Part shown: positions 1 to 64,000 of the stretch, piece by piece
Layout: each line of letters begins with the position of its first letter
Position numbering within the stretch: position 1 is the stretch's first letter
Source: Patiria pectinifera
Lineage: Eukaryota > Echinodermata > Asteroidea > Valvatida > Asterinidae
Assembly: GCA_029964075.1 (NCBI GenBank)
Contig: CM057142.1
Coordinates: 38,008,392 to 38,072,391, forward strand
Direction: 5' to 3'
DNA length: 64,000 nt
Notes under the pieces: model-generated
Seen by the model: only the letters and a program-made list of their open reading frames with translations
Databases searched by the model: none
What the model was told of the DNA's origin: nothing
Program-made: the position numbers and the translations under genes

Positions 1-1293
1 AAAATTGCTTTTTTTTTTCAACAGAGAGGATCACCCCCCCCCCAAAAGGATATTATCCGTATCAACCCCAAGACATGTTTGATCACTCATGCATTGGTTA
101 CCACACTTTTGTGCGTGTTTCTCTTGAAAAGTACATCCGAAAGAGTAGCCTGTGGTTATGCAAAATATTGGAGGCTCTTTGAACCGTGTTAAAAAGTTAT
201 AGGGCCAAGTTGAAAAGTTAAGGAACCTAGTTTACCTGAAGTTCGGTTTGTCCGATGACTTCGATGAGGTTGCCACCAACTCGTCATCGCTTTCTTCTGA
301 TGTGAATGAGGAGGAATGGTCATCAGAGGATATTTCTGAACCCCTATCCGCGAAAATTTCGTCGAGAATTTCAGAAGCGTCGGCCATGTCTGGTTTTCTG
401 GTTGTGGGTTATCGTCCAATCAGAGGCCGATGCCAAAATTGAGGGCGCTATTTACATTTCAGTTGCACGTGTAATTGCCGTGTGCCATTTGGAGCTTTTG
501 GGAACAACAGAGTATCGAATTTGTGGTACAAAGGGTCACATTGGTAAAGAGACTACATGCCACTTTGAGCACAGGTGGCACTCATGGGGCTGATAGGGTT
601 ATGTTGGCAGCCTTTGGTACAGAAGTGGCTGGAACACTGAGGCCGCTGCCTTAAATAACATCTTGACTTTGCTCATGAATATGCAAATTCGTATGAGCAT
701 ACAAACAAGAAAGGCCCGAAAACCCTTGAAGCAAGCAATACACGATTTGAAAATGAACACAAGGCCAAGGACGCATTTCAATGATTGCAGTTGAAAAGAA
801 AATCTCTCACCTATTACTAATGCCAACACAATGGAAAAAGAAATATTAGGCCTATTACTATATTATTAGTAAATATGCAAATTCAACTTACAAACACAGC
901 ATTGTACTTGTTTTGTGTTCAACAAGGTATGCAGAAAACATTGTACGTCTGGTGAAAACTTCTCATAAGTAACAGCAGCAGAGGTGGAAAATGAACAGTG
1001 ACGAAAGCAATGGCATTATGGAAAACACTAGTAACTTAGTAAGACACAAGATATAACGGTCGCAAAACAGAATCTCAAAAAGAACATTATCTTCAAACAA
1101 TGATCGTCTGAAAACAATTAATTGTTGTCCAGCCTGCATCTGCGCTTCGTCTGGCCTATTGTACTTTACATAATTATTAAGGACAACATAAACATTAAAG
1201 TAACATAAAATTTGGTAATTTAAGTTCATTGTTAGTATTTGGTAATTTAAGTTCATTGTTAGCATGAAATCAATCCAATTCAATATGGATGGG
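1..1293. other. Left flank with no supported gene
   Basis: No complete gene is visible. Short plus-strand frames around 248-593 and 649-800 look slightly protein-like (an acidic Ser/Glu-rich stretch, then a basic stretch) but are broken by stops and frame changes. They could be a decayed gene or transposon remnant. I cannot name a family. Confidence 0.3.
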
Positions 1294-1511
1294 CATGGGC
1301 GTCGCTAGAGAAGGGAGGGGGAGGCGTTTTGTCTATCTGCACAATTGTCCTGTCGGCAAAATCGTGTGAATAACGCACTTCCCATTCTCCCTTCCGTTTC
1401 TAACGGCGCCCCATAAGACAAATGCCAACCCCCCCGGCAACCAGGAATACATTCTTTGATCATCCCACCCCCCCCCACCACCACCTTCAGATTGGTCTAG
1501 CGACGTCCATG
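1294..1511. mobile_element. hAT-like MITE, CATGGGCGTCGC family
   Basis: The ends are inverted: CATGGGCGTCGCTAGAG on the left and CTAGCGACGTCCATG on the right, with C-rich and G-rich filler between. Two further copies (34217-34493 and 46768-47031) share these ends and have 8-bp target duplications. Here the flanking duplication is weak (TGGATGGG against TGGAATGT), so this copy is older or its flanks have decayed. Confidence 0.6.
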
Positions 1512-1521
1512 TGGAATGTAA

Positions 1522-2931
1522 CTACAGAATTGCCTTCATGATTATAGAAATGCCAACCATCAGAAGAGCTGCATAATCGACTCTCAGCCGATTGGAGCCG
1601 CCATCGGCGTTTTCCGTCAGCATGGCAATGATGCGCACAGGACCGCCACTCCCATCCCCAATTTTCATCGGCAGTGCATAGGCCGTTGCACCTGTGGTCG
1701 GCAACAAATCAACGTTGGCCACATTCTCCAAACCGAAGATGTTCTCCTTAAGCAGGACCTGGTGAACCTCGAAGCCCAGGCTCGGGCCGTAGTCTAGAGA
1801 AGCCGAGTCAATGCCAACGCCGCTGACTTGTGTGTTATCCACCAGCCAGGTTGCAGCAGCCTCGGAGATCCCTGGAAAATGCAGCAATGAATTGCCATCT
1901 GCGTCTAAGTAGTCATCCTCTCCCGCGTAACCATAATACGCCAGCCGGTTGGTCCAATGCGCTCCGTAGCCGGTATAGACGAAGAGCAAAGCACCGTCGG
2001 GGATTGGTCCGTTGGCAGACACCCAGTCGGTCAGATCAGCTGGTGACAGCTGGTAGTCGGCGTTTTCCGCAGCCTTGGCTGACACGTCCACCCTCACAGC
2101 GGGACCAACGAGGTTCCTGGGAGGGATTTGGTCAACTCGCCATTTGCCCTTTGCCGCGTGCGATGGGGCGTCCATATGTGTACCAAAGTGCTCTGCAGTG
2201 GAAAATTTGTTCATTTCCAACCTGTTCAAAACAAAGTAAACTTTTCTTGAAAGGCTAACAACACAAGAAAACTGAAAGTACATACAATACACTGCAGGTC
2301 CATAACTAACTGCCTCTGTTCTCTTTTTACCATCATTTTGAAATAGTTCGGTTTTGCTTATTATTTTCCTTTCCATTCGTGGGGAAAAACAAGGTATGAG
2401 CTCCTTTTGATTTAGAGCATTGTTTGACTTGTGACTGATTCTATTTCTACATCATTTTGACGCAATGCAAAAACAGGGCAAAATACAGAATATCACAAGG
2501 AAAAATACAGGCTATCGGCCATAATCACGCTACATTGCTAGTAACTCGTTCTCATTTGCTTAGCACATTTCGGTAAGCGACGTTTTATGAAGAGTAAAGC
2601 TCGATGGAATTGAGCACCGGTGTTAATTAACCACGATTTGTCATCTCTTGTTGAAGACTGGACTGAAAGATGCCACTCGGTCCAGTCCAGTATTACCTTA
2701 GATGTAGAAGATAGTATCTCACCAAGGTAGGGAAGGCGTTGGTCCTCTCTGGAGGATTGTCAAATCGAACGCTGGAGATCCTGCCCAACGTTGGGTAGTG
2801 ACATTGTCGTACTTGTATGTCATGTCGAGGACTTCACCCTTCTTAAGTGCCGTTGCCAGTCCGGCAGCAAGCACTAACCCTAGCAGGGTAAAATGTGGCC
2901 ATTTGACGTGCTTCGGAAGATGTGTAGCCAT
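1522..2931 (-). CDS. Cyclase copy A: secreted cyclase / kynurenine formamidase-like hydrolase
   Basis: Two exons: exon 1 2931-2723, exon 2 2221-1522. The donor reads CCTTG|GTGAG and the acceptor CAG|G. The split codon restores Trp. The predicted protein is 302 aa. Residues about 12-28 are a hydrophobic signal peptide ending in ATALKKGEVLDM. Exon 2 carries the metal-binding motif HFGTHMDAPSH, then a TGYG segment, a VHQVLLKENIFGLENVANVD segment and an ALPMKIGDGSGGPVRIIA segment, all typical of the cyclase superfamily. This superfamily is metal-dependent and hydrolyses amide or lactam bonds; the substrate here is unknown. The C-terminus is a short hydrophobic tail with a Lys near the end, so GPI anchoring is less certain than in the other copies. 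This is the most divergent of the six paralogues: its N-terminus is longer and the WEEVHGKIPDD stretch of the others is replaced. Confidence 0.85.
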
Positions 2932-3493
2932 CGTATTCTGTTCTCAGTTCTCTGTCAAATAAAATGTAAAAGTTTTTAAAATCAAGATTTATAGCGATTT
3001 GTGATAAAAATCACGTTACTAACAGTACTTCACATATTTTGCCTCCATTTACAAACTTTTCATAATGATCTTTCCGAATTTTTGCAAACAATTTGATTTA
3101 TTTTGTTAGCTTTTTTTGAACATTTAAATTTGGTGGAGGACAGACCGACTGACCGACCGACCGACCACAATTAGTGACATCAGCTCCTGCCAGAGCTTAA
3201 AAACGGTGGACTCTGGACGAAAGGGCTGCCACAATTTCTTGTCACCGCACGAAATTTATCGACCGCTTATTATAAATATATATAAGTTGACATGACCTTT
3301 TAGCCCTTGAACGTGAATTATTATCAGCAATGTCAGGTTGTTGTTTTGTTACTGACGCAGACAGCCAAAGGTTGAGGATGTGCTGATAAGATGGATAGCA
3401 GAGTTCACTCCTCGGGTAGCACAGTTCATACCAAAGTACAAGGCTTGACGGTCTCGGCATCTCGTTTTTAGTAGGTACGGGTCATAGTGCCAA
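2932..3493. other. Upstream region of copy A
   Basis: No gene is seen. It is AT-rich with a short GACC/GACT tandem stretch at about 3142-3168. The copy A promoter should lie just above 2931, but no clear TATA box is visible. Confidence 0.4.
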
Positions 3494-3809
3494 CAAGGGC
3501 GGATGCAGAACACAATTTCTTGGGGGCCAAAAAAAAGAGGTTGGTCCCCCAAAAGTGGGTCCAACAAATTACGGTGTGGTGTTCGGGGCCAGGTTTTTTT
3601 TTGGATTCTAGAGGCTCTGTGGTGCGATCTGAGGCAATTTCTGACCACTTTAACCATTATCTTTTTGGAAAAGATGATGGTGTACGCAGTGCCTGTCTTT
3701 ATTGCGACGTCACTTTAAACAAATTGGGTTCGTTTCGGGGCGGGGGGAGGGGGTGGGGGCACGGCCCCCTTGGGCCCCCCTTGCGCCCCCCGGATCCACC
3801 CGGCCCTTG
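3494..3809. mobile_element. hAT-like MITE, CAAGGGCGGATCCAG family
   Basis: The element starts CAAGGGCGGATGCAGAACAC and ends CGGCCCTTG. It is flanked by AGTGCCAA (3486-3493) and GGTGCCAA (3810-3817), a 7 of 8 target duplication. The interior shares the conserved stretch around GATTCTAGAGGCTCTGTGGTGCGATCTGAGGC with copies at 13103, 42459, 51397 and 58798. Confidence 0.8.
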
Positions 3810-4669
3810 GGTGCCAATTAAAGTCTATAGTAGTGTCTGTTTTCTGTTATGGGTTTCTCTATTGAAAATTTGCCTGTATATTGCGTGTGTATAGTCGAGG
3901 AAGTCGGTTTGGTCGACTACATTTCATCAATTCGGGATCGGAGGTACAGTTTTTGGAAATCATTCTATTGGCTTATCTGACACTGAAAAAATAATTTTTT
4001 TTAAAGTGTTAATCTAAAAGTATTCGTCATCATGGGCACACATTTAGCACAGAGCGAATACACACGTCTTTAGGACCAACATAAGAGTGATGAGTTTAAC
4101 AAGTGCCTATTATGTTGACACTACATTGGGTCTTTTCAGAACCGGTTTGGGGAGGCGAATCATATACCCCTCCCAAAATCGTACTCGCGATATATGATTT
4201 GGTCGATTTTCCTAAAATTTGGTGGGAACACCAGATCTGCTTGAACATGACTTTGGCACTGGCTTTCCTCAACTTTCCCGCATAAATTGGGGGCCAGATC
4301 AAACAAATAATAGACTACGGATGGAAACAAAGGTTACTACAATTGATTTTTGGGGGCAGAAGTTATGAAAATGTAAAGGCCAATGGCCACCATCGAACAA
4401 TGAATTGGTTTTGGTAACATTTTGAACCCAATAAAAAGTTAAGAAAGTTCAATTTAATGTAATCCCTATCGGCCGAAGCGTTCTGGAACTTTAACAAGGT
4501 CTCGGCTAGGGTAACGGCCAGCTAGCTACACTTACCAATAGTCTCCACTCCAGTTGGACGAACTTCTGTGCACAACCAGAGACACAATAATTGCGGCATG
4601 TCTTGCATGGTCTTTTATATCTTCGGATATTTTTTTTTTTTTTTGCTAGGAGTGCCCTTTGTACCAATA
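3810..4669. other. Intergenic, no gene seen
   Basis: AT-rich non-coding sequence. Short open frames at 4096-4302 on both strands overlap each other and show no family features. Confidence 0.4.
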
Positions 4670-4677
4670 CTCGTGAC

Positions 4678-5169
4678 CACAGTGACCGTTTTAGCCGATT
4701 TTCGGCTAACTTTGATTTTTTGTTAAAAAACGAGTTTGACAGAAAATTTGACAGAATGGACTTTTTGGCAGATTTCTGGCAGAATTCTACAAAAAATGGT
4801 TATTTGACAGAAAAACATAGTAAATTAAAAAAAAAAAGGTCCATTTGTTTAAAAAACTTTCGATCTTTTAAAACAAACCCGTACATAAATGGGACAGGTT
4901 GGTTTACTGGGATCCGGACTTTGTCGTGGCGCAAATTAACCGCGTTTTGCCTTAAATTTTCGCACTTTCATTACATCTTTATGTGACGATAGATTGTTTA
5001 CAATGTCATTTGAACCTTATTTAAGGCAACTCTACAACATCTGCATGTGATTTTAAGTGTTTACAGTGTATTTCGAGTAATTCTGGGGAATTCGGCAAAT
5101 TTTTGATAAATCTGACAGATTTTTGAAGTGCATTTAGCAGAATTTAGCCATGACCTTACGGTCACCCTG
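4678..5169. mobile_element. hAT-like non-autonomous element, 492 bp
   Basis: The ends are imperfect inverted repeats, CACAGTGACCGT on the left and ACGGTCACCCTG on the right. They are flanked by a perfect 8-bp target duplication CTCGTGAC at 4670-4677 and 5170-5177. The interior is AT-rich and repeats a TTTGACAGA/TTCTGGCAGA-like motif. No transposase is encoded. Confidence 0.8.
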
Positions 5170-5177
5170 CTCGTGAC

Positions 5178-5516
5178 CGGATAAAATTAGTCAGTGTTTT
5201 TTTGTTGTTGTTGGATGTTTTCTTCTTGCTTTGATATACATTCTAAATGAGTGCCAGCCAGGGATGGTACCAATTGTCGTCATTTTAGCAAACAAGATAA
5301 GGAATCTCGGCTGCGAACTAATAATCGGCTAGCACGCACTTTTCCCCCTGCAACCTAGTACCGTCATTGACCTGAACGAGCATGTGTAAATCACGTGAGA
5401 GAAGTAATATTAGATTATGAGTGTTCATAAGATGGAATTTGCGTCGGGGTGATGTAAATCAGTAACAGGTTTTTCCCTTCACCGACGTGTCAGTGTGTTA
5501 CCTCTCGAGTGAAAAT
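5178..5516. other. Intergenic, no gene seen
   Basis: Non-coding sequence between the hAT-like element and the tRNA-like head. The part next to the tRNA-like box is probably the SINE body. Confidence 0.35.
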
Positions 5517-5592
5517 CGCTCGACTTGGACTCGAACCCACGACATCCTGCTTTCTAGTGTAGACGTCTTACCACTCGACCACCGAGCTAATG
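5517..5592 (-). repeat. tRNA-like sequence, probable SINE head
   Basis: On the minus strand a tRNA-like fold can be drawn: acceptor arms GCTCGGT and GTCGAGC, an A-box-like TGGTCGAGTGGTAAGACG and a B box GGGTTCGAGTCC, with a Ser-like ACTAGAAA anticodon loop. The anticodon stem is poor and the variable arm is short. A tRNA-derived SINE or a tRNA pseudogene fits better than a working tRNA gene. Confidence 0.45.
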
Positions 5593-7485
5593 GGATCGGT
5601 TGGCTGGTTCGAATCTGATGTACATGCAGAATTCGCAGGTTATCGCAACTTTCACTCGGGAGTTAACAGTCATACTTGAGCATACAGTGTGTTAACACGT
5701 CGAAGAATGGCAACACCTAATACAGATTTAGAGTAGTTTTGAGAAAATTGTCCAGCGACTTTGTGGCACAATAGGTAAGGTGAGTGGTTTTGGGCCTCGT
5801 GTACGCTTTTGTTCGTACTCATATTTAGAGCTATTCTATATTTGTTTATAATGTTTTCTTTTTTGAACTCCCTAGTCCCAAGTACCAAGTTGAAAGATTA
5901 TTTTGACAAACGGCGCATGCGCGCCATGGTTAGTGACGACAATTGGTTGCAGCAAAACATAACCGTACAGTTCGTTGAACTGTGTTCGTTGAACTGTTGA
6001 ACTGAAATTATAAGTTACTCATCAATCAATAATATTGTTCATGATTACACACAGGTGCTGTGAAAAAATGGGACCGTGTTCGTTGATAAAATTTATCAAA
6101 AATTAGAACAGATCAGTTGTGACTAAAGAAAGATTCTGGTAACCTATATCTTTACGAACACACAGAGCCCTATATCTTTACGCCCACTGCAAGTAATTAC
6201 GCATACTGCAATTAATTATTTATTGAAAGCATATATACAAGACACAGCATGCGTGTTTTCTTAAAGGAAACATGCAGTGGAAATTCAGCTCATCTTTTGT
6301 TCATGCACATTACCACGTGTTGCAACAATGCATACAATATCTTAATACTTGTTTTCATTGGAAGTGACAAGAAATGGTAGGTTTTTTTTTTTCAATTATA
6401 AGTAAATCCTGTCATCAATACATGTAAGAGGGCGCTATTTTGCTTTTGTCACACAAGCGTACTCCTTGTCAAAAGTGCATATGAACCGTACAAAAATTAG
6501 TCCTTCAAATCCCACCGAAAAAGTTTGAAGAAATATTGGCCACTGCTATTGTCCAAACAAGCTGTTTAACATGATAAACAAGCAAAAAGTGGAACGTACT
6601 CCAAGAAAATGAAGAAAGTTGGAAATATATTTGTACACAAAGCTATGGAGACACTATAAGACACTAAATATGGAAACTTAATGAGCATAAAAACTAAAAT
6701 GTTGAAGTTTCTCCCTTTTACTGCTACAAAGGGGTAGAAAGCCATAGTTACATGGCAAGAAAGCTGTTTTAAATGTATTTAAGTAAATCCTATTACATGT
6801 TCCCTGTAAACAATTAAGGATCAGCACCTTACTTGAAAAATTCCACTCTACTTCTTCTCGCAAAGTCTTAGAGAATCTGGTCAATATGAAGACTATAGGC
6901 GTTCAGTCCTTAGTTTGTCGGCTTAGTTTGGCCAAAAGTCGCCCTCGGATGATTTGTTTCGACATTTTTAGTTCGGTGATTGACCTCTCATGGCAACAAT
7001 TTATTTTTGTCCAGTTGTGGTTAGCCCATGTATGAGGAAACCACAGGCCCTGAGCCCTTGCGTTAATTCGCTGGTGTATGGAGGCAACAAAAGGACATGG
7101 AATTCGAGAACTAATTAGATGCAATGTTTTATTCAAAAGCACGGACATACACAAGCAATTTTTAAAAACACCGAATATCAATCATACACCATTAACAATA
7201 ATTGTAAAAATCATGAACGCTTAAGACAGAATTGAAATTGTAAATAGAATTGCTTCTCGTCAAGCCATTTTGAAAACTGTGTTGTTATTGGCTATTTGTT
7301 TTATTATAAAACAGAATCACTTTAGTATGTGCTTTACCCATAGTTTAGCTTTTCTCTGAAATCCGTAGTTTTAAAATGAAGAACAAATACTACATGTTGG
7401 CTCCCTAGAGATGAGAAACATGCAAATTCATATCAAATAACACGGTATGTAAAGTTATGTGCAGAAATAAAACAGTCATTCATTA
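5593..7485. other. Intergenic, no gene seen
   Basis: About 1.9 kb of AT-rich sequence with no supported coding frame on either strand. The short open frames at 5670-6000 and 6678-7181 show no family motifs. Confidence 0.4.
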
Positions 7486-7845
7486 GGCCAAAAAAAATCT
7501 CCGGTTTCTGGTATGGAGCTTGCCCAAAAAGTGGTGCGGCGACGCGGCCTTTTTTTTTTTTACCTGACTTTTTTGCTTGAAATATCGGCTGATGACTGCA
7601 AATGGTGCCCGACTAAACTTAGTGCAAATATATGGGAGTCCAGAGAGGCCACATAAAGCTTATTCTCGATCATAACCCCATCTAAAAACACGTTAAAATT
7701 GTGCAGCAGCAGGATTCCAGTCAAACCAGTGAGTTTGGCGGTTTTGAGACATCATCTTTCATTAAAAAAAACTTTTTCATTTTGCCGACGCGCATGGCTA
7801 CGGCGACGCGCGCGCATACCAGAAACCGGAGACTTTTTTTGGGCC
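7486..7845. mobile_element. Harbinger-like MITE, GGCCAAAAA family
   Basis: The 360-bp element starts GGCCAAAAAAAATCTCCGG and ends with its inverse, CCGGAGACTTTTTTTGGGCC. It is flanked by TTA on both sides (7483-7485, 7846-7848), the 3-bp target typical of PIF/Harbinger elements. Subterminal inverted stretches include TTTCTGGTATG and CATACCAGAAA. Full copies also lie at 35868 and 50448. Confidence 0.85.
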
Positions 7846-8439
7846 TTATTGATTCCGGGACAATAGATACTTTTTGATACTTTATTTGTATGTAAAAAAA
7901 ACACCTGTTGGTTGTAGCCTGTTTATAATCAAAGCAAAAACAAAGTGCGAACAAGAGAAACAAAGAAACAGCATAAGTCGACCCAATGGAAAGCATTTTT
8001 TTTTTTAAAGTTCAAGAGATGATGATTGACCAAGCTTCGTAAGCGTGCATAGTACAGGGTTAGTCAAAAAAAGCGGAATCCAAACCACAAAAATTATATT
8101 TATATTTCATATTTAAAATAATATGTAGCACCAAAAATAAAAATGACTGGAAAGCAGATTTCATAAGCTACTTTTGGATGAACAAAATATTGAAATTGCT
8201 CAATTCGTTCAAAGAACACCTGTTTTCCAAAAAAAACCCACCAATTTATTGTGTATTCTTACTGTTTGGAACAACAAGAAAATGACACAGAATACTTGTT
8301 TCAACAACTGTCAACAACAGTATAGTGCTCAGTATCTTTATTAACAACCCTGGTTTTAGGCAAACAATATGATTAAAAAGAAGGGCATTTGAAAGGACTT
8401 TATTGAATATTTTTAACTTTTAAACTGAGGTTTTCTCTA

Positions 8440-8750
8440 AATATTTAGAGATATCACTCAATAATTGAAGATTTCTCACAATCGTTTGTAAGACGAATTA
8501 TTTTGATAAATATGTGACATAAGGAAGATCTTTTATTGTCAATGATTTAAAGTATAAATAATTTAAAGATATCTCTAATTCATTTAGAGATATCTCGAAA
8601 TGTTTTAAAGATATCTTTAAATCATTTAAAGATATCTCTAAATCATTCAGAGATATCTCTGAATTGTGGGTTAAATAATCAGACACCTACTTCGTGCATT
8701 CCAAGATTTAAAGATATCTTTAAATATTTAGAGATATCTCTAAATCGGTT
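8440..8750. repeat. Array of GATATC-centred palindromes, left block
   Basis: Short units built around AAAGATATCTTTAAAT and TTAGAGATATCTCTAAAT recur at close spacing. Most units are themselves palindromic. The minus strand reads as a repeated ISLNDLE-type peptide, which is an artefact of the repeat. A second block lies at 8980-9088. Confidence 0.8.
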
Positions 8751-8979
8751 ACGGCTCCGTTGAACCACTGTTTGCACGCTGAAGTCAATCATGTTGCCAT
8801 GACAATGCATGAAGAAATCGCCGGTGTTGCCTGTCAAGTATTGCATTTGAAGTGAATAGTGTTGCCATTTTTTAATATCATAAGTCATCATCGAGGTCGT
8901 CAATAAAATAATTGTATTTACAAAAGCCAATGAAACCAACATTTTAACAATAGGTCAATGCTGCGCAAATTAAAACACG

Positions 8980-9088
8980 ATTTAGAGATATCTGTAAATG
9001 ATATATCTCTAAAAGATTTAGAGATATCTTTAAATGATTAAAAGATATCTCTTAATCTTTTAGAGATATCTTTAAATCATGATATCAT
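8980..9088. repeat. Array of GATATC-centred palindromes, right block
   Basis: This continues the motif of the left block (AGAGATATCTTTAAAT) after a 230-bp non-repetitive spacer. The two blocks may be the ends of one element or one array split by an insertion. Confidence 0.75.
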
Positions 9089-9227
9089 TTAATACATTAC
9101 AGACATCGTCGATAGCACTAAATTGTTTTAAAGACTTTGCTAAATGCTATATAAATGTTACTTTGACTCGCCATAATTATGATTGAGAGGTTTTAGGTCA
9201 ATATTTGAATGTTCAGAGTGAGCAGCG

Positions 9228-9290
9228 TGACGATAACCATGACGACGGTGATGACGATGATGGCGATGATGATAAAGATGATACTGTAAG
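9228..9290. repeat. GAT/GAC trinucleotide microsatellite
   Basis: Imperfect (GAT)n/(GAC)n run. It has no coding context. Confidence 0.7.
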
Positions 9291-9489
9291 TTTAATCATG
9301 AGTAAAATATTCAATCAAAAGTGGCCATATAAACCATGATCCAAACTTAGCTCTATAGACTTCGGGTAAAACTTATTCAAATAAATAATTGCAATAATGA
9401 TAATAACTATACCGTTCTCCTTTCATTCCTTAAGCAGCTTTTCATCCGATCCTTCACGATCGACCCACAAAAAAAAGGAACATTAAAAA

Positions 9490-10687
9490 TTACACAAGTC
9501 TGAAAGCCTGATTTTTTTTATAAAATGATAAAGAGAAGTGAATATTTACATAGATTAGACCAGCGAGCAAATAACCCCAAATGGTATATGCAGTAGAACG
9601 CATCGCTGCGCCTAAGGCATTTTCATCCAACATTGCGACGATGCGTACGGGTGCTCCACTTCCATCTACAATTTTCATAGGGAGTGCATACACCTTAGCC
9701 CCTGTGTTTGGCAGTTTGTCCAGGTTGGCCACGTTCTCGATTCCGTAAATGTCGGCTTCCATTAAGACCCGGTGGGTCATGTACTCTTCATTCTGTCCGC
9801 AGTCCAGGTTATACGTATCAATCCCAAGACCAACTATCTTACGATTTTGCACCAACCACGTGGCTGCTTCTGGTGCAACTCCCGGAGAGTGAACCAATGA
9901 CTCCCTTTGCGCATCCAGAGTGGTGTCGTTACGCGTCGTTCCTTGGTAGGCAAACCGATCCGGGTAGAAAGCACCCCACCCAGTGTAGACGAAGAGCAAA
10001 CAGTCGTCTGGGATCTTGCCGTGGACCTCCTCCCAATCTTGCAGATCCTGCGCTGTCAGTGCATAATCTCTGTCCATTTTAGCTTTCTCTGAGATGTCAA
10101 CTCGGACGGCCGCGCATATTAACCTGCCGAGGGGTATGTCATCAACGCGCATGCGGCCTTTTGCAAAGTGTGCCGGGGCATCGATGTGGGTCCCAGTATG
10201 TTCCCGCAAAGATATGTAGTTATATTCAAACCTGTAAGAATGAAGAGAATGAGTCAATTAATATGTCAAAGGGAGACCCCGAATCTTTCCCATACACAGC
10301 CACAGGTTGCCCTACTGAAAAGGTCAAGGGCAGGTTATGACGGGGCCCTGGAACGTTCTGCACAGGATTGGAATTGTACCATATTATTTTAGAATCAAAA
10401 CAGAAGCTATGCCGCGTCTGCATGCATGCCTCTCATGGTACTAGCGTCGGGCGCCACATGTACATGCGCCATCACTTGAACATGTTGAGGATCAGTATAT
10501 GTTACTTACCATGGAAAATCGTAGTTAAACCCCGTTCTAAGACGGTAAAATTGAAGAACCCTGCGTTTGGGTAGGCCAGAGTGTTTTCGTCATAACCGTA
10601 TGACATGTCTAGAAGTTCTCCCTTCTCGAGGGTCAGAACAGAGTTTAACCCACACACTAGGACGAGCACGGATAACCTACTAGCCAT
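9490..10687 (-). pseudogene. Cyclase copy B: frameshifted secreted cyclase-like gene
   Basis: Exon 1 is 10687-10510 and exon 2 is 10231-9490. Exon 2 is intact, with metal motif HTGTHIDAPAH and the VYTGWGAFYPD and HRVLMEADIYGIENVANLD segments. Exon 1 is 178 nt, while C, D, E and F have 179. Against copy C one base is missing between 10522 and 10523 (ATCGTAGTT against ATCGTCAGTT). Joining the exons at the conserved sites therefore reads exon 2 out of frame and stops early. The C-terminus also differs: it runs past the hydrophobic tail into a basic end (FYKKNQAFRLV), so it does not look GPI-anchored. A sequencing error or a shifted donor could rescue it. As written it is a pseudogene or a recent null allele. 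Confidence 0.75.
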
Positions 10688-10940
10688 TTTCGAGGTTTCA
10701 GAACTGCTCTGAGTCAGTACGAGACCAATTGTAGTACCTGCATCAGTTAATTACTTTACATTTACCATCACTGAGACCTAGTACGTGGGACAGCTTTAAT
10801 GGAATGGGCTGGTCGATTTCTTCCGAGCAGCAGCAAGCGCGATGACGTACTGCAATGTATCCATGACGACCTTATAGCGACAGGGCAAGGTTAAGGTTAC
10901 GGGGGCCCTAGGAGCGGCTTAAAGAATGTGGGAGTCCTCA
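10688..10940 (-). promoter_or_regulatory. Conserved 5' flank of copy B
   Basis: This aligns closely with the 5' flank of copy C (15375-15612) and includes the shared block GCGCGATGACGTACTGCAAT, which holds a CRE-like TGACGTA. Conservation may simply reflect recent duplication. No TATA box is clear. Confidence 0.4.
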
Positions 10941-12131
10941 CAAAATAAACATAATCGGAAAGACACACGGATTCACAATTTTGTTTCCCAACCGAATGTC
11001 CGCCCGGAAATGTCCAAACCCAAAATGTTTAGAATATAGCTTTGCAGTTTTGGCTGCCCTCTGCGGTTATCTTGTATATATCTCATCAATTACTCGTATC
11101 TTTGAGATACCAAATGTCATGCTCAGTCCCAATGGCTCGATTAGACTATAGCCCAGATGCACAGTGGATCAAAGATGCTTTTTTTCTTCTTCTTCTTTTG
11201 GGGGAGGGGGGGGGGTATGATTAAAGAATCTGAAATATGCATTATGGGGGCCCTCTATGGAGAGTCGATGTGATAAAAGCGCAGATTATTACAAAAAAAA
11301 AACATGACAGCTATCGATCGTTCAATAGCTTTGACCGAATTTTTGCTCGAAATTACATCACAACTTCTACAGTTGGCTCCCGGATTGGCTGGCGTGCCGG
11401 GTCGCACAATTTGAATTGATATTACACAGATTTATCGGACGTTCATAGTCGTTCATGCATATGTCCCTGCATATGCATGTCTGATTCCCATACTGTTATG
11501 GAAGGGTGGCGGGGGATGGACCCCGCCTTGATAGCCCTAAATCCACTACTCAATGGAAGCTCCCATGCAGCAACGTGGAAATCGATAACTAATTCAATAT
11601 TTTATGACCCGATCCAAACTTTAAATGGTTTTTAAAAAGTACATATTATGCCATTAATGAAGATACATATTGATGTATTGCTCCATAATACTAAACATAT
11701 ACATTGGCGGTGAAACGGTTTTCAATGGGGGCATCTCCAAAATGGGGCACTTGCCCAGTAAAAAGCAGCGGATCCAGCATTTTTGTTAGCACATTCTTGC
11801 TGAAATGTCGACACGTTTTTTTCACCGGACACTTGGCTTCCGTATAATGGGGGCGGGGGGATGCTTGTACCATCCTCCAAAATAGGGGGCATTCTTCAAA
11901 ACAGGCCATTATGCAAACTACGCAGGGTGCATTGTAACGGTTTCGGGGCTTGGTTTTCATATCCCTCGTTCATATCAGAACTCCCTGGCGCCGCGACGAT
12001 AGCCGTGTATACAATACATCGTTTTGACAGAAGTTATATACTCCATATACTATAACCATTCAACACAAGACAGAGATGGGGGGGGGGAGCATGCAAATGA
12101 GACGAGGATGGTTCAGACAAACGCCATTCAT
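10941..12131. other. Intergenic, no gene seen
   Basis: Contains G-runs (11197-11216, 11850-11860). A stretch near 11822-11890 resembles the TTCACCGG...CACTTGGC...CCGT sequence found at 34518-34580 and 45136-45200, so it is probably a diverged copy of that dispersed repeat. No coding frame is supported. Confidence 0.4.
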
Positions 12132-15100
12132 CTATTGAAACATTAAACTGATTACAAGAAAAACTCCACAAACAGAGAATGTGGCCAAAAGCATTGCTGT
12201 ACCCGAGGAACTATCCCCATCTAACGTGGCGATGATACGTACAGGTGCTCCACTCCCATCGATAATTTTCAAAGGGAGTGCATACACCTTAGCCCCTGTG
12301 TTTGGCAGTTTGTCCAGGTTGGCCACGTTCTCGATTCCGTAAATGTCGGCTTCCATTAAGACCCGGTGGGTCATGAACTCTTCATTCTGCCCGCAGTCCA
12401 GGTTCGGCGCATCAATCCCAAGACCAACTATCTTACGATTTTGCACCAACCACGTGGCTGCTTCTGGTCCAACTCCCGGGGAGTGAACCAATGACTCCCC
12501 TTGCTCATCAAGATAGGTGTCGTTACGCGTCGTTCCTTGGTAGGCTAGACGATCCGGGTAGTACGCACCCCAACCAGTGTAGACAAAGAGCAAAGATTCG
12601 TCTGGAATCTTGCCGTGGACCTCCTCCCAGTCTTGGAGATCCTGCGCTGTCATTGCATAATCTCTGTCTATTTGAGCTTTCTCTGAGATGTCAACTCGGA
12701 CGGCCGCGCATATCAGCCTACCGATTGGTATGTCATCAACGCGCATGCGGCCTTTTGCAAAGTGTGCCGGGGCATCGATGTGGGTCCCGATGTGTTCCGG
12801 CAAAGACATGTAGTTATATTCCAACCTGTAAGAATGCGAAGAGTGAGTATAATAAACGGGAGACCGAAAATTATTCCCAGAATTACTGAAATGGTCAAAG
12901 TTGCGGGAAAATTGATGGGCCGAAGAATACATTGTGCACACTGCACAGGATAGAAATTATATCGTATTAAAATAGAACCTATTATTGTTGCCGATAATAT
13001 GGGCCTTTTTATTTGCTAATCAATGAGATGATGTTGCCGCGTCTACATTGCTCACGGTTCTAGCTTCGGGCGCGATATATGCACCATTATATTTTGGTTA
13101 CGCAAGGGCGGATTTCCAGAACACAATTTTTTGGGGCCCAAAAAATGTTTAGTTTCCCCCAAAAGTGGGTCCCAAAAATACGGCTTGGGGCAAGGGCCCC
13201 GAATTTTTTTTGGATTCTAGATGCTCTGTGGTGCGATATGAGGCTTTTTCTGACAACTTTAACCAAATTAGTCCGTGGGACGAGGCCTTTTTTTTCGCCC
13301 GCCACGCAGTCTGGTTCGCCGAATTTTATAAAACTTCACAGACATGTAGATTATGGTGTACCATATCGAAAAAAACTTTGTTTCCCGATCCACGTTTTGT
13401 TTGGGAATGAGAAAATCTGGGATAAAAACGCCGAAAATTCTACATGACAAAAAACATAAGAAACAGCGCCCCCTACTGACACAGTCAGAAACCTTTTCTC
13501 ACGCAATGGCCGTCCGACTCCGAGTTCAAGCGGTCTGACGCGAGTATTTATTATTGTTCTCGCGCTTGAACGGCGGGAACACGACCCACGAACACTGCAC
13601 TCGGAACAGGATCTCACACCATGCACCTATCCGTTGTTGTTTGCAAGAATGATATACCCGGTCCCGTGTCAAGCACAATTAAGACCCGCCCAAACACGGG
13701 CAATGAGTTCTTCTAAGCTTCCTATATTTAGTTTTGTTTTTTTCTCATCGGAATGCAAAAATATCACCGTTACAGTTTTTCCAACATGAACATTTAATGA
13801 TCACATTATAAATTTATGATCGAGCGTTAATATTGTTATGTATTATAGCTTATTTTAGAAACATCGATTTGATGGTTAAACCACAGATCAGAATAATATT
13901 TTGTGAACTCTTATCTCAGGGTAACATGTTTTCAAAAATAATATAAGTGCGTGGCATATGGTGGAGCATCTGAACTTCTGAAACATCTTTAAAAAATGTT
14001 ATGCCTGAAATTAAAAAAAGTAATACAAATTTGATGCAGCCTCCAAAAAGGAAGCGGGTGGGTTATTTGTGGTTTCACGGAATGGACAGAGCAACAACAA
14101 AATAATGAATCGGCTCTTAAAACAATATTTAGAATGATAAAAAACGGTAAAACGGTTTCGGCTGAAACAAATTGCAGTTGTAATGCTGCCACTCACAGCT
14201 TCCAATTAGGGGAATATAAATTTATTTTCTCCTCTTACAAAAAGTTTGCAAACAATTTGATGAGACTTTTGATATGTTATACAACAATTATCTAATCGGC
14301 ATGTAATGTATACATGTGCTAATTTGGCTCGTTTGGTTAGTTGAAAACAAACAAGTAATGCTCATTCAGTATAGTACGGATTGAACAAACTTATGTAATC
14401 TAAACACCATTCTTCTTGTGTGGGTAACAACTGTGCAGGTTTAAATCCCCCCAAATGAATTTAATTAAATTATACAGATTTTCCCGGCTGTTTTATAATG
14501 TTTATCATTCGAATTCACCGTTTCTAATATTTTATTCGTCCATTACCATCGATTTATTGCACTTCCAACGTTTAATTTCGTCTTTTGTGTAATATTCAGG
14601 TAAAGCAAATGCAAGTTTCGTACCCGCGGGGTATCGATTTCGTCTAGTCTTCGCCAAACCTTGTTAGTCAGAAATTAAATTCGTCTAATTGATTTATATA
14701 CGACGAATTCGATTTCTGAATACTTCCATTCTTCAACAGCCTTGACGTATTTGATCTGTAACGATCTTATATGGAACTTGAAAGATGTACCGGTATTATC
14801 TGGCAAGCGCTCATTGCGTGCAAAAAGGTTTCTGACTGTGTCAATAGAGGGCGATGTTTCTTATGTGTTTTTTTTCTCATGCACAATTTTCGGAGTTTTT
14901 ATCCCAGATTTTCTCATTCCCAAACAAACTGTGGATCGGGGAACAAACTTTTTTTTTTTTTTTAGATATGGTACATCATAATCTACATGTCTGGAAAGTT
15001 TCATAAAATTCGGCGGACCAGATCGCGTATCTCGAAAACTAAAGCGTTTTCGGCCTCTCGTCCCACGGACTAAATCTTTTGGAGGAAAAGATGGTGGTGT

Positions 15101-15374
15101 ATGCAGAGCCTGCCTTTATTGCGGCGCTACATTAAAAAAAAATGCATGGCATGGCCCCCGTTGGATCCCCTGGATCCGCCCTTATGGTTACTTACCATGG
15201 AAAATCGTCAGTTGGACCCCGTTTTCCGATGCTAAGCTGGAAGAACCCTACGCTGGGGTAGGCCAGAGTGTTTTCGTCATAACCGTAAGACATGTCTAGA
15301 AATTTTCCCTTCTCGAGGGTCAGGACAGAGGTGACCACACACAATAAGACGAGTACGGAGAATCTACAAGCCAT
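12132..15374 (-). CDS. Cyclase copy C: secreted, probably GPI-anchored cyclase-like hydrolase
   Basis: Exon 1 is 15374-15196 and exon 2 is 12825-12132. The 2.4-kb intron is mostly nested transposons. CCATG|GTAAG joined to CAG|G restores Trp and gives 290 aa. The N-terminal 20 residues are a signal peptide (FSVLVLLCVVTSVLTLEKG). Exon 2 carries the metal motif HIGTHIDAPAH, then DLQDWEEVHGKIPD, VYTGWGAYYPD, HRVLMEADIYGIENVANLD and ALPLKIIDGSGAPVRIIA. The end is a small-residue site (DGDSSSGTA) followed by an uninterrupted hydrophobic tail to the last residues, the usual layout of a GPI-attachment signal. The enzyme is therefore expected on the cell surface. The substrate is not known; kynurenine formamidases and isatin hydrolases are characterised members of the superfamily. 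Confidence 0.87.
13103..15184. mobile_element. hAT-like MITE in the copy C intron, itself interrupted
   Basis: The left end is CAAGGGCGGATTTCCAG and the right end GGATCCGCCCTTA. The flanks are TGGTTACG (13095-13102) and TGGTTACT (15185-15192), a 7 of 8 duplication. The right copy lies 3 bp inside the intron from the copy C splice donor, so the element landed almost on the splice site without destroying it. About 1.8 kb of foreign sequence (about 13270-15074) splits the MITE. Confidence 0.8.
13270..15074. mobile_element. Foldback element with about 240-bp terminal inverted repeats, nested in the MITE
   Basis: The left arm begins TAGTCCGTGGGACGA and the right arm ends TCGTCCCACGGACTA. The arms stay complementary for about 240 bp, through AGAAAATCTGGGATAAAAA and the CAGTCAGAAACCTTTT region. 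The spacer (about 13515-14805) is AT-rich and encodes nothing recognisable. The exact target duplication is not resolved, perhaps AAT. Confidence 0.75.
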
Positions 15375-15612
15375 TTTCGAGGTAGGCCTATACCTGCTCT
15401 GAGTCAGTACGAGACCAAGTGCAGCTATACCTGCAACAGTTACTTTACAGTTACCTAGGTAGCTTTAATGGAATGGGCTGGTCGATTTCCTCTGAGCAGC
15501 AGCAGAAAGCGCGATGACGTACTGCAATGTATCCATGACAACCTAAAAGCGACAGGGCAAGGTTAAGGGTTGCGGGATCCCTGGCTTCGGAATGTGGGAG
15601 TCCTCACAAACT
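15375..15612 (-). promoter_or_regulatory. Conserved 5' flank of copy C
   Basis: Homologous to the flank of copy B, with the CRE-like GATGACGTACTGCAATG block at about 15512-15528. Homology fades near 15612. Confidence 0.4.
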
Positions 15613-15721
15613 AAACACGACTAAGTCTTGTTGAGAGACACATGGATTCGCCATTTTTTCACAACAGAATGTCCGGAAAATTCCGAGCCCAATATCCTAT
15701 ATTAAAGATCCTACGGTCTGA

Positions 15722-15775
15722 TGTCTGTCTGTCTGTCTGTCTGTCTGTCGGTCGGGCGGTCTGTCTGTATGTCTG
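15722..15775. repeat. (CTGT)n microsatellite
   Basis: Runs of CTGT with a CGGT/GGGCGGT interruption. Confidence 0.9.
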
Positions 15776-16741
15776 ATGTATGTGTGTGACGTTATGAGTG
15801 TGAGAGAAGCACAATGCAACGGAGAGACTTTACAGCCCCATGGTTGTATATACATGGTGGTGCAAAAAGAAAAAAACACACTTTTGACAGGAAGTTTAAC
15901 CTAGATACCTAACTTATTTGGGTTTTTTTTAATGTAGTGAAATAGGCCTATAGCTCTTCAACCATACGTGGTGAAAAAAAATATCAAAAAAATCTCAAGA
16001 ATAGAGTTATTTTGCTAATTTGAATACAGGTCACGTGTAAGTCTAGTTGTAGTGTTTTTGTGTGTTTTTTCCCCTTCAAATCAAGCTCCGGAGCTCAGTC
16101 AAGCGGATGGAATAAAGCCGTCCGTGGACAAACAGGTTTGGCACATGAAATGTTTTAATTACCATTATCTAAGAGACAAAGATGCATTTGCAATCCTTTT
16201 GTCGTCAGGTGAGTTTAACGATCAATATTTTATTACCATTAATTTGAATGTTTTAAATATGCTCAGCAAGTATAGGTGAAAAGTAATTGCTGTCAAAAGT
16301 ATAGGTTTCCTTCTTTGTGCACCACTCTGTATGTGCCCCGAGTTCACAGTCCTCTGAAGACACGATTGGCAAGTAAAAACAAGTATTAATGTAGTTTTAT
16401 TTTGCTTTTTGGCAAATCCGTTTCTCTCAGACTTTGAATAGATAAAAGTTTTCAAAATTATCTCTATGGAAACACTCCAAAACGTATCGCTATTTACGAA
16501 AACCATAACGATCGTGTGAATTCGTACGATAAGAATATGCATTTCAAAACGTCTCACTCAATATACGTCAATTGAGGGCGCACTGATCAATTTTTTTTTC
16601 AGATTCACACAGCGCACAACTTAAACGAACTATGAAAGTTCGACGATAAATCTGTCAGGTTTTCGCTCCAAGTCATAGGCGTACCCAGCGGAGGGGGAGG
16701 GGTTAAGGGGTATTAAACCCCGCCCCCAATATTTTGTAAAG

Positions 16742-17192
16742 AATGCCCTTCTCCATTCAGATTTTTGAACACGTATGCAAATGAGGAACAGTCTGGTACC
16801 TGTCTGTGCGTTACATTTGCATCTGTTTTTGTATGCGGTGTCTGGGGGAAAACAGAATCAATTCGTCGCAGCGCGAGCATGGCATGAGTTACGAAAATAC
16901 GGTTTTATTTTAATCAAACTGTTACAATCTTAACAAGACAACATACAGTATCACATTTCATATTAATATGAACAAATTGGAAGGGAAATGAATATTTTAA
17001 AGAAGGCGTGGACGAATGATCGCGAAAACACGTACTATACGTTGTGAATAACAACACCAAGTACACAATATTTATCCATTTCTATAGCCTCTTGCGGTAT
17101 CGAATCAGGATACATGAAGAAAGTTTCCTATCCAGGGCTTACTGTTGGAAACGCGGTTGGAAATAAAGTAAGCACTGGGGACGAGGTTGGGA
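16742..17192. repeat. Dispersed repeat, copy 1
   Basis: Shares ordered blocks with 24463-24875: ACACGTATGCAAAT, CTGTGCGTTAC, AATCAATTCGTCGC, GTTTCCTATCCAGGGCTTAC and ACGAGGTTGG. The 24-kb copy has inverted ends CCAACCTCGTCC and GGACGAGGTTGG, suggesting a DNA element. Confidence 0.65.
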
Positions 17193-18190
17193 TTTTCGCA
17201 CTTCCGGTTTTCAATAGCAGGTGCTCATTGCAAAAGATAGGCTCTCTGTACTTGATGTGTTTCAGGGGATTCGGATATTAAGGGGGATTTATCGCACAAG
17301 ACGATGAAGAAAATGCCTGTCTGTTCAGATGATTGTATCAAGTCACCGACTGGCCGATTCGCCCCAGATTTTTGTTTTCTGTTGTTTTGACAACTTCTTA
17401 AAACCTGCAAACAATTCAAATTGTACGACTCCGCCAAGCCATTTATTCAAATGATCCGAATAAAACTTAAAATGGTTTTACAAAATGGAAAGTTAAAATA
17501 GACCAATAGTTAAAAGAGATATTTGTGTAACTCATACATTGTGTAACCCAGACCGTTACTAGTATGCACATTAAACATCCTCCCACCTTTTCAGACTCGT
17601 GGCTCGCGGGTGTACTAAACTTATTGGAAACGACACAGATTAGCCACAATGTAACAAAAGCAGCTAATTTAATGATGTATATCAAATTCGTAGGTTCTGA
17701 AGCTGTGTGGGCCGCACTTAAAATTGCGTTATCACAATCAGCGTAATGTAACGATGATAAAATGAAATGAATATTAATCAAACATAATCAAAATGTCCCT
17801 GATCAGGTTGACCCGGATTCCGCCCAATACCTTTCAGGGTCGAAAAAGACACTGCGAGTCAACCGTTTCTGTTGATCATTTTTCGAGTCAGTTTGACCCA
17901 GAAAACTTGGCAAAACTATACAGTGTCATTTCGACCAAGAAAAGAGTCCTTTCTTAACTCTTTAGTATTTGGCCAAATAAAACTGGAGTCCGGGTCAAAT
18001 CTCACCAGGCAGGGTTTTTTAGAGTGATGTACTTAGCATGACGTTACCTCTAATAACATTATCAGTGCTCTCGATTTAAGCAGAGCGCATCGATAGCCGT
18101 TTATAGAAGTTACAGCCTATAGTTAGTTGAATACTGTAATCTATTCAAGTCAGAGATGAGGATGGTTCAGACAAACCAATGGCCATTCAT

Positions 18191-19610
18191 CTATTTAAAA
18201 ATCAAACTGATTACAAGAAAAACTCCACAAACAAAGAACGTGGCCAAAAGCATTGCTGCACCCGAAGAACTATCCCCATCTAACATGGCGATGATACGTA
18301 CGGGTGCTCCACTTCCATCGACAATTTTCATTGGAAGTGCATACACCTTAGCCCCTGTGTTTGGCAGTTTGTCCAGGTTGGCCACGTTCTCCAGTGCGTA
18401 GATGTTGGCTCCCAATAGAATCTGATGGCTCGTTACACGAGGGTTCTGTCCATAGTCGAGGTTCGCCGTGTCAATCCCAAGACCGACTATGTTACGATTT
18501 TCTACCAACCACGTAGCGGTTTCTGGATCCAATCCCGGGCTATGTATCAGTGACTCCCCTTGGTCATTCAGAAAGGTATCGTTACGAGTTGTACCAAAGT
18601 AAGTCAGGCGATCCGGGTAGAAAGCGCCCCAACCGGTGTAGACGAAGAGCAAACAGTCGTCTGGGATCTTGCCGTGGACCTCCTCCCAATCTTGTAGATC
18701 CTGGACTGTCATTATGTAATCTCCGTTTACCTTCACCTTCTCGGAAATATCAACTCGGACTGCCGGGCGTATCAATCGACCCAGTGGTATGTCATGAATG
18801 CGCATTTTACCTTCTGCAAAGTGTGCCGGAGCATCGATGTGGGTGCCAATGTGCTCCGGGGTACAAAAGGAGTTATCTTCCAACCTGTATTACAAATAGA
18901 AATAGAAAACAAAATGTCGAGTTAGAATAACAAACAAGCAAACCCATCTCTTCCCAACCCAACTTCAAGCCACTTTGCTTTCATTTATCTTCGCCAGTTC
19001 CAAATATGAAGATGTTACCTGACTTTAAATTCAATATAGAAAAAGAAAACAAAATGTCGAATTAGAAAAAGAAACCAAGCAAATCTCATAGTACTTATTT
19101 GAATCAATTATTAATAGTACAATCGTGTAACAGGGATTTGAAAACTGTTTTATTCAACTTTTTTTAAGACTGTATATGCCTATTGACAAGGCATTGGAAA
19201 TCGCAATTCAAAATTGTAATTGTGGGTCACCAGCATGCAGGCAGCTGCAGGAAGCAACGGCACACGAGCAGATCATTTTCAGAAGAATTTGTACTTATGG
19301 TTTTACTATATTTTGAACAGTTTTAACTATCAAGCCCAGCTGCGGTCATGAACCAGATTTCCAATCCACGGTGATGCAAATTAGGCCTTATCGTGTCGAA
19401 ATGAAATACCCATATACTGCACTTAACTTACCAAGGAAAGACGCCCTTCGGCCCTCGATTACGAACGGTGAGCTGAAAGAATCCATTTCCAGGATAGGCC
19501 AAAGAATTATCGTCGTAACCGAATGTCATGTCAAGAATCTCCCCCTTCTCCAGGGCCACGACAAGGGTGAACATGGACCAAACGACGAGTCCAGTGAATC
19601 GATGAGCCAT
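18191..19610 (-). CDS. Cyclase copy D: secreted, probably GPI-anchored cyclase-like hydrolase
   Basis: Exon 1 is 19610-19432 and exon 2 is 18884-18191. CCTTG|GTAAG joined to CAG|G restores Trp, giving 290 aa. The signal peptide is about residues 1-20 (LVVWSMFTLVVALEKGEIL). Exon 2 has metal motif HIGTHIDAPAH, then the same WEEVHGKIPDD, VYTGWGAFYPD, HQILLGANIYALENVANLD and ALPMKIVDGSGAPVRIIA order as its neighbours. The end DGDSSSGAA followed by a hydrophobic tail fits a GPI signal. It differs from C mainly in the loop around NPRVTSHQ. The frame is intact and the splice sites are canonical. Confidence 0.87.
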
Positions 19611-20370
19611 TTTGGAATATTGTTGCGTTCCCGCAAATTGCTTAGTTTACTTCTGTCCCAACCATAATGCTTGCAGCGATCCTGTGTGCCCTCACACAGC
19701 GCGAAGCTTACCACGAAGTCTTAGACACACGCCCAAGTGTGCAGCACATTGTACAGTACGCAATTGTATAGCGCGCAATGCATGTAGCACTCACTGCTAT
19801 TGAACATGTACCGCCATGGGACATGTACTTAAGACTTAGCCATTTCCCTCCACCTTTCCCCGGAGTCGATGCGAATTCACCTCACACACCTTACCCCTGC
19901 ATCCGACCCACATTGACCCCGAGCATTTAGCGAATGTGGCTCGCTAAAACCTACCCGTTTATTCACCCCTCAGTGACCCCGTACACCCCAGCGAGTGTGT
20001 CCCGCTAACCCACTGGCCGAGACCTACGGTAGCTAGAGGTCAGGTTAAGTCCTTCATCTCATAGTTTTACTCCATAGCATTAGTGTGTAGATTCTACCTA
20101 GTCTAGAGACTGTCTTGTACACAACCCTATATGTACCGAGAAGTTATTCCCTTTCCCTTTTCCTTGAGGATCAGTTCCCCGTAACGCACCCACGAGTGAT
20201 CCTACTTCGCCCGCTAAACACTGCTCTCGGACTTTCTTCCAGTAGAATGTCTAAGTCAGTCGTGTACAAATCTCCCATAGAGAACTTTCCCCATGCCTTT
20301 GTACACGGATGCATTATTCATAACTACCAGAATCCACTGCTCCCATTGGCTAAGACGCGCACCCAATAGT
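19611..20370. other. Upstream region of copy D
   Basis: A diverged direct duplication at about 19912-20015 repeats TGACCCCG...AGCGA...GTG...CGCTAA at roughly 60-bp spacing. A TATA-like CTATATAAAGCGCGC at 20370-20384 reads on the plus strand, away from copy D. No coding sequence is supported. Confidence 0.4.
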
Positions 20371-20519
20371 CTATATAAAGCGCGCAGAAATGATAAATCT
20401 GGTCATTGTTGTACTGGGTTCTCTCCAGTAGATTATTGAGCCGAGCTCTGACCTACACAGAGCTCCCGCACATGATGCATTAGATTGTTGATCTGGGCTC
20501 TGACCCCGACAGAGTTCCT

Positions 20520-22340
20520 GACAAGGGTTTCGATCCAACTCGGACCCAAACCAACTCGGACCCAAGCCAACTCGGACCCATGCCAACTCGGACCCACTAC
20601 CAACTCGGACCCACGCCAACTCGGACCCACTACCAACTCGGACCCACGACCAACTCGGACCCACGACCAACTCGGACCCATGCATGACCAACTCGGACCC
20701 ATCGTTTTCAATCATTCGACATCGTTTTCAATCATGCGGCATTTCATAAAGTTTGTCCACTTCTCATCTGTTTACAGTGATGCTGTTTAGTATAAATTTT
20801 CATTGTAATTGTAAGGAAAATTATCTGTATTGCAGCAGTTACATAACATTTTTGTTGTTGTAAAGCACATTGAAATGCTATTTTGAAATGCGCTTTAAAA
20901 GTGTAATAATAATAATAATAATATTGGACATTTATAAAGCGCAAACATATCCACCGGGAGGTGCTCAAGGCGCTATACATAATTGTATACAAGCAAAACA
21001 GCAGCAAAAATAGGTAAACAAAATCAATATGAATTAATAAACAAACTAAACAAATTAAGGTAAGCAACGGAAGAACAGAAAAACAAAATAAACATAAATG
21101 CAAGGGATTAATTGAAAGCTAACGACATAAGGTGAGTTTTGAGAGCTGTTTTGAAGGACTGGATGGTTTCTGAGGTTTTGATGTGAATAGGTAGCCGATT
21201 CCACAAACGAGGTGCTGCTACAGAGAATGACCTGTCTCCCCAAATACGGTGTGATTTTGGCTCATGTAGTAGATGCTTGTTACTGGATCGGAGAGTGCGG
21301 GAGGGTCTGTAAGTGGAAAGCATGTCCATGATGTATGAGGGGGCTTTGCCATTTAGAGCTTAGTAAACCAACAACATCATTTTATAGATTATCTGAGAGG
21401 AGACTGGTAACCAGTGTAGATTTTTCAGGATTGGGGTGATGTGGGAGTAATTAATTATTTATTATTATTATTTGTTTCCATTAAAACATATTGCGCTTTG
21501 AAAGTTTAACCAATTATTTATTTTCATTAAAACATATTAATTGACATCGCTCACGCCATCTTGCTCAATTTAACAGCAATTTATTTCATTTTTAATCCAA
21601 ACTTCAACGTAACAAAATATACAAATTCAGAACAGATATTCATAGAAAATTTTTTAAAAAGTATGGCATTGATTCCATAAACTCTTTCAAACATAACATT
21701 ATTAACTCAATAAATATAAGTAAACATTATAAGTCAATAAATAAAATAAGTCAGATATAAAAACGAAGTCTGTTCTAATCTCTATTTAAAAAAACACCAC
21801 ATAGGCCTATACACCATTGCATACACTGCAAGAAAAACGAAGGTTCCATATTAAACAAAAAAAGTTAAATCAAAAAAGTATAAAAAGTGAAACAGATTCG
21901 TAAAAAAACCCACAAAATTCAAAGCCACCATGTGAATTAAAAAACATCAAAACGATAAGCGTTTAGCAACAGTATACTGTACGCATCATAAAATACCGCT
22001 CCACACAGCGGCAATAAAAGAAAACAACAAAACTAAAAGCCCCATTCTGCCCAATATAATTGCAGAATATCTTCACTCTATAACAATGTAACATTAAGAT
22101 GACCTATAAATATAATCTCTGAAACTAATGATTGAGACATTGTTGGGTCCGAGTTGGTCATGCTTGGGTCCGAGTTTGTAGTGGGTCCGAGTTTGTAGTG
22201 GGTCCGAGTTTGTAGTGGGTCCGAGTTTGTAGTGGGTCCGAGTTGGTAGTGGGTCCGAGTTGGCATGGGTCCGAGTTGGCGTGGGTCCGAGTTAGCATGG
22301 GTCCGACTTGGTTTGGGTCCGAGTTGACCTGATACCCTGA
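20520..22340. mobile_element. Foldback-like element with inverted 17-bp minisatellites
   Basis: The left arm is a tandem array of a 17-bp unit with core AACTCGGACCCA at about 20537-20706. The right arm is the inverse array, core TGGGTCCGAGTT, at about 22144-22331. Outer ends are weakly inverted (CAAGGGTTTCGATCCAACTC against GAGTTGACCTGATACCCTG), and inner ends share CAATCATT. The interior holds a truncated LINE and AT-rich sequence. No clear target duplication was found. Confidence 0.6.
20905..21446 (-). mobile_element. 5'-truncated non-LTR retrotransposon (CR1/L2-like 3' end)
   Basis: The minus strand encodes the C-terminal end of a LINE reverse-transcriptase ORF: HITPILKNLHWLPV near 21444, ALNGKAPSY, then SRTLRSS, DRSFSVAAPRLWNRLP and FKTALKTHL, ending at 21108. 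An in-frame TAA at 21360-21362 shows decay. The 3' UTR ends in a TTA/ATT microsatellite at about 20909-20922, as in many CR1/L2-type elements. Upstream parts of the ORF are missing. Confidence 0.8.
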
Positions 22341-23148
22341 CGAGTACACGTAGATTATCGAGCTGGCCGCTCACTGGCCATAGACCCATGTCTGTACACA
22401 GATAATCATGTACGCCTTAACTTTACATTGTATATAGTGCGCCCTCTATTGACCTGAGATGTAAATAATCCCGAATAAAGTACTAGTGTGTGTGTAAGAT
22501 ATTTGTATCGTATCTGACTCTTATTTGATATGTCTCTCACCCAAGAGAGACGTTACAATAAACAGGTTTGCAAACATCAACTCACTCAGTCAGTCTCGCT
22601 GTCTTGAGACAAACGCCTGCATTTATGACTGCAATATGGAATCGTAACCTCAGTGCATCATAATAAACCACTCCCGCACTCCCATCGCCAAGGCCATCGT
22701 GGCTTAGAGCTGCGGGCCACGATGGCCTAGGCGAAAGGCTAGCTCTCCCAGGACTTAGTATTTACAGTCCTTGGAAAATTTCAATGCCCACATCGTTTAT
22801 GCTAAATGATTCATGTATTATCATGTGACCTCAGGGGCGTATTCGAAAGCATGCATGCCACTGCCGTGTGATCTGCGACCAGTGTTCTGGTGTTCAGTGC
22901 CCATTACGATTTAAAGGGCGCACACACTGATCGAAGTGAGAATTTCTACGCGAGCTCATAATAACATGAAAAGTGCACCCACAACTACTGAGGGCAGATT
23001 TGATAAAATTGCGGTTGAAAAAAATGGGTCCTTGCCTGAGAAAGTTGAGGGATGCCATTTGCAAAATGGCTGCATGCAGGCATGTACTTATAAGGATTAA
23101 CCCTCAAAGAAGATGCGCGCGCGTGTGACAGTCAATCCGGAGTACAAT
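22341..23148. other. Intergenic, no gene seen
   Basis: Contains AATAAAG and GT-rich stretches around 22475-22500 that could belong to an old LTR or gene end, but no matching partner is present. A GGCCATCGTGG-like inverted pair lies at 22690-22730. No coding frame is supported. Confidence 0.35.
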
Positions 23149-23407
23149 CATTGGCGCACCCAAGGGGGGCCTCGGGGGGCTTGAGCCCGCCCCCCCCCCC
23201 GAACAGGTTGTCGTTTTTTAAAATTTTGTTTTTAGTTTGCCTATTTTCGAGTATTATAATAGGGATGTAAGTCCGCCCTCCTCCCCTAAAGACCCCATTT
23301 TTCTGCTGCCACAAATTTTGGGCATTTTTTTTATAGTTTTTAACTTCTAAAAATTTGAAAAACAAAATGTGAGTCCTCCCCCCAGCCAAATTCTGGGTGC
23401 GCCACTA
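23149..23407. mobile_element. hAT-like MITE, TGGCGCACCCA family
   Basis: The 259-bp element has inverted ends CATTGGCGCACCCA and TGGGTGCGCCACTA. It is flanked by a perfect 8-bp duplication AGTACAAT at 23141-23148 and 23408-23415. Confidence 0.85.
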
Positions 23408-23415
23408 AGTACAAT

Positions 23416-24385
23416 TAGGTTCTTAAAACTTTGACCTCAGTCCACATTATTTATACAGTTATTTAAAAAGCTGTGTGGTGAAGGGGATGAATTGCATTAC
23501 GAATTTGGCATCTTATATTTTAGTAGGCTTTATGGCTGTAAAATGCCAAGAATTTGAGTTTCAAATATGGCTTTTATTTGTCATTGGGCAGCGTAATCAG
23601 AATAAAGTTACTGCATGAAACAAACTGTGCCACCTCTTACTTCAACGCACGTTTTCCCTCGTATTTTTATAAAGACTGTAAATACCAAATAAATTGGTTG
23701 AGAAAAATGACAAGTATTCTTTCAATTCATGCTTTATACTATTCAATGGCAAAACCGTTGGATTAATTGTGTAAAGTTTAACAAAAAAAATAAAAAAAAT
23801 AGGGAACATTTCATTACGATTTCAAATTTCGAAGAAACCAAAATAATTTCTTATGTTTACACCAAGGTTGAACTCTTAGTATTTAAATTACATAATATCA
23901 ATTTTTGGACTTTAAATTCACCTCTTACAGTTGTTCATTTTGGTGGGAAATTGACAATCATACATTAACCCCACACCACTTTGAGTTTTGAAGGGAAAAA
24001 ATCAAAATGTTTTTATCTTTTATTAAATTGTATGATAAACCCCTTCCCGTTATTATAATTTTTTTCGTACATTGTGAAAGAAAGTCAAATATAGTCAAAT
24101 ATTAATACAGTAGTATATGATAAAAACAAATGCTAACACAATACAGCATATATTACCTGCACGCTAAGCGACCCTATATATCACTTATACATTATTATTA
24201 TTATTATTATTATTATTACTTTTCAGCACGCATGCGCTCTGAGGCGGAAATGGCAATGAATTAGTAATTGTTTTGGGCACGTTCATTTTGGTCGTACAAG
24301 TAATATTCCGTTGGTCGTTTCACCTTTTTTTAAAGTGGGAATAGGCCCTACCCTGATTAGAATCGCTGAACAGTCGAAATGTACT
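23416..24385. other. Intergenic, AT-rich
   Basis: No gene is seen. A (TTA)n/(ATT)n microsatellite sits at about 24188-24218. Open frames at 23554-23968 are AT-driven and show no family motif. Confidence 0.4.
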
Positions 24386-24875
24386 TTCCCAACCTCGTCC
24401 CCAGGGTGTCGAGCAGTACGCGCCCACCACTACCTGCTCTTTCACCCTGGTATCGGATCATTTGCATGTCCAAAGTTTTTGGACACGTATGCAAATTAGG
24501 AATAGCCTGGTGCCTGCCTGTGCGTTACGTTAGCGTTTGTTTATGTACGCAGTGTCTGGTAAAAACAAAATCAATTCGTCGCGGCGTGAGTTAGTCAAAG
24601 TTTGACACGATTTTTTTTCAAAGTTTAAATGTTACAATTTCTCCAGCCAATATGCAGTATCACATTTCATATAAGTATGAGCAAATTGGAAAGGAAGGCT
24701 TATTTGGGAGAAGGTGCAGTGGACGTAATAACTAAAATGAACGTGAAAACACGAAGTGCATGTTGAAAATAACAACACGAAGTGCACGATATAAATCGGA
24801 AGAAAGTTTCCTATCCAGGGCTTACTAATGGAAGCGAGGTTGGAAATAAAGTAAGCGCTGAGGACGAGGTTGGTA
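24386..24875. mobile_element. Dispersed DNA-element-like repeat, copy 2
   Basis: Ends are inverted: CCAACCTCGTCCCCAG on the left and CTGAGGACGAGGTTGG on the right. The interior matches 16742-17192 in ordered blocks. The target duplication was not resolved. Confidence 0.6.
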
Positions 24876-25261
24876 TTGTCCGTGCTAATTCCGAGTTTTA
24901 ACCATAAAAAAGGCGAATTTTATTGTTCACCTGAGCACTTCAGCAGTTTCAGTCAGGTTGAATCTGAAGGGGGTATTAAGTAGCTCTCCTTTGATGTCTT
25001 AGGTCAACCCAAGTTATGTTCACGACTTAACGACATCGACTTTGTAATAATTATATGCTCAAAACATTTTCCTGGTTAAACGTGATTTACTGTGGCGTGA
25101 GCCATCCGCACAATCTACATGTGACCTGTTTGGTACTCCCTTTCATTGACCAATATACCCTGTGTTACGTCATGCCGACACGTACATTTCATGCTACTCT
25201 ACCCAAAAACGTCAGAAAATTATTGCAGTCGAGTATAATCGGTATTAATAACTCGTATATT

Positions 25262-27592
25262 TACTCTTCTATCTACAATTAAGCCTACAGTTTGAATTTT
25301 TTTTTTTTTAGAATTTTGACCAGGAAATTTGTCATGTTGACCCTGAGAAGTGTCGTTCTCTCCCCCCCCCCCAAAAAAATGTCAGGATTCCTGTCAAATC
25401 TGACGCAACCGTTTTAGAGGAATTGCCATCGGACAGAGTGAATTTTGACATGAATATAACTTTGGAATATTGATCATTAATTGTAGAACTAAGAGAATAT
25501 AAAACTAATATAAGCATCATAATATTTTGCCATTCTACGGTTACAACTTTTCATTTTTATCTTGGCAAGATTTTCGAAACAGATACGTTTTTTAAGAACA
25601 CGTTAGTTAATTAAGAGCTAATCTGCAAAGATTACTATAGCCAGGTATCTGTTGGCTAAAACAAAACTGAGATCAAGCCCAGAAGTATAGCAAACGAAGC
25701 GGAGAGCATCACTGCGCCGGAGGTATCCGCCTTCAACTGGGCGACGAGACGCACTGATCCACCACTTCCACCTACAATCTTCATAGGGAATGCGTACACC
25801 CAAGCTCCGGTATTTGGCAGTTTATCGAGATTTGCCACGTTCTCAACGCCGTAAATGTTTGCTCCCAATAAAATCTGATGGGTCATTAATTCAGCGTTCT
25901 GACCAATGTCGAGGGATGGTGCGTCTAATCCAAGGCCCGAAATCTTGCGATTTTCCAACAGCCACGTGGCTGCTTCTGGTGCAACTCCCGGGGAGTGAAC
26001 CAATGACTCCCCTTGCTCATTCAGAGCGGTGGCGTTATTCGACGTACCTTGGTAGGCAAGACGATCCGGGTAGAAAGCACCCCAACCGGTGTACACGAAG
26101 AGCAAAGAGTCGTCTGGAATCTTGCCGTGGACCTCCTCCCAGTCTTGCAGATCCCGGACTGTCATTCCGTAATCTCTGTCCAGTTTTGTCTTCTCAGTTA
26201 TGTCAATTCGCACGGCCGGACATGTGAATCGACTGAGTGGTATTTCGTCGATGTGCAGCTTGCCTTCGGAAACATGGATGGGGGCGTCCATGTGGGTGCC
26301 AACGTGTTCCGGTGAAAGAAAATTGTTGTACTCCACCCTTTTGAAATTTGAAAAAGAAATAGAAACGATTAAGTCATCTAACAGTTTACATCTGCGGAAC
26401 AACCCGTTTATAGGTGGACTGAACAAGCAATTGATCGTGTCCGATCTTGTTTACGATCGTGAGGACTGCAAGATAGCAATAGCAGAGAAATGTGAAACCC
26501 AAAAAAACATTCTTTCACATGTACCAGTACCTGCACGCTTGAAGAAGATAATTTCATCGTCAATTGGAAAGCTTTCATATAAACATTTCCCTGCTGGCTC
26601 CGTGTACTTGCTTTTGTGTACAAATACGTAAACCGAGTGCATGGAACGTAGACTGCTTCGGGTATTCGGTTTAAAATGTTGGGTTTTTTTTTCCAAGTGA
26701 AAGCGAGTGATTGTTAGGTCGTATAATTCTGGCCCCGGGTGTTTTGTTTCTCTGCTTTACCGACGAGCGCTACTTCAGTCTTGCCACTTTAAATGTGACA
26801 TCCATTCTTTTCAATGACTTTTACTATGGGACTATTAAAAAGACATTAAGGATCATTAGCTTTTCATGAATTTTGTTCGTTTCCAATAAAAACACCAATC
26901 AAAATCCAAAGAAGCATGTTCAAAACATAACCTCGTTTCAGTTCAGTTGACATTACAATTTTGACGTTGAAACACAATCTCTGTACATGTATAACTCTTT
27001 ATTTCCAAAAATCAGTCAAACATTGACCGATCGTTGGAAATCACCTACACTTCTTCATTTCTTCTAAATGACAACAGTCCAGATGGAACAATTTCACGGG
27101 GTATTTAATACCGGTACGATCTTCAAACCAAGCTTTTTGATAGTAATTCGTTAGGTTCCTTTAGTCATAAATGCAAACGATCCTATATGACTTTAACAAG
27201 AATTGCTTTGCTGATGAAGGAGCATCCTTGGATACTACAAACTTACCACGGTATAGCGTTCAAGGGCCCCCGATACTGTGACGTTAATTCGAAGAAACCC
27301 AACCCGGGATAGCTGAGGGAGTTGCCATCAAAGCCGAAAGACATGTCCAGAAGCTCCCCCTTCTTTAGGGCCAGGGCAGAGGTGGACATGAGCAACATGA
27401 CGACTACGGTGAACCGATCGGCCATTTTGGATTAACGTGTCTGATGAAGGGAATTAAATAAATGGCTACAATGATGATTCATATTCCAAATGAATTATGC
27501 CAAGGAGTTGATCTGCTATGCTTAACGAAAGACAGTCTTTGCCAAAATAGCCGAGCTGGACCCAAAGGTTTGACTGCTGATCAGTAGTTAGA
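25262..27592. repeat. Segmental duplication, copy 1 (contains cyclase E)
   Basis: Aligns in direct orientation with 38866-41441. The left edge is the shared TCTATCTACAATTAAGCC and the right edge is near TAGTTAGACCGTC. It includes the whole cyclase gene and its near 5' flank. The 38.9-kb copy carries an extra 358-bp element that is absent here. Confidence 0.85.
25656..27425 (-). CDS. Cyclase copy E: secreted, probably GPI-anchored cyclase-like hydrolase
   Basis: Exon 1 is 27425-27247 and exon 2 is 26337-25656, giving 286 aa. The donor is CCGTG|GTAAG. The acceptor is AAAAG|G, weaker than the CAG seen in all other copies. The signal peptide is about residues 1-20 (FTVVVMLLMSTSALALKKG). Exon 2 has metal motif HVGTHMDAPIH, then WEEVHGKIPDD, VYTGWGAFYPD, HQILLGANIYGVENVANLD and AFPMKIVGGSGGSVRLVA. 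The end KADTSGAVM followed by a hydrophobic tail ending LLGLISVLF fits a GPI signal. Exon 1 is identical in protein to copy F. The region upstream lacks the TATA box seen for F, because homology between the two ends before it. Confidence 0.86.
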
Positions 27593-27739
27593 CCGTCTTA
27601 AAGGGAATGTACAACAGTTGCTTTTGCTGCTATTTTCAGAAATAAATGGATTTGGAGGATTAGTATGTTATCTATAAATATAAGAGAGAGTTTAACTCGG
27701 CCTCCGAGACGATGTTTGCTCATGAAAGGATCCGAGACC

Positions 27740-28000
27740 CCGTTCCCACTTGATCCACCAATTGGGGGATCTGATCCACCTTTTGCCAAATTGCCGGATC
27801 AGATCCCCCAATTGGTGGATCAGATCCGGCAATTGTGTGTAGTGGGAACGCTAACCGTTATAAGGTGGATCAGGATCAGATCCACCTTTTCTGATCCACC
27901 TCTGGACCAGGATACAGATCCCCCAATTGGTGGATCAGATCCGGCAATTGCCGGATCACGATCAGATGGGAACGCAAAAGGTGGATCTGATCCGGCAATT
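27740..28000. repeat. Cluster of GGTGGATCAGATCC / CCGGCAATT inverted motifs
   Basis: GATCCACC, GGTGGATC, GATCCGGCAATTG and their inverses recur at least ten times in 260 bp, in both orientations, giving many alternative hairpins. Isolated copies recur at 28747 and 28820, and GTGGGAACGC accompanies them. These are subterminal repeats of the 27696-29717 element. Confidence 0.7.
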
Positions 28001-28864
28001 TGACCTGGTGAAATCCGCCCGGTGCACGAGTGGCGCGAAAATGTTGCGGTCTCATGAACGAAGAAACACGATTTCAGGCGTGTAGCTCATGTGAACATTT
28101 CCAGCGTATACAACATGCACAATAAACAACCACTGAACTACGGGCTAGCACCGCGCATGCAAAAGCGCACGTGGTATCCTAAAACTACACTAGGCCTTAT
28201 TTTTGTTGCGTGTTCGTCCATTACTAAACCTTTTTCATCCGTGAAATTTTACTTATTTTTCCATCCATAAATGACTCTGAGTCCGCACTCACCAAAAGAC
28301 TTCACTTTGGCACAGAATCATGGAAAAGCTTATGAGTATGCGATGAGAATAGTGCCGATAACGCGGTACGTACATAGGTGACAAATCTGAAGTATTGATT
28401 ATAGAAAATTGGAAAATGATGTCGTAGTACATCATGTGACCGTTTCTAACCAATGAGAAGCTTCAGAACCAGGGAATCCCTTATCGATGCATTGGTTTCT
28501 GCCGTGATGTCACACAATGAGCGGCTCTGTTGGATTTCACCTGTTAGTTTATGCATGCACGGATCCTCTACGGATCCGTGATTTATGTTGGTGAATTCGC
28601 GTAATTTTTGTCGGTAAATTCTGATAGTGCTGTTTGAAAACTGACCCATCCTGGCCTAGCATGCAACCATGCAACAATGGCACTCCACAGAGCGCGCGTA
28701 ATTCCGAACTCAGTGACCTTTCGGACTCAACATTTCCGTACGAAAAGGTGGATCAAGCATAAGTGGGAACGCGTCTTGCGGTTTCGTTGCGGTAAGATAA
28801 CGATCACACCAAAATGCCGGATCTTGATCCACCTTTTCCAATTCAAGTGGGAACGCGGTGCGAG

Positions 28865-30883
28865 ACCGCGGGCTCCCACGGCGCCAAAATCGCTCCACGT
28901 CCGTAGAAAAATGCGGAGGGTGTCTTCCGCCGGGTCGGACACTTCGGGTCGTCCTGATTTTCCCGTACGGACCGGCGATCCGTTTCGTCTATTTTTCGTG
29001 ACTGCATTTTGCGCAGGAATTTGCCGTCGTGTGCGCTTTCACGTTGACTGCCTGGCCGCCCACTGTGCTGGCTTTTTTGCGTGTCTAGACTGTGCGAGGT
29101 CAGCGGCTTCGACGTAGGGGTTCCGTTTGCGTGCTCTACTCGGCCGTTTTGCAAAAGCGTTCACCAGATTGTAGTATGGGGTGACCTTGGTAAAATATTT
29201 TTTCTCCATGGTGCGTGGCCACCAAGTGCCCCTATTGTTTCATATGCTTCGCTTGCCGCCCCTGCGCCGAGTGCAACGAAAAGTCTACACTGCGTAGTAT
29301 TTCCGGGCTATGCAAAACTGTCGATGGCAACGCGTACTGCAGCCTGCTCCACACCCTGGAAACGAGGTTGGGTCTACGGTGCTCGCTATTTGAAGCGCAA
29401 GCATGTGACGTCGCGTGATAGAGTGCTGTTGCTTCCTTAATGTGTTTACAGCTCCATGCTTCCACCACCAAGGCTGAGCGTTGTGAGTTCGCTGCCCGCC
29501 ACGTATAATTCAGTGTCGTGTTATAATTTCGGGGGCCTGTTTGGGGTCAACGAAGGATCGATGCATTGCTTCAAATATCGCGATCTTAAACGCAGTCACA
29601 AAAAAATCGACGGGAACAAGACAGTGTCCGACCCGGCGGAAGACACCCACATTTTTCCACGGACGTGAAGCCGCGGTCTCGGATCCTTTCAGGAGCAAAC
29701 ATTTCTCGGAGGCCGAGTAAAACTTGCTGTTATATAGATGGTTGAACCAACTTCAATAAAAGTTACCGACTTTTTCCTCGCAGACGGTCTCGCAAATTGT
29801 AAGAAGTTCAAGTTTACATTTGTTGAAGAGTCCAATACTGAAACTTAATTATGACCTTCCTCCATGATTCACCGTTTGTAATTTTATGGTAACACTCAAC
29901 ATTTTCATTTCAAATGTTCACGTTTTATTGCATTATGATTTAAACCAGCCTTCGCCTGTGTACTACAGTAACCTTTTCACTACGTTTTCCAAATGCGACT
30001 GCCTCACAAAAAGCCAATTTAACAGACCAACGGCAACATAATTTTACAGACAGTGGCCACGGTACATATGATGTGCGTAAATCAACGGGGGACAGGGGGA
30101 ACCCCCCCCCCCCCCACACACACACACACACATTTTGAGGCGGGGGCATTGTTTGGTCCCCCCCCCCCACACTTTTTCTTCCCCGAATAAAAATATTGTA
30201 GCCTACAATAATGATTCTATTGCTCAGAATATATGTAGCTGATTCAATTACTCCAAACTCAAAACTTTAAAAGATGATCTTTGGTTTTAGTGGTCAGAAA
30301 TTGCCTCAGATCACACCACAGAAATTGCTTTTCTTAACTGCATGTCTCCCAAACTATATCCTCCATTTACATTTAACTCCCCACATTTTCATCCCCAACA
30401 CTACGCCCTATCCGATCTATGATCGGGTAAATCAGCTTGTAGCAAATATTGTTAAAATGACTTGTTTTACATTTTGGGCTTGTAGATGCTGGGAAAAACC
30501 AAGAAAACCATTCACGTTCTTGTAGTCTGGTTCCCTGACCCCACTTAAGATGAAACGGAGAATTTATAGACTTTGGGGAATTGTAAGGTCAGAGAATCAG
30601 TCTAGCAGGCTCGTACCCCGTCACAGGTGTGTAATCAATTGCATAGAGTTTTTGCAGTTTTGCAGCAAAGAGTTTGCAAGCAGTTTTCGAGAAAAAAAAA
30701 CAGTTTTCTCCAACGCTGGTCGGCCGACAAGCTTTGGAAAAATCCTCATACATACAGTATGAGGCTGCAAGGAGGTCTTAAGTTGGTGTGATATTCTGAA
30801 GTGAATTTTACCGACAGAACCAGAACCAGAACATGTATCATATTTACACATATGCTACAAATTAAAGCGATACTGGGTCCTGG
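28865..30883. repeat. Tandem duplication unit 1 (about 2.02 kb)
   Basis: This repeats almost base for base as 30884-32897. It starts at GACCGCGGGCTC and ends in ACTGGGTCCTG. Differences are a few substitutions and changed C/CA run lengths near 30105-30130. It contains the right part of the inverted-repeat element and an adjoining 1.1 kb of non-coding sequence. Confidence 0.9.
29197..29418 (+). CDS. Cys-rich ORF of unknown function (element-encoded candidate)
   Basis: The frame reads a dense C-x2-C series (KCPYCFICFACRPCAECNEK) then about 45 residues to a stop. It has no ATG of its own (GTG or an upstream exon would be needed). Six Cys at three-residue spacing suggest metal binding, but I do not recognise the family. 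The same frame is intact in the tandem copy at 31216-31437. An overlapping frame is also open, so coding status is uncertain. Confidence 0.25.
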   Translation: MFSPWCVATKCPYCFICFACRPCAECNEKSTLRSISGLCKTVDGNAYCSLLHTLETRLGLRCSLFEAQACDVA

Positions 30884-32897
30884 ACCGCGGGCTCACACGG
30901 CGCCAAAATCGCTCCACGTCCGTAGAAAAATGCGGAGGGTGTCTTCCGCAGGGTCGGACACTTCGGGTCGTCCTGATTTTCCCGTACGGACCGGCGATCC
31001 GTTTCGTCTATTTTTCGTGACTGCATTTTGCGCAGGAATTTGCCGTCGTGTGCGCTTTCACGTTGACTGCCTGGCCGCCCACTGTGCTGGCTTTTTTGCG
31101 TGTCTAGACTGTGCGAGGTCAGCGGCTTCGACGTAGGGGTTCCGTTTGCGTGCTCTACTCGGCCGTTTTGCAAAAGCGTTCACCAGATTGTAGTATGGGG
31201 TGACCTTGGTAAAATATTTTTTCTCCATGGTGCGTGGCCACCAAGTGCCCCTATTGTTTCATATGCTTCGCTTGCCGCCCCTGCGCCGAGTGCAACGAAA
31301 AGTCTACACTGCGTAGTATTTCCGGGCTATGCAAAACTGTCGATGGCAACGCGTACTGCAGCCTGCTCCACACCCTGGAAACGAGGTTGGGTCTACGGTG
31401 CTCGCTATTTGAAGCGCAAGCATGTGACGTCGCGTGATAGAGTGCTGTTGCTTCCTTAATGTATTTACAGCTCCATGCTTCCACCACCAAGGCTGAGCGT
31501 TGTGAGTTCGCTGCCCGCCACGTATAATTCAGTGTCGTGTTATAATTTCGGGGGCCTGTTTGGGGTCAACGAAGGATCGATGCATTGCTTCAAATATCGC
31601 GATCTTAAACGCAGTCACAAAAAAATCGACGGGAACAAGACAGTGTCCGACCCGGCGGAAGACACCCACATTTTTCCACGGACGTGAAGCCGCGGTCTCG
31701 GATCCTTTCAGGAGCAAACATTTCTCGGAGGCCGAGTAAAACTTGCTGTTATATAGATGGTTGAACCAACTTCAATAAAAGTTACCGACTTTTTCCTCGC
31801 AGACGGTCTCGCAAATTGTAAGAAGTTCAAGTTTACATTTGTTGAAGAGTCCAATACTGAAACTTAATTATGACCTTCCTCCATGATTCACCGTTTGTAA
31901 TTTTATGGTAACACTCAACATTTTCATTTCAAATGTTCACGTTTTATTGCATTATGATTTAAACCAGCCTTCGCCTGTGTACTACAGTAACCTTTTCACT
32001 ACGTTTTCCAAATGCGACTGCCTCACAAAAAGCCAATTTAACAGACCAACGGCAACATAATTTTACAGACAGTGGCCACGGTACACATGATGTGCGTAAA
32101 TCGACGGGGGACAGGGGGAACCCCCCACACACACACACACACACACATTTTGAGGCGGGGGCATTGTTTGGTCCCCCCCCCCCACTTTTTCTTCCCCGAA
32201 TAAAAATATTGTAGCCTACAATAATGATTCTATTGCTCAGAATATATGTAGCTGATTCAATTACTCCAAACTCAAAACTTTAAAAGATGATCTTTGGTTT
32301 TAGTGGTCAGAAATTGCCTCAGATCACACCACAGAAATTGCTTTTCTTAACTGCATGTCTCCCCAACTATATCCTCCATTTACATTTAACTCCCCACATT
32401 TTCATCCCCAACACTACGCCCTATCCGATCTATGATCGGGTAAATCAGCTTGTAGCAAATATTGTTAAAATGACTTGTTTTACATTTTGGGCTTGTAGAT
32501 GCTGGGTTAAACCAAGAAAACCATTCACGTTCTTGTAGTCTGGTTCCCTGACCCCACTTAAGATGAAACGGAGAATTTATAGACTTTGGGGAATTGTAAG
32601 GTCAGAGAATCAGTCTAGCAGGCTCGTACCCCGTCACAGGTGTGTAATCAATTGCATAGAGTTTTTGCAGTTTTGCAGCAAAGAGTTTGCAAGCAGTTTT
32701 CGAGAAAAAAAAACAGTTTTCTCCAACGCTGGTCGGCCGACAAGCGTTGGAAAAATCCTCATACATACAGTATGAGGCTGCAAGAAGGTCTTAAGTTGGT
32801 GTGATATTCTGAAGTGAATTTTACCGACAGAACCAGAACCAGAACATGTATCATATTTACACATATGCTACAAATTAAAGCGATACTGGGTCCTGGA
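30884..32897. repeat. Tandem duplication unit 2 (about 2.01 kb)
   Basis: Second copy of 28865-30883 at an offset of about 2,019 bp. It holds the right-hand remnant of the element without its left end. Beyond 32760 the sequence continues as the segmental duplication shared with 43629 onward. Confidence 0.9.
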
Positions 32898-34660
32898 AAC
32901 AGCCCAACTATATAGGCTACAAAACGCGCTTTGAACAAGATGATGTTAATTGGAAATAACATTTAAAGTAGGATATAAACATCCACACAACTATCCTTTA
33001 AACACTGGTTTTTTGGTGTTATTCCTGTATTATGCTTGCGAGAACGAATTTCGGGGTCCACTTTTTGCGACCCCATAAATTCGAGCTGTTAATTTGATGC
33101 TTGTTGGGATTTCATTCGTAAATAGGGTGCAGTGAACTAATTCAAGTGAGAATTTCTACGCCGGGTGATTAGCATAAAAAGTGACCCCACAATTTTCTTT
33201 GGCTTTAAAAACGGTGGAATTGTGTACATATAGCCAAGGATCAACTCCCTGGTTTGTGGGCTTCCAACTGAGGGCAGGCTTGATAAAATTACGATTGAAA
33301 AATGGGTCCTATTTGCCTGTGAAAGTGGAAGGATGCCACTTGTAAAACGGCTACATGCAGACTTGGGAACTATCACTTTTTGGGAGGTGATTTTGTTTTG
33401 GTGTGAATATTTAAAAATGTAATCGGCTACCCAAAATTCAAAGGAATGAAAACATGAAGGACAAGACAATACTTTAATTTTTGTTTGAGAAACCCCAGTG
33501 ATGTTAGTTTGCATGTTATTTGGCCCAGAACTTTGTTAATTTTACACTGTTTTCAATATTGAATTGGTTCAGTGCACCCTAAAGTGTTCGCCTTTTGCGG
33601 ACGTTGAAGAAACCAACGCATTGGTGTTTGATGTGAAGCGGGATTTTTCGTCTTATGACATTCTTATTCTTTCAACCAGATGTTTGAAATATAGGCTAAG
33701 CTGTAAGCATATAGAGCAAGCTCTATGGGCTAAGTAAACAATCTAAAATATGAAATTTTCGGGGATTTCAGGACCTAGTGCACCTTTAACGTAGACTAGC
33801 CCCAACCATCCCTCATTGTCCATGAACAAAGTTTAAGCAAGTACTAGATATACCTCAATAGGCTTAAACACATACCTTGTAAGCACTTGACTTAGAAGAA
33901 CAACTGACCACTTTTCTATTTAAACGTGCCTCCCAAAATCCACCGTTGTCTGGATAATTATGAATGGTCATCAACACGAGATAACCACTTAGGAGGTGTT
34001 TGCGCAGTAACCACCAGAACCAGAACACTTCAGCACCGCAGCCTGTGAAGCCAAGTTGTTTCCCCGTACACGCAGTGGTCTGTAATGCTGACATGCTGAC
34101 CTAACGTGACCTCTAAAAGAGGCAATAATACATGGCCGATCAGTACGTTGGGTAGCAAGGTCAATGTTATGGGGGAAGTTAGATACAAAAAAAAAGGTGA
34201 AAAGGGCACTCGCCCACATGGACGTCGCCAGGATTTTTGTCTAGAGGTAGGCAAAACATATTTTTTTCCCCAAAAATTCTTGTATTTCTCAACAAATTCT
34301 CGATTTATCAGTTTTAGAGGGGGGCAGGGACATTATGCCCCCCCCCCCATTCATTAAATTTACACCACTATGACTTCGCGCCTCTTTTTCTTTTCTTTTT
34401 TTCTCTTATTTTTTTCTTCTTTTTTGAGGGTTCTTTTCCCTGGGGGGGGGGGGCAGCGCCCCCCTTTGCATCCCTTCCCTCGCGACGTCCATGCTCGCCC
34501 TTCATTGACAGGGTTTGTTCACCGGTCACTTGGCGTCCGTAAAATCAACATTTTTCTATGGGGGCACTGTTCAAACCGGACGATTATAGGTATAGCGTTT
34601 TTAGGGCCGCACGTTCACGCCAAATTCACAAACGTGTAATCGTAACGAAAGGACGCTGGT
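32757..34660. repeat. Segmental duplication shared with 43629-45217 and 47623-47700
   Basis: Ordered near-identical blocks include TACAGTATGAGGCTGC, GCGAGAACGAATTTCGGGG, CAAGGATCAACTCCCTGG and GAGATAACCACTTAGGAGG. No gene is recognisable within it. A hAT-like MITE (34217-34493) is present only in this copy. A foldback element is present only in the other copy. Confidence 0.85.
34217..34493. mobile_element. hAT-like MITE, CATGGACGTCGC family
   Basis: The ends are CATGGACGTCGCCAGG and CGCGACGTCCATG. The flanks are CTCGCCCA (34209-34216) and CTCGCCCT (34494-34501). The paralogous site at about 45108-45118 reads GCACTCGCCCATCATTG without the element, a natural empty site. Confidence 0.88.
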
Positions 34661-35867
34661 GGAAAAAAAAGCACTTTATTGTGGACATGAGCATGAGCCT
34701 GAGGGCACTGTTTACAAAATATTGGTTGGGGTGGGGGTTAATATACACCCTTGTACCCCCCTCCCTGCTGGCTGCACCACTGATGAAACAACGTAAATAC
34801 CAAGTGTGAAAGGTAAAGATTGTTAAAGATTGCCCCCCCCCCAAAAGATTATATTTTAAATTCATATCATTCATCCATTCATTCTTGTATTTTCCACATA
34901 ATATTGGTGTCTACACAATACATCTATATACGAAAAGAAAGAAAAAAGTATTTCCGATAGCCATTTTTTTTAATTGACGTGTTTCCAGCAGCTAAAGCTA
35001 GCCACCCATCTAGAGCCATTTGTAAAAACCTTGGAAGAGGGACAAATTCTGCCATAATTTGATAAAATCTCGATAAGTTTAGAAATCCCGACTTCATATT
35101 TATGCAGAAACCTGCAAATTGACTGTGCGTAGTAATAGTGCATACACAATTAAAGTCTAAACTATTGTATTTTATCTTTCAACTGTTAGATCTGAAAGAT
35201 CGTCAAAACTGCTGTAAAAACTGCTGATTTAGAGCCCTCTTTTGATCCTTCACACTAGAGCCCACACACACGGCGCATTCCTGTGTTTATGGTGTTTATA
35301 AAGGGGATAAAAAACTAATGCATTTGTGCAGCCCGACGGAGGACACTGCGTTTGTGCCCCGTAAATCTGGAAAACGATTTTATAAGGCAGACCCGTAAGC
35401 AGGAACAAGTCTCGATCAAGCGAGCATGGGTTCGGAATTTCGATTTGAGAGGCTTTTTATGTTATGATTGTTGGTTGTCAATGTTTTCTCGGTTAAGTGT
35501 ATTCAAATGAAAAAAAATAGCATCTAACTTTAAATAATACTTTTAGAGTAATCAAGTAAAAAAATTATTATAAAACCTAGTATAAAGATGCGCTCCACAC
35601 GCTATTTTCGAGTTTCACCTATCGCTATTATCCGGACAATAATAATAGTTATTCACTTTTGAATGAGACATCGAAAGAAAAATCTAAAGACGTTTATAGT
35701 CACACTAATCGAATTACTGGCTGCCAGACAATTATATACTGATCATGAGTACATAGTTCTCGAGAATGAAATCCATACTCGCTATTTCAGGAGTTCTTCT
35801 ATTGCGTTATCGAAATATGTGGGAAACAAATATAAGACAGATAAAAAAGGAAGGAATAGAAGACTTA
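34661..35867. other. Intergenic, no gene seen
   Basis: About 35350-35480 is a partial copy of the block found at 37980-38100 and 48250-48370 (GACCCGTAA...GGAACAAGTCTCGATCAAGCGAGC). The remainder shows nothing recognisable. Confidence 0.4.
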
Positions 35868-36234
35868 GGCCCCCCCAAAAAAGTCTCCGGTTTCTTATAT
35901 GCGCGCGCGTCGCCGTAGCCATGCGCGTCGGCAAAATGAAAAAGGTTTTTTTTCAATGAAAGATGATGTCTCAAAACCGCCAAACTCACTGGTTTGACTG
36001 GAATCCTGCTGCCGCGCAATTTTAACGTGTTTTTAGATGAGATTATGATCGAGAATAAGCTTTATGTGGCCTCTCTGGACTCCCATATATTTGCACTAAG
36101 TTTAGTCGGGCACCATTTGCAGTCATCAGCCGACATTTGAAGCAAAAAAGTCAGGTAAAAAAAAAAAAAAGCCACGTCGCCGCACCACTTTTTGGACAAG
36201 CTCCATACTAGAAACCGGAGACTTTTTTTTGGCC
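35868..36234. mobile_element. Harbinger-like MITE, GGCCAAAAA family
   Basis: 367 bp with inverted ends (GGCCCCCCCAAAAAAGTCTC and GAGACTTTTTTTTGGCC), flanked by TTA at 35865-35867 and 36235-36237. It is the same family as 7486-7845 and 50448-50826, in the opposite orientation to 7486. Confidence 0.85.
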
Positions 36235-36237
36235 TTA

Positions 36238-38481
36238 TGATGATAAGTACACATAATACAGCCATATGGTTGCGAAGGCGAAGCGTCTGTCGTTGTCAAG
36301 TAAAGCTAATCCGATTACGTACTTGGACGCTGTAATATAGCAGTGAAATTCGTATAGCACCCCCCCCCCCCAAAAAAAACCATGGTCTTTTGAACGTTAT
36401 GTTACTCAGAAAATATGCTCAGTATGATTGAAATGTTGAATTATAGCAGAGGAAGAAATTCTAAACTTCATGTCAGTGAAAAACTCGCCGTCATCGATGC
36501 CGAAACGACAATACTGGTTACTGGTAAAGCTGACCTTCAAGTCGGGAAGAAATCGTTCGAAAACTTCCCCAAATATATGCATTCATCACATTTTCTAAAA
36601 ACCTACTCAAGTCGTTATTTCACGAGTAGTTGAACACTTATATCATTTAAGTATATTCCGAATTTCAGCTTAATCTGTTGTTGCAGACGCTAGTGTTACA
36701 CCTTGAACTATCTCCAATAATGTTAACGACGGGTATATTAGCATATAGCGTCACTTGGCGTGACTTGTCTCGAGATCGACCAATGGAAGCCGGCAAAAAG
36801 GGTGATATTTATTAAATATAACTCGTGAGGTAGTCTTTTATGCACGTTTTTACTGCACACCATAATGGATAGGAACCATACTAGTATTCGTGAGGCTTGA
36901 AAAGATTTAAAGATATTGCAGACGCCAGTGTTCAAAAATGGACGTAGCCAGGCCTATTTTTCCACTTTCAACGAAAAGTGATGAACTATCGCAACGATTT
37001 TTAGCACATAATTGGATCATTATACTGGAAATCAACCCTGAAAGTTTCATGAAGAAACGGTCTTCCAAACGGGAGAAATTAATTTTCAGAGATTTCGCCC
37101 GCCAACGCGACCATATCTGTGTACATGTAGTTTCCTTCAAAATAAAGTGTTCAGTAACCTTTAGAAATCGCCCTTCGCAACCACATGGCTGAATATATTG
37201 TTGATGTGCTCTAACTTGGCGCGGCCTTCAACGTGGCACACTTTGATTTTTGCCTGTAGCGCCTAGCTAGAGCAAAAGTTTTAACTGAAAGTGCAATTTC
37301 ATCAAGTTTTTACCACTTTGTTCATACATCGAGAGTTTATCTACCCGTTACAAAGTTAGAAGAAAAATTCATTTTGGCGTGATTTTCCGATTTTATTTTA
37401 AAGTGCAAAGTGAACCCCTTTGAAAATGCCCCGAAAAATAAGGAAAAAAACAAAAACAAACTTCTGGTTGGGTATGTAAGTAGAGATAATAATGATTTAT
37501 CAGAATTTATAACTGTACAGGAATTCTTAAATGTCAATCTGGAATTTTCCGAGATTTATTCAAGTGCGTCACGTTAGGGAACACTCCGCCAATTTGTGTC
37601 CAATTTCCGGACACCACCGTTTTTTAATTTCAAATTAAATTTAATGAAACCGAAATTGTTCACAGAGGTTAAATAGCGAGTATTAATAAGGTAAAAGTAC
37701 CAGTATGTTACTGCATGAATTTGAGGTTCGTCACCAAAGAAGTTTGGCAACACTGCACGCCGGGAAAGTCCGGTAAACGTCGAAGTGCGTCACCTTAGGG
37801 AACACCACCATATACATGTACACTGATTGTCGCCTCACAGATTGCAGTAAACACAGCCCTGCAATATTTTTCTTTATTTTGGCACACACCCACACACACA
37901 CGTTTGTTTGTGGTGTAAATCGAGGATTTCCTATTGTTCTTCATCATCGATCTTTTGTTCCTATACTACTTGTGTGCCCCGTATTGAAATATTTTATAAG
38001 GCAGACCCGTAAATTGGAACAAGTCTCGATCAAGCGAGCTGGGTTCGGAAGTTTGATTGGAGAGGCTTTTCACATTCTGGTAGTTGGTTGTCTTTATTTT
38101 GTGCCCACTAAATCCTTCTTTTTTGGCAAAAAAAGCTTCCATTTGTTTTTTACACGTTTCTAATCTAGGACGTCCTCGATTTGAGGATGTTTTACACCAT
38201 TAACAAACCCACCCTTTCATCTTTATAGTACAGTGGTGATGTGTTGGCCTGGTGGTATACCTCTGAATTAAGTTCACTTTGTGGCACTTTCGAGAGTAAA
38301 AATTGAAGAAACAAAATATTGAAAGTGGGACAGACACCTGGAACGAGGCTAATTAAGAAAACTCATCTCTTCCTTTTTGAGAACTTTGTTTCCTAGAGAC
38401 TAAGTTGGCCTGCTTCTTGTCTCTTAGTTGTTTGTTTCTTTCTTTTTTTTTCTTTTTTTTTCCTCCAGTTTTACACTCTAA
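36238..38481. other. Intergenic; right part is a segmental duplication
   Basis: 36238-37630 shows no gene. From about 37637 to 38478 the sequence aligns directly with 47908-48776 (CGAAATTGTTCACAGAGG, CACGCCGGGAAAGTC, GTCACCTTAGGGAACACCACC). No coding content is evident in either copy. Confidence 0.5.
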
Positions 38482-38752
38482 GGCCAAAAAAAATAAATAA
38501 GTCAGTCTCTGGTCAGCGCACGCGTCGATTTTAATCATACGCGTCAATCTTTTTTCCCCAAAATGTTCCGCGGTAGCTCCAACAGCGCCCTCTATTTCCG
38601 CTCCTCCTCTTTGTTTTATTACCAAAGAGCACCAAGGAATGGGAAATTGCACCAAGGCAAATGAGCGAAAGCACCAAGGCAAATTATGGAGGACACCAAT
38701 GTACATGAGGACACCAAAAAAGCAAAATAGTACCCACCTTGTCTGTACAATC
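38482..38752. mobile_element. Truncated Harbinger-like element with CACCAAGG interior
   Basis: Starts GGCCAAAAAAAATAAATAAG after TAA (38479-38481). It matches, in inverse orientation, the right-hand part of the intact element at 39115-39472. The far end is lost and replaced by palindromic GCAAGTTTAAACTTGC sequence. Confidence 0.7.
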
Positions 38753-38754
38753 CC

Positions 38755-38852
38755 CCGCGCAAGTTTAAACTTGCGCGCGCAAGTTAAAACTTGCGAGCGC
38801 AAGTTTAAACTTGCGTGCCCGCAAGTTTAAACTTGCGCTCGCAAGTTTGACC
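38755..38852. repeat. Cluster of GCAAGTTTAAACTTGC palindromes
   Basis: Four or more near-perfect palindromes of GCGCAAGTTTAAACTTGCGC type sit head to tail in about 95 bp. Related units occur at 49530-49615, and CTTGCGCAAG-type motifs at 50855-51000. Confidence 0.8.
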
Positions 38853-39114
38853 TTCTACTCTTCTATCTACTCTTCTATCTACAATTAAGCCTACAGTTTG
38901 AATTTTTATTTTTTTAAAATTTTGACCAGGAAATTTGTCATGTTGACCCTGAGAAGTGTTGTTCTCTCCCCCCCCCCCAAAGTCAGGATCTCTGTCAAAT
39001 CTGACGCAACCGTTTTAGAGGAATTGCCATCGGACAGAGTGAATTTTGACATGAATATAACTTTGGAATATTGATCATTAAATTTAGAACTAAGAGAATA
39101 TAAAACTAATATAA

Positions 39115-39472
39115 GGCCAAAAAAAATATATATTCGGTCTCTGGTCAGTCCAAAGTTCCGGAATTGACGCGGCCACGCGGCTTTTTTTTTTTCAAGCTTG
39201 GATTGTACAGACAAGGTGGGGTACTATTTTGCTTTTTTGGTGTCCTCATGTACATTGGTGTCCTCCATAATTTGCCTTGGTGCTTTCGATCATTTGCTTT
39301 GGTGCAATTTCCCATTCCTTGGTGCTCTTTGGTAAAAAAAAAAAGGAGGAGGTGCGGAAATAGAGGGCGCTGTTGGAGCTACCGTGGAACATTTTAGAAA
39401 AGAAAGATCGACGCGCATGATTAAAATCGACGCGCGCACTGACCAGAGACTGACTTATTTTTTGTTTTGGCC
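39115..39472. mobile_element. Harbinger-like MITE with proven empty site
   Basis: The ends are GGCCAAAAAAAATATATATTC and its loose inverse ending TTTTGGCC. TAA flanks both sides (39112-39114, 39473-39475). The paralogous sequence at about 25500-25520 (AAAACTAATATAAGCATCAT) is uninterrupted, so insertion followed the E/F duplication. The interior differs from the 7486 family. Confidence 0.9.
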
Positions 39473-39594
39473 TAAGAATCATAATATTTTGCCATTCTAC
39501 GGTTACAACTTTTCATTTTTATACTTTTTTTTAAGAACATGTTAGTTAATTAAGAGCTAATCTGCAAAGATTACTATATCCAGGTATCTGTTGG

Positions 39595-41263
39595 CTAAAA
39601 CAAAACTGAGATCAAGCCCAGAAGTGTAACAAACGAAGCGGAGAGCATCACTGCGCCGGAGGTATCCGCCTTCAACTGGGCGACGAGACGCACTGATCCA
39701 CCACTTCCACCTACAATCTTCATGGGGAATGCGTACACCCAAGCTCCGGTATTTGGCAGTTTATCGAGATTTGCCACGTTCTCAACGCCGTAAATGTTTG
39801 CTCCCAATAAAATCTGATGGGTCTTAAATTCAGTGACCTGACCAATGTCGAGGGATGGTGCGTCTAATCCAAGGCCCGAAATCTTGCGATTTTCCAACAG
39901 CCACGTGGCTGCTTCTGGTGCAACTCCCGGGGAGTGAACCAATGAAACCCCTTGCTCATCCAGAAAGGTGTCATTACGCGTCGTTCCTTGGTAGGCTAGA
40001 CGATCCGGGTAGAAAGCGCCCCAACCGGTGTAGACGAAGAGCAAACAGTCGTCTGGAATCTTGCCGTGGACCTCCTCCCAGTCTTGCAGATCCTGGACTG
40101 TCATTCCGTAATCTCTGTCCAGTTTTGTCTTCTCAGTTATGTCAATTCGGACGGCCGGACATGTGAATCGACTGAGTGGTATTTCGTCGATGTGCAGCTT
40201 GCCTTCGGAAGCATGGATGGGGGCGTCCATGTGGGTGCCAACGTGTTCCGGTGAAAGGATATTGTTGTACTCCACCCTGTTGGAATTTGAAAAAGATGTA
40301 GAAACGATAAAGTCATGTAACAGTTAAAATCTGCGGAACAATCTCATATAGGTTAACTGAATAAGCAATTGACCTTGACCGACCGTGCTTAAAAATTGTG
40401 ATTCGTGAGGACTAGAAACAACCATTTGCAACCATTTCATCATCAATTGGAAAGCTTTCATATAAACATGTTCCTGCTGGCTCAGGTGTACATGTTATTG
40501 TGTATACAAGTACGTAACCGAGTGGAACGTAGACTGCTTCGGGTATTCGGTGTACAATGTTTTTCTTTTTCAAAGTTAGAGCGAGTGATTGTAAGTTTGT
40601 ATAATTCTGGTCCAGGTTTTTTTCACTGCCTTTCTGATGAGCGCTTCTTCAGTCCTGCCACTTCAAATGTGACATCCATTCTTTTCAATGAATGTTAAAA
40701 GACATATAGCCTAGGATCATTTGCTTGTCATGACTTTTGTTCGTTTCCCAATAATAACACCAATCAAAATCCAAAGAACTTAAAAAGAAACATGTTCTAT
40801 AAACCTAACCTGTTGAAGTTTCAGTTCAGTTGACATTGCACTTTTGATCATGAAACACGATCTCTATACTTGCATTACTCTTTATTTCCAAAAAAAACCA
40901 GTCAATTGACCGATCGTTTGGGAATCACCTACATTTCTTCATTTCTTCTAAATGGCAGCAATCAATTTCACACGGTATGCCTATTTAATACCGTTAGTTT
41001 TAGGATAAATGCAAATGATCATATATAGCTCTAGCAAGGATTGCTTTGCTGATGAAGGAGCATCCTAGGATACTACAAACTTACCACGGTATAGCGTTCA
41101 AGGGCCCCCGATACTGTGACGTTAATTCGAAGAAACCCAACCCGGGATAGCTGAGGGAGTTGCCATCAAAGCCGAAAGACATGTCCAGAAGTTCCCCCTT
41201 CTTCAGGGCCAGGGCAGAGGTGGACATGAGCAACATGACTACTACGGTGAACCGATCGGCCAT
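39595..41263 (-). CDS. Cyclase copy F: secreted, probably GPI-anchored cyclase-like hydrolase
   Basis: Exon 1 is 41263-41085 and exon 2 is 40276-39595, giving 286 aa. Donor CCGTG|GTAAG and acceptor CAG|G are canonical. The signal peptide and exon 1 protein are identical to copy E. Exon 2 has metal motif HVGTHMDAPIH and the usual TGWGAFYPD, HQILLGANIYGVENVANLD and AFPMKIVGGSGGSVRLVA segments, with a GPI-like end (KADTSGAVM plus hydrophobic tail). Around 39940-40090 it matches copies C and D better than its sister E (TTRNDTFLDEQG against TSNNATALNEQG), suggesting gene conversion. A TATA-like box lies 197 bp above the ATG. Confidence 0.88.
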
Positions 41264-41458
41264 TTTGAATTAACGTGTCTGATGAAGGGAATTAAATAAA
41301 TGGCTACAATGATGATTCATATTCCAAATGAATTATGCCAAGGAGTTGATTTGATATGCTTAAGGAAAGACAATGTTTGCCTACGTAGTCGAGCTGGACC
41401 CGAAGGTTTGACTGCTAATCAGTTGTTCAGTAGTTAGACAGTCGCAACCTGAACGGCC

Positions 41459-41468
41459 ATTTATATAC
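41459..41468 (-). promoter_or_regulatory. TATA-like box upstream of copy F
   Basis: GTATATAAAT on the minus strand, about 197 bp above the copy F start codon. It lies just outside the E/F duplication, so copy E lacks it. Promoter use is inferred only. Confidence 0.35.
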
Positions 41469-42450
41469 CTTTCTTTTGTTTGTAAACATTGGCGCCATTT
41501 TATATGGGCTGCCGCAAGCACATATTATTAAAGCCGTGGTTGGCAACATGTTTTACCAAACAAAATCCCTCAAACGCCCTTAATACAAAGTAAAAAGGCA
41601 TGTCTGGAAATTATGTTGTAGCTTTGTTGACAATGTTGTATTTCCAACAATCAAATAATATTTTGGTTATCTGTAATAACTCTTCTTCTTTTTTGCAGTG
41701 TTGGACCTTCCATAGTTTTGCAACCCGTGGTTGGCAAAAATGCAGTTTGCCAACCAAGCGTAGAAAGGTCTATAGGCCCTACTCAGTGTCTCAGTCGGTC
41801 AGTGATAATTCCCGGTCCCCGGAAGATTTATTTCAACTAGCAAAAAATATTGATATACATGAATTGTTATTATACAGAATCTGTATCCTCTAATGTAGAT
41901 AATGAAGTAATGTATTGTTATGACAAAAAAATGCAGGAAAAACCGGTGTATCGTCGGTTGAAATAATAAATAAATATTGGGGCATTTGAAAACCACAGGA
42001 GAAAGGTCTTAATGTGTCAATGAATTAAATTCGTGCAGTAGAGAGGAAAGGTTGACCAAAACCGGGTTTGTCTCCAGCTTCAGATAAAGAAGAACTTTAG
42101 TACCATATGACTTGGGAACCTCTGTATCAATGATTAGGTCCATGCTCTGCTTCAGGAACATCGAGTCTTACAAGAATCAAAAGTTTAGAATTTTCTATCC
42201 TATGCAGGTCAACAGTTTTACATCAAAATTGGCTAAAGATTGAGTAGTCATGAAGTTGCAATATAACTGCTCGTCTGTTTTACTTTGGTAAGCATTTTCT
42301 TCTACTCATATCTCAAATGCATATAGGATCATTTGCATTTATCCCAAAAGTAACCTACCAAATTATTATCAAAAAAATTACTCGAATAAAGACCGTACTG
42401 GTTCTAAACACCGTGGATTTTTCCGTCTGGCTTGCTGTCATTTAGAAAAA
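41469..42450. other. Intergenic, no gene seen
   Basis: An open frame at 41600-41893 shows no domain features. Nothing else is recognised. Confidence 0.4.
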
Positions 42451-42458
42451 AAATCCAC

Positions 42459-42779
42459 CAAGGGCGGATCCAGAACACAATTTTTTTGGGGGGCCAAAAA
42501 AAATTTTGGTCCCCCCAAAAAGGGGGTCAAAAAAAAATACGGCGTGGGGTTCGGGGCCCGAAGGACCCCGAAAAAATTTTGGATTCTAGATGCTCTGTGA
42601 TGCGATCTGAGGCAATTTCTGACCACTTTAACCAATGTTTTTTTGAGAAAAAGACTGTGGTGTACTCATTGCCTGCCTTTATTGCGATGTCACATAAAAA
42701 AAAAATTGGTTTCGTTTTTTTTTGGGGGGGGGGGGCCATGGCCCCCTTTGGCCCCCCCCCCCTCCTGGATCCGCCCTTG
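42459..42779. mobile_element. hAT-like MITE, CAAGGGCGGATCCAG family (best copy)
   Basis: 321 bp with inverted ends CAAGGGCGGATCCAG and CTGGATCCGCCCTTG (after a G/C-run). It is flanked by a perfect 8-bp duplication AAATCCAC at 42451-42458 and 42780-42787. It is non-coding. Confidence 0.92.
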
Positions 42780-42787
42780 AAATCCAC

Positions 42788-43390
42788 CGGTAGAAATGTA
42801 GGTGATTTCTAATGATCATTCAATTGATATTATAGGCCTAGAGTGCTTAAGTCTATAGACGAAATCGTCCGTTCGTGATCAAAAAGTTGTGCATTTCACT
42901 GTTTTCTCGAAACGTGCATACATACATTACATACTGATCGAGCTGAAACTTCAACAGGTTAATAGGGTTTGAACATTCTTCTTTGGATTTTGAGTGGTGT
43001 TTTTATTGGAAACGAACAAAATGCATAAAAAAGCAAAGGATTCTACATGCGTCTAATATTGATAAATAAAGAGGAAAAAATAAGGGAAAAAAATGGAGCA
43101 CGGATTCCACGGAATAGTAAACATTTGCTCCGAAAAATCTGGCCAAAGTGGTCAGGAAAGTCGAGGGCTGAGATTGCAGAGCTTCGAAAACCCAATTGTG
43201 CATCAGAAGAACATATAGTCTGGCTCTACATTATTTTGGCATCATCTCTTCACTATAAGTACCGAAAGTTATCTTTATTGAATCGGGGCCTGTTACAAAA
43301 ACTGGGCCGACTGCATAAGAATGATTTTTCGGGGGCCCACACCACACATCATTGCAAATAATAATATGCACACACATAATTACTGTATTT
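42788..43390. other. Intergenic with a dispersed repeat
   Basis: 42880-43035 (TTTCTCGAAACGTGCAT, GAGCTGAAACTTCAACAGG, TTTGGATTTTGA) is related to 56560-56680, and inversely to 26870-27000 and 40735-40870. No gene is seen. Confidence 0.45.
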
Positions 43391-43393
43391 ACA

Positions 43394-43627
43394 TGGCCTA
43401 GCGGTTAAGAACACTGGACTCATGCTCTAGTGTTTCAGAGGCAACAGTGGCGTGGGTTCAAGCCCGCGCCCGGACACTTGTGCCCTTGAGCAAGGCACTT
43501 AACCATTATTGCCTCGTCCTTCGGATGGGACGTAAAGCTGTAGGTCCCGTGTGTTGTATAATGCACGTACAAGAACCCAGCAAACACTTATCGCTAAGAG
43601 AAGGGGTTCGCTCCGGTGTTTCTGGCA
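43394..43627 (+). repeat. tRNA-derived SINE
   Basis: A tRNA-like head has an A box TGGCCTAGCGGTTAAG and a B box GGGTTCAAGCCC. A body follows with TTGAGCAAGGCACTTAACC and GGATGGGACGTAAAGC, a layout common to tRNA-derived SINEs. It ends at the junction with the segmental duplication at 43629. Confidence 0.75.
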
Positions 43628-43628
43628 G

Positions 43629-45217
43629 TTATCCTCATACATATACAGTATGAGGCTGCAAGGATGAAGGTCTTAAGTTGGTGTGATATTCTGAAGTGAA
43701 TTTTACCGACAGAACCAGAACTGGAACCAGAACATGTATACCCATATGTTACAAATTAAAGGGACACTGGGTCCTGGAAACAGCACAATTAGGCTACAAA
43801 ACGCGCTTTGAACGAGATGATGTTAATTGGAGATAACATTTAAAAGTAGGATATTAACATCCACACAACTATCCTTTTAAAACTGGGCGTTTTTGTGTTA
43901 TTCCTGTATTATGCTTGCGAGAACGAATTTCGGGGTCCACTTTTTGCGACCCCATAAATTCGAGCTGTTAATTGGATGCTTGTTGTGATTTCATTCGTAA
44001 TTAGGGTGCAGTAAACTAATTCAAGTGAGAATTTCTGCGCCAGCTGATTAGCATAAAAAGTGACCCCACAATTTCTTTTATAAAAGGAGACCGTTTGGCT
44101 TTGAAAACGGTGGAATTGTGTACATATAGCCAAGGATCAACTCCCTGGTTTTTGGACTTCCATCTGAGGGCAGGCTTGATAAAATTACGGTTGAAAACTG
44201 GGTCCTATGGAAAGTGGAAGGATGCCACTTGCAAAATGGCTATTACATGCAGACTTGGGAACTACCACTGGAGGTGATTTTGTTTGGGTGTGAATATTTA
44301 AAAATGTAATCGGCTACCCAAAATTGAAAAGAAATGAAAACATGAAGGACAAGACAATAATTTAATTTTTGTTTGAGAAACCCCAGTGATGTCGGTTTGC
44401 ATGTTATTTGGCCCTGAACTTTGTTAATTTTGCACTGTTTTCAATGGGGCTTGAATTGGTTCAGTGCACCCTAAAGTGTTCGCCTTTTGCGGACGTTGAA
44501 GAAACCACATTTTTCTCATCGGTGTCCGATGTGAAGTGGGGTTTTTCGTCTTTTCTCGGGAACGTTAAGACGTTCTTTCAACCAGACGTTTGAAATAGGC
44601 TAAACATATAGAGCAAGCTCTATGGACTATGTAAACAATCCAAAACATGACATTTTCGGGGATTTCAGGACCTAGTGCCCCTTAGTAGACTAGCCCCAAT
44701 CATCCATCATTGTCCATGAACAAAGTATAAGTAAGTATTAGATAGGCTTAAATACATACCTCGTATCTTGAAGCACTTGACTTTGAAGAACAACTGACCA
44801 CTTTTCTGAAAGTATGAAACGTGCCTCCCAAAATCCACCGCTGTCTGGATAATTATGAATGGTCATCAACACGAGATAACCACTTAGGAGGTGTTTGCGC
44901 AGTAACCACCAGAACCAGAACACTTCAGCACCGCACCCTGTGAAGCCAAGTTGGTTCCCCGTACACGCAGTGGTCTGTAATGCTGACATGCTGACCTAAC
45001 GTGACCTTCAAAAGAGGCAAAAATACATGGCCGATCAGTACGTGGCGTAGCAAGATCAATTTTATGGGGGGGGGGGTGTTAGATAAATAAAAAAAAAAGG
45101 TGAAAAGGGCACTCGCCCATCATTGAAAGGGTTTGTTCACCGGTCACTTGGCCTCCGTAAAATCAACGTTTTTCTATGGGGGCACTGTTCAAACCGGACG
45201 ATTATATGACTGTATAG
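43629..45217. repeat. Segmental duplication, partner of 32757-34600
   Basis: Same ordered blocks as 32757-34600 but without the hAT-like MITE. It breaks off at the foldback element and resumes for about 80 bp at 47623. Confidence 0.85.
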
Positions 45218-45257
45218 TACGGTGGCTCATATTCGCCAATTTGTTGCGCAAGTCCCT

Positions 45258-45640
45258 TTTCCTTATGGCGTTATATCGCCGTACTATTGCGTTATAACAC
45301 CGTACTATTACGTTATAACGCCGTACTATTGCGTTATAACGCCGTACTATTGCGTTATAACGCCGTATTATTGCGTTATAACGCCGTACTATTGCGTTAT
45401 AACGCCGTACTATTGCGTTATAACGCCGTACTATTGCGTTATAACGCCGTACTATTGCGTTATAACGCCGTACTATTGCGTTATAACGCCGTACTATTGC
45501 GTTATAACGCCGTACTATTGCGTTATAACGCCATATTTTATTGCGTTATAACGCCATATTTTATTGCGTTATAACGCCGTATTTTATTGCCTTATATCGC
45601 CGTATTAATTGCGTTATAACGCCGTATTTTTTGTGTTATA
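45258..45640. repeat. 21-bp minisatellite, left arm
   Basis: About 14 to 16 units of a 21-bp repeat. Each contains the palindrome GCGTTATAACGC followed by CGTACTATT. Later units degenerate to CATATTTTATT. Confidence 0.9.
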
Positions 45641-46767
45641 CCATTTGGTTACTACGAAAGCCTACGGAAGCCCATTAGCGCCACTGGAAGTATATATGTT
45701 ACAGACTATTTAATTCGTTATTACGGATTATTAATTCGTTCTTACGGATTATTTAATTCGTTATTACGAAATAAATCTGGTACTCACACGCGGAGAGCAC
45801 GTGATCAAAATGCACTGAGTCCTGGATAGGGTTTAATCAAAATGCAACATTTCGGGAACAAATCCCCAGCCTTGTCTCAAAGCATAGTATCACCGACCCT
45901 GATCACAAAATGGCCGGTCTTAAATTTCGCTAAATCAGACGAAGGCCCATTGGCGGCATGCGGCAAAATTTAACAAGATCAAACCAACTAGCATTAGCTT
46001 GGAACTTGTAGATTGTGGAAAAAAAATTAAGAGTGATTAGATCAGACTTATTAACTTAAAACTTGCGCAAAAAGCACAGGGGGCATGGCCTTTACGCTCA
46101 CCTTTTCTTTTTCGCTCCTACCCTTGCGACACAACGGCAGAGAGAAAAAACAGCTTGTAATGGTGCCTTGGCACTTGTGAAATATGAAATTATGAATAAA
46201 GAGTGATTTTAGGTCCGAATAATTAACTTAAGAGCGGTGCAAAATACGGAGGGGGAGGAAGCGCAACCCCCTCCATGTTCATTTTTTCCCCTTATATCAT
46301 CGCAAAGCACTTTTTAAATCCTGCCAAGTTTCTCTGACCGTTGTTCGGATGTCCTGTGGTTATTTTGACACCACGTTATGTAAATAGGGCATACTCTCGT
46401 CGCAAAATGTCCATTTACCAAACAGGTCGTGAGGTCGGCTTAAATGTTATCTTTTCCCATCACATTGACCATGTTTAATTTACATGAGAGTGCGCATGAG
46501 ATCGAGAGTGCTGACTTTTTAATGACCATGACAACAAATCATTTTAACAGGTTGAATTGAAACTTCATACATGTACTAGAGATATTTGGGTTTCTTTTCA
46601 AATAATTTCAGATGTGGGAGGAGCATATCAGACCTCTGGCACCCTGGGATGGGTCAATTAACTTTGTATACAAACTTATATCATTTATATTCTTCAAAAC
46701 GCCAGCTTTTCGTGAAGTGCAAAGGATGGATATTGCAACTATTAACTCTCATGATTATAAATTCAGA

Positions 46768-47031
46768 CATGGGCGTCGCCAGGATTTTTTCTAGAGGGGG
46801 GCAAAAAAAAAATTTCGCCAAAAAATGCTTGTATTTCTCAATATATTATCGATTTATCAGTTTGAGAGGGGGGCAGGGACATTTTGCCCCCCCCCAACTC
46901 ATTAAATTAACACCACTTTGTCTTCGCGCCTCTTTTTGTTTTCTTTTTTTTCCTTTTTTTTTTTTTTTTTTTTTTGCTTTTCCAGGGGGGGGGCAAGTGC
47001 CCCCCCTTGCCCCCCCCTCGCGACGCCCATG
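46768..47031. mobile_element. hAT-like MITE, CATGGGCGTCGC family (best copy)
   Basis: 264 bp with perfect inverted ends CATGGGCGTCGC and GCGACGCCCATG. It is flanked by a perfect 8-bp duplication AATTCAGA (46760-46767, 47032-47039). It is nested in the foldback element. Confidence 0.92.
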
Positions 47032-47349
47032 AATTCAGACAAGAAAGGAAAACAAAGAGAAAAAAAGCAAAGAAAAAGAGGCGCCAATTTTGCATTAAAT
47101 TTAATGGGTTTGGGGGGATGACCCTGTCCCCTCTAAAAAAATAAATAGAGAATAAACGGTTGAGAAATATGCTTTGCCCCCCTCTTAAAAAAAAATCAAT
47201 CCGTATTAACGAATTAAATAATCCGTAAAAACGAATTAATAATCCGTAATAACGAATTAAATAATCTGTAACATATATACTTGCAGTGGCGCTAAAATGG
47301 GCTTTCGTAGTGTAGCATTTCAAAATGGCGACGTCACTGTTGATTTTCG

Positions 47350-47580
47350 ACGTTAAGAGTACGGCGTTATAACGCCATAGTACCGCGATATAACGCCATA
47401 GTACGGCGATACTAACGCCATCATACGGCGATATAACGCAATAAAATACGGCGTTATAACGCAATAAAATACGGCGTTATAACGCAATAAAATACGGCGT
47501 TATATCGCCATAGTACGGCGATATAACGCCATAATACGGCGATATAACGCCATAGTACGGCGATATAACGCCATAAGAAA
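47350..47580. repeat. 21-bp minisatellite, right arm
   Basis: Inverse orientation of the left array, with variant units containing GCGATATAACGCC as well as GCGTTATAACGC. Confidence 0.88.
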
Positions 47581-47696
47581 AAAAGGACATGCGCAACAAA
47601 TTGGCGAATACGAGCCACCGTAGTATAGCGTTTTAGGGTGGCACGGCGTTCACGCGAAATTCACAAAAGTGTATTCGTAACGAAAGGGCGCTGGAA

Positions 47697-47880
47697 GGCA
47701 CTTAAAGCTATAGTCCATCATTTGCAGCAATCTGAAAAGTAACTGGCGTAATGATTGTTGAAAAACATGCTTGGTTGAAAGAAAGTAAGTGGACTAAACT
47801 CCCTGTGAAATTATTCTTTCTGGCAAGCTGTCATTTTGAAGTAATCAACGAAAGAAGGCCTTTCCAACGGTGCGTCTTAA
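47697..47880. repeat. Dispersed repeat shared with the P450 3' end
   Basis: CTTAAAGCTATAGTCCATC, GAAAAACATGCTTGGTTGAAAG, ACTAAACTCCCTG and GGCAAGCTGTCATTTT occur in the same order at 56017-56190. It ends in a CGGTGCGTCTTAAGACGCACCG palindrome. Confidence 0.8.
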
Positions 47881-47889
47881 GACGCACCG

Positions 47890-49500
47890 TAGGAAAAAAC
47901 TGCTGATTAAATTTCATGAAACCGAAATTGTTCACAGAGGTTAAATAGCGAGTATTAATAAGGTAAAAGTACCAGTATGTTACTGCATGAATTTGAGGTG
48001 TGTCACCAAAGAGGTTTGGCAACACTGCACGCCGGGAAAGTCGGGTAAACGTCGAAGTGCGTCACCTTAGGGAACACCACCATATACATGTACACTGATT
48101 GTCGCCCCACAGATTGCAGTAAACACAGCCCTGCAATATTTTTCTTTATTTTGGCACACACCCACACACACACACGTTTGTTTGTGGTGTAAATCGAGGA
48201 TTTCCTATTGTTCTTCATCATCGATCTTTTGTTCCTACACTACTTGTGTGCCCCGTAAATCTTGAAATATTTTATATGAGGAAGACCCGTAAATTGGAAC
48301 AAGTCTCGATCAAGCGAGCTGGGTTCGGAAGTTTGATTGGAGAGGCTTTGCACATTCTGATTGTTGGTTGTCTAATTGTGTGCCCCGCAAATCCTTCTTT
48401 TTTTGCAAAACAGCTTCCATTGGGTTTTTACACGTTTCTAATCTAGGACGTCCTCGATTTGACTCCTGTCCTCAATTACTGAAGGATGTTTCGCAATGTG
48501 TGTCCTCGATTACCCCATTAACAAACCCACCCTTTCATCTTTATAGTACAGCGGTAAATGTGTTGGCCTGGTAGTATACCTCTAAATTAAGTTCACTTTG
48601 TGGCACTTTCTAGTGTAAAAATTGAAAAAAAATATTGAAAATGGGACTGACACCTGGAACGAGGCTAATTAAGAAAACTCATATCTTCCTTTTTGAGAAT
48701 TTTGTTGCCTAGAGACTAAGTTGGCCTGCTTCTTGTCTCTTTGTTTCTTTCTTTTTTCCTTTTTTTTCTCTCCAGTTTTACACTCTGCATTCGGAATTAT
48801 TTTCCAAAAGTAATACCTTCGTGGGTTTCAACTGTGTATATTAACGATCACTGCAGACAGTGGAAAAAGTGCGTCAGGATAAATGGAATATCATGAAAAA
48901 TATCAAGCAGAAACTGAGCCCACCAGGGCTAACACTTTTTTCAGACTGGTCTTCCAGTGTCGCGTCGAACCAAATTATTCTGAAACTTTGAATGAAGTAG
49001 AATGTTAATATATTGAGAAATGTTAAATACTTTTTTATTGGGGGAGAGTCTTTTGTGTGAATCAGTCGCGAGGAATACAAGGACAGCGAGTACGATAAAC
49101 CAAACAGCTCCATCGTAGTTTCAGTTTACCGAAAAACGCGAACCATTCGGAAATATAAAGGACGACGACTGCGGCATGATGATGACAAATCTTATGGACG
49201 TCAGAAATTCGAAGGGCTGGAGATACTGTTTGTAATCCGAGGTGGCGCTGTTCAATTCAGTGTAGTTTGTGACTACGTTTGCTTTACGTCCATTCTGGGT
49301 AGTTTGCATTGATTGTGAAGAGGTATAAAGTTCACTCTGTCAGTGCTTATATTTTCACTGATAGTGTCTACTGAAATAATTATCCACGTCGAGCCTAAAG
49401 TTCACAACTGATAATCTCTATACGATAGTGGATCTGTCACCTGACTATAAAGCTCCCTTCCTTTACCAACTCACGAATTAAAATGTCACGGTAAAGGAGA
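47890..49500. other. Segmental duplication then intergenic sequence
   Basis: 47908-48776 pairs with 37637-38478. From 48777 to 49500 no supported gene is seen. Confidence 0.5.
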
Positions 49501-49529
49501 ACTTTGGCTATTTCGAGCGCAATTTGAGT

Positions 49530-49616
49530 CCCCCGCGCAAGTTTAAAGTTTAAACTTGCGCATGCATTAATTTCCTCGCTGCAAATTGCGCACGCAAATT
49601 TAAACTTGCGCTCTAC
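49530..49616. repeat. GCAAGTTTAAACTTGC-type palindromes, second locus
   Basis: CGCGCAAGTTTAAAGTTTAAACTTGCGCATGC and AATTTAAACTTGCGC-like units. It is shorter and more diverged than the 38.76-kb cluster. Confidence 0.6.
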
Positions 49617-49619
49617 AAA

Positions 49620-50447
49620 TTGAGGCGGCAGCGCGGCGCCTCGCCACCGCGCCGGTGTTCGACTTTCATTTTCCCCATGCATGCAACTAAGCCGCTAAAC
49701 TATTTTTTTCGGGTAAACCTATGCAGATATGTAACATTTTAAAGCAGATTTTTCTCCGATTAATAGCATTAACAACAATGTGCTTCATGAGACAATGCCT
49801 TAATGCCTTTTTTTGAAATTTTTTATTAACAGTATTATGCTAATGAGCTTGACCGTGCAGAGGTTCAGAGATATAAGGGGTGGTAATGTGAACAATTTAT
49901 GCACTTTGTATCATGTTTATTATTGTTTATGGCTCAACAGGATTTTGTTAATAGACACCATATAAAGTCATTAAGTCGAATTAATTAATTAAAATATTAA
50001 TAAATTTAATTAATTTATTAAATTATTGGTGCATTCATTATTTTTTTTTTTAAATTATGCATTCTTTAATTGTACACAGCGCTCGAAATGTAATGCAAAG
50101 TATTTTTTAAAAACAATAGGAATTATTGTAGGCCTACCGTCCAATTAATTAATTGCTAAATTAATTAAATTAGCTAATTTATTAATACAATACTTTTATT
50201 TATTAATACAAGTACTTTTTTAATTGTACAGTTCATGTAATGTAATTTAAAGCATTTTTCAAATAATGTCAAAACTTGAACAATTGGAGGGATAATAATC
50301 ATTCTTTTACACATAGGAAATTATGATGCATTTACATTTAAGAATATAAATAAAATGCTAATTTGTTTTACGAGGCAAAAAACTTGTTGGTCTCCATAAT
50401 TGAGCAACTTCAGGAACTTTGTACACTTTTCAAGCAATCGCCGCTTA
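49620..50447. other. AT-rich intergenic sequence
   Basis: Strongly AT-rich with repeated TTAATTAATT / TTTATTAA stretches at about 49975-50240. No gene is seen. Confidence 0.5.
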
Positions 50448-50826
50448 GGCCAAAAAAAAAAGTCTCCGGTTTCTGGTATGGAGCTTGCCCCAAAAGTGGT
50501 GCGGCGACGCGGCTTTTTTTTTTTTTTACCTGTTTTTTTTTTTTTTTTGGCTTCAAATGTCGGCTGATGACTGCAAATGGTGCCCGACTAAACTTAGTGC
50601 AAACATATGGGAGTCCAGAGAGGCCACATAAATCTTATTCTCGATCATAACCCCATCTAAAAACACGTTAAAATTGTACAGCAGCAGAATTCCAGTCAAA
50701 CCAGTGAGTTTGGCGGTTTTGAAACATCATCTTGTATTGAAAAAAAAACTTTTTCATTTTGCCGACGCGCATGGCTACGGCGACGCGCGCGCATACCAGA
50801 AACCGGAGACTTTTTTTTTTTTGGCC
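50448..50826. mobile_element. Harbinger-like MITE, GGCCAAAAA family
   Basis: 379 bp with inverted ends around GTCTCCGGTTTCTGGTATG and CATACCAGAAACCGGAGAC. TTA flanks both sides (50445-50447, 50827-50829). It lies 290 bp upstream of the P450 start codon. Confidence 0.88.
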
Positions 50827-50849
50827 TTAGTGTATTGCTTGCCCATTCC

Positions 50850-51000
50850 CCTTGCGCAAGGTTCTCAATTATTGCGATCGCCTTGCGCAAGTTGTAACGT
50901 GCGCGCGCAAACTAAAATGGCGCAGTGTAATTTGCGTGCTTTGGGAGTCCCTCGCGCAACTTGCGCGGAGGACTCAAATTGCGCTCGACACTCGACAGCT
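50850..51000. repeat. Cluster of TTGCGCAAG / GCGCGCAA motifs upstream of the P450
   Basis: CCTTGCGCAAGG, CTTGCGCAAG, GTGCGCGCGCAAAC and CTCGCGCAACTTGCGCGGAG occur within 150 bp. It sits where the P450 promoter is expected. A regulatory role is only a guess; a repeat remnant is equally possible. Confidence 0.45.
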
Positions 51001-51116
51001 ACAGTTAAATCTCAGGCATTCCCGTACGTGACCTGACCTTGGGACTGTGAATAAGCAGCGGCCATTAACACGATCCACTTTGATTGATTAACTTGCAGCA
51101 GTGCCAATCTCGAAAC

Positions 51117-54100
51117 ATGGATATTGCCGTGCTGTGGAGTCATGTCAACATTCGTACGGTTCTCCTCGGACTTGTCATCTTCACCGTGCTCTCCTGGTTC
51201 TTCCGCCGGCCAAAGAAGCTTCCACCCGGCCCGTGGGGTTGGCCGCTGCTCGGTAATGTTCCTCAGCTGGCGAGGATTAGGGAGCCCGTACACGAAGCCC
51301 TATCCAAGATGGGTGACAGGTTAGAATGGTCGACAAGATTTCGACACTAAGTTGTTCAGTGTTATACACGGTACATTGATACATGCTACCTTACATCAAG
51401 GGCGGATCCAGAACACATTTTTTGGGGGAAGGGCAAACAAAAAGTTGGTCCCCCAAAAAGTGGGTTCAAAAAAATTACGACATGGGGTTCGGGGCCCACT
51501 TAAGGGCCCGAAATTTAGATTCTAGATGCTCTGCGGTGCGATCTGAGGCATTTTTTGACCACTTTAGCCAAATTATTTTGAGGAAAAGATGGTGGTGTAC
51601 GCAGTGCTCACCTTTATGGCGACGTCACTTTAAAAAAAAATGGGTGGGAGAAGGGGGGCATGGCCCTAGTTGCCCCCCCCCCCCCAGGATCTGCCCTTGC
51701 CTTAGATCAGTAATCAATCATCAAAAAGAGACGCTCGAGACATGTGCGGACATTCACTGTGAATTCTTTTGACAAGTTCAGTTTCAACGGAATAAGCGGT
51801 TGATCAAGAAATTAACTTCATCAATAATAAGAGTAAACATATTGTCACATTTATATTCGTTTTTGTGGTATGCACTTTCAGATTCTTATTTTCCTATTAA
51901 TTACGTACGTATAGCCTAATTGCATAATTAATTGAGAATTCATAATTCATGCTTCTACGGACAAACGAATCTTATCATATTAGCATTACTGAGTATACAA
52001 TGGCAGCCATGTCACTACAGACGAGTGAGACTGGATGGCTGACACGCATGGCTACGGCGATGTGGGCGCAGACTCAGAAACCGGATACTTTTTTTAGGGG
52101 GGGCCTAAAGTCATCATTAAGAAATTGAAATAGCGTAATACCCGATTCGTGCTTTTGGTTTGGGTCATAGGTACGGGCCTGTATTCAGCTTCAAAGTGGT
52201 CAACCAGCTGGTGGTTGTATTGCAAGACTATGACGTCATCAAACAGGCTATGGATCAGCACCAACTGAACGGGCGCCCTTCCTTTGAAATCAGTCAAATA
52301 ACATTGCCTGGTCACGGTAGGTACAAAACAGCACGTAAATTGCATAAATGCAGTCATGGAAATACGAATGAATCTTGGCAGTGAACAGGGGGACCTAACA
52401 TGCATCACTGAAGTTACTTCATTTTTTTGTCTTTCAAAATATTATTTGGAAGTCGTATTATTTATCAATTTTACCTTTTTACTTCCCGCAGGCATTCTAA
52501 CTGCCTCCGGAGCACCATGGGTTGAATTAAGACGTTTCTCCTCAGCTGCTCTGCGAAAACTGGGGATGGGGAAATCATCTTTGGGAAAGCAAATTTCCAC
52601 TGAAGCGCAGTTTCTTGTCGAGGAAATACGAAAACAGGGAGATAAAAGTTTCAATCCAAAGGATATGCTACAAAACGCTGTAGCTAACGTCATCTGCTAT
52701 TTGGTGTTTGGTAGCAGGTTTGAGTATACTGACGTCAGATTCAAAGAGCTCCTCGTGGCGTTGAACTATTCGCATGAACTAGGCGGGGCAGGTGGGGTGG
52801 TCGAGTTCGTGCCAATCTTCGCTAAGTTAACTTTCTTACCCATTGTCAAGAAGCACATAGCCTCCAACAGGGCCTTTGAGAAGATAATGGGCGATCTCCT
52901 CAAGGAACACGAGAAGGGGTATCAGCCCGGGATCTCGCGAGACTACACAGACGCGTTCTACAACGAGATGAAAGCGAAAGAGAGCAATGGTCAACCAACC
53001 TTCATGAACCCTGTCAGTCTATACTATTCCGTGTCGGGCCTGTTTGGAGCTGGAACGGAGACTACGACCAGTACCCTCAGCTGGATATTGCTGTACATGA
53101 TTGGCTACCCTGAAATCCAGACCAAGGTTCAGCGTGAGATTGACAGTGTGGTGGGACGAGACAGACTACCACAGCTGTCAGATAAGCCGAAGCTAGTCTA
53201 CACGCAGGCGGTACTTAGCGAGATTCATCGTGTCAGCATAGTCCCTCTTGGAGTGCCTCATAAATGCACAGAAGACACCACCGTTTCAGGGTAACATGTT
53301 TGCATCATCTTTTATCATCGTCCTATTTTGAAACAAACGAACATACAGAATGGGTACATTAACATTAATGAAATTGACGTAAGATTAACAATTGAAAATT
53401 GAATTTTACATTTAACTATAATTTTTGTAATGGAAAGATTTACCACAATGTGTACCTTGCACTGCTGTCTGGTTAATGGTTAATGTACAACATGGTGTTC
53501 ATTCAACACTTAAAAAAGCTGCCAAATATTTGGGTTCCTAAGTCTGATTTCTGAATCTTTTAATTCCACCAGGTTCCATATTCCAGAGGGAACCATTGTG
53601 ATAACAAACCTCTGGCATATCTTGAACGACCCGCGTGAATGGACCAATCCCAAAGAGTTTCGTCCGGAGCGATTCCTGGACAGTGATGGCAACTTTGTGC
53701 GGCGGGAAAAGCTCATACCTTTTGGCATAGGTAAGTGATAAAGCGCCATGAAGTAAGGTTGCAGCTCTTCTCATCCCAGAGGGTCTGATTTTTTTGTTTT
53801 ATATATTTTGAATTCATTAAGGGTGTGCTAGTGAATATGTAAACACCGGCAATCTTGGACCTAGGACAAAAGGGTAGGGCACAAACAATATACATCCACG
53901 ATAGACCGAACGTCCACGATTGAAAATCCGTGTACAAAACTTATGAGAGCTGTTGCTAAAGTTAGTACAAACAAAGGAATGAGAATTAGGGACAATGGGG
54001 GATCCACGATTGCTGGCGTTTACGAAGATGGGTTTGTGTGGGGGAACGTGCATTACATTCACTGTACATGTGGACTTCCGAACAAAATTAAAGTTTCATG

Positions 54101-56021
54101 CTCCTTCGCTTCGCTCATACGCATGAAAAACAGTTTCACTCTAACGAAGACTTCAATAAATTACACTGAAACAGCATATCAATTCAGATATTTTATTGTA
54201 AAGCATGGGGCGTGCCTAGTGTCAGTTGCCCCTGAAATTTGACAAAGATAGTGTTACCTCGAAAAAGAGGACGGTCAGTAGTAGATCTGAAATCCGAAGC
54301 ATACTGCTTATCTGTCGAAGATCTCTTGAGCTTCTTTCTCCCTTCCAGTTCTTTACAAGCAGCTTCCTCGGCCAGTTGAACTTTCTTTAGCTCTTCAGGG
54401 GATTGATTCTTCTTAGCACCCTTTTCTAGATGTTGAATGGTCATCCAGCCGGCTTTGCTGGAATCAGCAATTTTGATTTTTCGTTTTCTGTCCGCTAGAA
54501 GGTCTTCGGCTTGCTGAATCGCTGAAATTGCTGCGTCGGTGTTACAAGACTGTAGAATGGCGCACTTGATTTTGTCCAGAATAATTTGGAGCTCGCCGCA
54601 AAAAAGATACTGTGCTGTGTTTCCCGGTCTTGCCAATTCCTGTGCTTCTAGCTTATTGCGGAGCTCTTTGATACTAGGATCAGTGACGGGCTTCGTACTG
54701 CTAAGCTTGTCGAATTTTTGATCAAAATAAAGCTGAAATTTTTCGAACAATAACTCGGTACTCGTACCGCTGGCTTCATCTCCTGGGTTGGACATATTAA
54801 ACTGGAATATAACGTGATACACAAATCAAAGCAACGTGTTCAGCAGTGATACGTAGGCCTGAAGTGAAGAAAGGCATGGCGCTGCGTGCCTTTAAGGGTC
54901 TACGGTTGAATGCCTTTTCTCATTCCAATTCATTGAAAGAATTCCTTGCATATCGAAGCCAGAAGTCTTCTGGCCCAGGAATGTTGCAATTGCATTGAAT
55001 TCAATCGACCGAATAAAACTAAATATACATGTATCCACATAAACCAGGTAGCAGCGACGTTGTATGGACTTGCCCATGTCCACACATCTGGAAAACACCT
55101 TTAGAGGCATTTTGGGGTTAGCTTTATCCGTGGCAAAATGAAGAGAAAATCTAAATGAAATCAGAGGAAAAAATGGGTTGCAAGAGTTTTCACAGTTTGA
55201 GTAAAATGAATTTGTTTTCACTGGTTTTTCTTAACTACTCGAAAACAAAGGAATGTCCACACTAGGTTTGTGGTGAAACAAACGTGTGATTTTGTGTGTG
55301 TTTTGTGTGTGTGTTTGTTTGGGTTTTTTTTATCGGGGGGGGGGGTGATACAAATCTATCAGCCCCATGAGGAGAACGCTATGGAGTTTGAGATTTCAAT
55401 AGAAACAAAGAAGAACAAAAGAAAGGACACAAAGCACTTCCACTTAAGTACATGTAACATGTATGTAATGTAAGGCTGTACATACCGAGGTTCCTCATGG
55501 ATCAGAAGCACAATAGGGAAAAAAGACCCCACAAGTCAGTCTTTCGAAATCTATTGCCCCAGAAGGAAAACGCTATTGAGTTTGATATTTCAATAGAAGC
55601 AAGGAAAACAAAAGAAGGGAAACAAAGGTTTTTTTCCCTACAGATAATGTAGATGTGGGCGGGTGCGTACATCACAAAGGAGAAGACAATGGCTTGTCCT
55701 CAGGAGTCGGGAATTATGTAAAAACACTTCTCTGCGTGTGTGAGTGTAATATAACCAATAGTTTACTTACTCTCATTTACAATGCATAAGTTTAAATCCA
55801 TTCTTATTTTTTTCCTGATAGGGCGTCGTTTCTGCCTCGGTGAAAACCTGGCTAAGATGGAGTTGTTTATCGTCTTCACTGTCCTCATGCATCAGTTCAC
55901 CTTCAAGGCTCCAGAGGGCGCTAGTGTCTCCTTTAAAGCGCGCGAGGCCTTAACGCTCGCGCCGATTCCATACGAAGTTGTTGCGATTCCACGCAACTCC
56001 GAGCACATGAAGAACCCTTAA
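51117..56021 (+). CDS. Cytochrome P450, CYP2 clan (five exons, complete)
   Basis: Exons 51117-51319, 52171-52316, 52492-53290, 53573-53730 and 55822-56021 join in frame to 501 aa, the usual P450 length, with GT-AG introns throughout. Residues about 13-30 form the N-terminal membrane anchor, followed by the hinge KKLPPGPWGWPLLGN. Helix C has WVELRR. The oxygen-binding helix I motif is AGTETT (A303). Helix K has ExxR as EIHR (E360, R363). FRPERF follows, and the haem-binding loop is FGIGRRFCLGE with ligand Cys440. It is a haem monooxygenase expected in the ER membrane, using electrons from P450 reductase. The tail GIGRRFCLGENLAKMELF is close to the CYP2U/CYP2J type, but the subfamily and substrate cannot be set. 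The start ATG was chosen because it directly precedes the anchor. Transposons sit in introns 1 and 4, and the stop codon lies at the edge of a dispersed repeat. Confidence 0.96.
51397..51699. mobile_element. hAT-like MITE in P450 intron 1
   Basis: The ends are CAAGGGCGGATCCAGAACAC and GGATCTGCCCTTG. The flanks are CCTTACAT (51389-51396) and CCTTAGAT (51700-51707). It is the same family as 42459-42779. Confidence 0.85.
52040..52105. mobile_element. Truncated Harbinger-like MITE remnant in P450 intron 1
   Basis: Only the right end remains: CACGCATGGCTACGGCGATG, CAGAAACCGGATACTTTTTT, then GGCC followed by TAA. It is diverged from the 7486 family. Confidence 0.6.
54193..54822 (-). CDS. Retroelement gag-like ORF nested in P450 intron 4
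   Basis: A 209-residue frame lies antisense to the P450. Residues about 22-55 are predicted helical (FEKFQLYFDQKFDKL). The centre has QYLFCGELQIILDKI, AISAIQQAEDLLADRKRKIKIAD and AGWMTIQHL, then a Lys/Glu-rich helix and a basic KKLKRSS end. This order (helical lead, Q-Y-x-F, AEDLL-type helix, IKIADxSxxGW, charged coiled coil) resembles the first ORF found beside tyrosine-recombinase (DIRS/Ngaro-like) and related elements in marine invertebrates. A donor-like G|GTAACA near 54258 could mark a splice. No reverse transcriptase or recombinase is present nearby, so it is a fragment or a domesticated piece. Confidence 0.5.
   Translation of the reverse strand: MYHVIFQFNMSNPGDEASGTSTELLFEKFQLYFDQKFDKLSSTKPVTDPSIKELRNKLEAQELARPGNTAQYLFCGELQIILDKIKCAILQSCNTDAAISAIQQAEDLLADRKRKIKIADSSKAGWMTIQHLEKGAKKNQSPEELKKVQLAEEAACKELEGRKKLKRSSTDKQYASDFRSTTDRPLFRGNTIFVKFQGQLTLGTPHALQ
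55281..55345. repeat. GT-rich and G-run low-complexity tract in P450 intron 4
   Basis: TGTGTGTGTTTTGTGTGTGTG followed by a T-run and a G-run. A nearby diverged duplication (55355-55415 against 55545-55600, sharing GAGTTTGA-ATTTCAATAGAA) is also present. Confidence 0.6.
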
Positions 56022-56190
56022 AGCTACAGTCCATCATTTGCAGTTATCTTAAAAGTAACTGAAGTAATTGTTATTGAAAAACGTACTTGGTTGAAAGATA
56101 GTAAGGGGACTAAACTCCCTGGGAATTTTCTTTCTGGCAAGCTGTCATTTTAAAGAAATCAACAAACGAAGGCCTTTCAAACGGTGCGCG
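56017..56190. repeat. Dispersed repeat forming the P450 3' end
   Basis: Matches 47697-47880 from CCTTAAAGCTACAGTCCATC onward. The match begins within the last sense codon, so the TAA stop (56019-56021) is shared with the repeat. Confidence 0.8.
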
Positions 56191-57073
56191 CCATTCGAAA
56201 TTTTCGTTAGTAGTTCGGGTTTTTTTCATTCGGCGAAGCGCGTGCAGTCGTCTGCGGCGACGCATACGCGCCCGCGGTTCGTCGGATCGGTGCACTGAAT
56301 GGACCGATCCAGTAAGCTCCGCCCAGTGCGCACGTGTGCAAATTAACACGTGCTCCTTTCCAATGCCATGCTGCATTTTCCTTCCGCGAGCATCATACGC
56401 GCGTGCACGCATGTCGGTCGGACCGTAGTGCTCGCAGTCGGACATAATTCACGGCTGTGATTGGTCAGAACACCATGGGGCGGTGCTTACTGGATCAGTC
56501 CATTTCAGGGACAAATCAAAACATGATTCAGCAACTTTTCTTTTGAAATCGAGATCGTAGAATGTTGTTTTTCTCGAAATTTGCAGTTGGAGCTGAGCTT
56601 AAACTTCATCAGGTTAGTTGTTCAGCACCCTTCTTTAGATTTTGAGCACGTTTGTTGCTTCAAACAGCCATGCCGTTTGAAAATTCCTTTTATTAAATTT
56701 TGAACTGCTATAATTATTACCAAACTCCAAGAAGCAAAGGATACACTAAAACATTAAAATGGCAGCTCGTATTTTTTTTCAAATTATCCAATGTAGACTG
56801 AGTTTAATACATTAGTGACGGTTGGGGAAAACGATCATGATTTCACGAATAACCTCGGGATAAAAGAGTCAAATGTTTTATTTGTGTTATTTATCTTTTA
56901 ATAAGGGTAAATTCCGATCAGTACAGAGCATAGCTTTCCATGGACGCCCTTATTATGAGAAATATGAGACACATTATGTAGCACCTTTCATAGTTACAAG
57001 GTACTGCGGAGCATATTGCAACCACTGCCAGAAACACCGGGGAAAACCCCTTCTATAGCGATAAGTGTTACTT
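56191..57073. other. P450 downstream region
   Basis: 56200-56460 is CpG-rich with repeated GCGCGTGCA-type motifs but no gene. No AATAAA was seen soon after the P450 stop. 56560-56680 is a dispersed repeat related to 42880-43035. Confidence 0.45.
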
Positions 57074-57076
57074 TAA

Positions 57077-57519
57077 CCCCTTCGAGCAGCGGCACAGTGA
57101 AAAAAGTCTTTTTGTTTTCCAAATATGGTCATAATTTTTTTCAATGGGCCAGTAAGGCCAAGCTTCTATGTAATCCTCACCCCTACTATACACCACAAGC
57201 CTGTAGACTCCCATTGGCCAGACCCTAGCCACTCCGGAGTAAGGAGTTTTGAAAGACAGAAGCCAAGATGGCGGCTAATGCCTTTGTGCAGTAATTGGAG
57301 ATCTTAGTGGCCAACCCCTTTGTGCCGCCGATCCCTTTGTGTCAACCCCTCGTGCCGCCCAGAGCCCAGACAGGTTGTAAACAACCCCTGGCCATGTGAA
57401 TGACCTATATCTTGCGCATGTACAGGCATGCCATGGTTTGACCTAGAAACACGTAATGTGATAAAATTCTCATGGTGGTTCCACTGCATAATTTTTTTGG
57501 GGCAAGCTGCTCGAAGGGG
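57077..57519. mobile_element. Harbinger-like MITE, CCCCTTCGAGCAGC family
   Basis: 443 bp with inverted ends CCCCTTCGAGCAGC and GCTGCTCGAAGGGG, flanked by TAA at 57074-57076 and 57520-57522. The interior is non-coding. Confidence 0.82.
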
Positions 57520-57572
57520 TAAGAAAATTCATTGAAGATAAATGAAGTTCATTAAGTTAAGCAATTATACGA

Positions 57573-58158
57573 GTCGCACCACGAACCGTCGTATCGCAAT
57601 TTTTGGTGTTTTGAGAAAAACCGTTTTAAAGGCAGTCACTTTTGGTAGGCTCACTCCTTAAATTTCATGTGTAATAAGAGTTCAATCCGTTTCGTTTCAG
57701 CTCGAAAATTATAGTTTAAACGTCATCGTATGCAATCCGTTTACTTCTGAGTTACTAATATATTCAGTTCCCAAGATACACGTAGCTTTGTAAAACTTAC
57801 TGTTTTTTATTGTATTTCATACAACGCGCGTAATGGTGGCCACGTGGCAGATACGAGGATACGACAGCTCGTGAAACGATGAATTCACGCTTTTCATGGG
57901 GGCTGGTGATGTTTAGCTTCGTCACAGCGGTATGGGAATTAGCGCGCGAAGCGGCGTATTATTGGAATACGACACTTCGTGATGAACCTTTTTTTGATTT
58001 TTTAGAGATACGCCGCACAGTCTAATTAGCGTTCTTAGTTAATTAGAACGCAGATCGGAATAAAACTTTGTGAAGACGAGAATTTTTATGAAATAAAAAC
58101 GTTATTGACAAAAACTCAAATTGGCCAAAAATCGGGATACGACGGTTCTTGGTACGAC
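57573..58158. mobile_element. Terminal-inverted-repeat element, GAACCGTCGTATC family
   Basis: The left end GTCGCACCACGAACCGTCGT is inverted at the right end (ACGACGGTTCTTGGTACGAC). AATTTTTGG and CCAAAAAT continue the pairing. ATACG occurs on both flanks but the exact duplication is unclear. The centre contains AATTAGCG...GTTAATTAGAAC-like inverted bits and no ORF. Confidence 0.65.
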
Positions 58159-58222
58159 ATACGTTGTCTATAGTCAATGTGTTAATTTTTATATACGTCA
58201 TAAATCTGAGTCAAAGTTTAGT

Positions 58223-58501
58223 TGTTAAAAAAGTACAGTAATATGCATTTTGTAAAAAGAAAGAACCTTTTAAAGTTCTTTCGCCGACCTTTGTGAATGT
58301 TAAAATAGTATTAAAATCCCCCTTCCATTCATCTAAGAGATCTAAAAGTGTGTGCTCAACTAATAATGGTAAACACAAAATAATGTTAAAAAAGTACAGT
58401 AATATGCATTTTGTAAAAAGAAAGATCCTTTTAAAGTTCTTTCGCCGACCTTTGTGAATGTTAAAATAGTATTAAAATCCCCCTTCCATTCATCTAAGAG
58501 A
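58223..58501. repeat. Short direct duplication (about 119 bp, 41-bp spacer)
   Basis: TGTTAAAAAAGTACAGTAATATG through CCATTCATCTAAGAGAT occurs at 58223-58341 and again at 58383-58501, nearly identical. Confidence 0.9.
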
Positions 58502-58797
58502 TGTTCTTGTTTTCTGTCCCTCTATCTCCTCTCCCCTGTCAAGCTGTCCCCCTTCCCTCCCCCCCTCCCACCGACCCATTCCTACTCGCATCCTCCAGTC
58601 TTGTTTGGTCTTACTTTTCAATTTCCAATTTTTGCTTACTTTCTGATATATATTTGCTTTGTCATTGTACTTTTGTTCATTTGTTAGCCGAATAAATAAT
58701 ATTAATAATAATAATAATAATAATAACAAGTTCATCATCCATATGAATATTTTAAGATCAAAATTTCACACTTTTTTGAAAATATTAATCCGCCACG
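58502..58797. other. Pyrimidine-rich tract and (AAT)n microsatellite
   Basis: A C/T-rich stretch (58515-58600) leads to an (AAT)n run at about 58697-58728. This could be the 3' end of a degraded retroelement, but no coding remnant is visible. Confidence 0.4.
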
Positions 58798-59073
58798 CGA
58801 AGGCGGAGGGGGGGGGGGCCTAACGGGGGCCATGCCCCCCCCCCAAAAAAAAAAACCACGAACCCATTGTTTTGTTTAGGTGACGTCGCAATCTGAATAC
58901 ACCACCATCTTTTCTTCCAAAAATTGTTAAAGTGGTCAGAAATTGCCTCAGATCGCACCACAGAGCATCTAGAATATAAAACATTTCGGGGCCCTTGAGT
59001 GGGCCCCAAACCTCACGCCGTCATTTTTGACCCACTTTTTGACCCAAAAAATTGTGTTCTGGATCCGCCCTTG
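58798..59073. mobile_element. hAT-like MITE, CAAGGGCGGATCCAG family, inverse orientation
   Basis: The right end is CTGGATCCGCCCTTG and the left end is a diverged CGAAGGCGGAGG. The interior matches the family, including GCCTCAGATCGCACCACAGAGC. No target duplication could be matched. Confidence 0.75.
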
Positions 59074-59620
59074 AAGCTGCGCTGATATAGTGAGCAACTT
59101 GAGAACTTTACTCGTTGCAATAATGTGTACATACTTCGCAACCAATTTAACCAATGCACGACATATATGTATACCACTCCAAGATTATAGTCCATGAACA
59201 ATCTGCTTCGGCTGGAGGGTCTGAAAGTCCCCTAGACTTGCAGAAAATGAAGGATGCTAATAGTAAAAAGCATCGTCCAAACACTCCTGCAGCAGGGTTA
59301 GAAAAATAACACCGAGTTAGGGCCTATATGAAAAATGACAATATTATACAATTCATCGAGCGCACACGTATACGTGGATACGCCGTACAAGGGACGTCTC
59401 CTTTCTTGTACTCTACAATCATTTACCGACCCTTGTCATTGGGTGAAAAAAAAAATCGTGATCTGTTCTTGTCAAACAAGACATTTGAAAAGAGTGCGTT
59501 CGAGTAACTTTTCTGTGTAAACCTGGATTTACATTCAAAGAAGCTACGAAATAAGGCTAATCGAACACTGTTTTGTATTCGCCTTGCACTCTTTGAACAA
59601 TAATAAGGTGAAAGTGGTAA

Positions 59621-60207
59621 ACTTTTGATCACAACACTAGAGAATTTCGTACCTGTAACTTTCGACCGAAACTCCGGTCTTCATCAGAACGAGTTTGTAT
59701 TAACGAGACTCTACTGTACAATTTAGAGGTACACTTTCAAGTTGATCACAACACTATAAAGAATTTCGTACCTGTAATTTTCGACCCGCAACGGTCTTCA
59801 TCAGCAGGATGACCCGGATGTTGCAACCTTTACCTTAAGAACACGTGATTCCAACACCGCGTCACAGACTCCTGGGAGTTTGTACCGCCCCCCCCCCCTC
59901 CCCCGTCCCGGTTTGTAGGCTCTGATGAAGGTTGCCTCCTTCACCCCCCTTTCGAAGTATCGTGCGTCTCTATCTAAGATGTTTACTTTAGATATGTCTC
60001 CGTGATGGCCTGGTGCTCTATATAGATATGTTGAGAAACCTTCGCCGAACTGGGGCTGGGGTCACGTGTTGGGATCACGTGTCCGTAAGGTCAAGGATGC
60101 AACATCCGGGTCATCCTGCTGATGAAGACCGTTGCGGGTCGAAAATTACAGGTACGAAATTCTCTATAGTGTTGTGATCAACGTGAAAGTGTATCTCTAA
60201 ATTGTAT
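59621..60207. repeat. Long inverted repeat with hammerhead-like core motifs
   Basis: Arms at about 59717-59858 and 60067-60207 are complementary over about 140 bp with a 210-bp spacer. A third partial copy (59621-59700) lies in the left-arm orientation. Each copy contains CTGATGAAGACC...GGTCGAAA on one strand, with GACC/GGTC able to pair. No ORF is present. Confidence 0.75.
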
Positions 60208-60597
60208 TTAACTACCAACACAGATGAACTTTCACGCAGGTGAAAGGTTGTTGCCTAGCGGGATTAAAGAAACCAGAGATATATAAACTCGTCTGCTCCA
60301 CTGGTAAAATGGAATCAGTTCGATCGTGGGAACCAGATCAAGAACAATTAATGAAATCGGAAGACACGGGACAATCCAATCCAACACCGTTGACAATTGG
60401 GAATATTTGTGTCATAAATTTCTCCGTTGCACTTTTCAAGTTCCCGCCATCTTTTATCTCGCTAACCACGAAATCGTCCATTTATGTCATTACACACGGG
60501 CAGCCACTATACACCCGCCTGCGAGCTGGGGCAGTCACGTGGTGGACACCATGCATGGCAGACACGAACATTAAGTCGTGGCGAATCACAAATCGAC
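60208..60597. other. Intergenic, no gene seen
   Basis: Open frames on the plus strand (60240-60620) overlap in two frames and carry no recognisable motif. Confidence 0.35.
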
Positions 60598-60727
60598 CAC
60601 TGCAAAAACCGCAGTGTTAATTTAACACCATTCGGTATCTATATAGGACCAGACCAGTACAATTTAACATCAGATGGTCCTATATAGACACCAACAGTGT
60701 GAATTTAACACTGCAGTTTTTGCAGTG
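60598..60727. mobile_element. Hairpin MITE, about 130 bp
   Basis: CACTGCAAAAACCGCAGTG at the left pairs with CACTGCAGTTTTTGCAGTG at the right. TTAATTTAACACC and CTATATAGGACCA segments continue the pairing towards the centre, so nearly the whole element folds back. Confidence 0.75.
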
Positions 60728-61118
60728 AACGGTCTTGTGTAAGTTTTAGTTTCACTAAACGTGTAAGCTACTCAAACGCACCCAAATAGTGAACTAGAGA
60801 TACAACCAACACCCCAAGGTAATTATTATTATTATTTTTTTGTCGGGGGGGGGTGTCGATTTTTGTTTGGTTGCAAGTTTGTGATCGGACCGTATTGCCT
60901 CTACACAGATGATTATTTTTACAAATGATTATATCTGTTTTATTTGCAAACCATCAGCCTGAGGTTTTATTTCAACGAGAAGTTTGAAAGTGGGAGGACT
61001 AAGATTTCAAGAGTTGTATAGATGCGCAATTTTTTTTCAGGCGAGAGAGAGAAAAAAACACGATAAGCGGCAACTATTATAAGCACTGCTGTAAGCCATA
61101 GTAGAAGAGTATACTCAC
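60728..61118. other. Region downstream of the last recognised exon of the SEA gene
   Basis: A poly-T/G-run lies at 60830-60850. A terminal exon of the SEA-EGF gene should lie here or further left but could not be identified with confidence. Confidence 0.35.
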
Positions 61119-63684
61119 AACTGGTGTGTCGGGGGCAACGTAAGGCAAGCGAAAGTTGTCCCTTTCCAGGTTGCGAACCCAATACTTCAAAAGAAATAAA
61201 GAAAAAGAAAAATCTGCGACACGTACAAAAAAACAGTACTTTTTAACCAAAATGTGAAGCGAAGACAATATTGCGAATACATAATATTAAAATGATCAGT
61301 TAAACTTGGAAGAATTCGAAGAACATTTACATTTAGCATGCAGCCATTAACGAGGTGTCTTCCTATTTTATTTCAGTAACAGCAAACGCACAAGAGGTCT
61401 ACCAAACTAATGAGCACGTCCCTGTGGAATACAAACAACATCCTGAAGATGACTGCACTGCAAAATATCCGATATAGACTTTTCTGCCTACCTGTGATGG
61501 GGGACGTGTCTTGGATCTGTCTACAAAACCCACACGGAAGGATCTTTGATGAAGATATCTGGGCGCGTTTGTCTCTGGCCTTTCAACTCTTCTTGCAGAG
61601 CGAGCACGCATCATAATAACCACCGCCATCAGTCCCACGTAGATAGCAAGAGCCACAACTCCCACAGCAGCCAGAATGACAATAACGGGCAAATTATCAC
61701 CTACCTCGGGGCCTATATTGGTATACAAAATACATGGAATTAGGAAAAATAATGGAATTATGCTTAGGAAATGCTTTTTGTTTGAAAATATTTCATTCGA
61801 GCTCAAAAGGTGCCCTGACATCTTAGAGAAAACTCCGAGATATTCTTGGATCGACGTGATTACGTTCAAATTTTTTCTCATGTACATTTCTCGTGAATTT
61901 CTCAAACAAAGAAGTAAAAACAATCAACTTAGATAATTCTGACTTATGCTTCATCAGTCTTAATCATTGGCACAAAAGCTCGCGCAAAATCAAGAATATC
62001 TTCCCTTTTTTTGACTGAAACTGATCAATGAAAAACAATTTTGTTCCGTTTTTTTCGAGGTTTTGTTTTCTTACATTGTTGTTTCATACATTTAGTCATT
62101 ATACAAGATAGCCACTACACTAACCTCCGTTTTCGCACAGACGTCCCGTGTAACCTTCCACGCATCTGTATGAGGAAAGGAATCAAGAACGAGATTAGCA
62201 TATCGTTATCGTATTTTTTCCAAACATTACAATTTTGTCACCTCAAAATCCTGCCCATTTCAAAGAATAAAAGTAATTTTATAATAACATAATGTTAAGA
62301 CTTACTCGCAAGAATACACGTGGTCTTGGGGGCTTCCTACTTGCTTGCAGATGCCGCCATTTGTGCAGTAGTTCGTGGGACAACCTTGATTTGGAACTGC
62401 TCAGAAATAAAATAAAATACATCAATGATCATTTGCCGGAGACGGTGTAGTAAGACTGGAGTCCAGGACACGGACTCGAGTCAGTCTTGATTCGTATTCT
62501 CGATTACTTGGACTCGAATTGAGTCACTTGTGGGGAAAAAGACTTCAAATTGAGACTTATGACTCGTGCGCCACCTTGTTTTAAACAAACAAAAAATAAC
62601 TATAGTAAATAGTTCCGACGTTTAGTTTTTAACGAAAGTAACGCCGCTGAAGAACATAAATAACACTCACCAGGTGGTAATGCAAATAAATGTTTATTAA
62701 ATGCGCCTCTCCTTATTTTTCTCGCAACAGCGCATCCTGATATCCATATCGCTACGTGTACATATGGTTCCATGTCCATGCACATCAATATCATACAATG
62801 CATGACTCGGAATTGGACTCGAATCGAATGACCGTGATACTCAGGCTCGGACTCGACCCGACCCAAGGTGCTTTAATTAAAACTCAGACTGGAACTCGAC
62901 TCAAGTACTCGACGACAACATTTACGATACCTCAATAGCATGTGATGTAGAAAAACACCTTAATCAAAGTTCAGATTCCTTTCGCATTATTAAGATATTC
63001 TAGTTAAAATGTATTTAAGTGCATTAAATGAACCTGCTGCATAGGTAGCCGACGGATCAATAGTAAGTGAATCGGATGCATCTCCGTCGTTACTTCCTGC
63101 GCTGTTCAGGACCTGGACTAAAGCATTCGCCTCGATCGCCCTGTTGGTAGGAAATATGGCAACGCCGTTGACCAGTAAACTCCCATTACGTATCGAAGAA
63201 ATCACAAAATCCATGACGAGAGCGGTGGATGGTGAATCGCGGAGGATGTCCAACACCTGCAACAAAACAAATCAACATTAATATTATTCCCCACAAGTAA
63301 CAACAGATATGCGACGGGAAAACACGATGAAAAGTTCGGCACGATATCAAATTTGAATTACAAGTAGCACAGACTAAGATCGTTTATCAAAGGAGCTATC
63401 CGTATTCCAGATTATCTGATTCTGTAAAGGGTTACATCTAATAGTCCGACGTCCCATTGGTCCGATGAAACATAATACTGTGTAGTTCCACTGGTTCACG
63501 TTGACTGACACTGACCCCAGGACGTTGGACCAATGGGACGTCCCCTCTTTAAAGTACCTAACACCTACCGCCATGGTCACTTGTGCTGATAGCTCACGAA
63601 ATGCCTGAGAGCTGCTGTCGGTAAGATCATCGGTAAATCTAGCAGATATGCCATTCAACGCGAGGATTCGGAGTCCGACAGTCA
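61119..63684 (-). CDS. SEA-EGF-transmembrane protein, partial (3' part of gene)
   Basis: Six exons join in frame: 63684-63569, 63256-63034, 62396-62306, 62165-62125, 61712-61492 and 61184-61119. Exons 1-2 encode a SEA-like domain (FTDDLTDSSSQAFRELS, SIRNGSLLVNGVAIF). Exons 3-4 give one EGF-like domain with six Cys (CPTNYCTNGGIC ... YSCECVEGYTGRLCE). Exon 5 encodes a transmembrane helix (VIVILAAVGVVALAIYVGLMAVVIM), a basic stop-transfer RARSARR and a cytoplasmic tail. Exon 6 adds YWVRNLERDNFRLPYVAPD. It looks like a single-pass membrane protein with an extracellular SEA domain, as in mucin-like or agrin-like proteins. The 5' end is beyond the window (first exon opens at phase 2) and the stop codon was not located. 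Splice sites are GT-AG, with a less usual GTTCAT donor after exon 2. Confidence 0.78.
62400..63033. other. Intron of the SEA-EGF gene
   Basis: Contains repeated GACTCGAATC / GACTCGAGTC-type motifs at 62465-62560 and 62805-62910 flanking a central stretch. This may be a degraded inverted-repeat insertion. No coding sequence is seen. Confidence 0.4.
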
Positions 63685-64000
63685 CTTCAAATGGTACAGA
63701 AAAAGAATATTATCACTAAATGTCTCTTTTGACTTTTAAACTTGTACGAGCAAGACGATGTTTTGTGTTGTAAATGCTTCTCCTTTGTGTAGTAATGTCT
63801 GAATTGGGGCCACGATTCCTTTGGAGGCTAATTGTATTCAGAAATGTGATCAGCAAGTTTCCTTTAAAATATTGTGTTTTACCATAATATGATGTCAGGG
63901 GCGGATCCAGCTATGACTCAAGGGGGAATTAACTGTCAAGGGTGGGGGTGGTTAGCAGTCAGTTTTGTGTATTGAAACGTCCATAAGCAACTCTGTTGCA
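63685..64000. other. Intron or upstream sequence at the right edge
   Basis: No exon is recognised. At about 63898 CAGGGGCGGATCCAG looks like the left end of another hAT-like MITE cut off by the window edge. Confidence 0.4.

Follow-up and report, generated by a model that had tools for sequence, protein, structure and literature searches.

A foldback-like transposable element of Patiria pectinifera, probably of the IS3EU/GingerRoot type

A 2.4-kb insertion with long, internally repetitive inverted arms lies in the window, the 64,000-nucleotide stretch of Patiria pectinifera DNA analysed here (G000:C14:38008392-38072391, from a 613.5-Mb assembly of 1,020 contigs). We consider it a DNA transposon of the IS3EU/GingerRoot type that is non-autonomous, carries foldback-like arms and moves in trans by cut-and-paste, and we put the probability of this reading at roughly 0.8. 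The IS3EU name is used because of the termini, the target duplication and one broken gene. PMC10045372 treats IS3EU and GingerRoot as one lineage and describes complete IS3EU families as having "always" TA..TA termini and duplications that are "usually 6 bp"; the recurrence of these two published marks here points to an IS3EU-type element.

Foldback elements are defined by their shape, and the enzymes that move them are often unknown. Should the IS3EU link prove right, an integrase-like superfamily would be among those in which the foldback shape arose, which would favour the idea that subterminal arrays of sites are selected for transposase capture and not inherited. Long and close inverted arms may also be candidates for local inversions and for palindrome instability.

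Element structure and copies in the genome

An earlier note on this DNA claimed a 2.4-kb element with inverted ends and GTATAG flanks, and its coordinates proved exact, with 33-bp ends that differ at a single position (Table 1). The 21-bp palindrome-bearing array that it placed at each end was recovered as well: Tandem Repeats Finder reports one at 45264-45626 (17.0 copies, 94% matches) and another at 47360-47576 (10.0 copies, 88% matches), in inverted orientation to each other, and a site-by-site reading gives unit steps of 21 to 23 bp. All 16 exact occurrences of GCGTTATAACGC in the window fall within the element. The architecture is foldback-like, tandem repeats making up most of the long inverted arms. 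The element's open frames of 110 aa or more, counted stop to stop, either fall on the arrays or overlap the nested 264-bp element, and tblastn with the transposase frames of a related copy (L014, below) gave 0 matches in the window, the element's core included.

Table 1. Features of the element and of the unoccupied paralogous site, in window coordinates
Feature	Position	Strand	Remarks
Complete element	45218-47622		2,405 bp; insertion flanked by 6-bp direct repeats GTATAG
Left target-site duplication GTATAG	45212..45217	+	Identical to 47623-47628
Left terminal inverted repeat, 33 bp, starts TACGGTGGCTC	45218..45250	+	32/33 identical to right end
Left outer array, 17 units of 21-23 bp, palindrome GCGTTATAACGC or near form in each unit	45268..45631	+	First site centre 56.5 bp from end
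Left inner inverted arm, 22-bp repeats (TTACGGATTATTTAATTCGTTA)	45675..45768	+	96% complementary to 47202-47295
Core common to four other copies	45769..46767	.	Element positions 552-1550; 89-94% BLAST identity with L005, L006, L007 and L009
Nested 264-bp inverted-repeat element, CATGGGCGTCGC...GCGACGCCCATG	46768..47031	+	8-bp duplication AATTCAGA; foreign to the original element
Right inner inverted arm, 22-bp repeats	47202..47295	-	Partner of 45675-45768
Right outer array, 10 units of 21-23 bp	47360..47576	-	Tandem Repeats Finder and site-by-site reading
Right terminal inverted repeat, 33 bp, ends GAGCCACCGTA	47590..47622	-	32/33 identical to left end
Right target-site duplication GTATAG	47623..47628	+	Identical to left flank 45212-45217
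Single GTATAG, unoccupied paralogous site	34590..34595	+	Adjacent 4-5 bp differ from filled site

Genome-wide, exact GCGTTATAACGC occurs 357 times, while the same pattern read backwards, as a control, occurs 11 times. Copies were drawn from the 50 palindrome places listed out of these 357, which fall in nine regions, all of which were examined. Among the matches listed, six of the nine regions hold seven further complete elements, and these belong to two subfamilies. The window's kind, family 1, comprises the window element, L005, L006, L007 and L009; subfamily 2, with ends TACGGTGGCTGATTTCCGCC, comprises L008 and a nested pair of elements in L013. The L012 region has one end and about 20 array sites, and the L011/L014 region has one end together with a transposase. 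L010 was rejected as an element, since it has a single palindrome and no ends. Should the first 50 places be typical, some tens of such loci would be expected in the genome, a figure that is an extrapolation and not a count. The possibility that the ends occur only in the window can be set aside, as they are also present elsewhere, flanked by 6-bp target duplications, and the description of the element as mobile and foldback-like is borne out by internally repetitive inverted ends and duplications at these further loci.

Beyond the shared core (Table 1), the 22-bp inner-arm unit (TTACGGATTATTTAATTCGTTA) is also present in L005, L006, L007 and L009; it is absent from L008 and both L013 elements, and the window core has no BLAST match in those three. 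What the two subfamilies have in common is 19 of the first 26 terminal bases and the array, and not the core. Over the aligned columns of family 1, corrected distances for the ten pairs of copies span 3.2-5.9%, and the window copy stands 3.0% from the five-copy majority. Such low divergence among copies at unrelated loci suggests that the family moved fairly recently.

Two of the regions hold nested structures. In L005, the family-1 copy harbours at L005:590-3390 an insertion of another kind of long-inverted-repeat element, with GAGCGTGGACACTTAT arms whose longest inverted pair measures 282 nt. This insertion accounts for the 4,753-bp size of L005, which was considered as an autonomous copy and rejected, tblastn with the L014 transposase frames giving 0 matches. 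At L013:1313-2607 one subfamily-2 element lies inside another, and the inner one, of 546 bp, consists almost entirely of palindrome array and is flanked by GAATTC duplications.

Readings outside the realm of transposons were also rejected. The whole window gave 0 Rfam matches at the gathering score, which speaks against an RNA gene. A permissive Rfam search of 44500-48500 returned 12 matches, 11 of them to microRNA models; none of the 12 reached the gathering score, and all lie on the palindromic arrays, with one overrunning by 4 bp. No tRNA was found. A phage origin was discarded, as a search of the phage collection with the left arm gave no match.

Termini, target duplications and a transposase-bearing relative

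All eight complete elements, the window's included, have TACGGT...ACCGTA termini, and hence the TA..TA ends of IS3EU/GingerRoot. An exact 6-bp target duplication flanks seven of the eight, and in L006 five of the six bases agree. Duplication lengths of 3-5 and 7-10 bp give no exact fit in any of the eight elements. When flanks were paired between different elements as a control, the mean match was 2.4 of 6, with a full match in 1 of 56 pairings.

The earlier note called the mobilising enzyme unknown. The field is now narrowed by a related copy, L014 on contig C5, although no transposase was found with the window element's own ends, and the nine regions from the matches listed include no autonomous copy bearing those ends. 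At C5:1619650 stands a subfamily-2 end, CTACGGTGGCTGATTTCCGCC, partly doubled, followed at 1619760-1619885 by six palindrome sites (three exact, three with one mismatch). Open frames from 1620927 and 1621156 lie on the same strand as this end and array, about 1.3 kb from the end. The 120-aa frame from 1621156 scores above the cut-off of Pfam rva_4, the "Integrase core domain", at 9e-14. The 151-aa frame from 1620927 has a weak match to the NCBIfam IS3 transposase NF033516 (0.0071; 15.6 bits against a cut-off of 160) and no Pfam match above the cut-off, only Peptidase_M3 at 0.066, below it. We take rva_4 to stand for IS3EU-type enzymes.

This transposase copy is broken and is a single case, from subfamily 2; it is tied to the window element by terminus and array alone. 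The stretch from the array to the gene seems to be broken up by another repeat, and two loose patterns, applied up to C5:1630000, did not recognise the 3' end of the element. Searching with phmmer at E up to 1 found no solved structure for the transposase, and the predicted structure of the 120-aa fragment, at a pLDDT of 41.5, is too poor to use. Taken with this copy, the resemblance to IS3EU/GingerRoot comprises TA..TA termini, 6-bp duplications and, putatively, an integrase-core transposase, here a broken one in a related copy; the difference lies in the foldback-like arms with dense palindromic arrays, which go unmentioned for IS3EU in the available excerpts of PMC10045372.

The palindromic arrays

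The offset of the palindromes from the ends is nearly fixed. In family 1, the centre of the first palindrome lies 56.5 bp from the end at nine of ten ends and 57.5 bp from it at the remaining one. Of the 98 steps between palindromes, 94 are 21 or 23 bp, and the others are 20, 22, 43 and 44 bp. In subfamily 2, the first centre lies 50.5-53.5 bp from the end (six ends), and the arrays are less regular, with a recurrent 28-bp step and larger gaps.

Because of their palindromy, their nearly fixed offset, their spacing of about two helical turns and their persistence in both subfamilies, we predict that the palindromes are binding sites for transposase dimers, a proposal we judge somewhat better than even. 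An IS3EU-type transposase made elsewhere would recognise the terminus and would bind the 12-bp palindromes as a dimer; as most palindromes are 21 or 23 bp apart, successive dimers would sit on nearly one face of the helix. Multiple sites may help to pair the two element ends, and the enzyme would cut at TA and join the element to its target with a 6-bp stagger, while the arrays would grow and shrink through slippage or unequal exchange. An experimental precedent comes from Galileo, where the THAP domain of the transposase has binding sites within the tandem repeats (PMC3688188, in excerpt). A palindromic site with two-turn spacing makes a direct biochemical prediction.

It is tempting to speculate further that IS3EU in this animal uses a polymeric end, in which each arm would carry a phased row of up to 17 palindromic transposase sites, spaced by about two helical turns, and the transposase would coat these rows to pair the arms; some members would be almost only such sites, like the 546-bp element of L013. 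We hold this tentatively, with doubt slightly the stronger. If it is true, a further superfamily would have foldback arms, beside Mutator and P, and the role of the arms in end synapsis would be testable. We found no description of foldback-like IS3EU elements in the literature searched, which left Repbase entries and most subscription papers outside. Among the literature matches listed, none concerned IS3EU in an echinoderm or amphioxus, and none IS3EU with subterminal or tandem transposase-binding sites. The oyster satellite survey of PMC8268682, as excerpted, has a table that annotates two satellites as IS3EU.

An alternative that we think rather unlikely, though far from negligible, keeps the IS3EU-type termini and makes the arrays unrelated to transposition, either as passively expanding satellite-like repeats or as sites for a host DNA-binding protein. 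Array length does vary from copy to copy and, within a copy, from arm to arm, the site-rich L012 region yielded one end, and the looser spacing of subfamily 2 also fits such an origin. It accounts less well for a palindrome that has been kept in both subfamilies despite their unshared core, at both ends and at a nearly fixed offset, for the regular steps of family 1, and for a motif that the reversed control indicates to be otherwise rare.

The paralogous site, other foldback systems and neighbouring repeats

The segmental paralogue at 34590 was said in the earlier note to lack the element and so to prove insertion. The element is indeed absent there and GTATAG is single, but proof is too strong a word, since the adjacent 4-5 bp differ. 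Positions 34494-34588 match 45112-45206 (95.8%) and 34590-34659 match 47623-47694 (86.3%), and the unoccupied site reads ATTATAG-GTATAGCG, against ATTATATGACT-GTATAG, the element and GTATAGCG at the filled site. With that difference, the site alone neither proves insertion nor excludes excision; it is the target duplications at other loci that establish insertion. We regard it as fairly improbable that 34590 is an excision footprint, where loss of the element was accompanied by deletion of 10 bp lying between two copies of TATA. The sequence ATTATAG-GTATAG does equal the two flanks of the filled site joined, minus 10 bp bounded by TATA, but an unoccupied site with one small indel is an equally simple account, and the literature examined, seen as excerpts, describes no excision footprints for the IS3EU superfamily.

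Kinship to the TU elements of sea urchins had also been suggested and is not supported, given the 6-bp duplications in seven of eight elements, the TA..TA termini and the IS3EU marks. TU elements have tandemly repeated outer inverted domains, built of 15-bp units, and make 8-bp duplications. Compared by description, the likeness is in the repeated outer inverted domains, and the duplication length speaks against kinship. That the window element is a TU element or a foldback of the Mutator or P type (like FB, Tetris or Galileo), mobilised by the corresponding kind of transposase, is very improbable: the architecture is the same, with long repetitive inverted arms and a middle without a found transposase, and most foldbacks seem to be Mutator, although some, Galileo in P for one, are exceptions (PMC4079207, in excerpt), but the exact 6-bp duplications match neither the 8-10 bp of Tetris (PMC4079207, in excerpt) nor the 7 bp of Galileo (PMC3573991, in excerpt), the termini are TA..TA, and the sole associated transposase matches rva_4 and, weakly, IS3.

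Some likenesses to these systems are nonetheless close. Tetris-like foldbacks, as excerpted from PMC4079207, share long inverted arms, a variable non-coding middle and non-autonomous copies with the elements described here, and differ in duplication length. Galileo, of the P superfamily in Drosophila, shares long inverted arms whose tandem repeats contain secondary sites for the transposase (PMC3688188, in excerpt), sites that are predicted here, and arm length that varies by repeat number (PMC3573991, in excerpt); it differs, in a comparison by description, in its duplications and its P-type THAP transposase (PMC3688188 and PMC3573991, in excerpt).

The 264-bp segment at 46768-47031 is a later insertion into the main element and is missing from L005, L006, L007 and L009, which show a gap near element positions 1551-1812. 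It has a relative at 34217-34493, with flanks CTCGCCCA/CTCGCCCT that are 7/8 alike. The window thus holds two such short inverted-repeat copies, with CATGGGCGTCGC or CATGGACGTCGC ends and 8-bp duplications, one exact and one 7/8.

Other repeats are present in the window. A second foldback-like structure occupies 20535-22326, where inverted 17-bp arrays (CCAACTCGGACCCACTA; 89% over 185 bp) surround about 1.4 kb, and no clear target duplication was seen there by eye. Inverted, internally palindromic 21-bp arrays of the TTTAGAGATATCTCTAAA type at 8541-9107 are possibly another repeat-armed element, and 28864-32897 is a 2.0-kb tandem duplication of 99.1% identity. Self-BLAST and open frames indicate at least five similar cyclase-family exons, at 9.5, 12.2, 18.2, 25.7 and 39.6 kb, with the Pfam assignment (PF04199) tested at 9.5 kb only, and a P450 exon lies at 52.3 kb.
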